DNA of 64,000 nucleotides, from NCBI RefSeq assembly GCF_023887685.1, contig NZ_JAMWMR010000003.1:62001-126000 (forward strand), given 5' to 3'. Below the pieces are notes generated by a model. That model did not search any database, was not told where the DNA came from, and saw only the letters and a list, made by a program, of their open reading frames with translations. The position numbers were made by a program, and so were the translations under genes. Positions 1 to 64,000 of the stretch are shown here, in pieces. Each line of letters begins with the position of its first letter. Positions within the stretch are counted from its first letter, which is position 1. This DNA comes from Streptomyces macrolidinus (GTDB taxonomy: Bacteria; Actinomycetota; Actinomycetes; Streptomycetales; Streptomycetaceae).

Positions 1-186
1 GACGTCGAGGGCTTTGCGTACAAGGAGATCGCGGACATCATGGGGACACCCATCGGTACGGTGATGTCCCGGCTGCACCGAGGTCGGCGTCAACTGCGCG
101 GCATGCTCGAGGACTACGCCCGAGAGCGCGGACTGGTCCCGGCCGGCGCCGGGGAGTCGAACGAAGCGAAAGGCTCGGGCTCATGA
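1..186 (+). CDS. sigR: RNA polymerase ECF sigma factor SigR, C-terminal fragment
   Basis: Only the last 61 codons lie in the window. The reading frame opens at base 1 and ends at the TGA at 184-186. The visible part is region 4.2, the helix-turn-helix that reads the -35 element ([19 protein letters not shown], then [11 protein letters not shown]), followed by a short acidic tail. In Streptomyces SigR directs the thiol-oxidative stress response. The next gene starts inside its stop codon (ATGA, 183-186), which means translational coupling with its redox-sensing anti-sigma factor. The assignment to SigR rather than another ECF factor rests mainly on the RsrA neighbour. Promoter and N-terminus are outside the window. 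Confidence 0.92.
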
Positions 187-485
187 GCTGCGGAGAGCCG
201 CACGAGACGGACTGCAGTGAGGTCCTGGACCATCTCTACGAGTTCCTCGACAGCGAGATGCCGGATGTCGACCGCAGCAAGATCCAGCACCACTTCGAGG
301 AATGCTCACCGTGCCTGGAGAAGTACGGCCTGGAGCGGGCCGTGAAGAAGCTGGTCAAGCGGTGCTGCGGCCATGACGACGTGCCGAGCGATCTGCGGGC
401 CAAGGTCATGGGCCGGATCGAGCTGATCCGCTCGGGCGAGACGGTGCCCGACCACGATGTGACGGTGACCCCGCAGGAGTCCTGA
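183..485 (+). CDS. rsrA: Zinc-binding redox anti-sigma factor RsrA
   Basis: A 100-residue ZAS-family anti-sigma factor. It binds and silences reduced SigR, and disulfide stress expels its zinc and releases the sigma factor. The zinc motif is intact: His37, Cys41 and Cys44 (HFEECSPC) with Cys11 upstream. Cys3 and the Cys61-Cys62 pair match the extra cysteines of S. coelicolor RsrA. The ATG overlaps the sigR stop by four bases, so the two are made together, as expected for a 1:1 inhibitor pair. The C-terminal 20 residues are acidic and probably disordered. Identification is firm because length, cysteine positions and gene context all agree. Confidence 0.95.
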
Positions 486-515
486 ACTCCCGCGTGAGGC
501 AAGCCCCTTGGCCTT

Positions 516-547
516 CCGCGCGCGACCCGTTCCGACGTCTCGCGCGG
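516..547 (+). terminator. Imperfect hairpin after rsrA
   Basis: CCGCGCG-C-GAC can pair with GTC-T-CGCGCGG around a short loop, 30 bases after the rsrA stop. There is no U tract. It is a possible terminator of the sigR-rsrA unit, with low confidence. Confidence 0.35.
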
Positions 548-671
548 AGCGGTCATGTCCGCGCGGGCGCCGGGTGACCGATGGGTAATGAGCGCCCGTC
601 CGGCCCTCCGTGGTTGGATGCGAGGAGAGGGCGTTCGGGGGCACATCGGCCCGCGGCCCCGCACGCGTCAA

Positions 672-712
672 GGGACCGGCAGGCGGGACACGCGAGGGAC
701 TGGCAGGCGGGA
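672..712. repeat. Short direct repeat before the TPR gene
   Basis: GGGACYGGCAGGCGGGA occurs twice, 24 bases apart (672-688 and 696-712), directly before the GTG start. Confidence 0.7.
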
Positions 713-715
713 ATC

Positions 716-1696
716 GTGAGGATCTTCGGGAAGGGACGGCACCGGCCCTCCGCCTCCTGGCGGCAGGCGACCGACCGCGCGTTCACCCTGATCGGTGATG
801 GCCGGTACGAGGACGCGGGAGCGCTGCTGACCCGCGCCGCGGACCTGGAGCCCTGGCTGTCGGAGTCCTGGTTCAACCTCGCCCTGCTGCACAAGTTCCG
901 CCATGACTGGGAGCAGGCCCGCGCCGCCGGGCTGCGTGCCGTGGCCCTGCTGGAGAAGGAGGCGGGGGCGCCCGACTGGTGGAACGTGGGCATCGCCGCC
1001 ACCGCCTTGCAGGACTGGCCGCTCGCCCGCCGTGCCTGGCAGGCGTACGGGCTGAAGGTGCCGGGCGGCGCCACCGTCTCCGGGGAGCCGACGGGGATGG
1101 CGCTGGGCAGCGCGGCCGTGCGGCTGTCGCCGGAGGGCGAGGCCGAGGTCGTCTGGGGGCGCAGGCTGGACCCCGCCCGTATCGAGGTGCTCTCCATCCC
1201 GCTGCCGTCCTCCGGGCGCCGCTGGGGCGAGGTCGTCCTGCACGACGGCGTGCCGCACGGCGAGCGCACGACGGCCACGGGGCACGCGTACCCCGTCTTC
1301 GACGAGATCGAGCTGTGGGCGCCCTCGCCGGTGCCCACCTGGGTCGTGCTGCTGGAGGCCGCGACCGAGGACGACCGGGACGCGCTGGAGCAGCTCGCCG
1401 CCGACGCCGGGTTCGCCGCCGAGGACTGGTCCTCGTCCGTGCGGCTGCTGTGCCGGATGTGCTCCGAGTCCCGGATGCCCTCCGACGAGGGCGACGGCGA
1501 GCATCTGGACCCGCACGACCACAGCGAGCCCGGACATCCGGGACCGCTGGGGCACCGCACGGCCGGGCGGCTGTGGGTGCCCGAGCGGGAGTGCGGCATC
1601 GCGGCGCCCGCCGCGCTGGTCCGCGGGCTGCTGGACGGCTGGGTCGCCGACAGCCCGGACTCCCGGGACTGGCGGGACCTGGAAGAGGTCTGCTGA
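716..1696 (+). CDS. Tetratricopeptide-repeat protein of unknown role
   Basis: A protein of 326 residues from the GTG at 716; an upstream in-frame ATG at 581 would add a low-complexity stretch unlike a real N-terminus. Residues about 15-110 form TPR-like helical pairs (FTLIGDGRYEDAGALLTRA, SWFNLALLHKFRHDWEQA). The rest is a mixed domain with LCRMCSESR near residue 245, a CxxC that could be redox-active or bind metal. No signal peptide or membrane segment is present. Its position after sigR-rsrA and before a peptide deformylase is kept in other Streptomyces as I remember it. A link to oxidative stress would be inference only. TPRs suggest protein-protein contacts; no enzymatic motif was recognised. 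Confidence 0.75.
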   Translation: MRIFGKGRHRPSASWRQATDRAFTLIGDGRYEDAGALLTRAADLEPWLSESWFNLALLHKFRHDWEQARAAGLRAVALLEKEAGAPDWWNVGIAATALQDWPLARRAWQAYGLKVPGGATVSGEPTGMALGSAAVRLSPEGEAEVVWGRRLDPARIEVLSIPLPSSGRRWGEVVLHDGVPHGERTTATGHAYPVFDEIELWAPSPVPTWVVLLEAATEDDRDALEQLAADAGFAAEDWSSSVRLLCRMCSESRMPSDEGDGEHLDPHDHSEPGHPGPLGHRTAGRLWVPERECGIAAPAALVRGLLDGWVADSPDSRDWRDLEEVC

Positions 1697-1721
1697 GCGT
1701 CTGCCGAGCAGAAGACCCGCA

Positions 1722-1780
1722 GATCCCGTACCGCAGGCCCGCCGATCCCGTACCCGCAGGCCCGCCGATCCCGTACCGCC
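1722..1780. repeat. 22-bp tandem repeat between TPR gene and def
   Basis: GATCCCGTACCGCAGGCCCG is repeated as 1722-1743, 1744-1766 (one extra C) and a partial third copy to 1780. Confidence 0.8.
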
Positions 1781-1867
1781 TCCGGGATCCCGGGGAGGAG
1801 ACGCCCTCGCGCCCCGTAGGCTGTACTCGCAGGATTCGCAGAGGTCGCAGGAAGGCGTACGTCGGTC

Positions 1868-2518
1868 ATGGCGCAGCAGGACACCGATCAGCAGCACACG
1901 GGCGTGCTCCCCGTGGACGACGAGGGTTTCGTCATCGACACCGAGGACTGCGAGGAGCGCGAGACGGCCTGGCGCGAGCGCGGGACGTCGCGGCCGATCA
2001 CGGTCGTCGGCAACCCCGTGCTGCACAAGGAGTGCCGGGACGTCACCGACTTCGGTGACGACCTTCAGCAGCTCGTCGCGGACATGTTCGCCAGCCAGCG
2101 CACCGCCGAGGGCGTGGGCCTGGCCGCCAACCAGATCGGCGTCGACCTGAAGGTCTTCGTCTACGACTGCCAGGACGACGAGGGCCGGCGGCACGTGGGC
2201 GTCGTCTGCAACCCCCGTCTGGTCGACCTGCCCGCGGACAAGCGCCGCCTGGACGACAACAACGAGGGCTGCCTGTCCGTACCGACCGCGTACGCGCCGC
2301 TCGCCCGCCCCGACTACGCCGAGGTCACCGGGCAGGACGAGAAGGGCAACGCGATCAAGGTGCGGGGCACCGGCTACTTCGCCCGCTGCCTCCAGCACGA
2401 GACGGACCACCTGTACGGCTACCTCTACATCGACCGCCTCTCCAAGCGTGAACGCAAGGACGCGCTGCGGCAGATGGCCGAGAACGAGCCCCGCTACCCC
2501 GTGGTGGCCAACGACTGA
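1868..2518 (+). CDS. def: Peptide deformylase
   Basis: A 216-residue peptide deformylase, which removes the formyl group from the initiator methionine of new proteins at the ribosome. All three family motifs are present: [10 protein letters not shown] near residue 80, EGCLSVP with the metal-ligand Cys135, and HETDH with His177, Glu178 and His181. The protein is longer than typical bacterial PDF (about 170-190) because of an acidic N-terminal extension of about 40 residues ([16 protein letters not shown]). Peptide deformylases near sigR are in keeping with the idea that zinc/iron PDF is vulnerable to thiol oxidation, but regulation by SigR is not shown here. The gene is followed by a strong terminator at 2615-2643. 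Confidence 0.93.
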
Positions 2519-2870
2519 GCGAGCCTTCCGATCCCCCGGGGCGAACCGTCGGCGCACGCGCTGAACGGCCTTGGGAACAACGGCAGTTGGGGCGAGCAAG
2601 CCCTCGATGACGGCGCCCGGCCGGGATTCCTCCCCGGCCGGGCGTCGCTCTTTCGCTCGTATGTGCGAGACATCCCGACCCTTGTACGCCTCACTGATCT
2701 CTCAGCAGTCGCAGAGGCGCATTCTTGGCACCTCGGGGGTAGTGAATGGGCAAATCCATTCCCGTGTCGGTCAGTTGTAGTGCTGAATGGAAACGACACG
2801 GGGATGCGCAACGGCGTGCGCCCGGCACGGCAGGGGGCGTGCGTTATCGGCGGCTGAGAGGGGTTTGTCC
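2519..2870. other. Intergenic region def-eizS
   Basis: 352 bases without a gene. The first half holds the def terminator. The second half holds the promoter and leader of the terpene operon, ending in GAGAGGGG eight bases before the GTG at 2871. No regulator binding site was recognised. Confidence 0.5.
2615..2643 (+). terminator. Terminator after def
   Basis: A perfect 11-bp stem, GCCCGGCCGGG paired with CCCGGCCGGGC, around a 7-base loop, followed by a T/C-rich run. It isolates def from the terpene operon. Confidence 0.75.
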
Positions 2871-3956
2871 GTGCCAGCTTTCCCGCACAGCACTTCATCG
2901 ACCACGACCGCGATCGCGGTTCCACCGGCACTGTCCCTGCCGGTGATCGAAACCGGGTTTCCCCGGCAACTGCACCCGTATTGGCCCCGCCTCCAGGAGA
3001 ACACGCGCTCCTGGCTGCTGCGTCAGCGGCTCATGTCGGCGGACAAGGTCGCGGAGCACGCCGACGGGCTCTGCTACACCGACCTCATGGCGGGCTACTA
3101 CATCGGGGCGTCCGAGGAGGTCCTCCAGGCGATAGCCGACTACAGCGCGTGGTTCTTCATCTGGGACGACCGCCACGACCGTGACATCGTGCACCATCGG
3201 CCGGCCGCCTGGCGGCGGCTCAGGTTCCGCCTCCACCGGGCGGTAGGCGCGCCGAAGGAGCAACTCCGGCACCCGGATCCGCTGGTCGCGGCGTTCGCGG
3301 ACAGTGTGCTGCGGCTGTACGCGTTCCTCGGCCCACGGTGGAACGCGCGCTTCGAGCGGCACTTCCACGCGGTGATCGAGGCGTACGACCAGGAGTTCCG
3401 CAACCGCGCGCAGGGCGTCGTCCCGACCGTCGAGGACTACCTCGAACTGCGGCGGCTCACCTTCGCGCACCACATCTGGACCGATCTGCTGGAGCCGAGC
3501 GCGGGGTGCGAACTGCCCGACGCGGTACGGAAACACCCCGCGTACCGGCGGGCGGCGTTGCTGAGTCAGGAATTCGCCGCCTGGTACAACGATCTGTGCT
3601 CGCTCCCCAAGGAGATCGCGGGGGACGAGGTCCACAATCTCGGGATCAGCCTTATCCATCATCAGGGGTTGACCATCGAAGAGGCCATCAAGGACGTACG
3701 GCGCCGAGTGGAGGAATGCATATCCGAATTCCTGGTAGCCGAACGGGAGTTGTTACGGTTCGCCGACACGCTCGCGGACGGAAGCGCGGCGGGCCGGGAA
3801 TTGAGCTTCGCGGTGAAGACGATCGTCGCCAATATGCGGAACTGGTTCAGCGCCGTGTACTGGTTCCATCATGAATCCGGCCGCTATCGGGTCGACAGTT
3901 GGGACGACCGCTCGACACCCCCTTATGTCGACAACGAAGCGGGAGGTGAGAAATGA
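2871..3956 (+). CDS. eizS: Epi-isozizaene synthase (sesquiterpene cyclase)
   Basis: A 361-residue class I terpene cyclase, the same length as S. coelicolor EIZS. It converts farnesyl diphosphate to epi-isozizaene, the precursor of the antibiotic albaflavenone. The Mg-binding aspartate-rich motif DDRHD starts at Asp99, with Phe95, Phe96 and Trp98 just before it. The second metal motif is NDLCSLPKE near residue 240. The C-terminal [13 protein letters not shown] segment is also typical. The GTG at 2871 is chosen because GAGAGGGG lies eight bases upstream and the N-terminus (VPAFPHSTS) matches the family; an ATG at 2787 would add 28 unrelated residues. Codon 295 is TTA (3753-3755), so translation may need the bldA tRNA. 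The stop overlaps the P450 start (ATGA). Confidence 0.95.
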
Positions 3957-5338
3957 CCCTCGAATCCTCGGCCGGCGCCCCGGCCGCCGCCTCCGCGCGG
4001 GGCGCGTCCTTGCGTGTCCCGCCGCTCGCCGGTGGCGGCCTCCCGCTGCTCGGCCATGGCTGGAAGCTGGCCCGCGACCCGCTGGGCCTCCTGTGCGGGC
4101 TGCGGGACCACGGCGACGTCGTACGGCTCAGGCTCGGCCCGAAGACGGTCTACGCCGTCACCACCCCGGAACTGACCGGTGCCCTCGCGCTCAGCACCGA
4201 CTACCAGATCGGCGGCGCCCTGTGGGAGTCCCTGGAAGGGCTGCTCGGCAAGCAGGGGGTGGCGACCACGAACGGGCCGCTGCACCGGCGCCAGCGCAGG
4301 GCGATCCAGCCCGCCTTCCGCAAGGAGGCCATCCCCGCCTACGGGCCGATCATGGAAGAGGAGGCATATGCGCTGGTGGAGCGGTGGCGAGCCGACCCGC
4401 TCATCGATGTCACCGCCGAGTCGTTCCGGGTGGCCGTCCGGGTCGTGGCCCGCTGTCTGATGCGCGGCAGCTACATGGACGAACGCTCCGACCGGATCTG
4501 CGCCGCGCTCGCCACGCTCTTCAGCAGCATGTACCAGCGCATGGTGCTGCCGCTCGGACCGCTGTATCGCCTGCCCATTCCGGCCAACCGCGAATTCGAC
4601 CGCGCCCTGGCCGATTTGCATCTCCTGGTGGACGAGATCATCGCCGCCCGCCGGGCTTCCGGTCAGAAGTCGGACGATTTGCTGGCCGCTTTGCTGGAGG
4701 CGAAGGACGAGAACGGCGCGCCCATTGGGGAACAGGAGATTCACGATCAGGTCGTCGCCATCGTCACCGCCGGAAGTGAAACGGTCGGATCGATGGTGAT
4801 GTCCCTCCTCCAGGTCCTCACCGACCACCCCGAGCAAACGGACCGCATCCGCGCCGAGGTGAAGACCGTCGTCGGTGACCGGCCGGTCGCATTCGACGAT
4901 GTCCGAAAGCTGACGCACACCGTGAATGTCATCGTGGAGTCAATGCGCGTGCGCCCTGCCGTATGGATATTGACCCGCCGCGCGGTGACCGACGCCGAAC
5001 TCGGCGGCTACCGCATCCCTGCCGGGGCGGACGTCGTCTACAGCCCGTACGCGATCCAGCACGACCCCCGCTCCTACGACCGGCCCACGGAGTTCGACCC
5101 CGACCGCTGGCTCCCGGAGCGTGCCAAGGACGTCCCCAAGTACGCGATGAGCCCGTTCGGCGTGGGCAACCGCAAGTGCCCGGGCGATCACTTCTCGATG
5201 GCCGAACTCACGCTCGTCACCGCGGTGGTGGCGTCCGCCTTCCGCTTCGAGCAGGCGCCCGGGTCCGATGACCGGCCCCGTATCGGCATCACGCTGCGCC
5301 CGCGCAAGCTGCGACTGCGGGCCGTGCCCGGTGAGTGA
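3953..5338 (+). CDS. cyp170A1: Cytochrome P450, CYP170A family (albaflavenone synthase)
   Basis: A 461-residue soluble P450 that starts inside the stop of the cyclase gene and is therefore coupled to it. In S. coelicolor CYP170A1 oxidises epi-isozizaene in two steps via albaflavenols to albaflavenone. Visible signatures are the I-helix AGSETV near residue 272, the ExxR motif ESMR near 329, and the heme loop [12 protein letters not shown] with ligand Cys409. In the family the I-helix second acidic residue is normally followed by Thr; here Glu-Thr is present, as expected. The S. coelicolor enzyme is also reported to have a side activity as a farnesene synthase; whether this copy has it cannot be judged from sequence. 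No ferredoxin or reductase gene is adjacent, so redox partners must come from elsewhere. Confidence 0.93.
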
Positions 5339-5445
5339 TCCGGAGAACTGACGAACGGACGGGCTGACGTACGGACGGACCGGTGAACTGACAACGGCGC
5401 ACTGCCAGGAGACCCGCAAACCCCTGGCCGTGCGCCGATGTCGGT

Positions 5446-5471
5446 GGTGCTACCGGGGCACCGGTAGCACC
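5446..5471. terminator. Bidirectional terminator between P450 and nrdB
   Basis: A perfect 11-bp stem, GGTGCTACCGG with CCGGTAGCACC, and a 4-base loop. It sits between the convergent P450 and nrdB genes, 7 bases from the nrdB stop, and can serve both. The preceding 100 bases contain short ACGGAC/CTGAC repeats and no gene. Confidence 0.8.
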
Positions 5472-5477
5472 GGTCGC

Positions 5478-6494
5478 TCAGAAGTCCTCGTCGAGGTCGA
5501 CGGTCCCCTCCACCGCGACCTGGTACGCCGAGGGGCGCCGCTCGAAGAAGTTGGTCAGCTCCTGGACACCCTGCAACTCCATGAAGGAGAAGGGGTTCTC
5601 GGAGCCGTACACCGGGGCGAAGCCGAGACGCGTGAGGCGCTGGTCGGCGACACACTCCAGGTACTGCCGCATCGATTCGGTGTTCATGCCCGGCAGGCCG
5701 TCACCGCACAGGTCGCGCGCGAACTGCAGCTCGGCCTCGACGGCCTCCCGGAGCATGTCCGTGACCTGCCCGCGCAGCTCGTCGTCGAAGAGGTCCGGCT
5801 CCTCCTTGCGGACGGTGTCCACGACGTCGAAGGCGAAGCTCATGTGCATCGTCTCGTCACGGAACACCCAGTTGGTGCCGGTGGCCAGGCCGTGCAGCAG
5901 ACCCCGGCTGCGGAACCAGTAGACGTAGGCGAACGCGCCGTAGAAGAACAGGCCCTCGATGCACGCGGCGAAGCAGATGAGGTTGAGCAGGAAGCGACGG
6001 CGGTCGGCCTTCGTCTCCAACCGGTCGATCTTCTCCACCGAGTCGATCCACTTGAAGCAGAACTCGGCCTTCTCGCGGATGGAGGGGATGTTCTCGACCG
6101 CCGCGAAGGCCGCCGCGCGGTCCTCCGGGTCGGGCAGATACGTGTCGAGGAGGGTCAGATAGAACTGGACATGGACCGCCTCCTCGAAGAGCTGCCGCGA
6201 CAGATACAGCCGTGCCTCGGGGGAGTTGATGTGCTTGTACAGCGTCAGCACGAGGTTGTTCGCCACGATCGAGTCGCCCGTCGCGAAGAACGCGACCAGC
6301 CGGCCGATCAGATGCTGCTCACCGGGCGTGAGCTTCGCCAGGTCGGCGACGTCCGAGTGGAGGTCGACCTCCTCGACGGTCCAGGTGTTCTTGATGGCGT
6401 CCCGGTAGCGCTCGTAGAAGTCGGGGTAGCGCATCGGGCGGAGCGTCAGCTCGAAGCCGGGGTCGAGCAGGTTCTGGGCGCTATGGGTGGGCAT
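5478..6494 (-). CDS. nrdB: Class Ia ribonucleotide reductase, beta subunit
   Basis: A 338-residue radical-generating subunit of aerobic ribonucleotide reductase, which makes dNTPs for DNA synthesis and repair. Diiron ligands are visible as Asp74, Glu105, His108, Glu180, Glu214 and His217 (EEAVHVQFY and RDETMH). The radical tyrosine is kept at Tyr112, four residues after His108, so this is a tyrosyl-radical type. The acidic C-terminal tail (TVDLDEDF) is the part that docks on the alpha subunit. Start and nrdA stop overlap (TAATG). In S. coelicolor this operon has a third gene, nrdS, after nrdB; here only 139 non-coding bases separate nrdB from the P450 and nrdS is absent. Confidence 0.94.
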   Translation of the reverse strand: MPTHSAQNLLDPGFELTLRPMRYPDFYERYRDAIKNTWTVEEVDLHSDVADLAKLTPGEQHLIGRLVAFFATGDSIVANNLVLTLYKHINSPEARLYLSRQLFEEAVHVQFYLTLLDTYLPDPEDRAAAFAAVENIPSIREKAEFCFKWIDSVEKIDRLETKADRRRFLLNLICFAACIEGLFFYGAFAYVYWFRSRGLLHGLATGTNWVFRDETMHMSFAFDVVDTVRKEEPDLFDDELRGQVTDMLREAVEAELQFARDLCGDGLPGMNTESMRQYLECVADQRLTRLGFAPVYGSENPFSFMELQGVQELTNFFERRPSAYQVAVEGTVDLDEDF

Positions 6495-8917
6495 TACTGG
6501 CAGGCCTCGCAGGACTCGGGGTTCTCAAGGGAGCAGGCGACGGCGTCGGGGTCGGCGATCTGCTGGGCGGGGACGGTGGCTTGGGCGCGGGCCGCGCGGG
6601 CCGCGCGGGCGATCCGGGTCGCCGGGCGCGAGCGCAGGTAGTACGTCGTCTTCAGGCCCTGCTTCCAGGCGTAGGCGTACATCGAGGAGAGCTTGCCGAT
6701 GGTCGGCGTCTCCATGAAGAGGTTCAGCGACTGGGCCTGGTCCAGATACGGGGTGCGGGCGGCGGCCATGTCGATCAGACCACGCTGCGAGATCTCCCAC
6801 GCCGTGCGGTACAGCGTCCGTACGTCCTCGGGGATCCAGGCGAAGTCCTGCACCGATCCGTTCGCGTCGCGCAGCGCCTCACGGGTCCTGGCGTCCCAGA
6901 CGCCGAGGTTCTTGAGGTCCTGCACCAGATACGAGTTGACCTGGAGGAACTCGCCGGAGAGGGTCTCGCGCTTGAACAGGTTGGAGACCTGCGGCTCGAT
7001 GCATTCGTACGCACCCGCGATCGAGGCGATGGTCGCGGTCGGCGCGATGGCCAGCAGCAGCGAGTTGCGCATGCCGACGGCGGCGATGCGCTCGCGCAGG
7101 GCCGCCCAGCGCTCGGGCCAGGTGGGCGTGACGCCGTAGTGGTCGGGGTGCAGCACACCCCGCGCGGTACGGGTCTTCTCCCAGGCGGGCAGCGGACCGA
7201 TGGGGGTCCCCCCTGCACCGGAGCTTGTCGCAGGCGCTTGGGGGCGCTCGGCGAGGTCGGCGGAGGCCTCGTACGCGGCGAGCATGACGCGCTCGGCGAT
7301 CCGCGTGGACAGGGCCTTGGCCTCCGGCGAGTCGAAGGGCAGGCGCAGTTGGAAGAAGACGTCCTGCAGCCCCATGGCGCCGAGGCCGACCGGGCGCCAC
7401 CGGGCGTTGGAGCGGGCCGCCTCCTCGGTCGGGTAGAAGTTGATGTCGACGACCCGGTCGAGGAAGGTGACGGCGGTACGGACGGCGGAGTCCAGCCGCT
7501 CCCAGTCGAGTTCACCCGCCACGGTGTCGACGAACGCGCCCAGGTTGACGGAGCCCAGGTTGCAGACCGCAGTCTCGCCGTCGTCCGTGACCTCCAGGAT
7601 CTCCGTGCAGAGATTGGAGGAGTGGACGACATGGCCCGGCTCGGCCGTCTGGTTGGCGGTGCGGTTGGCGGCGTCCTTGAACGTCATCCAGCCCTGGCCG
7701 GTCTGCGCGAGGGTCCGCATCATCCGGCCGTACAGCTCACGGGCGGGCATCGTCTTGCGGGCGAGGCCCTTCGCCTCGGCCGCGCGGTAGGCGGCGTCGA
7801 ACTCCTCGCCCCACAGGTCGACCAGCTCGGGCACGTCGGAGGGCGAGAACAGCGACCACGGCTCGTCGGCGGCGACCCGGCGCATGAACTCGTCCGGCAC
7901 CCAGTGCGCGAGGTTGAGGTTGTGGGTGCGCCGCGCGTCCTCGCCGGTGTTGTCGCGCAGCTCCAGGAACTCCTCGATGTCCAGGTGCCAGGTCTCCAGA
8001 TAGACCGCCGCCGCGCCCTTGCGCCGGCCGCCCTGGTTCACGGCGGCGACCGAGGCGTCGAGCGTCTTCAGGAACGGGACGATGCCGTTGGAGTGCCCGT
8101 TGGTGCCGCGGATCAGCGAACCCCGCGCGCGGATACGGGAGTACGAGAGGCCGATGCCGCCGGCGTGCTTGGAGAGGCGGGCGACCTGGTGGTAGCGGTC
8201 GTAGAGGGAGTCCAGCTCGTCCTTGGGGGAGTCGAGGAGGTAGCAGGACGACATCTGGGGGTGCCGGGTACCGGAGTTGAAGAGCGTGGGGGAGGAGGGC
8301 AGGTACTCCAGCCGGCTCATGAGCGCGTACAGCGCCGCGACCTCGTCCATGGCGTGGGCGGTGTCGTCCTCGGCGAGACCGGAGGCGACGCGCAGCAGGA
8401 AGTGCTGCGGGGTCTCGATGACCTTGCGGGTGATCGGGTGGCGCAGCAGATAGCGGCTGTGGAGGGTACGCAGGCCGAAGTACCCGAAGCGGTCGTCGGC
8501 GGCCGGGTCCACGAGCGCGTCGAGGCGGTCGGCGTGGTGGCCGACGAACGTGGCCGTGCGGTCCGCGATGAGCCCTTCCCGGTGCCCGACCGCGATGGAC
8601 TCCGTGAAGGACGTGACCTGCTGCGAGGCCGCCTCGGCGGCGATGGAGAGCGTCAACAGGCGGGCGGCGAGCCGGGAGTAGGCGGGGTCCTCGGAGATGA
8701 GCCCGGCCGCGGCCTCCGTGGCCAGCTCGCGCAGCTCCGCCTCGTCCGCCCGCGCGGAGCGGCCCCGCAGCGCGGCGGCGGCCACCCGGCCGGGGTCGGC
8801 GTCGGGGAGGTCGGCGGTCAGCTCGGTCAGGGTCCGCAGCAGGGCGGCACCGGGACCGTCGGTCCCGTCGGTCGCCGCGAGTGTCGCTGAAGCCGGTTCG
8901 GCTGGCGCGATGGTCAC
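6494..8917 (-). CDS. nrdA: Class Ia ribonucleotide reductase, alpha (catalytic) subunit
   Basis: An 807-residue catalytic subunit reducing NDPs to dNDPs, with NrdB as radical donor. Visible motifs are SSCYLLDSPKD (first active-site Cys), NLCTEI, the PTATIAS phosphate loop, and the C-terminal redox tail ending ESCEACQ that takes electrons from thioredoxin/glutaredoxin. No ATP-cone was recognised at the N-terminus, which begins with an Ala-rich segment. The GTG at 8917 is preferred over 8941 because GAGGGAG lies 7 bases before it. An Ala/Ser/Gly/Thr/Pro-rich stretch of about 16 residues interrupts the conserved C-terminal half; it is encoded by a palindrome-ended repeat at 7199-7246. The gene is preceded by a cobalamin riboswitch, matching repression by vitamin B12 known for Streptomyces nrdABS. 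Confidence 0.94.
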   Translation of the reverse strand: MTIAPAEPASATLAATDGTDGPGAALLRTLTELTADLPDADPGRVAAAALRGRSARADEAELRELATEAAAGLISEDPAYSRLAARLLTLSIAAEAASQQVTSFTESIAVGHREGLIADRTATFVGHHADRLDALVDPAADDRFGYFGLRTLHSRYLLRHPITRKVIETPQHFLLRVASGLAEDDTAHAMDEVAALYALMSRLEYLPSSPTLFNSGTRHPQMSSCYLLDSPKDELDSLYDRYHQVARLSKHAGGIGLSYSRIRARGSLIRGTNGHSNGIVPFLKTLDASVAAVNQGGRRKGAAAVYLETWHLDIEEFLELRDNTGEDARRTHNLNLAHWVPDEFMRRVAADEPWSLFSPSDVPELVDLWGEEFDAAYRAAEAKGLARKTMPARELYGRMMRTLAQTGQGWMTFKDAANRTANQTAEPGHVVHSSNLCTEILEVTDDGETAVCNLGSVNLGAFVDTVAGELDWERLDSAVRTAVTFLDRVVDINFYPTEEAARSNARWRPVGLGAMGLQDVFFQLRLPFDSPEAKALSTRIAERVMLAAYEASADLAERPQAPATSSGAGGTPIGPLPAWEKTRTARGVLHPDHYGVTPTWPERWAALRERIAAVGMRNSLLLAIAPTATIASIAGAYECIEPQVSNLFKRETLSGEFLQVNSYLVQDLKNLGVWDARTREALRDANGSVQDFAWIPEDVRTLYRTAWEISQRGLIDMAAARTPYLDQAQSLNLFMETPTIGKLSSMYAYAWKQGLKTTYYLRSRPATRIARAARAARAQATVPAQQIADPDAVACSLENPESCEACQ
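7199..7246. repeat. Palindrome-ended repeat element inserted in frame in nrdA
   Basis: One end reads GGGGGTCCCCCC and the other CTTGGGGGC, so the ends can pair. The core adds an in-frame PATSSGAGG-type peptide to NrdA. This architecture resembles small repeats I recall seeing scattered in Streptomyces genomes. That it is a repeat rather than a gene-specific insertion cannot be proved from one copy. Confidence 0.5.
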
Positions 8918-9261
8918 GTAGGGCTCTCCCTCGCTCGGCACGGGGCCTGGCAGAGGGCGGAGGCGGGCTCACGAGCGCAGGGGCGCGTCGCGTCCACCGG
9001 CCCATTCCACGAGGCCCGGACGTCAGGGCGCCCGGACCGGACGGTCGGGCGCCGCTGTCGGCAGGTCCTCGGACTGGACCTCGTACACCACCCCGTCCAG
9101 GGACGGAGGCGTACAAGTACACCGTTGCGGGACAGTTCCGGATTCGCACCGGATTCCCCTGCGGCGACAGCGAGCACGAGCATACATCTTGTGCCGGGGC
9201 GCCATGCCACCCCCACATGTTGTGTCATGGTGGGCCGAACTCCCCATGACCTCGGGGCATG
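8918..9261 (-). other. nrdAB leader region
   Basis: 344 gene-free bases between nrdA and the acetyltransferase gene. They contain the cobalamin aptamer (about 9045-9185). Between the aptamer and nrdA lie about 130 bases of expression platform rich in GGGCC/GGCCC inverted repeats, which could form a terminator or cover the nrdA ribosome-binding site. Confidence 0.6.
9045..9185 (-). promoter_or_regulatory. Cobalamin (adenosylcobalamin) riboswitch upstream of nrdAB
   Basis: Read on the minus strand, the segment contains the conserved GAATCCGGTGCGAATCCGGA core and ACTGTCCCGCAACGGTG. It is followed by the 3' B12 element AGTCCGAGGACCTGCCGAC. The closing P1 helix is formed by CGCTGTCG at 9172-9165 and CGACAGCG at 9060-9053. 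In S. coelicolor such a riboswitch shuts off the class Ia reductase when B12 is available, leaving the B12-dependent class II enzyme NrdJ. The same logic is expected here; nrdJ is not in the window. Confidence 0.92.
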
Positions 9262-9768
9262 TCAGAGCGTCAGCGCATAGGTGAGAAGGGTGATGTCGTC
9301 GAGCTCGGGGAGCGGGTTCCAGTCGCGGTCGGGGGTGCGGGTGAAGCCCAGGCGCGTGTAGATACGGTGGGCGGTGTGCATGGTGCGTTGGGTCGACAGG
9401 ACGAGGCGCGCACAGCCCGGGACGGCCCGCGCGCGGTCGACACAGGCGCGTACGAGAGCCTCGCCGACGCCCCGGCCGCGCGCGTCATGGGCGACCGCGA
9501 GCATGCGTATCTCGGCCTCCCCGGGCTCGGCGATATCGGCCATGGGGCCGCCGGACGGGACGAAGGTCACGCCGCCGAGCACCCGGTCGCGCTCGACGGC
9601 CACCAGCACCTCGGCGGCGGCGGCCCGCGCGGCCACGTCCCGCAGCACCCCGAGATAGGGGTCACTCCCGCCGAAGTCGAGCAGCCCGTCCTGGAGATAG
9701 GCCTGGGCGGTGATCTCCCCGAGGAGGCCGTACTCGGCGGACTGTGCTTGCCGGATCAAGATGTCCAT
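9262..9768 (-). CDS. GNAT-family N-acetyltransferase
   Basis: A 168-residue single-domain acetyltransferase from the ATG at 9768 (a TTG at 9798 would add ten residues). The acetyl-CoA pyrophosphate-binding motif is RGRGVGEALV near residue 100, preceded by the beta-strand MLAVAHDA and followed by the motif B region RIYTRLGF. The substrate is unknown. It reads in the same direction as nrdAB but is separated from it by the riboswitch leader, and from the permease gene upstream by a hairpin at 9800-9827, so it is probably a single-gene unit. Confidence 0.8.
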   Translation of the reverse strand: MDILIRQAQSAEYGLLGEITAQAYLQDGLLDFGGSDPYLGVLRDVAARAAAAEVLVAVERDRVLGGVTFVPSGGPMADIAEPGEAEIRMLAVAHDARGRGVGEALVRACVDRARAVPGCARLVLSTQRTMHTAHRIYTRLGFTRTPDRDWNPLPELDDITLLTYALTL

Positions 9769-9799
9769 GGGGGCAAGTGTGCGGGAGGGGTACGACAAC

Positions 9800-9827
9800 G
9801 GGCCGCCGGATTTCCGTCCGACGGCCC
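9800..9827 (-). terminator. Terminator after the permease gene
   Basis: GGGCCGCCGG pairs with CCGACGGCCC with one mismatch around an 8-base loop. It lies downstream of the minus-strand permease and upstream of the acetyltransferase. Confidence 0.6.
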
Positions 9828-9897
9828 GCGATCGGGTCCTGCTCAGTGCGTACTCACTGCCTACTTACTGTGCACTCACCGCGTGCTCGGCCCGCGC

Positions 9898-11496
9898 TCA
9901 GTGCGCCGCCTCGGTCAACTCGACCTGGACGCCCGGGTCCCCGGCGTCCGCGGTGTAGTCCTCCGGCTTGGTCTCGTCGACCCCTTCCGGGGCCTTCAGC
10001 GCCCGCAGGACGACCGTCACGACCACCGTGACCAGAACGTTCAGCACGAAGGCCGTCAGGCCGATGTAGCCGATCTCGCCGATCCCCGGGATCTCCTTCG
10101 CCGAGCCGCCGAAGTGCTTCTGGGTCGGGGAGGCGACGCCGTACGCGGCGACCGTGCCGTACACCATGCCGACCGCCCAGCCCGCCAGCAGCGCCCAGCG
10201 GTGGAACCAGCGGGTGAACAGGCCGCCGACCAGCGCCGGGAAGGTCTGCAGGATCCAGATGCCGCCCAGCAACTGGAAGTTGATCGCCACGGTCTTGTCC
10301 ATCGTCAGGACGAAGACCAGGGCGCCCACCTTCACCAGCAGGGACACGAGCTTGGAGACCTTCGTCTCCTGCGCGGCCGTGGCGTCCGGCTTGATGAAGT
10401 CCTTGTAGATGTTGCGGGTGAACAGGTTCGCCGCCGCGATCGACATGATCGCCGCCGGAACCAGCGCGCCGATGCCGATCGCCGCGAACGCCACGCCCGC
10501 GAACCAGTCCGGGAACATGTCCTCGAAGAGCTGCGGAATCGCCAACTGCCCGTTGTCCACCTTGATCCCGGCGGCGATCGCCATGAACCCGAGCAGCCCC
10601 AGCAGCCCCAGCATCAGCGAGTACAGCGGCAGGATCGTGGTGTTGCGACGGATCACATTGCGGCTGCGCGAGGACAGCGTCGCCGTGATCGAGTGCGGGT
10701 ACATGAACAGCGCGAGCGCGGAGCCGAGCGCCAGCGTGGCGTACGTCCACTGACCGCCCGCGGCCGGGACCACACCGCCCGCGCCCTGCGTCGTGAACTT
10801 CTCGCCCGCCTTCGCGAAGATGTCGTCGAAGCCGCCCAGCTTGATCGGGATGTAGATGATCGCCACCGCGATCACGATGTAGATCAGCGTGTCCTTCACG
10901 AACGCGATCAGGGCGGGGGCCCGCAGCCCCGAGGAGTAGGTGTACGCGGCGAGCACACCGAAGGCGAGCAGCAGCGGGAGGTCCTTCACGAACCAGTTCG
11001 CGTTCTCGCCGCCGCCCACGCCCATCACGTCCAGCACGGCCTGGATACCGACCAGTTGGAGGGCGATGTAGGGCATCGTCGCCAGGATGCCGGTGATCGC
11101 CACCGCCAGTGACAGGCCCTTCGAGCCGAACCGGCCGCGGACGAAGTCCGAGGTCGTCACATAGCCGTGCCGGTGCGAGACCGACCACAGCCGGGGCAGG
11201 AAGGTGAAGATCAGCGGATAGACCAGGATGGTGTACGGGACCGCGAAGAAGCCCGCGGCACCGGCCGCGTAGATCGCCGCCGGGACGGCCACGAACGTGT
11301 ACGCCGTGTAGAGGTCGCCGCCGAGCAGGAACCACGTGACCCAGGTGCCGAACGACCGTCCGCCCAGGCCCCATTCGTCCAGGCTGTGCTCGTTCTCGGC
11401 CTTGCGCCAGCGCGCCGCGAGGAAGCCCATGACCGTGACGGCCAGGAAGAAGAAGATGAAGACGCCGAGAGCGACGCCGTTCACGCCGTCCTTCAC
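9898..11496 (-). CDS. mctP: Sodium:solute symporter, monocarboxylate permease MctP type
   Basis: A 532-residue integral membrane protein of the SSS family with about 13 hydrophobic helices. The first is FIFFFLAVTVMGFLAA near residue 12, and the N-terminal part contains WGLGGRSFGTW and FLLGGDLYTAYTFVA, typical of SSS carboxylate carriers. The likely role is sodium-coupled uptake of small monocarboxylates such as acetate, pyruvate or lactate. The specificity is inferred from the family and from its partner, a DUF3311 protein, which usually precedes such permeases. The start overlaps the partner gene's stop (GTGA). The hydrophilic acidic tail of about 35 residues is cytoplasmic. Confidence 0.85.
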   Translation of the reverse strand: MKDGVNGVALGVFIFFFLAVTVMGFLAARWRKAENEHSLDEWGLGGRSFGTWVTWFLLGGDLYTAYTFVAVPAAIYAAGAAGFFAVPYTILVYPLIFTFLPRLWSVSHRHGYVTTSDFVRGRFGSKGLSLAVAITGILATMPYIALQLVGIQAVLDVMGVGGGENANWFVKDLPLLLAFGVLAAYTYSSGLRAPALIAFVKDTLIYIVIAVAIIYIPIKLGGFDDIFAKAGEKFTTQGAGGVVPAAGGQWTYATLALGSALALFMYPHSITATLSSRSRNVIRRNTTILPLYSLMLGLLGLLGFMAIAAGIKVDNGQLAIPQLFEDMFPDWFAGVAFAAIGIGALVPAAIMSIAAANLFTRNIYKDFIKPDATAAQETKVSKLVSLLVKVGALVFVLTMDKTVAINFQLLGGIWILQTFPALVGGLFTRWFHRWALLAGWAVGMVYGTVAAYGVASPTQKHFGGSAKEIPGIGEIGYIGLTAFVLNVLVTVVVTVVLRALKAPEGVDETKPEDYTADAGDPGVQVELTEAAH

Positions 11497-11759
11497 TGCG
11501 ACACACCCCCCTTCCGGGAGGCGCGGGCGCGCTGGTCACGCTGCCAGAGCTGGTACGCGAGCACCGTCAGGGCGGTGGAGATCAGTACCCACGCCATCTG
11601 GTACCAGTAGAAGAAGGGGATGCCGATCAACGTGGGGTCCGTCTTGGCGTAGGAGCCCACCCACAACATCGCCACGAAGGGCGCTACGAGACAGAGTGCG
11701 ATGACGACGCGCAGGGGCGTCACCATCGCCTCTCTGCTCCCATCCGACTGATCCGACAT
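11493..11759 (-). CDS. DUF3311 small membrane protein
   Basis: An 88-residue protein with two predicted transmembrane helices (VVIALCLVAPFVAMLWVGSY and FYWYQMAWVLISTALTVLAY) and a basic C-terminus (RDQRARASRK). The length and layout match DUF3311, a family found directly before MctP-type symporters. It is probably an accessory subunit for the permease. The ATG at 11759 is chosen because GTGGAG lies seven bases upstream. It is translationally coupled to the permease. No independent function is known to me. Confidence 0.8.
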   Translation of the reverse strand: MSDQSDGSREAMVTPLRVVIALCLVAPFVAMLWVGSYAKTDPTLIGIPFFYWYQMAWVLISTALTVLAYQLWQRDQRARASRKGGVSQ

Positions 11760-11893
11760 GCGGGGGCTCCACTTCCTACTGATCACCTGTGTGATGGGCA
11801 GGAAATGTAGGTGACGGGGTGGCGGAGGGGAAGACCTTGTCCGCAGTTCGGTCCCGCGTATACCGGTTCGGCAACGGTCGGCCGCCCGTGGTT

Positions 11894-12811
<918 letters not shown>

Positions 12812-12904
12812 TCATGGGGGAGCGATCCGCCGAGGATCCGCTCGCATGGTCCGCGCTCCCGGCCACGCGGCCGGGGATTCCCTCTGTATACCGTCGGCGC
12901 TCTT

Positions 12905-12920
12905 GCTGGTCTAGTCCACA
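12905..12920. promoter_or_regulatory. dre-like DasR box upstream of dasR
   Basis: GCTGGTCTAGTCCACA fits the dre consensus (A/C-T-G-G-T-C-T-A-G-A-C-C-A) except for T in place of A in the right arm. It sits 166 bases before the dasR start. Autoregulation is inferred. Confidence 0.7.
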
Positions 12921-13150
12921 GCGCCCGAAGGGGGCCGGTCGGACCGTGACCGGTGGGCCGCTCGGGCAGCAGCCGGTGGACCTGTTGAACATCGGCGGGT
13001 GTGCCTGCCGAGCAGTGGTCGGCGAGCCCGCCGGTTTCGCTGGATTCGTCCTCGAAGGTCATCGCATATCAGGATTCCTGCTTAAAGGTCCTTGCATATG
13101 TAGGTCCCATAACGGACCTCAGGAGCACCCTGAACGCCCTTGACACGCCT

Positions 13151-13166
13151 ATTGGTCTGGGCCAAG
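13151..13166. promoter_or_regulatory. dre-like DasR box 1 upstream of dasA
   Basis: ATTGGTCTGGGCCAAG keeps the TGGTCT half-site and CCA of the right arm. It is 124 bases before the dasA start. Confidence 0.65.
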
Positions 13167-13174
13167 CTCCCCGT

Positions 13175-13190
13175 ACTGGTCTACACCATT
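13175..13190. promoter_or_regulatory. dre-like DasR box 2 upstream of dasA
   Basis: ACTGGTCTACACCATT is one base from the symmetric consensus. It lies 8 bases after box 1, giving a paired operator that agrees with the double dre arrangement expected for dasA. Confidence 0.85.
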
Positions 13191-13289
13191 GGTCCAGTCC
13201 CGGCCCCATGGGCGGTGTGCGCTGACACTTCGACCGTCGCTCAACCGCGGGGAGGCAGGGGGGTTTGTGGCATCCCTGAGGAGGGTGGC

Positions 13290-14564
13290 GTGAAGCGCAA
13301 GCTGGTAGCCGCGATCGGTATCGCGGGCATGATGGTCTCCATCGCGGCATGCGGGGACAGCGACGGCAAGTCCGGGGGCTCGGACGCCAAGGAACTCACC
13401 GTCTGGCTGACGGTCGACGCCCAGAACAACTGGCCCGCGCTGGTCAAGGCCGCCGACGACGCGGTGATCAAGAAGCACCCCGGCCTCAAGATCAAGCACG
13501 AGTACTACGGCTGGCCGGACAAGAACACCAAGCTCGACGCGGTCCTCGCCACCGACAAGGCGCCCGACGTGGTCGAGATGGGCAACAGCGAGATGCTCGG
13601 CTACATGGTCAAGGGCGCCTTCGCCCCCGTCGACACGGCGAAGTTCGACAACTCCGCCCAGTGGCTGGACGGCCTCAAGACCTCGGTGACCTACGAGGGC
13701 AAGACCTACGGTGTGCCGTACTACGCCGGTGGCCGCGTCGCCACCTGGCGCAAGGACGTGGCCGAGGCGGCCGGCGTCAAGGCGACCCCGAAGACGTACA
13801 AGGAACTGACCGCCGCCCTGGACAAGATCCAGAAGAAGGAAGGCGACAAGTTCAACGCCTGGTACCAGCCGACGCGCGACTGGTACGCCGCCATGTCCTT
13901 CGTGTACGACGCGGGCGGCTCCATAGCCAAGGAGGAGGGCGGCCAGTGGAAGGCCAACCTCTCCTCGGCCGAGTCCCTCAAGGGTCTCACCGCGTACAAG
14001 AAGGTCGTCGACGACTACATGCACGGTGACAAGACCAAGGACGAGTCCGACCGCTACATCGTCTACGGTCAGGGCAAGTCCGGCATGATCTTCGGTGCCG
14101 CCTGGGAAGGCGCGACCTCGGCCGACCCGAAGAACGACAAGACGGGCAAGCTCAAGGACAACCTCGAGAGCTTCGTGATGCCCGGCCCGTCCGGCAAGAA
14201 CATCCCCGTGTTCCTGGGCGGTTCGGACCTCGCGATCCCGGTGAAGTCCACGAAGCAGGACCTGGCCGCCGAGTGGATCAACGCCCTCACCGGCCCCCAG
14301 GGCCAGAAGGGCCTGATGGCCAAGGGCAACCTGCCCAACAACAAGACCGACCTCGCCACGCTGAAGAAGGACCCGGCGACGGAGGTCCCGGCCACCGCGG
14401 CCGAGTCCAACTGGTTCGTCCCGATGGCCCCGGGCTGGGGCCAGGTCGAGAAGGCGCAGATCCTCCAGACCATGCTGCAGGAGATCGGCACCGGCAAGAA
14501 GTCGGTCGAGGCCGCCGCGAAGGACGCGGACACCGCGATCGACAAGGTCATCAACACCAAGTGA
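13290..14564 (+). CDS. dasA: Chitooligosaccharide ABC transporter substrate-binding lipoprotein DasA
   Basis: A 424-residue extracellular solute-binding protein, anchored as a lipoprotein. The signal peptide starts MKRKLVAAIGIAGMMV and ends at a lipobox-like SIAAC. The mature part begins with an acidic Gly/Ser/Asp linker and then ELTVWLTVDAQNNWPALV, typical of the MalE/sugar class (SBP_bac_1). DasA captures N,N'-diacetylchitobiose and hands it to DasBC. The GTG at 13290 is chosen because GAGGAGG lies just upstream. Expression is controlled by the two dre boxes in front of it. A large hairpin at 14610-14655 separates it from dasB, which could make dasA mRNA more abundant than the permease part, a common arrangement for binding proteins. 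Confidence 0.95.
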   Translation: MKRKLVAAIGIAGMMVSIAACGDSDGKSGGSDAKELTVWLTVDAQNNWPALVKAADDAVIKKHPGLKIKHEYYGWPDKNTKLDAVLATDKAPDVVEMGNSEMLGYMVKGAFAPVDTAKFDNSAQWLDGLKTSVTYEGKTYGVPYYAGGRVATWRKDVAEAAGVKATPKTYKELTAALDKIQKKEGDKFNAWYQPTRDWYAAMSFVYDAGGSIAKEEGGQWKANLSSAESLKGLTAYKKVVDDYMHGDKTKDESDRYIVYGQGKSGMIFGAAWEGATSADPKNDKTGKLKDNLESFVMPGPSGKNIPVFLGGSDLAIPVKSTKQDLAAEWINALTGPQGQKGLMAKGNLPNNKTDLATLKKDPATEVPATAAESNWFVPMAPGWGQVEKAQILQTMLQEIGTGKKSVEAAAKDADTAIDKVINTK

Positions 14565-14609
14565 CCCGCGCGGGGCTCCGTCCGGCATCTCCCGGTCGGG
14601 GCCCCGCCT

Positions 14610-14655
14610 CCCGCACGACCGCGCCGGGCGGCCCCGCCCGAGGCGGTCGTGCGGG
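14610..14655 (+). promoter_or_regulatory. Intercistronic hairpin between dasA and dasB
   Basis: A perfect 13-bp stem (CCCGCACGACCGC with GCGGTCGTGCGGG) around a 20-base GC-rich loop. There is no T run, so it may act as a partial terminator or a 3' stabiliser of dasA mRNA rather than a full stop. Confidence 0.7.
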
Positions 14656-14697
14656 GCTCTGCCGTCGTACGACCTGAGGGACGCTGAGGAGCGCACC

Positions 14698-15684
14698 ATG
14701 AGTGCCGCAGACACCACCACCCCTGCCAAGGTGCCGCCGCCGCGGCCCGCGCCGCCACCGGACGTCCCCGAACAGCCGCGCCAGAAGCGGCCATCGGCGA
14801 TCGCCGCGGCCCCCTGGGCGCTGCTCGCGCCCTGTCTGCTGATCCTCGTCCTGGTGATGGGCTATCCGCTGGTCCGGCTGGTCACCCTGTCCTTCCAGAC
14901 GTTCGGCCAGTCCCAACTCTGGGGCTTCAAGCCCGCCGAGTCGGCCGGCTTCGCCAACTTCACCAAGGTGCTGGGCGACAGCGGGTTCTGGGCGGTCGTC
15001 CTGCGCACGATCGTCTTCGCCGCCGGTTCGGTGATCTTCACGATGGTCGTCGGCATGCTGATCGCGCTGCTGCTGCAGCGGGTCTCCGGCTGGGTGAAGA
15101 CCCTCGTCAACATCGCCCTCGTGGCCAGTTGGGGCATGCCGATCATCGTCGCGACCACGGTCTTCAAGTGGCTCTTCGACTCGGACTACGGCGTCTTCAA
15201 CGCGCTCCTCAGCAAGCTGCCCGGCGTCGACATGATCGGCCACAACTGGTTCGCGAGCGGACCCGAGGGCCTGTTGGTGATCATGCTCCTGGTGGTCTGG
15301 GGCGCCGTCCCGTTCGTGGTCATCACCCTCGGGGCGGGCCTCACCCAGGTGCCCAAGGAACTGGAGGAGGCGGCCCGGCTCGACGGCGCGGGCGCCTGGG
15401 GCGTCTTCCGCCATGTGACCCTGCCGATCCTCAAGCCGATCATCGTGATGCTCACGACGCTCTCGGTCATCTGGGACATGGGCGTCTTCCCCCAGGTCTT
15501 CGTGATGCGCAACGGCCATCCCGAGTCCGAGTTCCAACTGCTGACGACCTATTCGTACGACCAGGCGTTCATGCGCAACGACTACGGCCAGGGCTCCGCG
15601 ATCGCCTTGATCACCGTGGTGCTGCTGCTCGGCGTCGTCGCCGTCTACATGCGCCAGATGCTCAAGATCGGAGAGGTGGAATGA
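14698..15684 (+). CDS. dasB: Chitooligosaccharide ABC transporter permease DasB
   Basis: A 328-residue inner-membrane permease. The N-terminus is a Pro-rich cytoplasmic stretch (about 40 residues), followed by about six helices beginning PWALLAPCLLILVLVMGYPL. The EAA loop that contacts the ATPase is EEAARLDGAGAWGVF near residue 222, followed by LPILKPI. No ATP-binding gene is in the cluster; in S. coelicolor the shared ATPase MsiK energises this transporter, and the same is expected here. It overlaps dasC by four bases. Operon regulation is by DasR through the dasA promoter. Confidence 0.93.
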   Translation: MSAADTTTPAKVPPPRPAPPPDVPEQPRQKRPSAIAAAPWALLAPCLLILVLVMGYPLVRLVTLSFQTFGQSQLWGFKPAESAGFANFTKVLGDSGFWAVVLRTIVFAAGSVIFTMVVGMLIALLLQRVSGWVKTLVNIALVASWGMPIIVATTVFKWLFDSDYGVFNALLSKLPGVDMIGHNWFASGPEGLLVIMLLVVWGAVPFVVITLGAGLTQVPKELEEAARLDGAGAWGVFRHVTLPILKPIIVMLTTLSVIWDMGVFPQVFVMRNGHPESEFQLLTTYSYDQAFMRNDYGQGSAIALITVVLLLGVVAVYMRQMLKIGEVE

Positions 15685-16529
15685 GCGCGATCGCCGCGTC
15701 CGGGCGCCGAGGGGGGAAGTCCAGGCTCGGCTGGAACCTCCTCGGACTGCTCGTCTTCGTCACCGCGGGCTTCCCCGTCTACTGGATGCTCAACACGGCC
15801 TTCAAACCGGCGAAGGACGCCATCGACCCGGACCCGAGCCTGCTGCCGACCGGCCTCACGCTCACCAACTTCCGCCGGGCGCTGGACATCGCCGACTTCT
15901 GGGGGCCGGTGGGCCGCAGCCTCGTCGTGTCGCTGACGGTGGTCGTCATCGGCATCTTCGTCGGCCTGCTGGCGGCGCTCGCCATCTCCCGCTTCGCCTT
16001 CCGCGGCCGGAAGGTCGTGATCGTGGGCATCCTCGCGGTCCAGATGGTCCCCCTCGTCGCCATGATCATCCCGGTCTTCCTGCTCCTCAACGACCTCGGT
16101 CAGTACGACAAGCTCTCCGGCCTGATCGTCACGTATCTGACCTTCATCCTCCCGTTCACGGTGTGGACGCTGCGCGGCTTCATCGTCAACATCCCGCGCG
16201 AGCTGGAGGAGGCGGCCATGGTCGACGGCTGCTCCCGCACCGGCGCCTTCCTCCGCGTGGTCTTCCCGCTGCTCGCCCCCGGCCTGGTCGCCACCTCGGT
16301 CTACGGCTTCATCCAGGCCTGGAACGAGTATCTGTACGCCCTGATGCTGATGAGCCAGCAGAACCAGACCGCGACCGTCTGGCTCGGCAATTTCACCACC
16401 AAGCACGGCACCGAGTACGCCCCGATGATGGCCGGCTCCACGATGATGGCGGTGCCGATCGTCGTGCTCTTCCTCCTCGTCCAGCGCAAGATGGCCGCGG
16501 GCCTCACCGCGGGCGCCGTGAAGGGATAA
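15681..16529 (+). CDS. dasC: Chitooligosaccharide ABC transporter permease DasC
   Basis: A 282-residue second permease of the chitobiose importer. Six helices are visible, beginning WNLLGLLVFVTAGFPVYWML, and the EAA loop is EEAAMVDGCSRTGAFLRVVFPLLAP near residue 195. The ATG at 15681 lies inside the dasB stop (ATGA), with GAGAGG just before it, so both halves of the pore are made in equal amounts. The downstream glucosidase gene begins only 8 bases after its stop, consistent with one transcript. Confidence 0.93.
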   Translation: MSAIAASGRRGGKSRLGWNLLGLLVFVTAGFPVYWMLNTAFKPAKDAIDPDPSLLPTGLTLTNFRRALDIADFWGPVGRSLVVSLTVVVIGIFVGLLAALAISRFAFRGRKVVIVGILAVQMVPLVAMIIPVFLLLNDLGQYDKLSGLIVTYLTFILPFTVWTLRGFIVNIPRELEEAAMVDGCSRTGAFLRVVFPLLAPGLVATSVYGFIQAWNEYLYALMLMSQQNQTATVWLGNFTTKHGTEYAPMMAGSTMMAVPIVVLFLLVQRKMAAGLTAGAVKG

Positions 16530-16537
16530 CGCCACCG

Positions 16538-18031
16538 ATGACGACCTACGCCCGCGGTACCGACACCCTCACCCGTGACGCCCTGACCGTCCTCCAGCCC
16601 GGCTTCACCGGCACCACGGCCCCCGACTGGCTGCTGCGCCGGCTCGGCGAAGGCCTCGCGTCCGTGGGCCTGTTCGGCCGCAACATCACCTCGCCCGACC
16701 AACTGTCCTCCCTGACCGCCCAGTTGCGCGCCGAGCGCGACGACGTCCTCGTCGCCATCGACGAGGAGGGAGGCGACGTCACCCGCCTCGAAGTGGGCAC
16801 GGGATCCTCCTTCCCGGGCAACCACGCGCTCGGCGCGGTGGACGACGTGGAGCTGACCCGCCAGGTGGCGCACGAACTCGGCCGCCGCCTCGCCGCCTGC
16901 GGCGTGAACCTCAACTGGGCGCCGTCCGCCGACGTGAACTCCAACCCCGCGAACCCGGTGATCGGCGTACGGTCCTTCGGCGCCGACACCCATCTGGTGG
17001 CCCGGCACACCGCCGCGTACGTCACGGGCCTCCAGTCCGCCGGAGTCGCCGCCTGCACCAAGCACTTCCCCGGACACGGCGACACGGCCGTGGACTCGCA
17101 CCACGCGCTGCCCCGTATCGACGCGGAGCCCGCCGTGCTCCAGGAACGCGAACTCGCCCCGTTCCGCGCCGCGATCGCCGCGGGCACCCGCGCGGTGATG
17201 AGCGCGCACATCCTGGTCCCGGCCCTCGACCCGAACCGCCCCGCGACCCTGTCCCCGCGCATCCTGACCGAGCTGCTGCGCGGCGACCTCGGCTACGACG
17301 GCCTGATCGTCACCGACGGCATGGAGATGCGGGCGATCGCCGGGACCTACGGCATCGAACGCGGCAGCGTCCTCGCCATCGCGGCCGGCGCCGACGCGAT
17401 CTGCGTGGGTGGCGGCCTCGCGGACGACGCGACGGTACGCGGCCTGCGGGACGCGCTCGTCACGGCCGTACGCTCGGGCGAACTGCCCGAGGAGCGGCTC
17501 GTCGAGGCGGCGGAACGCGTACGTGCACTGGCCCGCTGGACGGCGTCCGCGGCGCGGAGCGCCGCCGCCGGGCGGGAGACGACCGGCAGCGACGTCGGCC
17601 TGCTGGCGGCCCGGCGCGCCCTCACGGTCACCGGGGCGCAGGACTTCGCCCCGCTCATCGTGCCGCCCTACGTTGCCGCGTTCACCCCCGTCGCGAACAT
17701 CGCCGTGGGCGACGAGACCCCCTGGGGCGTGGCTGCGGAACTGCTGCGGCTGCTGCCCGGCACGGAGACGGGCACCTTCGCGGGCGACGAGGCGGGGAAG
17801 GCGGCTTTGGCGGTCGCCGGAGAGCGGCGGATCGTGGCCGTGGTCCGCGACGAACACCGCCACCCGTGGATGACCCGGGCCCTCGACACGCTCCTCGCGC
17901 GGCGCCCCGACACGATCGTGGTCGAGATGGGCGTCCCCCAGGCCGCTCCCCGCGGCGCCCTGCACATCGCCACCTACGGCGCGGCCCGTGTCTGCGGCCG
18001 GGCGGCGGCGGAGGTCATCGCGGGCGCGTAG
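16538..18031 (+). CDS. dasD: Glycoside hydrolase family 3 beta-N-acetylglucosaminidase (DasD type)
   Basis: A 497-residue GH3 enzyme with no signal peptide, so it acts in the cytoplasm on chitobiose brought in by DasABC and releases GlcNAc. GH3 hallmarks are KHFPGHGDT near residue 171 and the nucleophile Asp in IVTDGMEMRA near residue 258. The D(x)H pair expected for bacterial N-acetylglucosaminidases may be the DSHH segment (TAVDSHHALP). The C-terminal 130 residues form a second alpha/beta domain. It is last in the das operon, which ends at the strong hairpin 18042-18095. Substrate preference is inferred from operon context and the NagZ-like loop. Confidence 0.9.
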   Translation: MTTYARGTDTLTRDALTVLQPGFTGTTAPDWLLRRLGEGLASVGLFGRNITSPDQLSSLTAQLRAERDDVLVAIDEEGGDVTRLEVGTGSSFPGNHALGAVDDVELTRQVAHELGRRLAACGVNLNWAPSADVNSNPANPVIGVRSFGADTHLVARHTAAYVTGLQSAGVAACTKHFPGHGDTAVDSHHALPRIDAEPAVLQERELAPFRAAIAAGTRAVMSAHILVPALDPNRPATLSPRILTELLRGDLGYDGLIVTDGMEMRAIAGTYGIERGSVLAIAAGADAICVGGGLADDATVRGLRDALVTAVRSGELPEERLVEAAERVRALARWTASAARSAAAGRETTGSDVGLLAARRALTVTGAQDFAPLIVPPYVAAFTPVANIAVGDETPWGVAAELLRLLPGTETGTFAGDEAGKAALAVAGERRIVAVVRDEHRHPWMTRALDTLLARRPDTIVVEMGVPQAAPRGALHIATYGAARVCGRAAAEVIAGA

Positions 18032-18041
18032 CCCGGCGGCG

Positions 18042-18095
18042 GAAGGGGCGGTCATCCCAGGGAGTCCTTGGACTCCCTGCCCTGACCGCCCCTTC
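18042..18095. terminator. Bidirectional terminator between dasD and nagB
   Basis: Nested inverted repeats. The outer arm is GAAGGGGCGGTCA with TGACCGCCCCTTC; inside it AGGGAGTCC pairs with GGACTCCCT. It lies between the convergent das operon and nagB. Confidence 0.85.
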
Positions 18096-18111
18096 TCCCT
18101 GCCTGGGGGCG

Positions 18112-18897
18112 CTACAGGCCCTGCCAGTCCGGCTTGTCGGCGTACGTGTGCCGGAAGTAGGCGGCGAGCTTCAGCTTGGACGCGGCGGCCTCGTCGACGA
18201 CGACCGTCGCATGCGGATGGAGCTGGAGCGCGGAGGCCGGGCAGACCGCGGCGACCGGGCCCTCGACGGTCGCGGCGACCGCGTCCGCCTTGCCCTCACC
18301 GGTCGCGAGGAGCACGAGATGCCGCGCCTCCAGGATGGTCCCTATGCCCTGGGTGATCACATGGTGCGGCACCTGATCGATGTCGCCGTCGAAGAAGCGC
18401 GCGTTGTCGATACGGGTCTGCTCGGTCAGCGTCTTGATGCGTGTGCGCGAGGCGAGCGAGGAGCACGGCTCGTTGAACCCGATGTGCCCGTCGGTTCCGA
18501 TCCCGAGCAACTGGAGGTCCACGCCACCGGCCGCGGCCAGCGCGCTGTCGTACGCCGCGCACGCGCCCGGGATGTCCTCGGCGGTGCCGTCGGGCCCCAT
18601 GAACGCGTCCATGCCGATCCCGAGCGGCTCCAGGACCTCTCGCCGCAGGACGGAGCGGTACGACTCCGGATGCTCGGCCGGCAGCCCCACGTACTCGTCG
18701 AGCTGGGCGATCCGCGCCCGCGAGACGTCCACGGCACCGGAGCGCACCTTGGCCGTCAGCGCCTCGTACACGGGCAGCGGGGTGGAGCCGGTGGCCACAC
18801 CGAGCAGGGCGTCGGGCTTGCGGCCGAGCAGCCGCGCCATGGCCTCGGCGATCAGTTCGCCGCCCGCCCGGGGGTCCGGGACGATGACAACTTCCAC
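18112..18897 (-). CDS. nagB: Glucosamine-6-phosphate deaminase
   Basis: A 261-residue cytoplasmic enzyme that converts glucosamine-6-phosphate to fructose-6-phosphate and ammonia, feeding aminosugar into glycolysis. Visible motifs are GVATGSTPLPVYEAL near residue 35, LDEYVGL (catalytic Asp), and the active-site segment GIGTDGHIGFNEP near residue 130. The start is GTG. Its substrate is the DasR effector, so NagB activity sets the level of the regulatory signal. A dre-like box lies 86 bases upstream of the start. It faces the das operon from the other side of the shared terminator. Confidence 0.95.
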   Translation of the reverse strand: MEVVIVPDPRAGGELIAEAMARLLGRKPDALLGVATGSTPLPVYEALTAKVRSGAVDVSRARIAQLDEYVGLPAEHPESYRSVLRREVLEPLGIGMDAFMGPDGTAEDIPGACAAYDSALAAAGGVDLQLLGIGTDGHIGFNEPCSSLASRTRIKTLTEQTRIDNARFFDGDIDQVPHHVITQGIGTILEARHLVLLATGEGKADAVAATVEGPVAAVCPASALQLHPHATVVVDEAAASKLKLAAYFRHTYADKPDWQGL

Positions 18898-18982
18898 AGG
18901 GGGCCTGCCGATCTGAAGAGGGACTCAACTGGGACCCGGAGGGACTGTGTGGACTATGCGGTTGAGATGCTGTTGGGATCTA

Positions 18983-18998
18983 TGTGGTTTAGACCAAT
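18983..18998. promoter_or_regulatory. dre-like DasR box upstream of nagB
   Basis: TGTGGTTTAGACCAAT matches the core TGGT-TTAGACCA, with T for C in the left arm. It lies 86 bases before nagB, a known DasR target in S. coelicolor. Confidence 0.8.
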
Positions 18999-19191
18999 CT
19001 AACAGAAGTGCCGTCTTCGGCGGGAGGGTTGAGATGGGGGCCGACGCGTGAGGTGACGCGTCATGTCGCCCGCGGATGCGTGGGCGGGCGGCCGGGTGGG
19101 TAGCTGGTGGGGTGGCTGGTAAAGAGACCACAACAAACCGTTGCCGACGCATGGACACGCGCCGGGGGACACAGGAACATGGTCTATGACG

Positions 19192-19207
19192 CATGGTCTA
19201 CACCACA
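19192..19207. promoter_or_regulatory. Second dre-like box between nagB and the PdtaS-type kinase
   Basis: CATGGTCTACACCACA retains ATGGTCTACACCA, close to the dasA box. A further half-site, CATGGTCTATGACG, lies 14 bases before it. Confidence 0.65.
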
Positions 19208-19518
19208 AAACGTAAGTAAAGTAAGTAAAGCGCGCGCATGGTGCCGTGGTTGAGGTGCGTGCGAGGTGCGTGGCACACATGAACCTCCGTCTTCCCCGCA
19301 CAGGAAGACGGACCGAGGAACCGGCGCTCTCTGCCCTGACCGCTCCGGCTCCTCGACCTTCGGCCGACCGGGACCGCACACCCACGGCCGTTGCTGCTCC
19401 GGGCTGCGGTGCCGGGAGGGTTGAGGGTCCCTCCCAGGCGCCGCGGCCCGCGGGTGTCCCGGGAGGCGCCCCGAGCTGATTTCGAGCGATGTCCCAGGCC
19501 CCAGGTACGCTCGCAACT

Positions 19519-20994
19519 GTGCCCTCCATGAACGAGCTGGTCCGCCAGCACACCACCCTGAGCGACTCCGACCTGGAGTGGCTGCATCTGCTGGTGTCGG
19601 AGTGGCAGCTTCTCGCCGACCTCTCCTTCGCCGACCTGGTGCTGTGGGTGCCCACGCGTGACGGCACGCGCTATGTCTCGGTGGCCCAGATGCGCCCCAA
19701 CACCGGCCCCACCTCGTACCAGAACGACATGGTCGGCCATCTCGTCCCGCGCGGCCGTCGCCCCATGCTGGACGCCGCCCTGGACGAGGGCCGGATCGTG
19801 CGCGAGGGCGACCCCGAGTGGCGCGAGGAGGTCCCGGTCCGGGTCGAGTCCATTCCCGTCCGGCGGGAGGGGCACATCCTCGGCGTCATCGCGCGCAACA
19901 CCAACCTGCTGACCGTACGGACCCCGAGCCGCCTGGAGCTGACCTACCTCCAGAGCGCCTCCGACCTCGCCCAGATGATCGCCGCCGGGGCCTTCCCGCT
20001 CCCCGGCCAGCAGGTCGACATGGACGCCTCGCCGCGCGTCGGCGACGGACTGATCCGGCTGGACGCGGACGGCATCGTCCAGTACGCCTCGCCCAACGCC
20101 CTCTCCGCCTACCACCGGCTGGGCCTGGCCGCCGATCTCGTCGGACACCACCTCGGCCGGACCACCGCCGAACTCGCCCCGTCCCGGGGTCCGGTGGACG
20201 AGGCGCTCGCCAAGGTGGCCAGTGGCTGGGCACCGCGGGAGTTCGAGATCGAGGCCCATGACGGGGTGATCCAGTTCCGGACGATCCCCCTCAAGCCCAA
20301 GGGCACCCGGATCGGTTCGCTGGTCCTGTGCCGGGATGTCACGGAACTGCGCAGGCGCGAGCGCGAGTTGATAACGAAGGACGCGACCATCCGGGAGATC
20401 CACCACCGGGTGAAGAACAACCTCCAGACGGTCGCCGCCCTGCTGCGGCTGCAGGCCCGGAGGATCGGTTCCGCGCAGGGACGGGAGGCGCTCGAGGAGG
20501 CCGTACGGCGCGTGGGCTCGATCGCGATCGTGCATGAGACGCTGTCTCAGAACCTGGACGAGCGCGTGGAGTTCGACGAGATCGCCGACCGGGTGCTGGC
20601 GATGGTCACCGAGATCTCGCCCGGCAAGGTCACCGGCCGGCGCACCGGACGCTTCGGCATCCTGGACGCCGAGGTCGCCACCCCGCTCTCCATGGTGCTG
20701 ACCGAGGTGCTGCAGAACGCCCTCGAGCACGGCTTCCAGCAGGACCGGACCGGCACGGTCGAGGTCTCGGCGGTGCGGGGCGGGACCACGAAGGAGGGCC
20801 GCCTGCTGGTCACCGTCAAGGACGACGGGATCGGCCTGCCCGAGGGCTTCGACGCGCACCGGGCGGGCAACCTCGGCCTGCAGATCGTACGGACCCTGGT
20901 GGAGGGCGAGTTGGGCGGCGACTTCGACATGGTCTCCGGCCCCGAGGGCGGGACGCGGGTCATCCTGGACATCCCGGTGCGGACGCACAAGTGA
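19519..20994 (+). CDS. pdtaS: Histidine kinase of the PdtaS type (GAF-PAS-HisKA_2)
   Basis: A soluble 491-residue sensor kinase. The N-terminal GAF domain (about 1-160) contains FADLVLWVPTRDGTRYVSVA. A PAS domain follows (about 175-290, LIRLDADGIVQYASPNAL). The kinase core is of the HisKA_2/HWE-like class with the phospho-acceptor in REIHHRVKNNLQTV. The C-terminal ATPase has QNALEHGF and DDGIGLPEG. In mycobacteria PdtaS phosphorylates PdtaR, an ANTAR-domain RNA-binding antiterminator; the equivalent partner is not in this window. The GTG at 19519 is chosen from family N-termini (PSMNELVRQH); ATG at 19528 is the alternative. There is no membrane segment, so it senses a cytoplasmic signal. Confidence 0.87.
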   Translation: MPSMNELVRQHTTLSDSDLEWLHLLVSEWQLLADLSFADLVLWVPTRDGTRYVSVAQMRPNTGPTSYQNDMVGHLVPRGRRPMLDAALDEGRIVREGDPEWREEVPVRVESIPVRREGHILGVIARNTNLLTVRTPSRLELTYLQSASDLAQMIAAGAFPLPGQQVDMDASPRVGDGLIRLDADGIVQYASPNALSAYHRLGLAADLVGHHLGRTTAELAPSRGPVDEALAKVASGWAPREFEIEAHDGVIQFRTIPLKPKGTRIGSLVLCRDVTELRRRERELITKDATIREIHHRVKNNLQTVAALLRLQARRIGSAQGREALEEAVRRVGSIAIVHETLSQNLDERVEFDEIADRVLAMVTEISPGKVTGRRTGRFGILDAEVATPLSMVLTEVLQNALEHGFQQDRTGTVEVSAVRGGTTKEGRLLVTVKDDGIGLPEGFDAHRAGNLGLQIVRTLVEGELGGDFDMVSGPEGGTRVILDIPVRTHK

Positions 20995-21014
20995 GCGGGC
21001 CGACCACAGCAATG

Positions 21015-21042
21015 AGCCCCGGACCACGAAGGGTCCGGGGCT
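21015..21042. terminator. Bidirectional terminator between pdtaS and wblE
   Basis: A perfect 11-bp stem, AGCCCCGGACC with GGTCCGGGGCT, around a 6-base loop between convergent genes. Confidence 0.85.
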
Positions 21043-21172
21043 GAAAGCTGATGTCCGGCTGATGCCGGCTACTGCGCGCTGCGGCTCGGGGGGCGGGAGA
21101 CGCTCTCGCTGTCTACGACGTCGTGCCGTGAGGCACGGATGCCGCCAGGCTCAGGCTCGCGGGGTGGGTGTG

Positions 21173-21430
21173 TCAGGCGGAGGCCTGACGGGCCCGGTTG
21201 CGAGCGGCGCGGCGCTTCATGGCGCGGCGCTCGTCCTCGCTGAGACCACCCCAGACGCCGGAGTCCTGACCGGACTCGAGCGCCCACTGCAGGCACTGCT
21301 CGATCACCGGGCAGCGGCGGCAGACGGCCTTGGCTTCCTCGATCTGCAGCAGCGCGGGACCGGTGTTGCCGATGGGGAAGAAGAGCTCGGGGTCTTCCTC
21401 GCGGCAAACGGCGTTGTGACGCCAGTCCAT
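21173..21430 (-). CDS. wblE: WhiB-like iron-sulfur transcription factor (WblE / WhiB1 class)
   Basis: An 85-residue Wbl protein. The four cluster ligands are Cys9, Cys37, Cys40 and Cys46 (CRRCPVIEQC). The GVWGG turn, which contacts the primary sigma factor region 4, is present, and the basic tail RRAMKRRAARNRARQ binds DNA. Its size and N-terminus (MDWRHNAVCREEDPELFFP) match WblE, the S. coelicolor counterpart of the nitric-oxide-sensitive mycobacterial WhiB1. A near-perfect Crp-like palindrome lies 45-60 bases upstream of the start. No partner gene is adjacent. Confidence 0.94.
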   Translation of the reverse strand: MDWRHNAVCREEDPELFFPIGNTGPALLQIEEAKAVCRRCPVIEQCLQWALESGQDSGVWGGLSEDERRAMKRRAARNRARQASA

Positions 21431-21750
21431 GGCTGCTACCTCTCCTTGGTATTACGTGCAGGGATGCTTGTGAATGTGAACGCTTTCACGAATCCCTCGA
21501 CAAGTGAAGGGCCGAGCGTCAGACGTGCTGACGTGGTCCTTTGGATTGAGGAGGGGTTCGGGCTCTCTGTGGGGGTCGATGGTGCGAGCCGTCCCGAGCG
21601 CCACGTAGAGACTCGCAAACCTCAGCGGCGGATACAACCCCTTCCGGAAAGTTTTTTTTGATTCCTTGGTGTCGACTAGGTCACAGCCGTACTTCCAAGG
21701 GGTGGACCCTGGCCTAAACGTTCGAGTGAAAGGACTTTGGGCTCTTCTGC
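21431..21750 (-). other. wblE upstream region
   Basis: 320 bases between wblE and the lipid-kinase-like gene. It is less GC-rich than its surroundings, includes a run of eight T at 21652-21659, and contains the Crp-like site. No gene was recognised. Confidence 0.6.
21475..21490. promoter_or_regulatory. Crp-type operator upstream of wblE
   Basis: TGTGA-ACGCTT-TCACG differs from the consensus TGTGA-N6-TCACA at one base. Mycobacterial whiB1 is controlled by cAMP-Crp through sites of this type. Regulation by Streptomyces Crp is inferred. Confidence 0.7.
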
Positions 21751-22719
21751 TCACACAATCACACGCAGTGCACGGCGTACGCCTGTGAACGTCACGCTCG
21801 TACGGACGCCCAGGTGATCACCGTCCATCTGGAGGGGGAGTGGCGCCTTCGAATGCAAGGTGAACTCGGTCAGATCATGAAGAGAGACCGCGTTCTTGCC
21901 GTGCGGCCCGCGGTCGGGGGACGAAGTGAGCAACTGGGTCGCATACCGGGCAACCGAAGCCGTCGACATGCGACGGAGGGCGAGTATGTCGAGCCCGGTA
22001 TCGAACGAGGCCTTAGGTGACGCGTACACCGGACGATTGCCGAGAAACGTCCAGGGCGCGGTGTTGCAGATTATGGACATGACGAGATCGGTGATCGGCT
22101 CTTCGCCGGCGCGTTCCAACGTGATCATTCCGTGCCTGCGATGCGGATCGTCCAGAAACTGACGCATCGCTTGGCGCAGATACAACGCATGGGTGGAACG
22201 CTTGCCCTGTTCCCGATGCTGTTCGACCCGGCCGACGACACCCGCGTCGAAGCCGAGTCCGGCATTGAAGGTGAACCAGCGCGCGGGCGCCGCCTCGTCC
22301 TCGGTCCCCGGGGTGCCCGCGGCGACCCCGAGGCCCACCGTGTACTCGCGGCGCTCGCGCAGCGCGTCGAGGAGCGCGCCCGTGGCCTCCACCGGCTCGT
22401 TGGGCAGGCCGAGCGCGCGGGCGAAGACGTTCGTCGAACCGCCGGGGACGACGGCGAGACCGGGGAGATGATCCGGGTCGGGGCCGCGGTACAGCAGGCC
22501 GTTGACGACCTCGTTGACGGTGCCGTCACCGCCGAGCGCCACGACCAGCTCGACGTCATTGCTCTCCGCCGCCTGCCGACCGAGGTCCCGGGCATGCCCG
22601 CGGTACTCGGTGGTCACCACGTCGAGCTTCATCTCACTCGCCAGCGCGTGGATGAGAACGTCACGCGTTCGTGCGCTTGTGGTGGTTGCCGCCGGGTTGA
22701 CCACGAGAAGTGCACGCAT
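21751..22719 (-). CDS. Diacylglycerol kinase family lipid kinase
   Basis: A 322-residue cytoplasmic protein of the DAGK/YegS/sphingosine-kinase fold. The nucleotide-binding loop VVALGGDGTVNEVV is at about residue 60, followed by GLAVVPGGSTNVFARALGLP. The C-terminal beta-sandwich has the typical ALYLRQAMR and KASFDTGLDILALRR segments. Such enzymes phosphorylate diacylglycerol or related lipids, recycling it to phosphatidic acid. The actual substrate is unknown. The ATG start is clear. It stands alone between wblE and a small membrane protein gene read in the opposite direction. Confidence 0.85.
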   Translation of the reverse strand: MRALLVVNPAATTTSARTRDVLIHALASEMKLDVVTTEYRGHARDLGRQAAESNDVELVVALGGDGTVNEVVNGLLYRGPDPDHLPGLAVVPGGSTNVFARALGLPNEPVEATGALLDALRERREYTVGLGVAAGTPGTEDEAAPARWFTFNAGLGFDAGVVGRVEQHREQGKRSTHALYLRQAMRQFLDDPHRRHGMITLERAGEEPITDLVMSIICNTAPWTFLGNRPVYASPKASFDTGLDILALRRMSTASVARYATQLLTSSPDRGPHGKNAVSLHDLTEFTLHSKAPLPLQMDGDHLGVRTSVTFTGVRRALRVIV

Positions 22720-22876
22720 GGGGTGCAGCGTACCTACTGAGGGGTACCGACCGGGACCGAGGTGGGAATTCCGTAAGAGAGGAGGGAGCCGCGGCTGCGC
22801 CGGGACGGGCGCCGAGGGCTTCGCCGAGACGGGCGCCGAGGCCGGGTCCCTCGGGGGCGACGGCTACCCTTCTGGG

Positions 22877-23323
22877 GTGAGCGCTGAGCAGAACCCCACC
22901 TCCTCGACCCCCGCCGCCGAGCCCCGTCCCGGGCGGCTGACCGTCGCCGCCGCGCTGGCCGGGCTGGAGGGGCTCGCCCTGACCGTGGGCGGTGTCTGGA
23001 TGCTCGTCCTCGGCCTCACGGGCTCGGACGACCGTCAGCAGGCCGTCACCGGCGGCATCACCCTGATCGTGCTCGCGCTGCTGCCCCTGCTGGCCGCGCG
23101 GGGGCTGCTGCTGTGCCGCCGCTGGAGCCGGGGGCCCGCCGTGATCACGCAGATCCTCGCGCTGCCGGTGGCCTACAACCTGCTCCAGGCCGACAGCGTC
23201 GCGATCCCGGCCGGGATCGTGCTCGCGGTGGTGGCGGTCACGGCGCTGGTGCTCCTGGTGAACTCGGAGACCACGCGGGCGCTGGGCATCCGGGGCCCCG
23301 GGGGTGCACCGGACCAGAAGTAG
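22877..23323 (+). CDS. Small four-helix membrane protein
   Basis: A 148-residue protein from the GTG at 22877, with four hydrophobic helices: LAGLEGLALTVGGVWMLVLGL, ITLIVLALLPLLAARGLLL, VITQILALPVAYNLL and AGIVLAVVAVTALVLLVN. The N-terminus is Pro/Ser-rich and probably cytoplasmic. No catalytic motif was recognised. Proteins of this shape are common in Streptomyces next to sigH; the function is unknown. It is convergent with sigH and shares the terminator 23327-23354. Confidence 0.75.
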   Translation: MSAEQNPTSSTPAAEPRPGRLTVAAALAGLEGLALTVGGVWMLVLGLTGSDDRQQAVTGGITLIVLALLPLLAARGLLLCRRWSRGPAVITQILALPVAYNLLQADSVAIPAGIVLAVVAVTALVLLVNSETTRALGIRGPGGAPDQK

Positions 23324-23326
23324 CCG

Positions 23327-23354
23327 GAGGGCGACCGGTGTCCCGGTCGCCCTC
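23327..23354. terminator. Bidirectional terminator between membrane protein and sigH
   Basis: A perfect 12-bp stem, GAGGGCGACCGG with CCGGTCGCCCTC, and a 4-base loop, placed between convergent genes and ending two bases before the sigH stop. Confidence 0.88.
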
Positions 23355-23356
23355 GG

Positions 23357-24412
23357 TCACTCCTCGACCAGCAACTTCTCCCGTAGCTGCGCCAGGGTCC
23401 GGGCCAGCAGCCGCGAGACGTGCATCTGCGAGATGCCGACCTCCTGCGCGATCTGCGACTGCGTCATGTTGCCGAAGAAGCGGAGCAGCAGGATCCGCTT
23501 TTCCCGGGGCGGCAGATCCTCCAGCAGCGGCTTCAGCGACTCGCGGTACTCGACGCCCTCCAGCGCCTCGTCCTCCGCGCCCAGGGTGTCCGCGACCGCC
23601 GGTGACTCGTCATCGGTGTCGGGAACGTCCAGGGACAGCGTCGAATACGCGTTGGCCGACTCCAGGCCCTCCAGGACCTCCTCCTCCGAGATGGCCAGCT
23701 TCTGGGCCAGCTCGTGGACCGTCGGGGAGCGGCCGTGCTGCTGGGACAGCTCGGCCGTGGCCGTCGTGAGGGCCAGGCGCAGCTCCTGCAGCCGCCGCGG
23801 CACCCGCACCGCCCAGCCCTTGTCACGGAAGTGACGCTTGATCTCGCCGACGACCGTCGGGGTCGCATACGTCGAGAACTCGACCCCGCGCTCCGGGTCG
23901 AAGCGGTCGACCGACTTGATCAGGCCGATGGTGGCGACCTGCGTGAGGTCGTCCAGCGGCTCACCGCGATTGCGGAAGCGGCGCGCGAGGTGCTCCACGA
24001 GCGGCAGATGCATACGGACCAGCCGATTGCGCAGCTCCGCGTACTCCTGGCTGTCCTTCTTCAGCCCGCGCAGCTCCACGAACATGGCCCGCGCTCCGCT
24101 GCGGTCCTGCGGGTCGTGCCGTGCGCCGGCCGGTGTGCCCTGCTCGGCGTTTCGCTCGTGCTCGCTCATCGTCCCGCCCGTCACCCTTCCCCCGGCTCCC
24201 GGCTCCTTGCGCGCTCTCGACGTCGCTCGCGGGGGAGGACCCTCGGGAACGACCGCCGAAGCGTCGTCCTCCGGGTGTGGGCGGGCCTGCTCGGGAATGC
24301 CGTCCACGCCGCCTGCCGCACGCGGCGGCTCGCTCGGGCTGCCGGCGTTCCCGCTGGAAAGTTCCCGTGTGCCGCGCTCTTCGTCCCGCACCGGCCCGTC
24401 CCCGTTCGTCAC
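23357..24412 (-). CDS. sigH: Stress-response RNA polymerase sigma factor SigH (SigB/SigF family)
   Basis: A 351-residue sigma factor. The core starts near residue 125. Region 2 reads DDLTQVATIGLIKSVDRFDPE, then FSTYATPTVVGEIKRHFRD; region 3 is HGRSPTVHELAQKLAIS; region 4 ends SQIAQEVGISQMHVSRLLARTLAQLR. In S. coelicolor SigH responds to osmotic stress and affects septation. About 120 residues before region 2 are a hydrophilic, probably disordered extension. S. coelicolor sigH uses more than one translation start, and internal in-frame ATGs occur here at 24169 and near residue 110, so shorter forms are likely. It overlaps the anti-sigma gene by four bases (GTGA). Confidence 0.92.
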   Translation of the reverse strand: MTNGDGPVRDEERGTRELSSGNAGSPSEPPRAAGGVDGIPEQARPHPEDDASAVVPEGPPPRATSRARKEPGAGGRVTGGTMSEHERNAEQGTPAGARHDPQDRSGARAMFVELRGLKKDSQEYAELRNRLVRMHLPLVEHLARRFRNRGEPLDDLTQVATIGLIKSVDRFDPERGVEFSTYATPTVVGEIKRHFRDKGWAVRVPRRLQELRLALTTATAELSQQHGRSPTVHELAQKLAISEEEVLEGLESANAYSTLSLDVPDTDDESPAVADTLGAEDEALEGVEYRESLKPLLEDLPPREKRILLLRFFGNMTQSQIAQEVGISQMHVSRLLARTLAQLREKLLVEE

Positions 24413-24822
24413 GTCGGCCCGGGTCCCGCGCCGCGCTGTTTGTAGAGGCTGATGGACACGGTCTTGTCATCGGCGACCGCCGAGGAGACCTTGCCGGCCA
24501 GGGCCGACAGGACGGTCCACGCGAACGTGTCCCGCGACGGAGCGTGACCGTCCGTCGTCGGGGCCGAGACCGTGACCTCCAAAGAGTCGTCGATGAGCCG
24601 GAAGACACAACTGAGCACCGAGCCGGGCACGGCCTGCTGAAGCAGGATCGCGCAGGCCTCGTCGACCGCGATGCGCAGGTCCTCGATCTCGTCGAGGGTG
24701 AAGTCCAAACGGGCCGCGAGACCGGCTGTGGCCGTGCGCAGCACCGACAGGTAGGCACCCGCTGCCGGCAGCCGGACTTCCACGAAGTCCTGGGTCGCGG
24801 GCTCGCCTGCGATCTGGGACAC
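24409..24822 (-). CDS. ushX: Anti-sigma factor UshX/RshA (HATPase serine-kinase fold)
   Basis: A 137-residue protein of the GHKL anti-sigma type (SpoIIAB/RsbW fold). The N-box is EIEDLRIAVDEACAILLQQA near residue 50, with the conserved Glu-Ala-Cys in place of the kinase Glu-Asn pair, so kinase activity may be lost. The DD-rich C-terminal strand KTVSISLYKQ closes the fold. It binds SigH and keeps it inactive until stress. Several starts are possible (TTG 24834, GTG 24828, GTG 24822); the last is chosen because GGAGG lies five bases before it. It is coupled to sigH by a GTGA overlap. Confidence 0.88.
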   Translation of the reverse strand: MSQIAGEPATQDFVEVRLPAAGAYLSVLRTATAGLAARLDFTLDEIEDLRIAVDEACAILLQQAVPGSVLSCVFRLIDDSLEVTVSAPTTDGHAPSRDTFAWTVLSALAGKVSSAVADDKTVSISLYKQRGAGPGPT

Positions 24823-25071
24823 CCTCACCTCCAAGGTGATACATGCTCTTTCGGGGGCCGAGGGTCGCCCCCCGGGGTAACGCCCTACTGGTTCAGCGGT
24901 GACGTTATCGCGCTCTCGATTTCCTGTCCCTGGGACCCCGACCCCTCGCCATCACTCATAGTAAACCTATGTATACGTACAGTGGCTAGGGGTGTGCGGG
25001 CCCAATTCGGAAGAGCGCGCGCCGGATTGACGTACCCCGGCGTCGGAGCCCCGAACCGTTCGCCACCAGGG

Positions 25072-25332
25072 TCACACGAGTCCATGGTCGACGAAGCACC
25101 AACGCCAGCTCTCGCCCGGTTCGAAGGTACGCATCACCGGATGGCCGGAATCCTCGTAGTGCGCCGTCGCATGACGCAGCGGAGAGGAGTCGCAGCAGGC
25201 CACGTGTCCGCACTCCAGACACAGCCGCAGTTGCACCGGATCCGTGCCGGCGGCGAGGCACTCCAGGCACGTCTCGCTCCGGGGGGCGGGCTCGGGTCGC
25301 GGCAGCGCATCGATGTGCGTGCACTGTTTCAT
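25072..25332 (-). CDS. UBP-type zinc-finger protein
   Basis: An 86-residue protein made almost entirely of a ZnF-UBP domain, the ubiquitin-C-terminus binding finger of eukaryotic deubiquitinases. The ligands are visible in order: Cys4 and His6, CLECL, LCLECGHVACCD, then HATAHYEDSGHPV. Actinobacteria carry many such stand-alone domains; their ligand is unknown, though a link to C-terminal diglycine proteins has been suggested. It lies upstream of ushX-sigH on the same strand but 249 bases away, so it is probably a separate unit. Confidence 0.85.
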   Translation of the reverse strand: MKQCTHIDALPRPEPAPRSETCLECLAAGTDPVQLRLCLECGHVACCDSSPLRHATAHYEDSGHPVMRTFEPGESWRWCFVDHGLV

Positions 25333-25371
25333 GGTGGCCAGGTTACGACGGGTCCGCGGGAAGCGGAGCGA

Positions 25372-25436
25372 ATTCGAGAGCGGACCGGAACGAGAGCGAA
25401 CCGGACCGGCCGGACCGGAACGAGAGCGGACGGGAA
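25372..25436. repeat. Short direct repeat before the antiporter gene
   Basis: GGACCGGAACGAGAGCG occurs twice, with shorter partial copies (GAGAGCG, ACCGGACCGG) between and around. It lies in the antiporter leader directly before the start. Confidence 0.65.
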
Positions 25437-25440
25437 GCCG

Positions 25441-27036
25441 ATGGACGTATTGCCGCTGCTGTTACTGATCGCGGGCAGTGCCGCCGTCGCCGGTCTCGCG
25501 CGCCGCACCCCCGTACCGGCACCGCTGCTGCTCGTCGCGGTGGGTCTCGCGGTCTCGTACGTGCCCGGGGTGCCCGTGTACACCCTCGACCCCGGCGTCG
25601 TCCTGCCGCTGGTGCTGCCGCCGCTGCTGTACGCGGCGGCCACCGACAGCTCCTATCTGGGCCTGCGCGCCCAGATGCGGCCGGTGGCGCTGCTGTCCGT
25701 CGGGTACGTGCTCTTCGCGACCGTGGTCGTGGGCGGGGCGGCGTATCTGATCGTCCCGCATCTGCCGCTGACCGCGGCGCTGGTGCTGGGCGCGGTGGTC
25801 GCGCCGCCGGACGCGGTCGCGGCCACGGCGGTCGCCCGGCGGGTGGGGCTGCCGTCGCGGATCACCACGATCCTGCAGGGCGAGTCGCTGGTGAACGACG
25901 CGACGGCGATCACCGCGTACAAGGTGGCGCTGGCGGCGGCGATCGGGGAGGGCGCCACCTGGGCGGGCGGCCTGCGGGAGTTCCTGATCGCGGCGGTCGG
26001 CGGGGTCCTGGTCGGGCTGGCGCTGATGGTGCCGATCCACTGGCTGCGCACCCGTCTGACGGAGGCGCTGCTGCAGAACACCCTCTCCCTGCTGATCCCG
26101 TTCGTCGCCTACGGGGTCGCGGAGTGGGCGCACGCCTCCGGGGTGCTCGCCGTGGTCGTCGTCGGCCTCTACCTCGGCCACCGCAACTGGCAGGTCGACT
26201 TCGCCACCCGGCTCCAGGAGGAGGCGGTGTGGAGGATGGCCGCGTTCCTCCTGGAGTCGGCGGTGTTCGCGCTCATCGGCCTGCAGTTGCCGTTCGTCCT
26301 GCGGGGCGTCGGCCGCTACGAGGGCCTGAGCGCGGCCGGGTACGCGGTGGCCCTCTTCCTCGTGGTCGCCGTCGCGCGGTTCGTGTGGGTGTATCCGGCG
26401 ACCTTCCTGCCACGCGTGCTGTTCGCGCACATCCGCAGGCGCGAGGAGAACCCCACCTGGAAGGCGCCGTTCGTCATCGCCTGGGCCGGGATGCGAGGTG
26501 TGGTCTCGCTCGCGATCGCGTTCTCGATCCCCCTCACGGTGCACGGCGGCGGCGCGTTCCCGCACCGCAATCTGATCCTCTTCCTGACCTTCACGACGGT
26601 GATCGGCACGCTCGTGGTGCAGGGGCTGACCCTGCCCCTGCTGATCCGGATGCTGCGCCTGCCGGGGCGCGACGCCCAGGCCGAGACCCTCGCGGAGGCC
26701 AACGCCCAGGCACAGGCATCCCGGGCCGCCGAACAGCGCCTCGACGAACTCCTCACCGACGAACGCAACGCCCTGCCGCCGCCGTTGGTGGACCGCCTCC
26801 GCACGGTCCTCGAACACCGGCGCAACGCCGTGTGGGAGCGGCTGGGTTCGGTGAACCCGGTGACCGGTGAGTCGCACGACGACACCTACCGCCGGCTCTC
26901 CCGCGAGGTGATCGGCGCGGAACGCGAGGTCTTCGTGCACCTCCGCGACCAGCGCGCCATCGACGACGAGATGCTCCGCATCCTGCTCAGACGGCTGGAC
27001 CTGGAGGAAGCGGCAGCCTATCGGGAGACGACGTGA
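25441..27036 (+). CDS. Na+/H+ antiporter, CPA1 (NhaP-like) family
   Basis: A 531-residue membrane protein. The N-terminal 410 residues contain about 12 helices from LLLLIAGSAAVAGL onward. The ion-binding motif is VVAPPDAVAATAV near residue 118, and the second is LQGESLVNDATAI near 145; both match NhaP/CPA1 exchangers. The C-terminal 120 residues are a soluble helical domain (AEANAQAQASRAAEQRL) that probably regulates transport. Codon 8 is TTA (25462-25464), so translation may depend on bldA. The 3' end overlaps the convergent PLP-enzyme gene by 50 bases. Proximity to osmotic sigH is suggestive but it is on the other strand. Confidence 0.88.
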   Translation: MDVLPLLLLIAGSAAVAGLARRTPVPAPLLLVAVGLAVSYVPGVPVYTLDPGVVLPLVLPPLLYAAATDSSYLGLRAQMRPVALLSVGYVLFATVVVGGAAYLIVPHLPLTAALVLGAVVAPPDAVAATAVARRVGLPSRITTILQGESLVNDATAITAYKVALAAAIGEGATWAGGLREFLIAAVGGVLVGLALMVPIHWLRTRLTEALLQNTLSLLIPFVAYGVAEWAHASGVLAVVVVGLYLGHRNWQVDFATRLQEEAVWRMAAFLLESAVFALIGLQLPFVLRGVGRYEGLSAAGYAVALFLVVAVARFVWVYPATFLPRVLFAHIRRREENPTWKAPFVIAWAGMRGVVSLAIAFSIPLTVHGGGAFPHRNLILFLTFTTVIGTLVVQGLTLPLLIRMLRLPGRDAQAETLAEANAQAQASRAAEQRLDELLTDERNALPPPLVDRLRTVLEHRRNAVWERLGSVNPVTGESHDDTYRRLSREVIGAEREVFVHLRDQRAIDDEMLRILLRRLDLEEAAAYRETT

Positions 27037-28012
27037 GCCTTGCCGGGGTGTCGGTCCGGCCCTCGCCGAAGGGCAACCCGGTGATCACCGCGGCCAGGGT
27101 CGTCCCCCGGCGGAAGGCGCCCTCCTCGGCCAGAGCGACAAGTCCATAGAGCAGCTTGGCGACATAGAGACGTTCCACCAGGAGGCCGTGGCGGGCCTCG
27201 AAGTCGGCCGCGAAATCCTCGAGTTCGTCGGAGACGCGGGCATAGCCACCGAAGTGGAAGCGGGTGTCCAGGGACCAGTCGCCCCGGCGGCCACCGAAGG
27301 CCCGGGTCTGGAGGGCGGCCGTGTCGGCGGCCAGGAAGTCCCCCTTGAGGACGGGGATCCCCAGCGCCCGCTGGTCCGGGGACAGGCCCGCGGCCAGACC
27401 CGCCAGGGTGCCGCCGGTGCCGCAGGCCACCGCGACGACATCCGCCCGGCCGCGCAACTCCTCACCGAGCGCCTGACAGCCGCGTACGGCCAGGGCGTTG
27501 CTGCCGCCCTCCGGCACCACGTACGCCTGCCCGGCGTCCGCCGCGCGCAGGATCCCGGCCAGGGTCTCCGGCTCGGACTTGCGGCGGTAGGTCGACCGGG
27601 CGACGAAGTGCAGCCGCATGCCGTCGCCCACGCACCGGGCGAGGGAAGGGTTGAGCGGACGGTCGGCCAGCTCGTCGCCGCGGACCACGCCGATCGTCTC
27701 CAGCCCCAGCAGCCGGCCCGCGGCGGCCGTGGCCCGCAGGTGGTTGGAGTACGCACCGCCGAACGTGAGCACCGGACGGCCGCCCGCCGCCCGCAGGTTC
27801 GGGGCGAGCTTGCGCCACTTGTTGCCGATCAGGTCCGGGTGGATCAGATCGTCTCGCTTGAGCAGCAGCCGGACACCCCGCCGCGCGAAGCGTTCGTCCG
27901 CGACCTCCCGCAACGGCGACGGCAGACGCGGACGCAGCACGGCGGGGTCGGGCGCCTTCGGCGGGCGCGGCACAGGCACATCAGGGCTGGTCACCCCACC
28001 ATTGTCGGACAC
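26987..28012 (-). CDS. PLP-dependent ACC deaminase / D-cysteine desulfhydrase family enzyme
   Basis: A 341-residue fold-type II PLP enzyme. The PLP lysine lies in LIGNKWRKL near residue 66, and the cofactor phosphate loop is ACGTGGTLAGLAAGL near 195. LTFGGAYSNHLRATA is the typical substrate-binding segment of the family. Members deaminate 1-aminocyclopropane-1-carboxylate or release H2S from D-cysteine; the residues that separate the two were not resolvable by eye, and the D-cysteine type is more likely in Streptomyces. It ends inside the antiporter gene, a convergent overlap of 50 bases. The start is GTG 28012, with GTG 27994 as alternative. Confidence 0.82.
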   Translation of the reverse strand: MSDNGGVTSPDVPVPRPPKAPDPAVLRPRLPSPLREVADERFARRGVRLLLKRDDLIHPDLIGNKWRKLAPNLRAAGGRPVLTFGGAYSNHLRATAAAGRLLGLETIGVVRGDELADRPLNPSLARCVGDGMRLHFVARSTYRRKSEPETLAGILRAADAGQAYVVPEGGSNALAVRGCQALGEELRGRADVVAVACGTGGTLAGLAAGLSPDQRALGIPVLKGDFLAADTAALQTRAFGGRRGDWSLDTRFHFGGYARVSDELEDFAADFEARHGLLVERLYVAKLLYGLVALAEEGAFRRGTTLAAVITGLPFGEGRTDTPARLTSSPDRLPLPPGPAV

Positions 28013-28060
28013 CCGTCCGGGGCGCGCCGGACCGGGCGGCGGCCCTGGCGGCTCCGGGCG

Positions 28061-28294
28061 TCAGGAGTGCAGGAAGCCGTCCCCATGGGTCGCGATGTGG
28101 CTCTCTATCGCCTGGAGCGCCCGCTGGGTCGCGTCGGGGGTGCCGCTGCCGCGACGCTCCGCGTAGTACGCCGCACCCAGCTTCCGCAGCAGTTCGTTGC
28201 CCGCCCGCTGCGCCTGCACCTCGTCGAACTTCTGCCGCCCCTGCGCCAGTCCGCGCTGCGCCTGCTCCTTCGCCCGGTCCAGGAAGCCTGTCAT
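28061..28294 (-). CDS. Small helical protein, unknown function
   Basis: A 77-residue acidic/basic helical protein (MTGFLDRAKEQAQRGLAQGRQKFDEVQAQRAG...), ending SHIATHGDGFLHS. GGGGAG lies seven bases before the ATG at 28294; upstream extension to 28561 is unlikely. The amphipathic N-terminal half could form a coiled coil. Proteins like this are widespread in Streptomyces with no assigned role to my knowledge. It diverges from the encapsulin operon and the two share a 267-base upstream region. Confidence 0.75.
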   Translation of the reverse strand: MTGFLDRAKEQAQRGLAQGRQKFDEVQAQRAGNELLRKLGAAYYAERRGSGTPDATQRALQAIESHIATHGDGFLHS

Positions 28295-28561
28295 CCCCGT
28301 CTCCCCTCGTCGTCCGTCACTGGCTGGAACGGCCGGGCCGATCAAGGAGTTCCCGTACGCGGCACGCCACTTCGCCGTCGTCCCGCACCCAGCTCGCGAC
28401 GTGACGCGACGAGAGCCGACGTGAGCCGACGTGAAGAAGTGATCAATTGTGCCCAGGCGCGCGTTGATCCATTCCCGCTCTTTCGGGTAATAGCATCGAC
28501 ACGCTCCGTACTGGAAGGCTCTTCCCCGCAGATCCATGCATGATCGGGAGGGCAAAACCAC

Positions 28562-29968
28562 ATGTCGGTAGGCGAAGAGGTCCGCGCGGAGCAGGACCGG
28601 CCGCAGCAGAGTCTCGGCACAGCGGCCGCACGGAACCTGGCCACCACGACCAAGTCCGTACCGCAGATGCAGGAGATCAGCTCACGGTGGCTGCTGCGCA
28701 TGCTGCCGTGGGTGAATGTGCAGGGCGGCACGTACCGGGTGAACCGCCGCCTCACCTACACCGTGGGCGACGGTCGTGTGACGTTCGTGAAGACCGGCGA
28801 CCAGGTCTCGGTCATCCCCGCGGAACTGGGCGAGTTGCCGGCCCTGCGTACGTACGACGACCTGGACGTGCTGGGCGAGCTGGCCCAGCGCTGCCAGCAG
28901 CGCAGGTTCGCGCCCGGCGATGTGATCGCCGAGTTCGGCAGCCAGGCCGACGAGGTGCTGCTGCTGGCCCACGGCAAGGTCCAGAAGATCGGCACGGGTC
29001 CCTACGGGGACGACGCGGTGCTCGGAGTCCTCGCCGACGGCGCCTACTTCGGCGAGCAGGCCCTGCTCGACCCGGACGCCATCTGGGAGTACACCGCCCG
29101 CGCGGTCACCACGTGCACGGTGCTCGCCCTGCCCCGCCGGGACGTCGACCAGATCGCGGAACGCGCCACGTCACTGCGCGAACACCTCCATCAGCAGCGC
29201 ACGGTCCCGGAGCACAGCTCCAACCGGTACGGAGAGAAGGAGATCGACCTCGCCGCCGGCCACAGCGGAGAGCCGGACATCCCGCAGACCTTCGTGGACT
29301 ACGAGGTCGCGCCCCGCGAATACGAACTGAGCATCGCGCAGACGGTCCTGCGCATCCACTCGCGCGTGGCCGACCTCTACAACCAGCCGATGAACCAGAC
29401 CGAGCAGCAACTGCGGCTCACGGTCGAGGCGTTGAAGGAACGCCAGGAGCATGAGCTGATCAACAACCAGGACTTCGGCCTGCTCCACAACTGCGAGTAC
29501 GACCAGCGGCTGCAGCCCCACGACGGCGTGCCCAGCCCCGACGACATGGACGAACTGCTCAGCCGCAGGCGGGGATCCAAGCTGTTCCTCGCCCATCCGC
29601 GCGCGATCTCCGCCTTCGGCCGCGAGTGCAACAAGCGCGGACTCGTCCCGGAGAGCATCGACATCGGGGGCAACCGCATCCCCACCTGGCGCGGGGTGCC
29701 GATCTTCCCGTGCAACAAGATCCCGGTCAGCAACGCCCGTACGACCTCCATCATCTGCATGCGTACGGGCGAGGACGAACAAGGCGTCGTCGGGCTGCGG
29801 CAGTCGGGCATCCCGGACGAGATCGAGCCCAGCCTGTCCGTGCGCTTCATGGGCATCAACGACCAGGCGATCATCAAGTACCTGGTGACGTCCTACTACT
29901 CGGCGGCCGTCATGGTGCCGGACGCGCTGGGCGTCCTGGAGAACGTCGAGATCGGCCGCTGGGGGTGA
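28562..29968 (+). CDS. eshB: Family 2B encapsulin shell protein with cyclic-nucleotide-binding-like domain (EshB/EshA type)
   Basis: A 468-residue shell protein of the HK97 fold. A cNMP-binding-like domain is inserted at about residues 98-212 ([20 protein letters not shown], then [22 protein letters not shown]). The flanking parts are encapsulin: the N-arm ([25 protein letters not shown]), then [21 protein letters not shown], and the C-terminal A-domain with FRPRAIS-like [12 protein letters not shown] and [13 protein letters not shown]. In S. griseus EshA affects morphological differentiation under starvation. Family 2B shells self-assemble into about 30-nm compartments. GGGAGGG precedes the ATG. 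The next gene encodes the expected cargo. Ligand binding by the inserted domain is unproven. Confidence 0.93.
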
Positions 29969-29988
29969 CCCGGCCCCACCAGTGGCAC

Positions 29989-30051
29989 GCCGTGTTCCCG
30001 CCGGACGGGACTAGGCCACCCTCCGGGCGCCCGCCCGGCGGTGAACACGGC
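29989..30051 (+). promoter_or_regulatory. Intercistronic hairpin between shell and cargo genes
   Basis: GCCGTGTTC pairs perfectly with GAACACGGC over a 45-base loop that contains further GC-rich inverted repeats. It may lower cargo expression relative to shell or protect the shell mRNA. Confidence 0.55.
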
Positions 30052-30080
30052 ACCCTCCGCGGGCGCTTCGAGGCGGTGCC

Positions 30081-31190
30081 ATGGGCGAGTTGACGGAGCA
30101 GAGCCTCGTGCGGCGGGGCCCCGCCCCTTCCCGGGGGCTGCGCGCCCCGCTCCCGGGGCCCGCGGGACCGCTCGACGGCCATGAGGCCCCGGCGATCCTG
30201 GAGCGCGCCCGCGCCGTGGTCGACCCGGAGCTGCGCCGGGCGCTCGACTCGCTGCCCGGCTCGATGCGCAGGATCGCGCTCTACCACTTCGGCTGGGAGC
30301 AGGCGGACGGTACTCCGGCGGCGGGCAACGCGGGCAAGGCGATACGGCCCGCGCTCGTCCTGACCGCGGCCGGTGCGCTCGGTGGACACCGGTCCGCCGC
30401 CGTACGGGCCGCCGCGGCCGTGGAGCTGGTCCACAACTTCACGCTGCTGCACGACGACGTGATGGACCGGGACACCACCCGTCGTCACCGCCCCACCGCC
30501 TGGACCGTGTTCGGTGACGCCGACGCGATCCTCGCCGGGGACGCCCTCCAGGCGCTGGCCCTGCGGCTGCTCGCCGAGGACACGCACCCGGCGTCCGGGG
30601 CAGCCGCCGCCCGCCTCGCGTCCTGCGTGCTCGAACTGTGCGCCGGGCAGCACGCGGACACGGCCATGGAACGGCGCGGCCCCCATGAGGTCACCCTCGA
30701 CGAGGTGCTCGCCATGGCCGAGGCGAAGACGGGCGCGCTCCTCGGCTGTGCCTGCGCCCTCGGCGGGCTGTACGCGGGCGCGGACGACGCGGATGTCGAG
30801 GCGCTGGACGCGTTCGGCCGCGAGGCCGGGCTCGCCTTCCAGCTCATCGACGACGTGATCGGGATCTGGGGGGACCCGAGCCGCACCGGCAAGCCGGCCG
30901 GCGCCGACCTCATGGCCCGCAAGAAGTCACTCCCCGTGGTCGCCGCGCTCACCTCCGGCACGGAGGCCGCCACCGAACTGGCCAAGCTGTACCAAGGACC
31001 GTACGAAGACGGCGAGTTGGAACGAACGGTGCTCGCCGTCGAGCGGGCGGGCGGCCGTGACTGGGCGCAGCAGCAGGCGGCCGACCGGATGGCGCGGGCG
31101 ATGCAGGAGCTGTCCCGGGCGATCCCCGATCCGGAGGCGGCGGGCGGCCTGCTGGCCCTGGCCGAGTTCGTGACCCGACGCAGCACCTGA
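30081..31190 (+). CDS. Polyprenyl diphosphate synthase, encapsulin cargo
   Basis: A 369-residue trans-prenyltransferase. The two Mg-binding motifs are complete: the first with Asp125, Asp126 and Asp129 (LLHDDVMDRDTTRRHRPTAW), the second with Asp257, Asp258 and Asp265 (FQLIDDVIGIWGD). It condenses isopentenyl diphosphate with allylic diphosphates; chain length is not clear, though farnesyl or geranylgeranyl is likely. The first 35 residues are Pro/Gly/Arg-rich and disordered (VRRGPAPSRGLRAPLPGPAG). Such N-terminal tails load cargo into Family 2 encapsulins. It is 112 bases after the shell gene and on the same strand. Related loci encapsulate 2-methylisoborneol synthase, but no terpene cyclase is adjacent here. 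Confidence 0.9.
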   Translation: MGELTEQSLVRRGPAPSRGLRAPLPGPAGPLDGHEAPAILERARAVVDPELRRALDSLPGSMRRIALYHFGWEQADGTPAAGNAGKAIRPALVLTAAGALGGHRSAAVRAAAAVELVHNFTLLHDDVMDRDTTRRHRPTAWTVFGDADAILAGDALQALALRLLAEDTHPASGAAAARLASCVLELCAGQHADTAMERRGPHEVTLDEVLAMAEAKTGALLGCACALGGLYAGADDADVEALDAFGREAGLAFQLIDDVIGIWGDPSRTGKPAGADLMARKKSLPVVAALTSGTEAATELAKLYQGPYEDGELERTVLAVERAGGRDWAQQQAADRMARAMQELSRAIPDPEAAGGLLALAEFVTRRST

Positions 31191-31194
31191 CCCG

Positions 31195-31229
31195 GAGCCC
31201 CCGCGCACCCCCACCGATGCGCGGGGCTC
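31195..31229 (+). terminator. Terminator of the encapsulin operon
   Basis: GAGCCCCCGCGCA pairs with TGCGCGGGGCTC (one bulge) around a 10-base loop, directly after the polyprenyl synthase stop. Confidence 0.8.
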
Positions 31230-31278
31230 TCGGGCTCTCCCCTCGACCACGGCCGCCGCACGGTCCTACCCTGACTCC

Positions 31279-31491
31279 ATGGGCAGGAACGACTACGTCT
31301 GCCCCGCGTGCGGGCAGCCCGTCGCCAGAGCCGTAGGCCGCCGCAAGACCCTGGGCGCCTACGTCCCCGTATGGCGCCCCGGCCCTTGCCGCAACCCGGA
31401 ATGCCCACGGAACACGCCACAGGAGCACGAGGCACCCCCCACGCGGCAGAACGGAGAGACCGACGACCGTCCTCCGCCAACTTCCCTATAG
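31279..31491 (+). CDS. Small zinc-ribbon protein
   Basis: A 70-residue protein with two cysteine knuckles: CPACG at residues 8-12 and CRNPEC near 37-42, separated by a strand rich in Arg/Val (RRKTLGAYVPVWRPG). This suggests a four-Cys zinc ribbon. The C-terminal 25 residues are Pro/Thr-rich and probably disordered. Similar small proteins with VWxPGPCRNPxC are common in Streptomyces. No function is known. The reading frame stops at a TATAGGG; sequence after it contains a decayed integrase. Confidence 0.65.
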   Translation: MGRNDYVCPACGQPVARAVGRRKTLGAYVPVWRPGPCRNPECPRNTPQEHEAPPTRQNGETDDRPPPTSL

Positions 31492-31955
31492 GGATGAGTA
31501 GTCGTACGCGTCCTGCAGGGGGAGTTGCTGGCGCGAGGGGGCTCGGGATCCTGTTGGGACGCATGACACCACCAGGGCAGCTGCAAGACGCAGGGCATCC
31601 GTCCGGGGTCCCGTGGCCTATCGCTCTTCCAAGTGACGGACGCGTGCACTCGAGGTGCTGTGCCGAGTCGCTGCCGCGTGGGCGGCGAGGGTGAACTGTC
31701 CGTGCGGCCATCGTCACGCTTGCCGGATCAGGCTTGCGTACAGGCGAGTTGCTCGGCCTGAAGGCGTCGGATGTCGACTTCAAGGCCGACTCCGTCCGCG
31801 TCGAGGGGCAGCGGCTTCAGTCCGGGAAGATCGGCCCGCCGAAGAAGACCGCACCCGGACCGTCATGGACGCCGTGCTCGGCGGCCCGCGGACCGGGTGC
31901 GGAAAGGTAGACCAGGCGATCAAAGGAATCGCAGGTCAAGCGGCATGATCCAAGA
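31492..31955. other. Gene-free region with integrase debris
   Basis: 464 bases between the zinc-ribbon gene and sodN. It holds a fragment of a tyrosine recombinase (see 31695-31910) and no intact gene. Base composition is slightly less GC-biased than the flanks. Confidence 0.6.
31695..31910 (+). pseudogene. Remnant of a phage-type tyrosine recombinase (integrase)
   Basis: One frame gives AAIVTLAGSGLRTGELLGLK followed by ASDVDFKADSVRVEGQRLQ. This is the segment around the first catalytic Arg of tyrosine recombinases (GLRxGELLGL). Near 31845 the frame breaks. In the next frame EDRTRTVMDAVLG continues where intact enzymes have a (K/R)xRTVPL-like strand. The N-terminal DNA-binding domain, the HxxR box and the catalytic Tyr are missing. 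It is probably the trace of an integrated element that was lost. No attachment site or tRNA gene was found next to it. Confidence 0.75.
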
Positions 31956-32351
31956 TCAGGCCTTCTTCGTCTCCCAGAAGATCTTGTCGATCTGGGCGAT
32001 GTAGTCCAGCGCCTTCTGGCCCGTGGCCGGGTCCGTGGACGCCTTGGCGGCCGAGAGGGCCTTCAGGGTGTCGTTGACCAACTGGTGCAGCTCGGGGTAC
32101 TTCTCGAAGTGCGGGGCCTTGAAGTAGTCGCTCCACAGCACCGAGACGTGGTGCTTGGCGAGCTCGGCGCGCTGCTCCTTGATGACAATGGCGCGCGCCT
32201 GGAAGTGCGGGTCGTCGTTCGCGGCCATCTTCTCCTGAACGGCCTTCACCGACTCCGCCTCGATGCGGGCCTGGGCCGGGTCGTACACGCCGCAGGGCAG
32301 GTCGCAGTGGGCGCTGACCTTGACCTTGGGGGCAAACAGGCGGGAGAGCAT
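31956..32351 (-). CDS. sodN: Nickel superoxide dismutase precursor
   Basis: A 131-residue cytoplasmic nickel superoxide dismutase, the same length as S. coelicolor SodN. A 14-residue leader (MLSRLFAPKVKVSA) precedes the nickel hook HCDLPCGVYD; after cleavage His1, Cys2 and Cys6 bind nickel. The rest is a four-helix bundle that forms hexamers. The ATG at 32351 is fixed by family length and by GAGGAAGGA just upstream. The processing peptidase SodX is encoded divergently 146 bases away. In S. coelicolor sodN mRNA is also a target of a small RNA from sodF; the partner gene is not here. Confidence 0.97.
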   Translation of the reverse strand: MLSRLFAPKVKVSAHCDLPCGVYDPAQARIEAESVKAVQEKMAANDDPHFQARAIVIKEQRAELAKHHVSVLWSDYFKAPHFEKYPELHQLVNDTLKALSAAKASTDPATGQKALDYIAQIDKIFWETKKA

Positions 32352-32497
32352 GAAGCTGTCCTTCCTCGTGATCGTCGTCTCTTGGTGGGACATTACTCCG
32401 TAGGTGACGGGTTTTCGCGAGTGCCCCCATGGGCTTACGACAAAAGTCCAGGGTGAGACTGGTGCTGGTGGAGGATCGGACCGGGGAGGTGCCAGTG

Positions 32498-32932
32498 ATG
32501 CCCGAGCTGTCACAGGAGACCGAGCGTACGAAGGCTCTGCTGCCGTTCGGGGCGGCGGAGGTGACGGGGCCGTCCATGGTGCCCACGTTGCAGCACGGGG
32601 ACCGGCTCCTCGTACGGTACGGGGCGCGGGTCCGGCCGGGGGACGTGATCGTGTTGCGCCACCCCTTCCAGCAGGATCTGCTGGTGGTCAAGCGCGCCGT
32701 GGAGCTGCGCGAGGGTGGCTGGTGGGTGCTCGGCGACAACGCGTACGCGGGCGGGGACAGCACGGACTACGGCGCCGTTCCCGAGGAACTCGTCCTCGGG
32801 AAGGTGCGCTGGCGCTACCGGCCGCTCAAGGCGGGTCAGCGCTCGCTGTTCGCGCGGGCGGTCTGGGCGCTGTTCGCCGTCCGCCCCGTGCTCGGCGACC
32901 GGTCGGCCTCCAGGCGCTTGCGGGCGCGGTAG
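32498..32932 (+). CDS. sodX: Nickel SOD maturation protease SodX (S24/S26 peptidase family)
   Basis: A 144-residue serine peptidase-like protein that removes the SodN leader so that nickel can bind. The catalytic Ser lies in VTGPSMVPTLQHGDRLLV and the general-base Lys in DLLVVKRAVEL; WWVLGDNAYAGGDS is the third signal-peptidase box. No clear N-terminal membrane helix is present, in agreement with a cytoplasmic substrate. The ATG at 32498 is chosen because GGGGAGG lies eight bases before it. The last 97 bases overlap the convergent CGNR gene. sodN and sodX are arranged divergently, so a shared control region is likely. Confidence 0.93.
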   Translation: MPELSQETERTKALLPFGAAEVTGPSMVPTLQHGDRLLVRYGARVRPGDVIVLRHPFQQDLLVVKRAVELREGGWWVLGDNAYAGGDSTDYGAVPEELVLGKVRWRYRPLKAGQRSLFARAVWALFAVRPVLGDRSASRRLRAR

Positions 32933-33465
32933 GCGGCCACGTTCGCGCGCGTGGCGCAGCGGTCCGAGCAGTACCGCCGGGAGCGGTTGGTCGAGGTGTC
33001 GAGGTAGGCGTTGCGGCAGGGGGCCGCCTCGCACACGCCCAGGCGGTCCACCCCGTACTCCGTGAGATGGAACGCCAGGCCCATCGCGGCGATCGCCGCG
33101 AATCCCGCCGTCGCGTTCGACGGGTGGTCCGCGAGGTGCAGATGCCACAAGGGGCGGCCGTTGTCGCCCCGCTGGTCGTGTCCGGAGATCTGCGGGCTCA
33201 CCGGGAACTCCAGGAGGAGCGAGTTCAGCAGATCCACCGCGAGCGTCTCGTCGCCCTGGTCCGCCGCCTCGAACACCGAGCGCAGCCTGGCCCGCACGGA
33301 GCGGAACCGGGTCACGTCGGCGTCGGTCGCGCGCCGCGCCGCCGCCTGGTTGGCCCCGAAGAGGCCGCGGACGGCCTCCACCGTGGTCAGAGCGTCCTTG
33401 CCCCGGTCCGGTTCCTCGCTGTTCACGAGACGCACGGCGTAGTCGGAGTAATAGGCCAGTTCCAC
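32836..33465 (-). CDS. CGNR zinc-finger transcriptional regulator
   Basis: A 209-residue protein with an N-terminal ABATE-like domain (residues 1-140; FHLTEYGVDRLGVC end) and a C-terminal CGNR zinc finger. The finger reads CEAAPCRNAYLDTSTNRS and then YCSDRCATRANVAAYRARK; in this copy CRNA replaces the CGN signature. The family is thought to bind DNA, sometimes as stress regulators. The C-terminus is a basic, Ser/Ala/Arg-rich tail that overlaps the end of sodX on the other strand by 97 bases. Whether it controls sodX is unknown. Confidence 0.85.
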   Translation of the reverse strand: MELAYYSDYAVRLVNSEEPDRGKDALTTVEAVRGLFGANQAAARRATDADVTRFRSVRARLRSVFEAADQGDETLAVDLLNSLLLEFPVSPQISGHDQRGDNGRPLWHLHLADHPSNATAGFAAIAAMGLAFHLTEYGVDRLGVCEAAPCRNAYLDTSTNRSRRYCSDRCATRANVAAYRARKRLEADRSPSTGRTANSAQTARANSER

Positions 33466-33566
33466 TTGTAGTCCTTACGCAGGCACTCTAAGGTCGTGAT
33501 GCGGTCGGGTAACAGACGGTCGTGCGTCCAGGGTATTACGTGGCGGGACACTACGGAGGGGCGACG

Positions 33567-34334
33567 ATGACGGACACCAACACCACGGCGGCCACCGACT
33601 GGCAGGCCTGGCAGGAGAGCTGGGACCGCCAGCAGGAGTGGTACATGCCCGACCGCGAGGAACGCTTCCGGATCATGCTCGACATGGTGGAGGCCTGCGT
33701 CGGCACCGAACCGCGCGTCCTCGACCTCGCCTGCGGCACGGGCAGCATCACGGCCCGGCTGCTCGACCGCTTCCCCGACGCCATTAGTACCGGTGTCGAC
33801 CTCGACCCCGCGCTGCTCACCATCGCCCGCGGCACGTTCGCGGGCGACGAGCGGGTCACGTTCGTCGAGGCCGATCTCAAGGACCCGGACTGGCCCGCGC
33901 GTCTGCCGCACGGTGTGTACGACGCGGTCCTCACCGCCACGGCCCTCCACTGGCTGCGGAACGAACCCCTCGGGATCCTCTACGGGCAGCTCGCCGAACT
34001 CGTCCGCCACGGCGGCGTGTTCATGAACGCCGATCACATGATCGACGACACGACGCCCCGGATCAACGCGGCCGAGAGCATCCTGCGCCACACCCGCATG
34101 GACCGGACCCAGCGCGGTGGCGCGCTCGACTGGGCCGAGTGGTGGCAGCGGGCCGCCGAGGACCCGGTGCTCGCCGCGCCGACCGCCCGCCGCTTCGAGA
34201 TCTACGGCTCCCACGCCGACGGGGAGATGCCCTCGGCCGCGTGGCACGCGCGCGTGCTGCGCGAGAAGGGCTTCGCCGAGGCCCGCCCGGTATGGTGCTC
34301 GCCCTCGGACACGCTGTTGCTCGCGCTCAAGTGA
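33567..34334 (+). CDS. Class I SAM-dependent methyltransferase
   Basis: A 255-residue Rossmann-fold methyltransferase. Motif I is VLDLACGTGSITARLLD near residue 50. The acidic ribose-binding residue follows at GVDLDPALL, and motif II/III at VEADLKDPDW. GGAGGGG precedes the ATG at 33567. The substrate is unknown; the Trp-rich N-terminus (DWQAWQESWDRQQEWYMPDREER) is typical of small-molecule methyltransferases in actinobacteria. It stands alone between the CGNR regulator and an ABC transporter operon. Confidence 0.85.
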   Translation: MTDTNTTAATDWQAWQESWDRQQEWYMPDREERFRIMLDMVEACVGTEPRVLDLACGTGSITARLLDRFPDAISTGVDLDPALLTIARGTFAGDERVTFVEADLKDPDWPARLPHGVYDAVLTATALHWLRNEPLGILYGQLAELVRHGGVFMNADHMIDDTTPRINAAESILRHTRMDRTQRGGALDWAEWWQRAAEDPVLAAPTARRFEIYGSHADGEMPSAAWHARVLREKGFAEARPVWCSPSDTLLLALK

Positions 34335-34372
34335 GGGCATGCGGCCAGGGCATGAGGTGAGGGCATGCGGTG
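34332..34372. repeat. Short repeat after the methyltransferase gene
   Basis: GAGGGCATGCGG occurs twice, with GCATGAGGTGA between the copies. It leads directly into the terminator hairpin. Confidence 0.6.
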
Positions 34373-34410
34373 AGGGGGCGGTACGGGGACCCCCGTACCG
34401 CCCCCTCACC
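34369..34410. terminator. Bidirectional terminator with a 20-bp perfect stem
   Basis: GGTGAGGGGGCGGTACGGGG pairs completely with its complement, leaving a two-base loop. It lies between the convergent methyltransferase and ABC transporter genes. Confidence 0.9.
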
Positions 34411-34423
34411 AGCACAGCGGAGC

Positions 34424-35233
34424 CTAGAGCACCTTGGACAGGAACGACTGGGTCCGTTCGTGCTGAGGGTTCGTCAGGACGTCCCGTGGGTGCCCGGACT
34501 CGACCACCACACCGCCGTCCATGAAGACGAGCGAGTCACCCACCTCGCGGGCGAAGCCCATCTCATGGGTGACGACGACCATCGTCATGCCCGACTCGGC
34601 GAGGTCGCGCATGACGTCGAGGACGTCGCCGACCAGCTCTGGGTCGAGCGCCGAGGTCGGCTCGTCGAACAGCATCAGCTTCGGGTCCATCGCGAGCGCC
34701 CGCGCGATGGCGACGCGCTGCTGCTGGCCGCCGGAGAGCTGCGAGGGGTAGTTGCCCGCCTTGTCGGCCAGGCCCACGCGCTCCAGCAACTGCATGGCCC
34801 GTTCCCTGGCCTGGCTCTTGGCCACGCCCTTGACCTGGACCGGCGCCTCGATGACGTTCTCGGCGGCCGTCATGTGCGGGAACAGGTTGAAGCGCTGGAA
34901 GACCATGCCGATGTCCCGGCGCTTCTGCGCGACCTCGCGGTCCCGCAACTCGTAGAGCTTGTCGCCCTGTTGGCGATAGCCGACCAGCTCGCCGTCCACG
35001 TACAGCCGTCCGGCGTTGATCTTCTCCAGGTGGTTGATGCACCGCAGGAAGGTCGACTTGCCGGAGCCGGAGGGTCCGATCAGGCAGAACACCTCACCGG
35101 GCTTCACCTCCAGATCGATCCCCTTGAGGACCTCGACCGGGCCGAAGGACTTGTGGACGCCCTCCGCCTTCACCATGGGCACGCCGGCGTCGCTCGGCTC
35201 GGCGGTGGTCTTCTTGACGGTCTTCTCGGTCAT
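34424..35233 (-). CDS. Polar amino-acid ABC transporter, ATP-binding protein
   Basis: A 269-residue ATPase of the GlnQ/HisP class. Walker A is GPSGSGKST near residue 54, the signature is [15 protein letters not shown] near 167, Walker B is [14 protein letters not shown] near 190, and the switch His is in [10 protein letters not shown]. An N-terminal extension of about 20 residues ([18 protein letters not shown]) precedes the fold. The ATG at 35233 lies inside the permease stop (ATGA), so the two are coupled. It is last in the operon, before the strong terminator. Confidence 0.93.
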
Positions 35234-36162
35234 GCCGCGACCTTCCTGCTCGAGAAGGACGTCAGATGGGCCTTCACCTTCTGCAACGGGGTGGGCGGTA
35301 GCTGCCGGCTGGAGCCGCGCGCGTAGTAGCGCTCGACGTAGTACTGGCCGACGCTGAGGATCGAGGTCATGATCAGGTACCAGGCGGCGGCGCAGAAGTA
35401 CATCTCCACCGGGGAGCCTGAGGTCTGGCCGATGTCCTGGGCGAAGCGGAAGAGTTCCTGGAACTGGACGGCTGCCACGAGCGAGGTCGTCTTCAGCATG
35501 TTGATCACTTCGTTGCCCGTCGGCGGCACGATGACGCGCATCGCCTGCGGGATCACGATCCGGCGCAGCGTCTTGCTGTGGCTCATGCCCAGCGCGTGGG
35601 CCGCCTCGGTCTGGCCCTCGTCGACGGCGAGCAGACCGGCCCGGCAGATCTCCGCCATGTACGCGGCCTCGTTCAGACCGAGTCCGAGCAGCGCCGTCAG
35701 CAGCGGCGTCATGAACGACGACCAGTAGTCCTTGTAGATCGGACCGAGGTTGATGTACTCGAAGACCAGGCCGAGGTTGAACCACACGAAGAGCTGGACC
35801 AGCACCGGCGTGCCGCGGAAGAACCAGATGTAGAACCAGGCGATCGACGAGGTCACCGGGTTCTTCGACAGCCGCATCACGGCGAGCACGATGCCGCCGA
35901 CGATGCCGATCACCATGGACAGGGCCGTCAGCAGAAGGGTCTTGCTCACACCCGTCAGGATGCGGTCGTCGAAGAAGTAGTCCGGCACGGCCTGCCAGTT
36001 GATCTTGCCCTGGCCGAACGCGTAGACGATCGCGACGAGCACCGCGATCGCGATGACCGCGGAGACGTACCGTCCGTAGTGCCGGACCGGGATGGCCCTG
36101 ATGGCCCGCGGTCCGTCCGGGGGAGTCTCCCGGCCCGCCGTCTTGTCGATGTCAACAGTCAC
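35230..36162 (-). CDS. Polar amino-acid ABC transporter, permease
   Basis: A 310-residue HisM/GlnP-type permease. A first helix ([18 protein letters not shown]) stands apart from the conserved five-helix core, which starts at [20 protein letters not shown]. The EAA loop reads [20 protein letters not shown] and continues [24 protein letters not shown] is also typical of the family. Only one permease gene is in the operon, so it probably forms a homodimer. Confidence 0.93.
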
Positions 36163-36195
36163 GGGTCATACCTTTCAGTGGCCGCTGCGGCGCGG

Positions 36196-37146
36196 TCACT
36201 TGCCGCCGTTGATGACGGACTCCTTCACGGCGCCGTCCCCGGCACCCCACTTGTCGAGGATCTTCTGGTACTCGCCGCTCTTGATGATCGCGGTCATCGC
36301 CGCCTGGAGGGCGTTGCGGAGCTGTTCGTTCCCCTTGGCGACCGCGATGCCGTACGGGGCGGCCTCGACCTGGTCGCCGACGATCTCGAAGTCCTTGCCA
36401 CCGCCCGAGGTCTTCACCGCGTACGCGGCGACCGGGAAGTCGGAGGACACGGCGTCGACACCGCCGGAGCGCAGCCGCGTCTGGGCCTGCTGGTCGTCGT
36501 CGAAGGCCTCGATGGTGAGCTTCTTGCCGCTCGGACACTTCTTGGCCTCGATCTTGGCCAGGTCCTCGGAGACCGTGCCGCGCTCCACCGCGACCTTCTT
36601 GCCGCACAGGTCCGGCCAGCCCGTGATCCCGCCGGTCTGGCCCTTGCGCGTGTAGATGGAGACACCCGCGGTCAGGTAGTCGACGAAGTCGACGCCCTCG
36701 CCGACCTTCTTGCCGGTGTGCGGGTCGACGCCCTGCTGGCGGCTCTTGTTGTCGGTCATCGCCGACATGGCGACGTCGTAGCGCTTGGAACGGATGCCCG
36801 TGAGGAGGGCGTCGAAGGTGCCGTTCTCGAACTCGAACCGCACGCCGAGCTGCTTGCCCATGGCGTCGGCCAGGTCCGGGTCGATACCGGTCGTCTTGCC
36901 GGACTTGTCCTTGAACTCGACCGGTGCGTACGCGATGTCCGAACCGACCTTGATGACACCGGCCTGGCGGATCTCGTCCGGGAGCGAGTCGGCCAGCGGC
37001 GCCGACGTGTCGCCCGAGCCCCGGTCCTTGTTCTTCGTCTGGTCGCCGCAGCCGGTGAGCAGCAGAGTGCCCGCGACCGCGATGGCACCGACCGCGGCTA
37101 TCCGGGAGCGCGTGGTGGCCGAGCGGCGGGTGGATCGTGCGGTCAT
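36196..37146 (-). CDS. Polar amino-acid ABC transporter, substrate-binding lipoprotein
   Basis: A 316-residue extracellular binding protein of the SBP_bac_3 family. The twin-arginine-like basic N-terminus (TARSTRRSATTRSR) and hydrophobic core end at the lipobox LLTGC, so it is a lipoprotein. The mature part starts with a charged linker; DEIRQAGVIKVGSDIAYAPVEF and GIDPDLADAMGKQLGVRFEF are classic amino-acid-binding segments. The bound amino acid is unknown. GGAGG lies eight bases before the ATG at 37146. It is first in the operon, followed by permease and ATPase. A long inverted repeat (37258-37294) lies in its upstream region. Confidence 0.92.
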   Translation of the reverse strand: MTARSTRRSATTRSRIAAVGAIAVAGTLLLTGCGDQTKNKDRGSGDTSAPLADSLPDEIRQAGVIKVGSDIAYAPVEFKDKSGKTTGIDPDLADAMGKQLGVRFEFENGTFDALLTGIRSKRYDVAMSAMTDNKSRQQGVDPHTGKKVGEGVDFVDYLTAGVSIYTRKGQTGGITGWPDLCGKKVAVERGTVSEDLAKIEAKKCPSGKKLTIEAFDDDQQAQTRLRSGGVDAVSSDFPVAAYAVKTSGGGKDFEIVGDQVEAAPYGIAVAKGNEQLRNALQAAMTAIIKSGEYQKILDKWGAGDGAVKESVINGGK

Positions 37147-37680
37147 GGTGGTTCCTCCGGCGGGATGGGATAGCCGATGGGTCGACGAGAACACACACCA
37201 TTGGGTGTCGCGACCTCGCGTGGTTGAGGCATCTTGCCATTCGGACTCCAGCATTCAGGTGACCCGCTATGTCAAAATCGGATAACGGGTGACCCCCGAG
37301 CCGCTCATGGAAGGCCGAACGAGGCATGACCTTGTTCGGAATTCCCCCTTTCCGACCGGAAGATCTACGGCCCATCTCACGATGTGGTCACTCGCGCGCC
37401 GTATGCGTGGCCGTGTGGGGATGTGTCGCCGTCTTGTCCAGCTTTCCGGGCATGAGTCATCTCACCGGCGTGACCTTAGTGTTATGGACTCGTCCCGAAC
37501 AGCATCCGTCCGGTAAGAAGGTTCCTTACACCCCGAATCCGGGGCTCAGGGCGCGTGTGCGGCGCGCCCGTCGCGTATGCGCTCGTGCGTATCACTGATG
37601 TGGGCCATACGCGGTGCCCGCCCACCCCTCAACCAGGAGTGGACACCCTCAAACCATGAACATCTAAGGGGTACGAGACA
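37147..37680. other. Divergent region between ABC transporter and malic enzyme genes
   Basis: 534 bases without a gene. It holds an imperfect inverted repeat at 37258-37294 near the ABC operon. No start region with coding character was seen in the short open frames at 37289-37598. The malic enzyme leader ends with AAGGGG ten bases before its GTG. Confidence 0.6.
37258..37294. promoter_or_regulatory. Inverted repeat upstream of the amino-acid ABC operon
   Basis: GGTGACCCGCTAT and ATAACGGGTGACC form 13-base arms with two mismatches, 11 bases apart. Its position about 110-150 bases before the binding-protein gene and its AT-rich centre suit an operator. The regulator is unknown. Confidence 0.5.
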
Positions 37681-38904
<1,224 letters not shown>

Positions 38905-38926
38905 CCGTTGCTGTCGCCTGTGTGGT

Positions 38927-38956
38927 GATGGGCGGGGACGTACGTCCCCGCCCATC
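38927..38956 (+). terminator. Terminator after malic enzyme, perfect 30-bp palindrome
   Basis: GATGGGCGGGGACGT is followed by its exact complement. The arms meet with no loop, so the actual hairpin will open a few bases at the centre. Confidence 0.85.
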
Positions 38957-39039
38957 GTCGTCAAGGGGCCTGTCCCGGGGACGTGTGTCACAAGCGGCCC
39001 TGGTTCCGTCGTCCGGCGGCGGAGCCTATCGTCAGGGTC

Positions 39040-40005
39040 ATGTTCGCCGCCTACGCTGCCCGCATCGACCGCGACCACCCCCTCACCGGCCTTGAGCTGG
39101 GAGAGCGCCCGGCTCCCGAACGGAGGCCCGGCTGGACGACCGTGACGGTCAAGGCCGCCTCCCTCAACCACCATGACCTCTGGTCCCTCCGGGGTGTCGG
39201 TCTGACCGAGGACAGGCTCCCGATGATCCTCGGCTGCGACGCGGCCGGTGTCGACGAGGACGGCAACGAGGTCGTCCTGCACTCCGTCATCGGCCAGAGC
39301 GGCTACGGGGTCGGGCCGAACGAGCCCCGTTCGATCCTCACCGAGCGCTATCAGGGCACCTTCGCCGAGCAGGTCTCCGTACCCACGTGGAACGTCCTGC
39401 CCAAGCCCCGGGAACTCTCCTTCGAGGAGGCCGCCTGCCTCCCCACCGCCTGGCTGACCGCCTACCGGATGCTCTTCACCAACGCCGGTGTGCGCCCCGG
39501 TGACTCCGTCCTCGTCCAGGGCGCGGGCGGCGGTGTCGCCACGGCCGCGATCGCCCTCGGCAAGGCCGCCGGGCTGCGGGTCTTCGCCACCAGCCGCGAC
39601 GAGGCCAAGCGCAAGCGGGCGCTGGAACTGGGCGCCGTGGAGGCCCTGGAGTCCGGGGCGCGGCTGCCGCAGCGGGTGGACGCCGTCATCGAGACCGTCG
39701 GCGCCGCCACCTGGTCCCACTCCGTGAAGTCCCTGCGGCCCGGCGGCACGCTCGTCATCTCGGGCGCCACCAGCGGCGACCGCCCCTCCCACGCCGAACT
39801 CACCCGTATCTTCTTCCTGGAGCTGAAGGTCGTCGGCTCCACCATGGGCTCCAAGGACGAGCTGGAGGACCTGCTCTCCTTCTGCGCCACCACCGGCGTG
39901 CGACCCGTCATCGACCAGGTACTGCCGCTCGACCGGGCCCGCGAGGGCTTCGAACGCATGGAGACGGGCGACCAGTTCGGCAAGATCGTCCTGACCGTGA
40001 ACTGA
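39040..40005 (+). CDS. MDR-family NAD(P)-dependent oxidoreductase
   Basis: A 321-residue medium-chain dehydrogenase/reductase. The N-terminal GroES-like part (SLNHHDLWSLRG, ILGCDAAGVDEDG) lacks the catalytic zinc cysteine seen in true alcohol dehydrogenases at SLNHHD, as in quinone oxidoreductases. The cofactor loop is VQGAGGGVATAAIALGKAAG near residue 157. It probably reduces enones or quinones, but the substrate is open. The ATG at 39040 is used; upstream codons (from 38983) look non-coding. Confidence 0.82.
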   Translation: MFAAYAARIDRDHPLTGLELGERPAPERRPGWTTVTVKAASLNHHDLWSLRGVGLTEDRLPMILGCDAAGVDEDGNEVVLHSVIGQSGYGVGPNEPRSILTERYQGTFAEQVSVPTWNVLPKPRELSFEEAACLPTAWLTAYRMLFTNAGVRPGDSVLVQGAGGGVATAAIALGKAAGLRVFATSRDEAKRKRALELGAVEALESGARLPQRVDAVIETVGAATWSHSVKSLRPGGTLVISGATSGDRPSHAELTRIFFLELKVVGSTMGSKDELEDLLSFCATTGVRPVIDQVLPLDRAREGFERMETGDQFGKIVLTVN

Positions 40006-40097
40006 CCTCGACGGGTGAGCCGTGGCGGTCGGGCTTGGACGGTGACGAGGAACCTAGGGTGGGGTTTGTCCAGGTCGTCCGAGCCTTTGGAGAACTC

Positions 40098-40691
40098 GTG
40101 TCCGAGCGCCTGTCGTCGCCCGTCTCCGAGCCCCTGCCCGTGGAGTTCGCCCTCGCGGCGGCGCCCGTCCGGGAGGCGGTGACCAAGCTCGGCGGCCAGC
40201 CCGTGTGGCTGGAGGAGCCGCAGTGGCCGCTGTCACGCCGGACCGGCGAACCCCTGCAGTTCCTCGGGCAGTTCACCCTGGACGGCGGCGCGCTGGGCTA
40301 TCTCTTCATGGCGGACGGCGATGCCGAGGGCACCTTCGAACCGGAAGGCGGCGAGAACGCCCTCCTCATTCAGCCCGGCGGCCGGACCCCGGATTTCGTC
40401 TCCGTACGAGCCCAGGCCGAGGGGCCGACGGTGGGCGCCGACCACCTGCCGCGTCCGGCCGGGGCGGGCGGCACCGATCCGGACGGGCACGCCTGGCAGT
40501 TCCTCGGCGGACCCGGGATCGAACCGCGCTGGCTCCAGGGCGAGGAGACCCCCGGCGAGGGCTGGCGCCTCCTGGTGCAGCTCGACTCCGGCCGCCTGCC
40601 CTTCACCGTCGACTTCGGCGACTCCGGAGTCGGCTACGCCTTCACCGCACCGGACGCCAAGGAGGGCCGCTTCCTCTGGCAGTGCCTGTGA
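40098..40691 (+). CDS. DUF1963 (YwqG-like) protein
   Basis: A 197-residue soluble protein. PVWLEEPQWPLSRRTGEPLQ followed by FLGQFTLDGG is the hallmark segment of DUF1963/YwqG-like proteins (PxWP...GxPLxFLxQ). The C-terminal DFGDSGVGYAFTAPDAKEG is also typical. The biochemical role is unknown. The GTG at 40098 has TTGGAG six bases upstream; the in-frame codons before it (from 40035) look like leader. It stands alone between the MDR gene and the convergent PadR operon. Confidence 0.75.
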   Translation: MSERLSSPVSEPLPVEFALAAAPVREAVTKLGGQPVWLEEPQWPLSRRTGEPLQFLGQFTLDGGALGYLFMADGDAEGTFEPEGGENALLIQPGGRTPDFVSVRAQAEGPTVGADHLPRPAGAGGTDPDGHAWQFLGGPGIEPRWLQGEETPGEGWRLLVQLDSGRLPFTVDFGDSGVGYAFTAPDAKEGRFLWQCL

Positions 40692-40738
40692 CCGGACGCC
40701 GCCGCCCCGAGGGGCGTGACGTCGAGGCCGCCGCGTCC

Positions 40739-41872
40739 TCACCCCTTCGGCGCCCGCAGCGTCGCACCGATGTGTGCCGCCGCGGTCGACAGATGGCGGC
40801 GCGCCTCGCGTAGTTGATCCTCGCTCACGCCGTGGTCCCGGGCCATGTCGCGGATGTCGTCACGGAAGCGGTCCAGCAGCCGGTCGAGCGCGCGGGCCGG
40901 GTCACCCGAGAAGTCCTCGTGCGCCCAGGAGGGTTCGTAGGTTCCGGGGAATTCCTCCGGGGTCGTCGAGTACTCCGGTTCCTCCTGCGTCTTCGACGCA
41001 CCCGATGTACTTGGCATGCCCGACGTGCCCGTACCTGGCGTACCCGCCGTACCTGGCGCGCCCGACCTGCCCGGCGCCCCCTTGCGTCCGGTGCCGAAGT
41101 CCTTTCCGAAGTCCTTCCCGAACTCGCTCCCGAAGGCCTTTCCGAACTCGCCGAATTCCTTGGCCAGTTCGGTCAGTCCCTCGCGTACGCCCGTCGGCCA
41201 GTCGCCTCGCGCGAAGTGGTCCTGGACCTGCTCCTGGACCCGCCGCGCCATGCGCTGCAGCTCCTCCTGTGCCTTGGCGCGCGCCCGCTCCTCGGCCTCG
41301 TCGGCCTGGCGCCGCGCCCGCTGGGCCTCGTCGCGGGCGCGCCTGCTCTCGTCCTTGGCGCGCCGGGCCTGCTCCTTCCACTCCTGCTTGGCGCGGCGCA
41401 TCTCCTCCTTGGCGGCACGCCAGGACTCCTTGTCGGTCAGGTCCCCGTACTCCCCGTGCCAGCCGCGATGCTGCTGGGCGCCTTGCCGGGCCTCGGTGGC
41501 CGCGGCCCGCATCTCGCGGCGCAGATCGCCTGCCGCGCCCCGGACGTCCGCCCGGATCTCGGCGGCCAGTTCGGCGACCGACTCACGGATCTCCAGCTCC
41601 AGGTCCGCCAACTCGCCGCTGCGATCGGCCAGTTCGGCGCGGCCCGCGTCCGTGATCGCGTACACCTTCCGGCCGCCCTCGGTGGTGTGCGTGACCAGGC
41701 CCTCGGCTTCCAGCTTGGCCAGTCGCGGGTAGACCGTGCCCGCGGAGGGGGCGTACAGCCCCTGGAAGCGCTCCTCCAGCAGCCGTATCACCTCGTATCC
41801 ATGGCGCGGCGCCTCGTCGAGCAGCTTCAGGAGGTAGAGCCGCAGTCGGCCATGGGCGAAGACAGGAGGCAT
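40739..41872 (-). CDS. PadR-family regulator with long coiled-coil and low-complexity tail
   Basis: A 377-residue protein. Residues 1-85 are a PadR winged helix (GRLRLYLLKLLDEAPRHGYEVIRLLEERF, then LVTHTTEGGRKVYAITDAG). A typical PadR protein ends near residue 110-180. Here residues 90-215 are a highly charged coiled coil (RRAKQEWKEQARRAKDESRRARDEAQ). After it comes a Gly/Phe/Lys repeat (EFGKDFGKDFG), a Gly/Thr/Ser/Pro linker, and a C-terminal helical domain (ALDRLLDRFRDDIRDMARDHG). The gene follows the DUF4097 gene with one base between stop and start, so both are co-expressed, and a CGATATATCG palindrome lies before the pair. Confidence 0.88.
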   Translation of the reverse strand: MPPVFAHGRLRLYLLKLLDEAPRHGYEVIRLLEERFQGLYAPSAGTVYPRLAKLEAEGLVTHTTEGGRKVYAITDAGRAELADRSGELADLELEIRESVAELAAEIRADVRGAAGDLRREMRAAATEARQGAQQHRGWHGEYGDLTDKESWRAAKEEMRRAKQEWKEQARRAKDESRRARDEAQRARRQADEAEERARAKAQEELQRMARRVQEQVQDHFARGDWPTGVREGLTELAKEFGEFGKAFGSEFGKDFGKDFGTGRKGAPGRSGAPGTAGTPGTGTSGMPSTSGASKTQEEPEYSTTPEEFPGTYEPSWAHEDFSGDPARALDRLLDRFRDDIRDMARDHGVSEDQLREARRHLSTAAAHIGATLRAPKG

Positions 41873-41873
41873 G

Positions 41874-42812
41874 TCAGAGCCCCTTCCGCTCGGTCGGACC
41901 GGTCGTCGTGCCGTCGGAGGAAGTGTCGGACGCCTCACGCGGCTCGGGTATCGCGTGCTGGAGCCGCGGCTCCTTGTCCCAGGGCTCGTCCCCCGGTTCG
42001 TCCTCCGAGGGCGGGCGGCGCAGGAGGGCGATGGCGCCGGAGACCGTGGTCGCCTTCAGTGTGCCGTTGCCTCGGCCCAGGCGGCCCGTGACCCGCTTCG
42101 CGCCCCACTCGCCGCTCACGCGCAGTTCGTCGAAGGCGTTCGACACGGCGCCGCCCGTGGTGTTCGCATCGATCGCCGTGTCCACCGCGTGGGGGAGCCG
42201 GATGGCGATCTCACCCGAGACGCTCGTCAGCCGGGCGTCGGTGGGGCCGCCCGTGGGGGCCAGGTCCAGGATGATCGAGCCGCTCACCGAGTCCGCCTTC
42301 ACCCGGGGGCAGGCGCCCTCGATGACGGTCAGATCGCCGTTGACGGAATTGAGCTGCAACTCGCCCGAGACGCCCTGGATCTCCACGCTTCCCGACACCG
42401 TCGCGGCATGGACCGGGCCGCTCAGGCCGACCAACGTGGCATCCCCTGTCACGCCCTTCACCTCGGCGCCGCCGTCGACCCCGGAGATCACGGCGTTGGC
42501 CCCGACCACGCCGACCTCCACGCGCGTGGACGCCGGGACTGTCAGGGAGACCACCGCGCTACGGCGTCGGCCCCTGGGGTCGAGCCACTTGAGGAAGCCC
42601 TTCCAGGGGAGGTCGTCGTACGCCACGGTCAGCGTGCCGTCCTTCTGCGTCACCACGAGGGGCGGGCCCTCCACCTCCGACACCTCCAGGCGGGCGGAAC
42701 CCTCGTCGCTGCCCACCACGTTCACCGTGCCGTTGACGATGCGGACGTGCAGCGCCGTCACCGGGGTGTCGAAGGTGAGCCTCCTCGGCTCTGCGATGGA
42801 CCACTCGGACAT
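41874..42812 (-). CDS. DUF4097 beta-helical (bactofilin/adhesin-like) protein
   Basis: A 312-residue protein dominated by repeating short beta strands with V/S/G pattern (GVDGGAEVKGVTGDATLVGL, SGPVHAATVSGSVEIQGVSG), the DUF4097 right-handed beta-helix type. There is no signal peptide, so it is likely cytoplasmic. The C-terminal 45 residues are acidic and disordered. GGAGG precedes the ATG at 42812. It is the first gene of the two-gene operon with the PadR regulator. DUF4097 next to PadR is a frequent pair in actinobacteria; the role is unknown. Confidence 0.85.
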   Translation of the reverse strand: MSEWSIAEPRRLTFDTPVTALHVRIVNGTVNVVGSDEGSARLEVSEVEGPPLVVTQKDGTLTVAYDDLPWKGFLKWLDPRGRRRSAVVSLTVPASTRVEVGVVGANAVISGVDGGAEVKGVTGDATLVGLSGPVHAATVSGSVEIQGVSGELQLNSVNGDLTVIEGACPRVKADSVSGSIILDLAPTGGPTDARLTSVSGEIAIRLPHAVDTAIDANTTGGAVSNAFDELRVSGEWGAKRVTGRLGRGNGTLKATTVSGAIALLRRPPSEDEPGDEPWDKEPRLQHAIPEPREASDTSSDGTTTGPTERKGL

Positions 42813-42918
42813 GTGCTGACCTCCTGGAACGGGCCGGACCGCGCGGCGGAACAGGGCCGGAGCCGGATGACTCGACGGGACGGGACACGACACGCCATAT
42901 CGCGTCCTCGTAAGAACA

Positions 42919-42928
42919 CGATATATCG
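42919..42928. promoter_or_regulatory. CGATATATCG palindrome in the DUF4097-PadR promoter
   Basis: A perfect 10-bp palindrome, with an extra copy of ATATCG at 42897-42904 in the same orientation. It lies 107 bases before the DUF4097 start, in the promoter region. Self-binding by the PadR protein is plausible because PadR operators are often AT-rich palindromes. Confidence 0.5.
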
Positions 42929-43106
42929 CGGTGCAGCGGAGTCAAGACACTCGTTCCGGTGACCACCCGTCGCGGTCGGCAGGGGAGACCGTCGCGGCGC
43001 GCATCCGAACGCGGGCGGGACGACCCACGGCCTACTCTGATGGGGAGGCCCAGGGCCTGTGGGTCTGTGGGTCCGTCTGGAACTTCGTTCGCAACTGGAG
43101 CAAGAG

Positions 43107-43286
43107 TTGTATTTCACCGACCGAGGCATCGAGGAGCTGGAGAAGCGGCGCGGCGAGGAAGAGGTCACCTTCGAATGGCTCGCCGAGCAGCTTCGTACGT
43201 TCGTCGACCTCAACCCGGACTTCGAGGTGCCGGTGGAGCGGCTGGCCACGTGGCTGGCGCGGCTGGATGACGAGGACGACGAGTAG
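43107..43286 (+). CDS. Small DUF6104 family protein
   Basis: A 59-residue acidic protein (YFTDRGIEELEKRRGEEEVT...), ending WLARLDDEDDE. It starts at the TTG at 43107, with CTGGAG eight bases upstream; the longer frame from 43059 adds a non-conserved segment. The size and sequence match DUF6104, nearly invariant in Streptomyces as I recall. The conserved N-terminus starting Met-Tyr-Phe-Thr-Asp supports the TTG start. Function unknown. Confidence 0.8.
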   Translation: MYFTDRGIEELEKRRGEEEVTFEWLAEQLRTFVDLNPDFEVPVERLATWLARLDDEDDE

Positions 43287-43629
43287 GGCTCATATCCAGG
43301 AGCAGGCTCGGATCCAGGTCTTGCCTCAGGGCGGGGCGCCCCGACGGGGGTGTCCCGCCCTTTCGGGTGCTTGTGTCCGGGCACTGCCGCTCAGCGCGAT
43401 CGCTTGTCGGTCGCATGCCGAGCGCGTTGCTCTCGCTTGTCGGTCGCATGCCGAGCGCGTTGCTCTCGCTTGTCGGTCGCATGCCGACCGCGATGCTCTC
43501 GCCCGCCGACCGCAATGCCCACCGCAATGCTCTCGCCCGCAACCGCGACGGCCACTAGCCTCGTCGCAGTTCACGTGACGGCCGATCGCAGTCGGTCGTA
43601 CCGACGCAAGGACTCGACGGGGGAGCGGC
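43287..43629. other. Gene-free region with tandem repeats before the protease-RiPP island
   Basis: 343 bases: a GC-rich hairpin-forming stretch after DUF6104 (GGGGCGCCCCGACGGGGTGTCCCGCCC at the 43330s), then the 33-bp repeats, then about 95 bases that must hold the island promoter (GACGCAAGGAC... GGGAGCGGC before the ATG at 43630). Confidence 0.6.
43402..43534. repeat. 33-bp tandem repeat, three good copies and a degenerate fourth
   Basis: The unit starts GCTTGTCGGTCGCATGCC. Copies 43402-43434 and 43435-43467 are identical; the third (43468-43500) has two changes. A fourth related block of 34 bases (43501-43534) follows. The inner sequence TCGGTCGCATGCCGA is partly palindromic around GCATGC. 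There are no spacers, so it is not a CRISPR array. Confidence 0.9.
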
Positions 43630-43989
43630 ATGAGCCACATCCAGGGCGTCCGGCTGCCGGACGGCACGGTGATCACCGCCCGGATCGGTGCGGGGGAGGC
43701 GTACGGGGAGCAGGAGGACGTCGGCTTCACGGACGCGGCCCTGGCCAAGATGGACCAGTTGCAGGACCTGATCAGGGGCGTGGGCGGCAGCGTTCTCGAC
43801 GCCGCCCGCGCGGCGAAGCCCAGTGAGGCGTCCATCACCTTCGGGGTGGAACTCGCCGCGAAGGAGGGGCTGGCCGTCGCCGTGCTCGCCCGGGGCGAGG
43901 CCAAGGCCTCCCTGCAGGTCACTCTCACCTGGCAGTTCGACGCCCAGCCCGCGACATCCGGCGACGGGGACCCGGCGGCGCATGACTGA
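43630..43989 (+). CDS. Trypsin-co-occurring domain (Trypco1, CU044_2847 family) protein
   Basis: A 119-residue protein (MSHIQGVRLPDGTVITARIG... ELAAKEGLAVAVLARGEAKA). The pattern of a short N-terminal beta hairpin, a DQLQDLIRGVGGSVLD helix and a FGVELAAK...LQVTLTW pair of strands matches Trypco1. These small proteins are encoded beside trypsin-like peptidases in actinobacterial conflict clusters and are thought to be partners or substrates of the peptidase. The downstream peptidase gene starts eight bases before this stop (ATGACTGA). Proteolysis by the neighbour is inferred. Confidence 0.85.
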   Translation: MSHIQGVRLPDGTVITARIGAGEAYGEQEDVGFTDAALAKMDQLQDLIRGVGGSVLDAARAAKPSEASITFGVELAAKEGLAVAVLARGEAKASLQVTLTWQFDAQPATSGDGDPAAHD

Positions 43990-45940
43990 GCGCAACGACA
44001 GACTCTGCGACCTCACCCGCGCCGCCACCGTCCATCTGCTGGCCGCCGACGGCGACGACCGGCCGCTGTGGGGCAGCGGCTTCTTCGTCGCGCCCGGGTG
44101 GGTGCTGACTGCGGCCCATGTCCTGCGCCCCCATCTGGCGGCCGACCGCACCCTCGGCTTCCGGGTGCGCGGCGAGGGCATCGACGCCGAGGCCCACCTC
44201 GCACAGTGGCTGCTCACCGACCCGCGCATCCCCACCGTCCCGCTGGAGGAGGACCTGGCCCTGGTGCGGCTGGCGGGCGACCCCGACGAGCATCCGCACG
44301 AATGCGTGTGGCTCGCCGACCGCGCCGTACGGCACTCCGGCGCCCTCAAGGCGTGCGGCTACTACCCCGGCCCGCCCGAGACGCACTTCCGGAGCGTGGA
44401 CGCCGAGATCAACGGCCACGAGGACACCTACGGGCTGATCATCAAGCCGGACATCGAACTCCCGGCCGGTGTCTCGGGCGGCCCGCTGCTCGACCCCGGC
44501 ACCGGAGCCGTCGTCGGGCTGATCAAGTCGCGCCGCAGACAGCAGGACGGCGGCAAGGCGGTGGCGATCTCCGCGCTGCGCCGCTTCGGCGACACCTACC
44601 GCACGGTCATGGCCGCCCATGACCGCTGGCACGGCGACGAGCCGCAATCCGCCGCCGGGGACAACTGGATCGACCTCCAGGGCGGCCCGTCGGACGGCGG
44701 TGGCGAGCGGTGGACCCCCGCCGACCGCCGCGAGGCCCTGCGGCTGCTCGCCGACCTGCCCGCACCGCCCGACGCGCCCACCGTCGAACTCCTGGCGGCC
44801 AAGGCCCGCAGCGGCAACAAGTGGCCCGGCGGCACACCCGAGTTGCTGACCTGGAGGGACGGCTACGGGCTGCTCTACGAGGGCGTCCAGCCGCTCGACG
44901 CGCTCACCTTCCTGCGCTACCTGAAGCACGTCGAGACGTACACGGACTCCCGGCGCGGGGACTGCGCCGCGCTCGGCAGATGGATCGACCGGCGGCTGCG
45001 CAGGGAACCACGCAAGCCCATGCACGACTTCGTCCGCGAGGTCAGCCTCCCCGCGGCGCTCAGGCCCGCCCCCGAGGACCTGCCGGACCAGGTCGTCATC
45101 CCCTACCCCGGGCCCGGCGAGGGCCCCACCGTCGCCGTCCTGCTCGACCCGGTGATCGGAGCGGACCCGGCCCGCTTCTTCTGGCAGATCTGGTACGACG
45201 ACGGCGAGGGCGACCCCGAGATGTACGAGGCGGACGCCTCCGTCCACGGCTGCGCGCCCGAGGACCTCGTCCGGGCGCTGCGCGAGCCCCTCGGCAGGCT
45301 GCTGCGCGCCAAGGACCGCGACGGCAGCCCCGTGCCCCTCGAAGTCGCCCTGCCCGCAGGTCACTTCGACACCGCGGTGCACCGCTGGCGGTTCGACGAC
45401 ATCGCGGAACTCCATGACACCGGGCATCTCGCGGTTCGCCGCCGTGTGGTGCTGCGCGCGCTCGAACGCCGTGGGGATCCGGACAAGTTGTGGACGGAGC
45501 GCTGGCAGGCGATGCTCGGCCGACGCCGCTTCCGCGCCTGGCGCACCCCCGCGCGGCACGACGTCCCGAGCGCCCGTGGCTACCGCGAGGCCGCCTTCGA
45601 CCGTATCCCGGTGATGTGCCGGCCCGCCGGGCGCGAACCCGGGCGCACCTCCATGCGGCTCGCGCTGGAGAACGGCCACGGCGTCGCGCTCTGGCACATC
45701 GACGGACACGCCTCGCGCGCCTGCCCGGAAGCGTGCGACACGCTCTACGCGCGCGTGGAGGAGCTGCTCGGCACCATGGGAGCGCTCGCCGAACTCCCCG
45801 ACCGCTTACGGCAGGTACGCCAGGACGTCAGCGAGCGCCGGGCCGACCGCGCCTGGGCCGAGCCGATGGCGCTTCTGTACGACGATCCACGCCGCCCCTT
45901 GCCTCCTGAGGAGGCCGAGACCTTGGACGCGCCGCTGTGA
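43982..45940 (+). CDS. Trypsin-like peptidase fused to VMAP domains
   Basis: A 652-residue protein. Residues 10-215 are an S1-type protease with the complete triad: His46 (GWVLTAAHVLR), Asp91 (EEDLALVRL) and Ser165 (AGVSGGPLLD). It has no signal peptide, so it is intracellular. The rest matches the middle and C-terminal domains of vWA-MoxR-associated proteins (VMAP-C), a helical-strand module with many Trp/Arg and the segment RVRLLCRPAGREPGRTSMR-like (VMCRPAGREPGRT). In VMAP ternary systems such proteins work with a MoxR ATPase and a vWA protein, both encoded next. The gene has a TTA codon (codon 609, 45806-45808). Confidence 0.88.
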   Translation: MTERNDRLCDLTRAATVHLLAADGDDRPLWGSGFFVAPGWVLTAAHVLRPHLAADRTLGFRVRGEGIDAEAHLAQWLLTDPRIPTVPLEEDLALVRLAGDPDEHPHECVWLADRAVRHSGALKACGYYPGPPETHFRSVDAEINGHEDTYGLIIKPDIELPAGVSGGPLLDPGTGAVVGLIKSRRRQQDGGKAVAISALRRFGDTYRTVMAAHDRWHGDEPQSAAGDNWIDLQGGPSDGGGERWTPADRREALRLLADLPAPPDAPTVELLAAKARSGNKWPGGTPELLTWRDGYGLLYEGVQPLDALTFLRYLKHVETYTDSRRGDCAALGRWIDRRLRREPRKPMHDFVREVSLPAALRPAPEDLPDQVVIPYPGPGEGPTVAVLLDPVIGADPARFFWQIWYDDGEGDPEMYEADASVHGCAPEDLVRALREPLGRLLRAKDRDGSPVPLEVALPAGHFDTAVHRWRFDDIAELHDTGHLAVRRRVVLRALERRGDPDKLWTERWQAMLGRRRFRAWRTPARHDVPSARGYREAAFDRIPVMCRPAGREPGRTSMRLALENGHGVALWHIDGHASRACPEACDTLYARVEELLGTMGALAELPDRLRQVRQDVSERRADRAWAEPMALLYDDPRRPLPPEEAETLDAPL

Positions 45941-45992
45941 ATGCCACTGTGAGCGCCGCTGCGAACACCGCTGTGAGCGCCGCGTCGAGCGC
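45939..45992. repeat. Short imperfect repeat after the VMAP gene
   Basis: CTGTGAACGCC/CTGTGAGCGCCG-type units occur three to four times between the peptidase stop and the MoxR promoter region. Confidence 0.55.
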
Positions 45993-46124
45993 GCGCCGCG
46001 CATGGCCGAAACAGCTTCTGCGACCGGCTGATCACGGGTACGGTTTCAGGGGCCCGTTGCGGGCGCACAACGCCCCCGTCGGCCAGGACGTGGATCACCA
46101 CCGACCGTCGGCGAGGAGCGCAGC

Positions 46125-47120
46125 ATGAGCGAGTGGTTCATCTACCGGGGCACCGGGCATCCCGATCCGAGCAGGATCGAGGGGCTGCCGCCGCCACCGC
46201 CGTGGCGGGCCTTCGACGCCCCGCCCGTGGCGTACGAGGTGCCGGACCTCGACTCCGCCACCGGCCGCAGGCTCGGCAAGCCCGTCCCGCTGCCAGTCCA
46301 GGACGCCGAGACCCTCGAACTCATCAACGCCGCACTGTACTTGCGGCGCCCCCTGCTCGTCACCGGCGAACCCGGCGTCGGCAAGTCGACCCTCGCGCAC
46401 TCCGTCGCCCATGAACTCGGCCTCGGCCGCGTCCTGGAGTGGCCGGTCGTCAGCCGCAGCGAACTGCGCGACGGGCTCTACACCTACGACGCCATCGGCC
46501 GCCTCCAGGACGCCCAACTGCCCGGCGACGCCTCGGCACAGGACATCGGCCGGTACATCAAGCTCGGCCCGCTCGGCACCGCGCTGCTCGCCGCCGACCG
46601 GCCCCGCGTGCTGCTCATCGACGAGCTGGACAAGAGCGACATCGACCTGCCCAACGACCTGTTGAACGTCCTGGAGGAAGGCCGCTTCGCCATCCCCGAG
46701 TTGGAGCGGATCGCCGACCGGACCCCGGTGGTCGAGGTCCTCACGGACGACGGCCGCCGGGTGGCCGTGACAGGCGGCCATGTACGCTGCCGTACCTTCC
46801 CGTTCGTCGTCCTGACCAGCAACCGCGAGCGGGAGTTCCCCACCCCGCTGCTGCGCCGCTGTATCCCGCTCGACCTCAAGGCTCCGCGCGACGAACGCCT
46901 CGCCGCCCTGGTCCAGGCGCACTTCGGGTCGCTGGGGTACGACGACAACCGCGACATCGTCGAACGGTTCACCCGCGCCGGGGCGGACGGGGCGCTGCGC
47001 CCCACCGACCAACTGCTCAACGCGATCTTCCTCGCCCAGCACGCCGCGCGGGATGCTTCCGAGCGTCGCGAGGAACTCTCGGAGCTGCTGATGCAGCCGC
47101 TCGACCGCGGGCCGCGGTAG
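46125..47120 (+). CDS. MoxR-type AAA+ ATPase
   Basis: A 331-residue ATPase. Walker A is GEPGVGKST (residues 81-89) and Walker B LLIDELDKSD near residue 164 with Asp166-Glu167. Sensor 1 lies in TSNRERE and the arginine finger in FPTPLLRRC. The N-terminal 60 residues are Pro-rich and variable. MoxR ATPases act as chaperones that remodel vWA proteins using ATP; the next gene encodes such a vWA protein five bases after this stop. GAGGAGC precedes the ATG. It forms the middle of the VMAP-MoxR-vWA trio. Confidence 0.9.
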   Translation: MSEWFIYRGTGHPDPSRIEGLPPPPPWRAFDAPPVAYEVPDLDSATGRRLGKPVPLPVQDAETLELINAALYLRRPLLVTGEPGVGKSTLAHSVAHELGLGRVLEWPVVSRSELRDGLYTYDAIGRLQDAQLPGDASAQDIGRYIKLGPLGTALLAADRPRVLLIDELDKSDIDLPNDLLNVLEEGRFAIPELERIADRTPVVEVLTDDGRRVAVTGGHVRCRTFPFVVLTSNREREFPTPLLRRCIPLDLKAPRDERLAALVQAHFGSLGYDDNRDIVERFTRAGADGALRPTDQLLNAIFLAQHAARDASERREELSELLMQPLDRGPR

Positions 47121-47125
47121 CCGCC

Positions 47126-50100
47126 ATGACCTCCCGGGCGCCCGGTCCCCTCGCCGACGCCGTGAGCCCCGCGCTCACGGCGCTGGTGGCGCGCCTGCGG
47201 GACGCGGGGATCGTACCGGGCGTCGAGGAACTCGCCGACGCGCTGTGGCTGGCCCATTGGCTGCCCGCCACGACGGAGCGGTCCGACCCGGCCGAGGAGG
47301 TCGTACCGGGCGGAAGCTCCCAACGGCCGGACGACACCGGCCCGTTGCCCCCGAGTGCGCGGCTCCCCCGGCTCCCGGCCGAGCACACCGAGCCGCAACC
47401 ACCCGACGCGGCCCGGCTGTTCGCACCCGAACCAGGAGAGACCGGTACCGCCGTCCCCTTGGCGCCGATAGGCGTCCCGACCGCGCCCGCCCTCCCCGAA
47501 CCCCTCGCCCTGCAACGGGGGTTACGCCCCCTCCAGCGCTACCGCGCGCCCGTACGGCCCGTCCCGCGCGTCCTGGACGAGACCGCCACGGCCGAACGGG
47601 CCGCCGAGTCCGGGCTCGTGCTGCCCGTCCTGCGCACCGACCGGCGCCGCGAGGCCCGGATGCTGCTCGTGATGGACGTCTCCACCTCCACGGTGGTGTG
47701 GCAGCAGGCCCTCGACGAACTGCAGCAGGTCTGCGCGCGCGCCGGAGCCTTCCGCGAGGTGCAGGTCCAGTATCTGCACGAGGCACCGGGCGGCCTGCCC
47801 GGCTGCTCCGCCACCCCTGAGCCCACCGGCCCGCTGCACGCTCCCGAGCAGCTCAGCGACCCGACGGGACGGCGCGTCACCCTGGTGCTCAGCGACTGCG
47901 CCGGGCCGATGTGGCGCGGCGGCGCCATGCAACGGCTGCTGCACCGCTGGGCCGCGACGGCACCCGTCGCCGTCGTACAACCACTGCCGCAGCGCATGTG
48001 GCTGCGCACCCATCTGCCCGCCCGACGCGGGCTGTTGCACCGCCGCGAAGGGCCCGCGGGCGCCCTGGAGTTCCGGCCCGAGCGGGGACGTACGGAGCGT
48101 GGGGCGCTGCCCGTGCCCGTGCTCGCGCTGCGGCGCGCGTCGGTGGAGGGCTGGGCGCGGTTGGTGTCCGGGGCCACGGGACAGTCCCTGGACGCGGCGG
48201 CCGGGTGGGTACGGGCCGACCACGCGCCGTCCGCGGCGCCGGTACGGGCCGCGGCGGACCTCAGCGGAGCGGAGCGGGTGCGCGCCTTCTGGCGCCCCGC
48301 CTCCTCGGAGGCGCGCCGACTGGCCGTGTATCTGACCGCGGTGCCGCTCCATCTGCCCGTGATGCAACTGGTCCAGCACGCGATGCTCGCGCGCAGCGGA
48401 CCCGATGTGCTCTCCGAGGTGCTGCTCAGTGGACTCGTCCGGCGCCGCGAGGACACCGGCCGACCCGACGGCGTGCGCTACGAGTTCCTGCCCGGGGTCG
48501 CCACGGAGCTGCGCACGCGCCTGACTGTCGAGGACGCCGAGCTGCTGTTCAAGCACTGCTCCGAGTACGTGGGACGGAAGTTCGGCCGCAGCGTGCGCAA
48601 CTTCCCCGCGCTGGCAGGGGCGTTCCTGCACGGCGCGGTGCTCCGCGAGCAGCTCCTGTCGCCCACGGGTGGACCGGGTGAGGACGAGCCGGTCGGCCTG
48701 CGGGCGTTCGCCGAGGTGTCGGCGGAGGTGCTGCGGGACCTCGGCGCCCGGATGCCGGTGGTGCCGGTCCGTCCCGAACTCAGCGACAGGGAACTGCTGG
48801 AGAGGGGGCGCGCGGCGCTCGCGCGGTTCGGACGTGAGGGCCTCACCCGCGAACTCGACGCCGCGGTGGAGTACTTGCGACGGGCCACCGGGGTCGCGCG
48901 GACGCAAGCGGGCCAAGGGGCCGCCCATGAAGCCCTGGCCCAGGGGCTGTTGGCCCGCTGGCAGGTACGGGGTGTGGGGGAGGACCTTCGGGAAGCCTGG
49001 GAGTCGCTCGACGGCCGAAGGCCGCTGTCCCCCGACGGAAGGCTCGTACGAGGGCTGGTCTGCTGGGCCCAGGCGCGGAAGGTACGGACTCGGGGGATCG
49101 GCTTCCCGGGCATCCCGGACAGCCTGCGCGAGTGGGCGGGGACGGTATCGGGGAGCGCCGAGGACCACGCGTACGCCCTGCTGCTGTACGTGGCGGACCG
49201 GGATCTCACGTCGGTGCTGAGCGACGGGGGGATGCCCGAGCGGCTGTCGACCGCAGGGGGAACGCTGGCGGAGGTACGCCGGGCCCTGGCGGAAGCGGGT
49301 CCCGGCACCGGGGAAGACCTCGGGCCCGAGGAGTGGTACGTGCTGCATCTGCTCCGGGCGGCCGTAGCCGCAGGAGTACGCATCGACCTCGGCCTCTCGG
49401 AGCCCGCCCATCTCGTACGGGGACGCATCTGGCTCGACCTGGCCCGGCACTACCAGGGGAAGGGGCCGATCGAGGGGGTGGCTCCCGATACCGAGCGGGC
49501 GGCGGACCTGGCCTCGCGTGCCGCGGGCGACCTCCTGGTGGCGGCCGACGACGGCAGCGGGCTGTCCGCCGCCGAGCACTGCCGGGCCTGGCTGGACCTG
49601 GCCTCCGCCGAGGAGATCGCCGACCGGCGGGAGCCCGAGCGGCTCGCCCATGTACTGGAACACGCGCTGATCACGGCGGGCGGCGATCCCGAGCTGAGGC
49701 TCGAATGCCATATGCGGGCCGCCCGGATCCATCGCGCCCGGTTCAGGAGGACCAAGGACCCGGCCGAGCTGGACAGCGCGATCGCGGCCTGGACGGACGC
49801 CGAATGGCTGCTGAGCGAGGACGATCCCCGGCGGCCCGCCGTGCTGGCCGACTTCGGCGCGGCCCTGATCCACCGGTCGGGGACACCCGCGCGGTCCCAG
49901 GACGTCGCCAAGGCCATCGACCTGCTACGGCGCGCGGTCGACGAGTCCCCACCGGACGATCCGGAGCTGCCACGACGGAGAGGAACCCTGGCGTACGCCC
50001 ATGTCCTGCGGTACGGAGCACAGCTCGTCCAGTCCGACCTGTACGAGGCAGAGTGGCTGTTCGGCGAGGCCATCCGCGGTTCGGACGACCAGGCGTTCCT

Positions 50101-50407
50101 GGCCAAGGCGTGGATGAGCCGGGGGGCGGCGCTCGTCCTGCTGGCCGCTCACGCGGACGCGCGTCCGCGCCAGAACGAGGCGCTCGACTGCTTCTCCCGG
50201 GCCGCCGTCCACGCCCGCGCAGCCGGGGACGAGGAACTGCTCGCCGACGCCCATGAGGCGCGAGGTCGCGTCCGGGAGCAACTGGGCGAGCCCGAAGCCG
50301 CGTTGACCGAATTCCGCACCGCACTCGACCTCACCGGGAACCCCGACACCATCGACGCCCTCCGCACCCACATCTCCCGCCTGGCCCCGGAAGCGCCCGA
50401 AGAGTGA
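47126..50407 (+). CDS. vWA-like/TPR protein (SAV_2336 N-terminal domain family)
   Basis: A large protein of 1093 residues. The N-terminal 160 residues are Pro/Glu-rich. A vWA-like domain follows, with the metal-ion site DVSTST (DxSxS) at residues 184-189 in LVMDVSTSTVVWQQALDELQ. Residues about 380-700 contain SAV_2336-type segments (VMQLVQHAMLARSGPDVLSEV). The C-terminal 500 residues are a helical repeat array of TPR/STAND-C type (LASAEEIADRREPERLAHVLE, then LRRAVDESPPDDPE). It is likely the conformational sensor of the trio. Codon 133 is TTA (47522-47524). Its stop overlaps the start of the small peptide gene by four bases. Confidence 0.82.
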   Translation: MTSRAPGPLADAVSPALTALVARLRDAGIVPGVEELADALWLAHWLPATTERSDPAEEVVPGGSSQRPDDTGPLPPSARLPRLPAEHTEPQPPDAARLFAPEPGETGTAVPLAPIGVPTAPALPEPLALQRGLRPLQRYRAPVRPVPRVLDETATAERAAESGLVLPVLRTDRRREARMLLVMDVSTSTVVWQQALDELQQVCARAGAFREVQVQYLHEAPGGLPGCSATPEPTGPLHAPEQLSDPTGRRVTLVLSDCAGPMWRGGAMQRLLHRWAATAPVAVVQPLPQRMWLRTHLPARRGLLHRREGPAGALEFRPERGRTERGALPVPVLALRRASVEGWARLVSGATGQSLDAAAGWVRADHAPSAAPVRAAADLSGAERVRAFWRPASSEARRLAVYLTAVPLHLPVMQLVQHAMLARSGPDVLSEVLLSGLVRRREDTGRPDGVRYEFLPGVATELRTRLTVEDAELLFKHCSEYVGRKFGRSVRNFPALAGAFLHGAVLREQLLSPTGGPGEDEPVGLRAFAEVSAEVLRDLGARMPVVPVRPELSDRELLERGRAALARFGREGLTRELDAAVEYLRRATGVARTQAGQGAAHEALAQGLLARWQVRGVGEDLREAWESLDGRRPLSPDGRLVRGLVCWAQARKVRTRGIGFPGIPDSLREWAGTVSGSAEDHAYALLLYVADRDLTSVLSDGGMPERLSTAGGTLAEVRRALAEAGPGTGEDLGPEEWYVLHLLRAAVAAGVRIDLGLSEPAHLVRGRIWLDLARHYQGKGPIEGVAPDTERAADLASRAAGDLLVAADDGSGLSAAEHCRAWLDLASAEEIADRREPERLAHVLEHALITAGGDPELRLECHMRAARIHRARFRRTKDPAELDSAIAAWTDAEWLLSEDDPRRPAVLADFGAALIHRSGTPARSQDVAKAIDLLRRAVDESPPDDPELPRRRGTLAYAHVLRYGAQLVQSDLYEAEWLFGEAIRGSDDQAFLAKAWMSRGAALVLLAAHADARPRQNEALDCFSRAAVHARAAGDEELLADAHEARGRVREQLGEPEAALTEFRTALDLTGNPDTIDALRTHISRLAPEAPEE

Positions 50408-50553
50408 CCACCCCCGACGACACCCCCAGACCCCTCCAGGAGATCACCCCTCCCGAACACACCGATCACCCCGTACTGGCCGCCGTCCTTGCCGAAGTCC
50501 GCGCCCGGAACGGGGAGTCCACCGTCGTCGCCCACTACGAAGACGCCCCGTGA
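50404..50553 (+). CDS. Candidate RiPP precursor peptide (FxsA position)
   Basis: A 49-residue peptide read from GTG 50404: MTTPDDTPRPLQEITPPEHT, then DHPVLAAVLAEVRARNGEST and VVAHYEDAP. It overlaps both the vWA gene and the maturase gene by four bases (GTGA on both sides), so all three are coupled. Acidic/Pro-rich leader, a helical middle (VLAAVLAEVRAR), and a short C-terminal core. FxsB enzymes normally act on peptides ending Phe-x-Ser-x-x. Here the end is His44-Tyr45-Glu46-Asp47-Ala48-Pro49; the aromatic-x-acidic spacing Tyr45/Asp47 suits a three-residue cyclophane. No Shine-Dalgarno box stands out, as usual for such overlaps. Translation is unproven. Confidence 0.65.
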   Translation: MTTPDDTPRPLQEITPPEHTDHPVLAAVLAEVRARNGESTVVAHYEDAP

Positions 50554-51773
50554 CCGTCCACCCGCACCCCCACCCGCGCTGGCCGCATGCCCTCCTCGAC
50601 ACCGGGGCCCACCGACCCACCCCCTTCCGGCAGTTCGTGCTGAAGCTGCACAGCCGCTGCAACCTCGACTGCGCCTACTGCTACCTCTACCGGGGCCAGG
50701 ACCACGGCTGGCGTGACCGCCCGCCCCGTACCGACCCCCGTACGATGCACCGCACCGCCGCCCGCGTCGCCGAGCACGTACGCACCCACGGCCTCGACCA
50801 CATCCGGATAGAACTCCACGGCGGCGAGCCCCTGCTCGCCGGTCCCGCGCCCGTCCTCGCCTACGCCCGTGCCGTCCGCGAGGCCGTCCCCGCGCACTGC
50901 GCGGTCACCGCCACCGTGCAGACCAACGGCACCCGCCTCACCGACGCCGTCCTCGACCGGCTCGCGCGGGCCGGTGTCCGGGTCGGGCTCAGCCTCGACG
51001 GCGGACGCGCCGCCCACAACGCCCGCCGCGTCGACCACGCCGGGCGCCCCGCCTGGTCCGCCGCGCGCGCCGCCGCCCTCCGGCTCGCGGCGCGCCCGGC
51101 CACGTACGCCGGAGTCCTGTGCACCATCGACCCGGACACCGATCCGCTGGACGTCTACCGCTCCCTGCGCGTACTGGACCCGCCCGGCGTGGACTTCCTG
51201 CTCCCGCACGCCAACTGGGCCCATCCGCCGCCCGGTTCGAGCCCCGGCAGCCCCGGACGCCACCGGCCGCGGCCCACCCCGTACGGCGACTGGCTGGCCG
51301 CCGTCTTCGACGCCTGGTGGGACGAGCGGCGGCCCCCGACGCGGGTGCGGCTCTTCCAGGAGATCGCCGCGCTGCTGCTCGGCGCGCCCAGTTCGGCCGA
51401 GGCGGTGGGGCTCTCGCCGATGGCCGCCGTCGTGATCGAGACGGACGGCGCGATCGAGCAGGTCGACTCGCTGCGGTCGGCCTATCCGGGCGCGGCGGAG
51501 ACCGGACTCGACGTCTTCCGGCACACCTTCGACGCCGCACTGCGCCATCCCGGCATCGCCGCACGGCAGTTGGGCGAGCGCGCGCTCGCGAAGGAGTGCC
51601 TGGACTGCCCGGTGGGGAAGGTGTGCGGAGGCGGCAACTACGTCCACCGGTACGCGCCCGGCACCGGCTTCCACCACCCCAGCGTCTACTGCGCCGACCT
51701 GGAACGACTCATACGGCACATCGCGCATCGGCTGGAACACACCGCCCGTACGACGGGCCGAAGCGGAAGCTGA
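50550..51773 (+). CDS. fxsB: FxsB-type radical SAM/SPASM peptide maturase
   Basis: A 407-residue radical SAM enzyme. The cluster motif is CNLDCAYC with Cys37, Cys41 and Cys44, followed by HGGEPLLAG. The C-terminal SPASM-type domain has Cys350, Cys353 and Cys359 (CLDCPVGKVC), then GGGNYVHRYAPGTGFHHPSV and a last Cys near residue 381. FLLPHANWAHPPPG and VVIETDGAIEQVDSL match FxsB family proteins. FxsB enzymes crosslink an aromatic side chain to the backbone-proximal carbon of a nearby residue (three-residue cyclophane). It starts with a GTG inside the stop of the candidate precursor. No HExxH hydroxylase domain is fused here. Confidence 0.87.
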   Translation: MTVHPHPHPRWPHALLDTGAHRPTPFRQFVLKLHSRCNLDCAYCYLYRGQDHGWRDRPPRTDPRTMHRTAARVAEHVRTHGLDHIRIELHGGEPLLAGPAPVLAYARAVREAVPAHCAVTATVQTNGTRLTDAVLDRLARAGVRVGLSLDGGRAAHNARRVDHAGRPAWSAARAAALRLAARPATYAGVLCTIDPDTDPLDVYRSLRVLDPPGVDFLLPHANWAHPPPGSSPGSPGRHRPRPTPYGDWLAAVFDAWWDERRPPTRVRLFQEIAALLLGAPSSAEAVGLSPMAAVVIETDGAIEQVDSLRSAYPGAAETGLDVFRHTFDAALRHPGIAARQLGERALAKECLDCPVGKVCGGGNYVHRYAPGTGFHHPSVYCADLERLIRHIAHRLEHTARTTGRSGS

Positions 51774-51862
51774 CGACAACTCACCTGTGACACAACTGCT
51801 TTGACGCACAATTGACGGACGTGTGGACAGTCGTGACCGGGTTCAACCGAGGGGACGGCGAG

Positions 51863-54823
51863 ATGACGGCGGAGCTGGAACACGTCACGGTGGTCTTCGC
51901 CGGGCAGAGTGAGTCCTGGGCCCGGTGGATCGACCACCAGATCCAGGCCGCGGGCCGGGCCACGACGCTCATCCGATGGAACCCGCTGCGCCGGCCACCG
52001 ACCGTGGAGGCGCTCGCCGACCTGCTGAGCGCGCCGGGGCGGGTGCTGCTCCTCCTCGACGACTGGTACGAGCGGCTCGGCCGCGAGCGGTTCACGGCAT
52101 GGGCGGACGTCCTGCGACAGGGACTCCCGGCATACCGCGACCGGCTCGCCGCCGTGAGCGTCACCGCCCGGCCCATGCCCGAGGAGGTCATCGCCCTCGC
52201 ACCCGTCGAACTGCGGGGCCTGCGCCCGGAAGTGGCGCGCAGCCGCGTCCTGGAGTGCGCGGGCGTCCCGGCTCCCGGCATCCTGGTCGACCTGCGCCGC
52301 GGCCCCCGCTTCCCGGACGACCCGCCGGAGGTGTGGCAGGCCCCGCGCCGCAACCGCCGCTTCATCGGGCGGACCGAACTGCTGGAGAAGATGTACGGGG
52401 CCTTCTCCGCCGGGCGTACCGAGGGCGCCGCCGTGGTGCTGCTCGGTCCGGGCGGCTTCGGCAAGACACAGCTCGCGCTGGAGTACGTCCACCGGTTCGC
52501 CGGTGAGTACGACATCGTGTGGTGGGTCAACGCCGCCCAACGGGTCACCGCCCGCGAGCAGTTCGCCGAGCTGGCGCCCCGGCTGGGACTGCCGGACGCC
52601 GGGGACCTCACGGCCACCATCAAGGCCGTACGACGTGAACTGGACCGCACGCTCCGGCCCTGGCTGATGGTCCTGGACGGGGCCGAGGACCCCGACCGGC
52701 TGCTCGATCTCCTCCCGGAGGGGCGCGGGCACGTGCTGATCACCACGTACCGCACCGACTGGGGCGCCCACGCCGAGACCGTCACCATCCCGGTGTTCGA
52801 GCGCCAGGAGAGCGTCGCGTTCGTGGGGCGTCGCACCGCGCGGCTGACCGACGAGCAGGCCGAGCGGCTCGCCGAGGCCGTCGAGGACATGCCGCTGCTG
52901 CTCGACCAGACCGCCACCTGGCTGGACCTGAACCCCGCCGTGCCCGTGGACGCGTATCTCCGGGACATCCGGGACGGCCGACCCGACCGGTTCGGGGTCA
53001 TGGCCTCCGGCCAGTACCCGCAGAGCTTCGAGGTCGCCTGGGCCAAGCTGGTCAACAGCCTGCGCGAAGGGGCCGAATCCGCCTGGCAGTTGCTCAACCT
53101 GCTGGTCTGCTTCTCCCCGGACGTCGTCCCCGTGCGGCTGCTGCAGACGGCCCGGCACGGCGATCTGCCGCCCGAACTGGCCGAGTTGGTCGCCGAGCCC
53201 AGTAGCTGGAACACCGCCCTGCGCAAGCTGTCCGAGATCACCTCCATGCGCATCGAGTACGAGCAGAACCCTCGGATGGACACGCAGACCGTCGGCACGC
53301 TGCGCATGCACCGCCTCTTCCACCGGTTCGTGCGCTCCATCCAGTCGCCCGACGACGTCGCGCGCTACTCGGCCGCCGCCCGCAGGGTCCTGGTCTCCGC
53401 CGACCCGCGCGACCCCGCCTCGGCCGCCAACGGGGCCCGGTACGCGGCGCTCATCCCGCATCTGGAACCGTCCCGGGCCCTGGAGTCGACCGACGACGAC
53501 CTCCGCGAACTCGTCCTCAACTGCATCGAACACCTGCGGATGCGGGGCGAGTACCACGACGGCTGGTGGCTGAGCCGCATGGCCGTGGAGAACTGGAGCG
53601 CCACCGCCGCGCCCACCGACCGCCACGTCCTCGTCGCCGTCCACCAACTCGCCAACATGCTCCGCAGACTGGGGAAGTACGCGGAGGCCGAGAGCGTCGG
53701 CCGCGACATCCTCGGGCGGCTGGAGACCGCCGGGAACACCCGCCCCATCGAGCTGATCCGCGCCAAGGACGGCCTCGGCGGCACGCTCATGGCGCTCGCC
53801 CGGTACGACGAGGCGGGCGCCCTGTTCGAGGAGGCCGCCGCGATCGCCGCCGCCGAACTCGGCGACGAGCAGGTGCCGCGCACCCTCGCCCTCCGCAGCA
53901 ACCTCGCGGTCGCCCTCGGCCTCCAGGGCCACTACGCCGACTCGCTCTCCCTGCATCTGAAGGTCTTCGAGGCCCGTGTGGAGGTCCTCGGCGGCAAGCA
54001 TCCGCTCACCCTCAACTCCGCGCTGGGCACGGCCTGGATGCTGCGGCTGCTCGGCGACTACCGCGAGGCACTGGCCATCCAGGGCCACAACTCCCGCGCC
54101 CACAGCCAGGCGTTGGGCCGCAACCACAGCCAGACCCTGCTCGCCGAGCACAACCTCGCCCTGTGCGCCCGCCGCGTCGGCGACCTCCAGTTCGCGGAGG
54201 CCATGATGGGCGCGGCCCGGCGCAGGCTGCTGGGCCGCCGCGGCCCCCAGCACCCCGAGTCCCTGATGGTCACCTGCGACTACGCGATGCTGCTGCGCGA
54301 CCTGGGCCGTATCGAAGAGGCCCGGGAACTGGCCGAGTTCAGCGCCGGCCAGTACGCGGCCCAGCTCGGCGACCATCATCCGTACGCGATCGGGGCGCGG
54401 GACAACGTCGCCGTCCTGCTGCGCGAGGCGGGTGAGAGCCAGGAGGCGCTCGAACTGTCCCGCGATGTCCGCGCCCGGATGGAGCGGGCGGTGGGCGCCG
54501 ACCATCCCTGGGCCATCGGCTGCGCCAAGAACCAGGTCGCCGCGCTCGCCGCCGACGGCGACACCGAGGCCGCGGTCGCCCTGGGCCGCGAGACCGCCGA
54601 GCGGGCCGCGCGCACCCTGACCGACGCGCACATCCTCACCATCAGCCTGCGGGCCGGACTCGCGGTCGACCTGGCCGGGCTGGGTGAGCACGCGGAGGCC
54701 GAGGCGCTGCGCCGGGACGCGGCCACCCGGCTCACCTGGCTCCTCGGCGCCGATCACCCGCACATCCGCCGCATCCTCGAACGCCACCGCCCGCACTGGG
54801 ACTTCGAGCCCCAGCCGATCTGA
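51863..54823 (+). CDS. fxsT: FxSxx-COOH-system TIR-like/NB-ARC/TPR protein
   Basis: A 986-residue STAND-class protein. Residues 1-110 are a TIR-like domain (VTVVFAGQSESWARWIDHQ, then VLLLLDDWYERLG). Residues about 165-430 are an NB-ARC ATPase with Walker A GPGGFGKTQ (Lys201) and RNRRFIGRTELLEKMYGAF before it. Residues about 560-980 are at least ten TPR units with the LG..H...L...NLA pattern (NHSQTLLAEHNLALCARRVGD). Such proteins accompany FxsA/FxsB and are thought to sense a signal, oligomerise and trigger an effector. The ATG at 51863 has GAGGGGA upstream; a TTG at 51812 is the other option. No separate FxsC gene is present; the TIR-like part is fused. Confidence 0.87.
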   Translation: MTAELEHVTVVFAGQSESWARWIDHQIQAAGRATTLIRWNPLRRPPTVEALADLLSAPGRVLLLLDDWYERLGRERFTAWADVLRQGLPAYRDRLAAVSVTARPMPEEVIALAPVELRGLRPEVARSRVLECAGVPAPGILVDLRRGPRFPDDPPEVWQAPRRNRRFIGRTELLEKMYGAFSAGRTEGAAVVLLGPGGFGKTQLALEYVHRFAGEYDIVWWVNAAQRVTAREQFAELAPRLGLPDAGDLTATIKAVRRELDRTLRPWLMVLDGAEDPDRLLDLLPEGRGHVLITTYRTDWGAHAETVTIPVFERQESVAFVGRRTARLTDEQAERLAEAVEDMPLLLDQTATWLDLNPAVPVDAYLRDIRDGRPDRFGVMASGQYPQSFEVAWAKLVNSLREGAESAWQLLNLLVCFSPDVVPVRLLQTARHGDLPPELAELVAEPSSWNTALRKLSEITSMRIEYEQNPRMDTQTVGTLRMHRLFHRFVRSIQSPDDVARYSAAARRVLVSADPRDPASAANGARYAALIPHLEPSRALESTDDDLRELVLNCIEHLRMRGEYHDGWWLSRMAVENWSATAAPTDRHVLVAVHQLANMLRRLGKYAEAESVGRDILGRLETAGNTRPIELIRAKDGLGGTLMALARYDEAGALFEEAAAIAAAELGDEQVPRTLALRSNLAVALGLQGHYADSLSLHLKVFEARVEVLGGKHPLTLNSALGTAWMLRLLGDYREALAIQGHNSRAHSQALGRNHSQTLLAEHNLALCARRVGDLQFAEAMMGAARRRLLGRRGPQHPESLMVTCDYAMLLRDLGRIEEARELAEFSAGQYAAQLGDHHPYAIGARDNVAVLLREAGESQEALELSRDVRARMERAVGADHPWAIGCAKNQVAALAADGDTEAAVALGRETAERAARTLTDAHILTISLRAGLAVDLAGLGEHAEAEALRRDAATRLTWLLGADHPHIRRILERHRPHWDFEPQPI

Positions 54824-54876
54824 GCGGCGACGGCCGCCGAGCACGCCGAGCACGCCGAACGGTCGAACATGCCGAA

Positions 54877-54913
54877 GGGCCCGGTCCCGGGAAGAACTCC
54901 CGGGACCGGGCCC
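54877..54913. terminator. Bidirectional terminator between the island and kgd
   Basis: A perfect 16-bp stem (GGGCCCGGTCCCGGGA and its complement) with a 5-base loop, between the convergent TPR gene and kgd. It marks the end of the seven-gene block. Confidence 0.9.
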
Positions 54914-54936
54914 TGTCGTCAGCCGTGCTCAGTGGC

Positions 54937-57900
54937 TCAGGCCTCGAACACCTCGCGCACGAGCTGCTCCTGCTCCGCCTGGTGCCGCTTCGCGGAACCG
55001 ACGGCCGGGGAGGAGCCGTGCGGACGGGAGATACGGCGCAGCCGCTCGCCCGCCGGGATGTCGGCGCCGACCGCCAGGTCCAGGTGGTCGATGAGGTTCA
55101 GGGCGATGAACGGCCATGCGCCCTGGTTCGCCGGCTCTTCCTGGGCCCACAGGTATTTCTCGGCGTTCGGGTACTTCGCGATCTCCGCCTGGAGCTCGGC
55201 ACCCGGCAGCGGGTACAGGCGCTCGAGCCGGATGATCGCCGTGTCCGTCACACCGCGCTTGCGGCGCTCGGCGTCGAGGTCGTAGTAGACCTTGCCCGCC
55301 GTGAAGACGACCTTGCGGACGGCGGCCGGGTCCACCGAGGCGTCCCCGATGACCGGACGGAACTGGCCCGTGGTGAACTCCTCCGCCTTGGACGCGGCGG
55401 CCTTGAGGCGCAGCATCGACTTCGGCGTGAAGACCACCAGCGGCTTGTGGTGCGGGTTGTGCACCTGCCACCGCAGGAGGTGGAAGTAGTTCGACGGGAG
55501 CGTGGGCATGGCCACCGTCATGTTGTTCTGGGCGCAGAGCTGGAGGAACCGCTCCGGGCGGGCCGAGGAGTGGTCCGGGCCCTGGCCCTCGTAGCCGTGC
55601 GGGAGCAGGAGCGTGACGCCGGACGTCTGGCCCCACTTCTGCTCGGCCGAGGAGATGAACTCGTCCACGACGGTCTGCGCACCGTTGACGAAGTCACCGA
55701 ACTGCGCCTCCCACATCACGAGCGCGTTCGAGCGGGCCAGCGAGTAGCCGTACTCGAAGCCCATCGCCGCGTACTCGGACAGCAGCGAGTTGTAGACGTT
55801 CAGCCGCGCCTGGTCCTCGGCCAGGTACTGCAGCGGCGTGTACTCCTCGCCGGACTCGCGGTCGATGATGACCGCGTGGCGCTGGCCGAAGGTGCCGCGC
55901 TGGGAGTCCTGGCCGGACAGCCGGACCGGGACGCCCTCGAGGAGCAGCGAGCCGATGGCGAGGGTCTCGCCCATGCCCCAGTCGATCGTGCCGTCCTCGA
56001 CCATCACCGCACGGCGCTGGAGCTGCGGCAGCAGACGCGGGTGGACGGTGATGTGGTCGGGGATGTTGACCTGGGACTCGGCGATCCGCTTGACGACCTC
56101 GGCGGACACGGCCGTGTCGACCGCCACCGGGAAGCCGTCCAGCGGGCCGGGCGCGGCGGCCTCGGCGGGCTGCGAGGTGGCCTCGCGGACCTCCGTGAAG
56201 ACCTTCTCGAGCTGGCCCTGGTAGTCCTGGAGGGCCTGCTCGGCCTCTTCCAGGGTGATGTCGCCCCGGCCGATCAGCGACTCGGTGTACAGCTTGCGTA
56301 CCGAGCGCTTCTTGTCGATCAGGTCGTACATCAGCGGCTGCGTGAAGGCCGGGTTGTCCGACTCGTTGTGACCGCGGCGGCGGTAGCAGATGAGGTCGAT
56401 CACCACGTCCTTGTTGAACGCCTGGCGGAACTCGAAGGCCAGGCGCGCGACGCGCACGACCGCCTCCGGGTCGTCGCCGTTCACGTGGAAGATCGGGGCC
56501 TCGATCATGCGGGCCACGTCCGTGGCGTACATCGAGGAGCGGGACGACTCCGGGGCCGCCGTGAAGCCGACCTGGTTGTTGATGACGATGTGGACCGTGC
56601 CGCCCGTGCGGTAACCGCGGAGCTGCGACATGTTCAGGGTCTCGGCCACCACGCCCTGGCCCGCGAAGGCCGCGTCGCCGTGGATCGCCACCGGCATGAC
56701 CGTGAAGTCCGTGCCGCCCTTGTTGATGATGTCCTGCTTGGCGCGGGAGACACCCTCGAGGACCGGGTCCACCGCCTCCAGGTGCGAGGGGTTCGCGACC
56801 AGGGAGACCTTGATCTGCTCGCCGTCCAGGCCCGTGAAGGTGCCCTCGGCGCCCAGGTGGTACTTGACGTCGCCGGAGCCGTGCATCGACTTCGGGTCGA
56901 GGTTGCCCTCGAACTCACGGAAGATCTGCGCGTACGACTTGCCGACGATGTTGGCCAGCACGTTCAGCCGGCCGCGGTGGGCCATGCCGATGACGACCTC
57001 GTCCAGACGCGACTCGGCAGCGCTGTCGATCACCGCGTCCAGCAGCGGGATGACGGACTCGCCGCCCTCCAGGGAGAAGCGCTTCTGGCCGACGTACTTG
57101 GTCTGCAGGAACGTCTCGAAGGCCTCGGCGGCGTTCAGGCGGCGCAGGATGCGGAGCTGCTCCTCGCGCTCCGGCTTGGAGTGCGGGCGCTCCACCCGGT
57201 CCTGGATCCACTTGCGCTGCTTGGGGTCCTGGATGTGCATGTACTCGATGCCGGTGGTGCGGCAGTACGAGTCGCGCAGCACACCGAGGATGTCGCGCAG
57301 CTTCATCATCGACTTGCCGGCGAAGCCGCCGACGGCGAACTCGCGCTCCAGGTCCCACAGGGTGAGGCCGTGCTCGGTGATGTCCAGGTCGGGGTGCTTG
57401 CGCTGCTGGTACTCCAGCGGGTCGGTGTCGGCCATGACATGGCCGCGGACCCGGTAGGAGTGGATCAGCTCGAAGACCCGCGCGGCCTTGGTGACGTCGT
57501 CGTCGTGCGAGGCGTCGATGTCCTTGAGCCAGCGGACCGGCTCGTAGGGGATGCGCAGGGCCTTGAAGATCTCGTCGTAGAAGCCCTTCTCACCGAGGAG
57601 GAGGTTCGCGACGACGCGCAGGAACTCGCCGGAGGCGGCGCCCTGGATCACCCGGTGGTCGTAGGTCGACGTGAGCGTCATGACCTTCGAGATGCCGAGC
57701 TTGTTCAGGGTGTCCTGGGAGGTGCCCTGGAACTCCGCCGGGTAGTCCATGGAGCCGACGCCCATGATCACGGACTGGCCGGGCATCAGGCGCGGCACGG
57801 AGTGGACGGTGCCGAGGCCGCCGGGGTTGGTGAGGGAGACCGTCACGCCGGTGAAGTCGTCCATCGTCAGCTTGCCGTCGCGGGCACGGCGGACGATGTC

Positions 57901-58716
57901 CTCGTAGGCCTGCCAGAACTCGAAGAAGTTCAGGCTCTCGGCCTTCTTGATCGCCGCGACGACGAGCTGCCGGTCACCGTTCGGCTTCACCAGGTCGATG
58001 GCGAGGCCGAGGTTGATGTGCTCCGGCTTGACCAGGGTCGGCTTGCCGTCCTTCTGCGCGAACGACCAGTTCATCGACGGCATGGCCTTGATGGCCTGCA
58101 CCATCGCGTAGCCGATCAGGTGCGTGAAGGAGATCTTCCCGCCCCGGGCGCGCTTGAGGTGGTTGTTGATGACGATGCGGTTGTCGAAGAGCAGCTTCAC
58201 CGGGACCGCGCGCACGGACGTGGCCGTGGGCAGCTCCAGGGAGGCGTTCATGTTCTTCGCGACGGCGGCGGCGGGGCCGCGCAGCGTCAGCAGTTCGGGG
58301 CCAGCGGGGGCCTCGGCCACGGACTCGTCCTTCTTCGGCTTGGCGGGTGCCGCGGGCTGCGCGGCGACGGGCTTGACGGGCGCAGGCGCGGCGGGCTGCG
58401 GGGCAGCCGGCGCCGGGGCGGCCGGGGCCTGCGGCACTGCGGGGGTCGCAGGGGCGGCGGGGGCCGCCGCGGTGGACGCGGCCGGGGCCGTCGTGGTGGC
58501 AGTGCTCGCCGGAGCCGCGGAGGCGGCGGCAGCCGCTCCCGGCTTGTAGTCGGCGAAGAAGTCCCACCAGGCACGGTCTACCGAATTCGGGTCCTGGAGG
58601 TACTGCTGATAGATCTCGTCGACGAGCCACTCGTTCGGACCGAACGCGGCTGCCGGGTTCTTCCCGGTTTGGTCGTCGGTCGAGACGCTCGAGTTACTGG
58701 GGGACTGTGGCGACAC
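54937..58716 (-). CDS. kgd: Multifunctional 2-oxoglutarate decarboxylase/dehydrogenase E1 (Kgd)
   Basis: A 1259-residue actinobacterial-type oxoglutarate enzyme that combines parts of E2 and E1. The N-terminus ([25 protein letters not shown]) is followed by an Ala/Pro-rich linker (residues about 55-145). The E2-like acyltransferase domain has its catalytic His in YDHRVIQGA near residue 353. The E1 part contains [10 protein letters not shown] and the thiamine-binding segment [12 protein letters not shown] near 675. It works in the TCA cycle with LpdA. The GTG at 58716 (SPQSPSNSS start) agrees with related proteins; GAGG lies about 12 bases upstream, which is loose. It is transcribed from its own promoter in the region 58717-59002. 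Confidence 0.94.
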
Positions 58717-59002
58717 GGCGGCAACCGCCCTCTTCCGCTTCTTCGCAAGGTGATGGACAGCGGGGATTAAGGCTACGCCTCCCTGACCGGGAAGGTCAGG
58801 CCGGACCGTGTCATCGTCGTGTATGTCACATCGGAGAGCGCGTTTCGGGGGTGTAAATGGCGGGAAACAAGCGAGGTTCCGGTCTGTGACGGGTACGGCG
58901 ACGCCGACCCGACGCGCAGAGTGCGCGGGCCACTGCCTGATCAACCAGGGTGTCCGTCCCCGGGGCGGACAAGGATCTTGTTCTTCCCTTTCGAACTTTA
59001 CG

Positions 59003-60109
59003 TCAACTTGGGACGGAAGGCTCTCCCGGAAGGGTGACCCGAATCCGGCATCCGCGTGCGGATTCGGCCACGCCGATCCGGCCACCGTGCAGGTCCACCG
59101 CCCAGCGGGCGATCGCGAGGCCGAGACCCGTACCGCCGTCGCTGCCCGGCCCGTGCGGCCGGCTCACCGCGCCGCGGTTGAAACGCTCGAAGACCCGGTG
59201 CCACTCCGACTGCGGGATGCCGGGGCCCTCGTCCACGACCTCCAGCACCAGCGACTCCTTGGCGGGGCCGCTCCGGGCCTTCACGGTCACCCGGCCGTGC
59301 GGGGGGCTGTGCTTGACCGCGTTGTCCACCAGATTGGCGACGACCTGGTGCAGACGTTCGGGGTCCGCGCGCGCCGTCAGCTCCGGCGGGGAGACGTCGA
59401 GGCGCAGATGGACGTCCGTACGTGTGTGACTGCCGGAGCCGGAGGCGAGGCCCGCGCGCGCGGAGGACACCATCTGGGCCTCCTTGAGCACGCCCGAGAG
59501 ATACGGCCACACCTCGAAACGGCGCCTGGTCAGCGGGACCACGCCGTTGTCCAGCCGGGAGAGGTCCAGCAGCGTCTCCACCAAGCGCCCGAGGCGCTCC
59601 GTCTGCTTCAGCGCCGTGCGCATGGTCTCGGGGTCGGCCTGCGTGACCCCGTCCACGATGTTCTCCAGCACCGCGCGCAGAGCCGCGGTGGGCGTGCGCA
59701 GCTCGTGCGAGACGTTGGCCACCAGCTCCTTGCGCTGGCGGTCCTGGGCCTCCAGCTCGTCGGCCATGAGGTTGATCGTGTGGGCCAGATCGCCCAGCTC
59801 GTCCCGGCGGTGGTCACGGACCCGGCGCGAGTAGTCGCCGTGCGAGATGGAGCGCGCCACGGCGTTCATCTCGTCCAGCGGCGCGGTCAGCGAGTGCGCC
59901 ACGAACTGCGTGATCAGCAGGGTCGCGATCATCGAGAACACCGTGATGAAGCGCAGCTCGGTCGCCGTGCGCACCGCGATCAGCAGCAGACCCGTGGTGA
60001 TCAGCACCGAGATGACGACCAGCGCACCCAGCTTGGTCTTGATCGAGAACGGGCGGACACGGCCCCAGGAGTCCTCGGGGCTCTTGCGTCGGTCCGGCCC
60101 GCCGCTCAT
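59003..60109 (-). CDS. Sensor histidine kinase with minimal extracytoplasmic loop
   Basis: A 368-residue membrane kinase. Helix one ([20 protein letters not shown]) and helix two ([20 protein letters not shown]) are separated by only about seven residues (RTATELR), so there is no sensor domain outside the membrane. A HAMP linker follows ([20 protein letters not shown]), then HisKA with the acceptor His near residue 133 ([10 protein letters not shown]) and the HATPase ([27 protein letters not shown]). It is the second gene of a two-gene operon, overlapping the response regulator by four bases. The signal is unknown; S. coelicolor has a similar pair beside kgd. Confidence 0.92.
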
Positions 60110-60843
60110 GGCGTCGGTGTCTCCAGCGCGTAGCCGACGCCGTGCACGGTACGGATGCGCTCCGCGCCGATCTTCCGCCGCAGGGCCTTGATATGGCTGT
60201 CCACGGTGCGGGTGCCGGAGGCGTCCGCCCAGTCCCACACCTCCGCGAGGAGCTGCTCGCGCGAGAGCACGGCGCGCGGGGTGTTGGCCAGGCACACCAG
60301 CAGATCGAACTCGGTGGGCGTCAGATGGACGTCCTCGCTGCGCACCCGGACCCGGCGCTGCGCGTGGTCGATCTCCAGCTCGCCGAGGCGCAGCATGCCG
60401 CTGCGCGGCGTCGCGGCGGCCAGCGCGGCCCGCTCCATCCGGCGCAGCAGCACATGCACCCGCGCCGCCAACTCCCGCATGGAGAACGGCTTGGTCATGT
60501 AGTCGTCGGCGCCGACGCCGAGCCCGACCAGCATGTCCGTCTCGTCGTCGCGCGCGGTGAGCATCAGCACCGGTACCGGGCGCTGCGCCTGCACCCGGCG
60601 GCAGACCTCCAGGCCGTCGAAGCCCGGCAGCATGATGTCGAGGATCAGCAGGTCGGGCTGCCAGGCCTCGGCCGTGTCCACGGCCGCCGGACCGTCCCCC
60701 GCCGTTTGCACGAGGAATCCCTCCGCGCGCAGGCGGGCGGCGATGGCGTCGACGATCGTCGGGTCGTCCTCGACCACGAGGACCCGCCGTTGGGCGCCCG
60801 GGGTCGCCGTCGTGCCGTTGTGCGAGGTGTGTGTCTGCTCCAT
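60106..60843 (-). CDS. OmpR-family response regulator
   Basis: A 245-residue regulator. The receiver domain has the phospho-acceptor Asp69 (LLILDIMLPG), Asp26-Asp27, Thr96 and Lys118 (MTKPF). The C-terminal winged helix (DVHLTPTEFDLLVCL, then VDSHIKALRRKIG) is of the OmpR type. The basic/Thr-rich N-terminus of 18 residues is extra. The gene precedes and is coupled to its kinase (ATGA). The ATG at 60843 is used because the region upstream has no coding character; the receiver begins at RRVLVVEDD, residue 19. Confidence 0.92.
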   Translation of the reverse strand: MEQTHTSHNGTTATPGAQRRVLVVEDDPTIVDAIAARLRAEGFLVQTAGDGPAAVDTAEAWQPDLLILDIMLPGFDGLEVCRRVQAQRPVPVLMLTARDDETDMLVGLGVGADDYMTKPFSMRELAARVHVLLRRMERAALAAATPRSGMLRLGELEIDHAQRRVRVRSEDVHLTPTEFDLLVCLANTPRAVLSREQLLAEVWDWADASGTRTVDSHIKALRRKIGAERIRTVHGVGYALETPTP

Positions 60844-60955
60844 CGCCCGCCCCTGAGTGTGCTTTCCGGAATCCGTGGGGTGATCCCATGACTGCGCCTG
60901 ACGCATGAGTGATCCGCGTCAGGGAAGCAGCGTACGGGGAGTCACCGCGAGTCGG

Positions 60956-61642
60956 CTATCCAGGTCTGACCGCCAGGTGCACGACGTCGGGAACGCCCCG
61001 GGCAACGCGGACCTCTTCGGTACGCACCTGCTGGAACCCGGCATTCCGTAGGGTTCCTTCGAATTCCGGAGAGGGCTGCGCGGACCACACCGCGAGGACG
61101 CCACCAGGCCTCAACACCCTTGCACAGCTTGCCAGTCCGGTCCCCGAGTACAGGCTGTCGTTGTCCTGGGTGACCGTCCAGTCGGGCCCGTTGTCGATGT
61201 CGAGGCACAGGGCGTCGTACGTGTCCGAAGTCTCATGGAGATGGCGGACGAGATCGGCTTCGAGGATGTCCGTACGGGGGTCGGCGAGGGCCTCGGCGGA
61301 GAGCGCGGACAGCGGTCCGTCGAGGTGCCAGTCGATGATGGCGCGCTCGCGTTCGACCACGGTGATCCGGCCCCAGCGCGGGTCGGCGGCGGCGTGTGCG
61401 AGCGAGAACCCGACTCCGAGGCCGCCGATCAGCACGTGGGGCCGCGGGCGCCCGGCGAGGGCGTCGCAGGCGAGGTCGACGAGCAGCCGCTCCGAGCGTC
61501 CGTCGGACGTGTCCATCAGGAAGCAGCCGTTCGCGATGATCTGGAGCAGTTCGCCGTGGCGGCGCAGCACGACTTCGCCGTGCGGGCCCTCGCGGCGGTC
61601 CAGGATCCGGGGGGCGTCGTAGGTGTGGTCCGGATGAGGCAT
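60956..61642 (-). CDS. Spermidine-synthase-like Rossmann protein
   Basis: A 228-residue protein of the spermidine synthase fold. It has HVLIGGLGVGFSLAHAAAD in place of the GGGxG loop, then VVERERAIIDWH, and LEADLVRHLHETSDTYDALC, followed by LDIDNGP. The catalytic Asp and the N-terminal beta-domain typical of true putrescine aminopropyltransferases are incomplete (the first 60 residues are short), so a methyltransferase-like or other role is possible. The ATG at 61642 is one of three close options (61651, 61660). It is followed on the same strand by the two-component operon's upstream region, and its upstream end lies next to the lysozyme terminator. Confidence 0.75.
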   Translation of the reverse strand: MPHPDHTYDAPRILDRREGPHGEVVLRRHGELLQIIANGCFLMDTSDGRSERLLVDLACDALAGRPRPHVLIGGLGVGFSLAHAAADPRWGRITVVERERAIIDWHLDGPLSALSAEALADPRTDILEADLVRHLHETSDTYDALCLDIDNGPDWTVTQDNDSLYSGTGLASCARVLRPGGVLAVWSAQPSPEFEGTLRNAGFQQVRTEEVRVARGVPDVVHLAVRPG

Positions 61643-61689
61643 GGGTCCCATTGTGGTCAAGCGGGACGCGACGGGACCACCGCAGGGGG

Positions 61690-61724
61690 AAGGCCCGGGG
61701 CTCCGCGAGGGAGCCCCGGGCCTT
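61690..61724 (-). terminator. Terminator after the lysozyme gene
   Basis: A perfect 15-bp stem (AAGGCCCGGGGCTCC and its complement) with a 5-base loop between the GH25 gene stop and the next minus-strand gene. Confidence 0.9.
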
Positions 61725-61740
61725 CGCCGTCTGTCGTGGG

Positions 61741-62559
61741 TCAGCCGTTCGCCAGGGCCTGGACCCGGTCCAGCGCGCCGTTGAACTTGTCGTGGTCACC
61801 GACCGTCGGGCCGGACGACGTGTACTGCCACATCGTGTAGTACGACCACCCGGCCGGGAGCGTGCCCGGGTCGGAGGCGTAACGGGCGATCCACAGCGGG
61901 TTCTTGGCGGCGAAGCCGCTGTAGTTGCCGGTGCACTGGGTCCACCAGCTCGTGGCCGTGTAGATCACGGCGTCCCGACTGGTGCGCGCCTTGTAGGTGT
62001 TCAGGAAGTCGGTGATCCAACTGACCATCGCGCTCGCCGACTTGCCGTAGCAGGCGTCGCCGTACGGGTTCCACTCGATGTCGAGCACGCCGGGCAGGGT
62101 CTTGCCGTCCTTGGACCAGCCGCCCCCGTGGTCCACGAAGTAGTTGGCCTGGGTGGCGCCGCTGGTGGTGTCCGGGGTCGCGAAGTGGTACGAGCCGCGG
62201 ATCATCCCGACGTTGTAGGAGCCGTTGTACTGCTGGGCGAAGTAGGGGTTCGTGTAGTACGTCCCCTCGCTGGCCTTGGTGTAGGCCCACTTGACCCCGC
62301 TGCCCCACAGGGTCGACCAGGCCACGTTGCCCTGGTAGCCCGCGACGTCGACGCCTTCGGTCTGGGTGGCGTCGGCGCCGCTGGGCCTGCCGTCCTGGCC
62401 GTCGTGCGCCAGGACGCCCATCCCCATGGTGGCGGAGCCGCGCGCGGGCGTGTCGGCGGCGTGGGCCGGCAGGGAGAACAGGAGGGAGAACGCTGCGAGC
62501 AGGGTTCCGGCCGCGAACAAGCGCGGGCGCCGGACCGGTCCGGGTCTGTGCACGGGCAT
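61741..62559 (-). CDS. Secreted GH25 lysozyme (muramidase)
   Basis: A 272-residue secreted enzyme. The signal peptide (basic PVHRPGPVRRPR, hydrophobic LFAAGTLLAAFSLLFSLP) ends at AHA-A near residue 33. After a linker the GH25 barrel begins with GVDVAGYQGNVAW; the catalytic Asp-x-Glu is in GVLDIEWNP, and NPLWIARYASD and MWQYTSSG close the fold. It cleaves the N-acetylmuramic acid to N-acetylglucosamine bond in peptidoglycan, similar to cellosyl from Streptomyces. GGAGG lies seven bases before the ATG at 62559. The role could be autolysis during development or predation on other bacteria. Confidence 0.92.
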   Translation of the reverse strand: MPVHRPGPVRRPRLFAAGTLLAAFSLLFSLPAHAADTPARGSATMGMGVLAHDGQDGRPSGADATQTEGVDVAGYQGNVAWSTLWGSGVKWAYTKASEGTYYTNPYFAQQYNGSYNVGMIRGSYHFATPDTTSGATQANYFVDHGGGWSKDGKTLPGVLDIEWNPYGDACYGKSASAMVSWITDFLNTYKARTSRDAVIYTATSWWTQCTGNYSGFAAKNPLWIARYASDPGTLPAGWSYYTMWQYTSSGPTVGDHDKFNGALDRVQALANG

Positions 62560-62847
62560 GACGTGCCTCCGAGTCGCTCGGTGGGAGCTCGGTGGAGCTC
62601 GGTGGGGGGAATGCTCGGTGCGGCGGCACACCCGCGCCGGACGCGGGGAGGGTCGGGGTCCTCCGCGCTCCGTGATGGCGTGGGCATGCCAGTGTCTGAC
62701 AAGGAAGCTGACACGTGGAGCGCGGGCTTGAGAAGAGGGGCCGGGGTCTGCCGTTGGTCTAATCCTGCGAAATACTGGCCTAGCTGCGGCAACGGCGATG
62801 CCCGGCGGAAACTTTCAGGATCGGGAAACCAGGGCAGGGGTGCTGAC

Positions 62848-63390
62848 GTGCGCGAGGACGGAAACGGCGAGGAGCGTCCGGTGCCCTCCGGCGAGCCCGG
62901 CGACGGCAGTGGTCACGGCTGCGGTCGCGACAGCGGTCACGGTGTCGGCCACGGCGTCGCCGACCAGGAATTCCTGTCCCTGGAGCGCGAGTTGACGGTG
63001 TTCCTGCGCCGGGCGCGGGCCAGCCAGGGCGAGATGGCCCGCGAGGTCCACCCCGATCTGGAGTCGGCCGCCTACGGACTCCTGGTCCGCCTCGACGAGT
63101 GCGGCGGGCAGCGCGCGACCGACCTCGCGGCCTATGTCGGCGTCGGCAAGGCGACCATGTCCCGCCAACTGCGCGCCCTGGAGGAGCTGGGCCTCGTGGC
63201 CCGCGAACCCGACCCGGCGGACGGCCGGGCCTGGCTGGTCCACCTCACCGAGGAGGGCAGCGACCGCGTGGGAAGCGTGCGCGAGGCGCGCCGCGCGCGG
63301 TACGTGCGCCAGCTCTCCGACTGGGACCGGCACGAGGTGGCCGAACTGGCGCGCCTGATCCGCCAGTTGAACCTCGTCATGGAGAAGTAG
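62848..63390 (+). CDS. MarR-family transcriptional regulator
   Basis: A 180-residue regulator. Its first 45 residues are a Gly/Asp/His-rich unstructured region (GDGSGHGCGRDSGHGVGHGV). The winged helix-turn-helix follows (GGQRATDLAAYVGVGKATMS, then RQLRALEELGLVAREPDPAD and GRAWLVHLTEEG). Helices at both ends (LERELTVFLRRARASQGEMA and HEVAELARLIRQLNLVME) form the dimer interface. The GTG at 62848 has AGGGG upstream; the GTG at 62881 is an alternative that would remove 11 residues. The His/Cys-rich N-terminal stretch might bind metal, but this is speculative. The gene diverges from the lysozyme gene. Confidence 0.85.
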   Translation: MREDGNGEERPVPSGEPGDGSGHGCGRDSGHGVGHGVADQEFLSLERELTVFLRRARASQGEMAREVHPDLESAAYGLLVRLDECGGQRATDLAAYVGVGKATMSRQLRALEELGLVAREPDPADGRAWLVHLTEEGSDRVGSVREARRARYVRQLSDWDRHEVAELARLIRQLNLVMEK

Positions 63391-63412
63391 GGCAGGCGGC
63401 GCGGTCCGCCGC

Positions 63413-64000
63413 TCAGGGCTCCACGTACACCACTGTCGCGTCGTCGTGCGTCTTGCTGCGGCCCAGATGGACCCGCGCCGTACGGTCGGCCGTCTCCAGC
63501 GCGCGGACGCGCGCCACCAGTGCCGCCGCGCCCTCCGCGCGGACGACGCGGAGCAGATCCCCCCAGTCGCCCGCGCGGAACTTCTCCGTCCAGCGGGCCG
63601 CGCCGTCCGTCAGCGCCGCGAGCGAGCGCACCGCGGCGCGCGGCACCTCGCCCGCCACCGCGCGGTCCGCCACGGCGGGGTCCGCGGCGGCCGTGAAGAA
63701 GCCGCCCTCCTTGTTGCGCACCGTGGCGTCGACGAGCGCGTCCGTCGCCAGGCTCGCGCGCGGCAGGCGGGCCAGCCGGTCGTCCACGAAGGCCGTGACC
63801 GTGCCGTCCGGAGCCTCGCAGAGCAGGGCCGAGTCGGCGAGGACCAGGTACTCCACCACGGTCGCGGACCAGCGGGCGAGGGCCACTGTCGCCTGAGGGG
63901 TTCGCGGGTGAGAAAGGTCACAGGTGAACGCGTGGGAGTCGGCGGTACGGAGGATGGCGTGGGAAAGGACCTCTCGAAGCGTCAGATCCCTGCGGGAACC
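63413..64000 (-). CDS. PP2C-like phosphatase domain protein, partial (3' end of gene)
   Basis: The frame is open from the window end to the stop at 63413, giving at least 195 residues of the C-terminal part. VVEYLVLADSALLCEAPDG and SLAALTDGAARW, ending KTHDDATVVYVEP, match actinobacterial PP2C-like proteins (PPM fold, with LxDG and the final DD metal ligands). It probably removes phosphate from Ser/Thr residues or acts as a regulatory relative. The N-terminus is outside the window, so length and completeness of the active site cannot be judged. It is convergent with marR and separated from it by 22 bases. Confidence 0.78.
   Translation of the reverse strand, partial: GSRRDLTLREVLSHAILRTADSHAFTCDLSHPRTPQATVALARWSATVVEYLVLADSALLCEAPDGTVTAFVDDRLARLPRASLATDALVDATVRNKEGGFFTAAADPAVADRAVAGEVPRAAVRSLAALTDGAARWTEKFRAGDWGDLLRVVRAEGAAALVARVRALETADRTARVHLGRSKTHDDATVVYVEP

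Follow-up and report, generated by a model that had tools for sequence, protein, structure and literature searches.

A predicted YxD-type triceptide precursor and its FxsB-family maturase in a putative VMAP conflict locus of Streptomyces macrolidinus

The window analysed here, i.e. the whole stretch of 64,000 nucleotides, encodes a 49-residue peptide that adjoins a radical SAM/SPASM maturase of the FxsB family (Table 1). By analogy with characterized relatives, this maturase very probably (we put the probability at about 0.85) installs a three-residue cyclophane between Tyr45 and Asp47 of the peptide, whose product would then be a YxD-type triceptide. The two genes lie within a predicted VMAP ternary conflict system, so that the locus links two literatures, that on YxD triceptides and that on VMAP conflict systems.

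Table 1. Features of the locus (positions in the window)
Feature	Position	Strand	Basis
Trypco1 (trypsin-co-occurring domain 1)	43630..43989	+	PF19493 64.9 bits, cut-off 24.6
VMAP, trypsin-like peptidase N-terminus	43982..45940	+	PF13365 55.5 bits, cut-off 27.6
AAA+ ATPase, MoxR-like by position	46125..47120	+	PF07728, PF00004 over cut-off
vWA (MIDAS)-TPR protein, SAV_2336 N-terminal domain	47117..50407	+	NF041121 441.8 bits, cut-off 200
Candidate YxD-tail precursor peptide	50404..50553	+	49 aa, GTG start; NF041709, TIGR04268, codon constraint
Conserved leader segment DHPVLAAVLAEVR	50464..50502	+	Residues 21-33; kept in orthologues
Core tail AHYEDAP	50530..50550	+	Residues 43-49; tail tally over 44 places
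Tyr45 codon	50536-50538	+	In core tail AHYEDAP
Asp47 codon	50542-50544	+	In core tail AHYEDAP
FxsB-family radical SAM/SPASM maturase	50550..51773	+	TIGR04269 424.3 bits, cut-off 370
FxsT: TIR-like N-terminus, NB-ARC, TPR	51812..54823	+	NF040586 761 bits, cut-off 300

The peptide, its family and its tail

The 49-codon frame was confirmed; it encodes MTTPDDTPRPLQEITPPEHTDHPVLAAVLAEVRARNGESTVVAHYEDAP, with the C-terminus ...VVAHYEDAP. It shares a GTGA with each neighbour: at 50404-50407 its start GTG overlaps the end of the vWA/TPR gene upstream, and at 50550-50553 its own stop overlaps the GTG of fxsB. A previous sequence-only reading had described a peptide at the FxsA position, overlapping its maturase and devoid of the FxSxx C-terminus, and this description was borne out by the frame, its HYEDAP tail and the GTGA shared with the maturase start. 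The overlap with the long upstream frame recurs in every one of the 17 sequences compared (that of the window and those of 16 loci with a maturase identity of at least 78%), the start being picked as the GTG that yields a peptide of 44-54 residues beginning with VT.

In these 17 sequences, dN/dS (Nei-Gojobori style, with pooled pairs that come from related sequences and are not independent) was lowest in the tail VVA+HYEDAP, at 0.06, compared with 0.41 over the whole frame; the leader helix stands at 0.29, the N-terminus at 0.56 and the linker at 0.67. The frame is real, beyond chance, and the substitution pattern indicates strong purifying selection on its tail.

When compared with NCBIfam by hmmscan, the peptide matched NF041709 (RiPP_phane_YxD) with an E-value of 6.7e-10 and 38.8 bits, and is thus not a member under NCBI's curated rule of 55 bits. 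The alignment pairs residues 18-49 with positions 15-47 of the 47 in the model, and we ascribe the low score to the first 14 model positions, which are unmatched. The FxSxx-COOH model TIGR04268 gave a weak match (16.3 bits, cut-off 28), which together with the HYEDAP tail places the peptide outside that family as well; YhhA matched at chance level only. On these scores, the peptide is to be regarded as a divergent branch of NF041709 that lies under the naming threshold.

It should be noted that the Tyr-x-Asp tail had been proposed as a new core motif. This claim is now closed, because NF041709 (“YxD-tail cyclophane-containing RiPP peptide”) already describes such tails in NCBIfam and the Tyr-Asp bond is in print: YxdB joins Tyr C3 to the Asp beta carbon, according to the accessible part of a review (PMC11002830) citing Sugiyama 2022. 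The remainder of the proposal fared better, in that the matches to NF041709 and TIGR04269 make the peptide a likely precursor for the maturase and Tyr-x-Asp the likely crosslink site, with a bond that is plausible though not new in view of the same portion of PMC11002830. With the NF041709/YxdB triceptides, as these are described, the peptide shares a C-terminal Tyr-x-Asp tail, a short leader and an adjoining FxsB-family maturase, and it would share the bond type reported for YxdB in what was available of the literature; it differs in its score below the curated cut-off, in the unmatched N-terminal part of the model and in the His at position -1. With FxsA/FxsB (TIGR04268/TIGR04269) the locus has in common a maturase that passes TIGR04269, a leader segment weakly matching TIGR04268 and the FxsT partner; the absence of a Phe-x-Ser tail and the low TIGR04268 score set the peptide apart from FxsA. 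The HPVL-type segment of the leader, DHPVLAAVLAEVR, is common to the peptide and to Phe-type precursors.

Relatives were sought in 295 genomes of the genus Streptomyces, including that of the window. Eleven near-full-length maturase orthologues (75-85% identity) and four partial ones (74-83%) were found. Matches to NF041709 with E up to 1e-4 occur in 97 of the 295 genomes, 11 of which exceed the cut-off; as counted from the table of matches, the match extends to at least model position 44 in 36 genomes, and in the other 61 it ends at or before position 41, i.e. in the leader. In a phylum-wide survey, 6 of 396 genomes, all of the same genus, matched with E up to 1e-6, and in two of them, G620 and the genome of the window, the match extends into the tail. 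A tblastn search of plasmids with the peptide gave no match.

The tail was tallied at 44 places, defined as maturase loci that lack an HExxH gene and show a peptide match of E up to 1e-6; since L089 and L168 have identical maturases, 43 of them are distinct. The consensus is A-x-[Y/F/H]-x-[D/N]-[A/G/S/T]. In the columns left free by the pattern, residue -2 is A in 44/44, residue -1 (residue 44) is Y in 22, H in 13, F in 4, Q in 2 and R, V and S in 1 each, and residue 46 is E in 35, D in 6, A in 2 and G in 1. The other columns are conditioned, since the pattern required Y/F/H, D/N, A/G/S/T and A/P/R there, and within these limits the aromatic column is Y in 39, F in 4 and H in 1, the Asp47 column D in 42 and N in 2, the next A in 25, G in 9, S in 8 and T in 2, and the last P in 42, R in 1 and A in 1. 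No place was lost through failure to match the pattern. The E-values of the peptide profile lean to YxD-like tails, because 13 peptides, including that of the window, seeded it.

Three alternatives concern the peptide itself. The crosslink could involve His44, either in a ring 44-46 or in a second ring, like the His cyclophanes of the HaaB/YhhB type; His-containing cyclophanes are known (PMC11002830, in the part available), one relative (L162) carries the tail AYHEDSP with His at the aromatic position, and a HaaA-family precursor is encoded in the same genome. We nevertheless consider this improbable: the sequence-only reading had pointed to His44 beside the triplet, and it proved not to be a conserved part of the motif (all 13 His44 tails fall within the group at 79% identity or more), Tyr45 and Asp47 being far more constant. 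The frame could also be a decayed fxsA or an unmodified overlap frame, as the missing FxSxx and the scores below both curated cut-offs would allow; the strong purifying selection that its tail appears to undergo, and the recurrence of this tail at 44 places, each beside a maturase, make such an origin very improbable. It is hardly credible, finally, that some other, unannotated frame encodes the real precursor, a concern raised in the earlier reading. Frames in other phases and on the reverse strand do overlap the place of the peptide in a mechanical list of open reading frames, but the peptide occupies the entire same-strand gap between its neighbours, and the gap between fxsB and fxsT amounts to just 38 bases (TTG start) or 89 (ATG start). 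The search for homologous short frames upstream of closely related maturases, which had been suggested as a check, found the same frame, with a YEDAP tail, in 16 of the 16 close loci with upstream DNA; a seventeenth, L139, starts inside fxsB and hence lies outside this count.

The maturase and the proposed crosslink

The maturase scores above the 370 bits of TIGR04269 and possesses both the CxxxCxxC motif and the SPASM cysteines, which are invariant in 41 aligned sequences. Its AlphaFold2 (AF2) model (pLDDT 88.9) has as best solved match ChlB (PDB 9gm3; Z 50.0, rmsd 1.8 Å, 36% identity over 372 residues), crystallized with the leader of its precursor. The predicted fold is thus that of ChlB, a multiple cyclophane synthase (PDB 9gm3, 9gmc). 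ChlB is, however, paired with an alphaKG-HExxH hydroxylase domain according to the accessible part of PMC12636437, while the FxsB of the window has no HExxH gene beside it. In a quick tree without bootstrap, the maturase and those of peptides above the NF041709 cut-off form a single clade (SH-aLRT 91-92), and the vWA-linked YxD places lie on one side of a branch. In a search for a specificity determinant, three maturase positions (192, 272 and 286) separated the YxD from the Phe-type clade; all are conservative, and no determinant is claimed.

Three features of a YxD-type triceptide locus are seen together: a short frame adjoining an FxsB-family maturase, a C-terminal Tyr-x-Asp kept in relatives (Y/F/H then D/N at the 44 places), and a maturase within the clade of NF041709-peptide maturases (SH-aLRT 91, quick tree). 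As suggested by published relatives, FxsB would bind the leader around DHPVLAAVLAEVR, activate the beta carbon of Asp47 and join it to C3 of the Tyr45 ring, with the loss of two hydrogens.

The VMAP locus and the possible role of the peptide

The gene order is Trypco1-VMAP(trypsin)-MoxR-vWA/TPR-peptide-FxsB-FxsT. VMAP also has a C-terminal VMAP-C domain (PF20028, 118 bits, cut-off 27). The ATPase scored under the cut-off of bpMoxR, and its assignment to the MoxR clade is inferred from the AAA domain and from its position; the gene order supports this reading, as in the available text of Kaur 2020 (PMC7159879). In the vWA protein, D187 and D260 of the motif D187-x-S-x-S + D260 are invariant in 38 sequences, and S189 and S191 nearly so. 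A fold search was used for this region because the single match from a profile search of PDB sequences was at chance level. The AF2 model (mean pLDDT 77.6) is nearest to the MIDAS of Rea1/Mdn1 (Z 8.8, rmsd 3.8, 163 residues). CED-4 structures score equally well but align elsewhere in the model, from residue 297 or 383 to 500. The vWA identity is based on the motif together with the modest fold match (Z 8.8). FxsT, which may start at TTG 51812 or ATG 51863, has NB-ARC and TPR_12 domains over cut-off and a TIR_2 match under it (24.3 against 28 bits); the catalytic Glu was not clearly visible in the alignment of the TIR-like N-terminus by eye, and for this reason no NADase activity is claimed.

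All seven genes stand in this order in 15 of the 17 close loci (at least 78% identity), the other two (L078 and L139) being cut by contig ends. Among the 11 genomes with a peptide above the NF041709 cut-off, nine have VMAP, MoxR, vWA and FxsT together within the stretch retrieved, whose set is incomplete in G068 and G079. Since VMAP, MoxR and vWA occur in order, the locus is a predicted VMAP ternary conflict system, of the bacterial immune type; the defence or cell-suicide role of these systems is itself described as a prediction in the accessible part of PMC7159879. The same source gives the order VMAP-MoxR-vWA/TPR, with a rSAM-SPASM enzyme, for systems with a peptide module, including those of the FxSxx type, which also have a separate TIR-AP-ATPase-TPR gene downstream. 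The present locus differs in its YxD peptide and in lacking the zincin-like gene considered the “core” there; with no such HExxH gene accompanying the peptide, it falls outside the peptide-processing module of Kaur 2020. In the accessible portion of that paper four peptide types are listed (FxSxx, RxD, acidic and FtsH), YxD not among them, and the term YxD has zero occurrences in the main text as available. Among the matches listed in a search of the open-access literature, no paper combined VMAP with cyclophanes or triceptides. PADLOC had no match for the peptide, Trypco1, FxsT or the vWA protein, and only cross-hits for the VMAP, AAA and FxsB proteins (RT-protease, IetA and others, and prokaryotic viperin).

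As a further inference, the VMAP-MoxR-vWA system and FxsT might use the modified tail inside the cell as their signal or effector. Among the seven genes, Pfam and NCBIfam recognise a peptidase in the trypsin-like VMAP alone, which might release the tail. Export is frequent among RiPP products, and this frequency favours the alternative that the finished peptide leaves the cell as a natural product, such as an antibiotic or a signal, rather than being an internal part of the conflict system. We regard this as unlikely, considering that the seven genes include no transporter and stay together with the VMAP ternary core; the alternative touches the role of the peptide, not its chemistry. MIDAS sites bind acidic ligands, and on this background and the gene neighbourhood it is conceivable, although doubtful, that the Tyr-Asp staple serves as a ligand inside the cell instead of being secreted, with the carboxylates of YED shaped for the MIDAS of the vWA protein. 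The tail released by VMAP would then load or free a MoxR-vWA switch and trigger FxsT, and YxD would be a fifth VMAP peptide type with a single origin, in which the beta-hydroxylase was lost (or had never been acquired) and the phenol of Tyr took the place of the added hydroxyl.

The hydroxylase contrast and related precursors

HExxH genes were sought with one tblastn query (from L100) on the same strand, up to 4 kb downstream of fxsB. None was found there beside the FxsB of the window, nor any over cut-off in its genome (best 18.7 bits against 40). A vWA gene lies upstream at 57 of 105 maturase places, and only those 57 were counted. The tail is YxD-type at all 37 of these without HExxH, where FxsT starts 42-240 bases past FxsB, and Phe-type at all 20 with it, where FxsT (visible in 19) starts 1291-1792 bases past FxsB; five odd tails were labelled by hand, L091 (F-x-N) and L162 (H-x-D) as YxD-type and L102, L105 and L145 as Phe-type. 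The HExxH gene is TIGR04267 in both loci checked (L100 and L095, 2 of 20). Variant YxD-type tails are F-x-N in L167 and F-x-D in L096 and L173; the tails of L059 and L061 fall outside those seen.

On a quick tree of 103 chosen rows (36 + 20 of the vWA-linked places; L086, YxD-type without HExxH, was left off for a stop in the matched stretch and L139 as too short), tail type and HExxH each change once, so that the contrast is a single event without replication. HExxH absence alone does not imply a YxD tail, because the 48 places without vWA are mixed and 15 kept rows without HExxH have no recognised peptide. The association of vWA-linked YxD-type tails with the absence of the beta-hydroxylase, as against Phe-type tails with it, is possibly a new observation from these sequences, and this natural contrast could be used to test the role of the peptide in multicellular bacteria.

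Phe-type VMAP loci (among them L090, L092, L098, L100, L103 and L116) have tails such as WGFTNAF and WGFNNAM, accompanied by the HExxH gene, and the sister Phe-type tails often show Phe-x-Asn instead of Phe-x-Ser. Some YxD relatives are multiplied. In L162 (G068), and also in L034, one long frame holds two precursor modules, each with AYHEDSP (His for Tyr), and G103 has two matches within one frame. Two cores per peptide (GAYFSDAP ... GAYFADTP, Phe for Tyr) occur in L096 and in L030 and L173 (one genome, G168). In L162, L163 and L166, fxsB occurs twice in tandem, the copies being separated by about 3.5 kb and each paired with a YxD-type peptide of its own. The genome of the window itself encodes a HaaA-family precursor of 63 aa (L175:9896-10087, minus strand; NF041708 104.7 bits, cut-off 55) ending GVHAASLIWPWPL, which adjoins a second FxsB-family maturase (412 bits).
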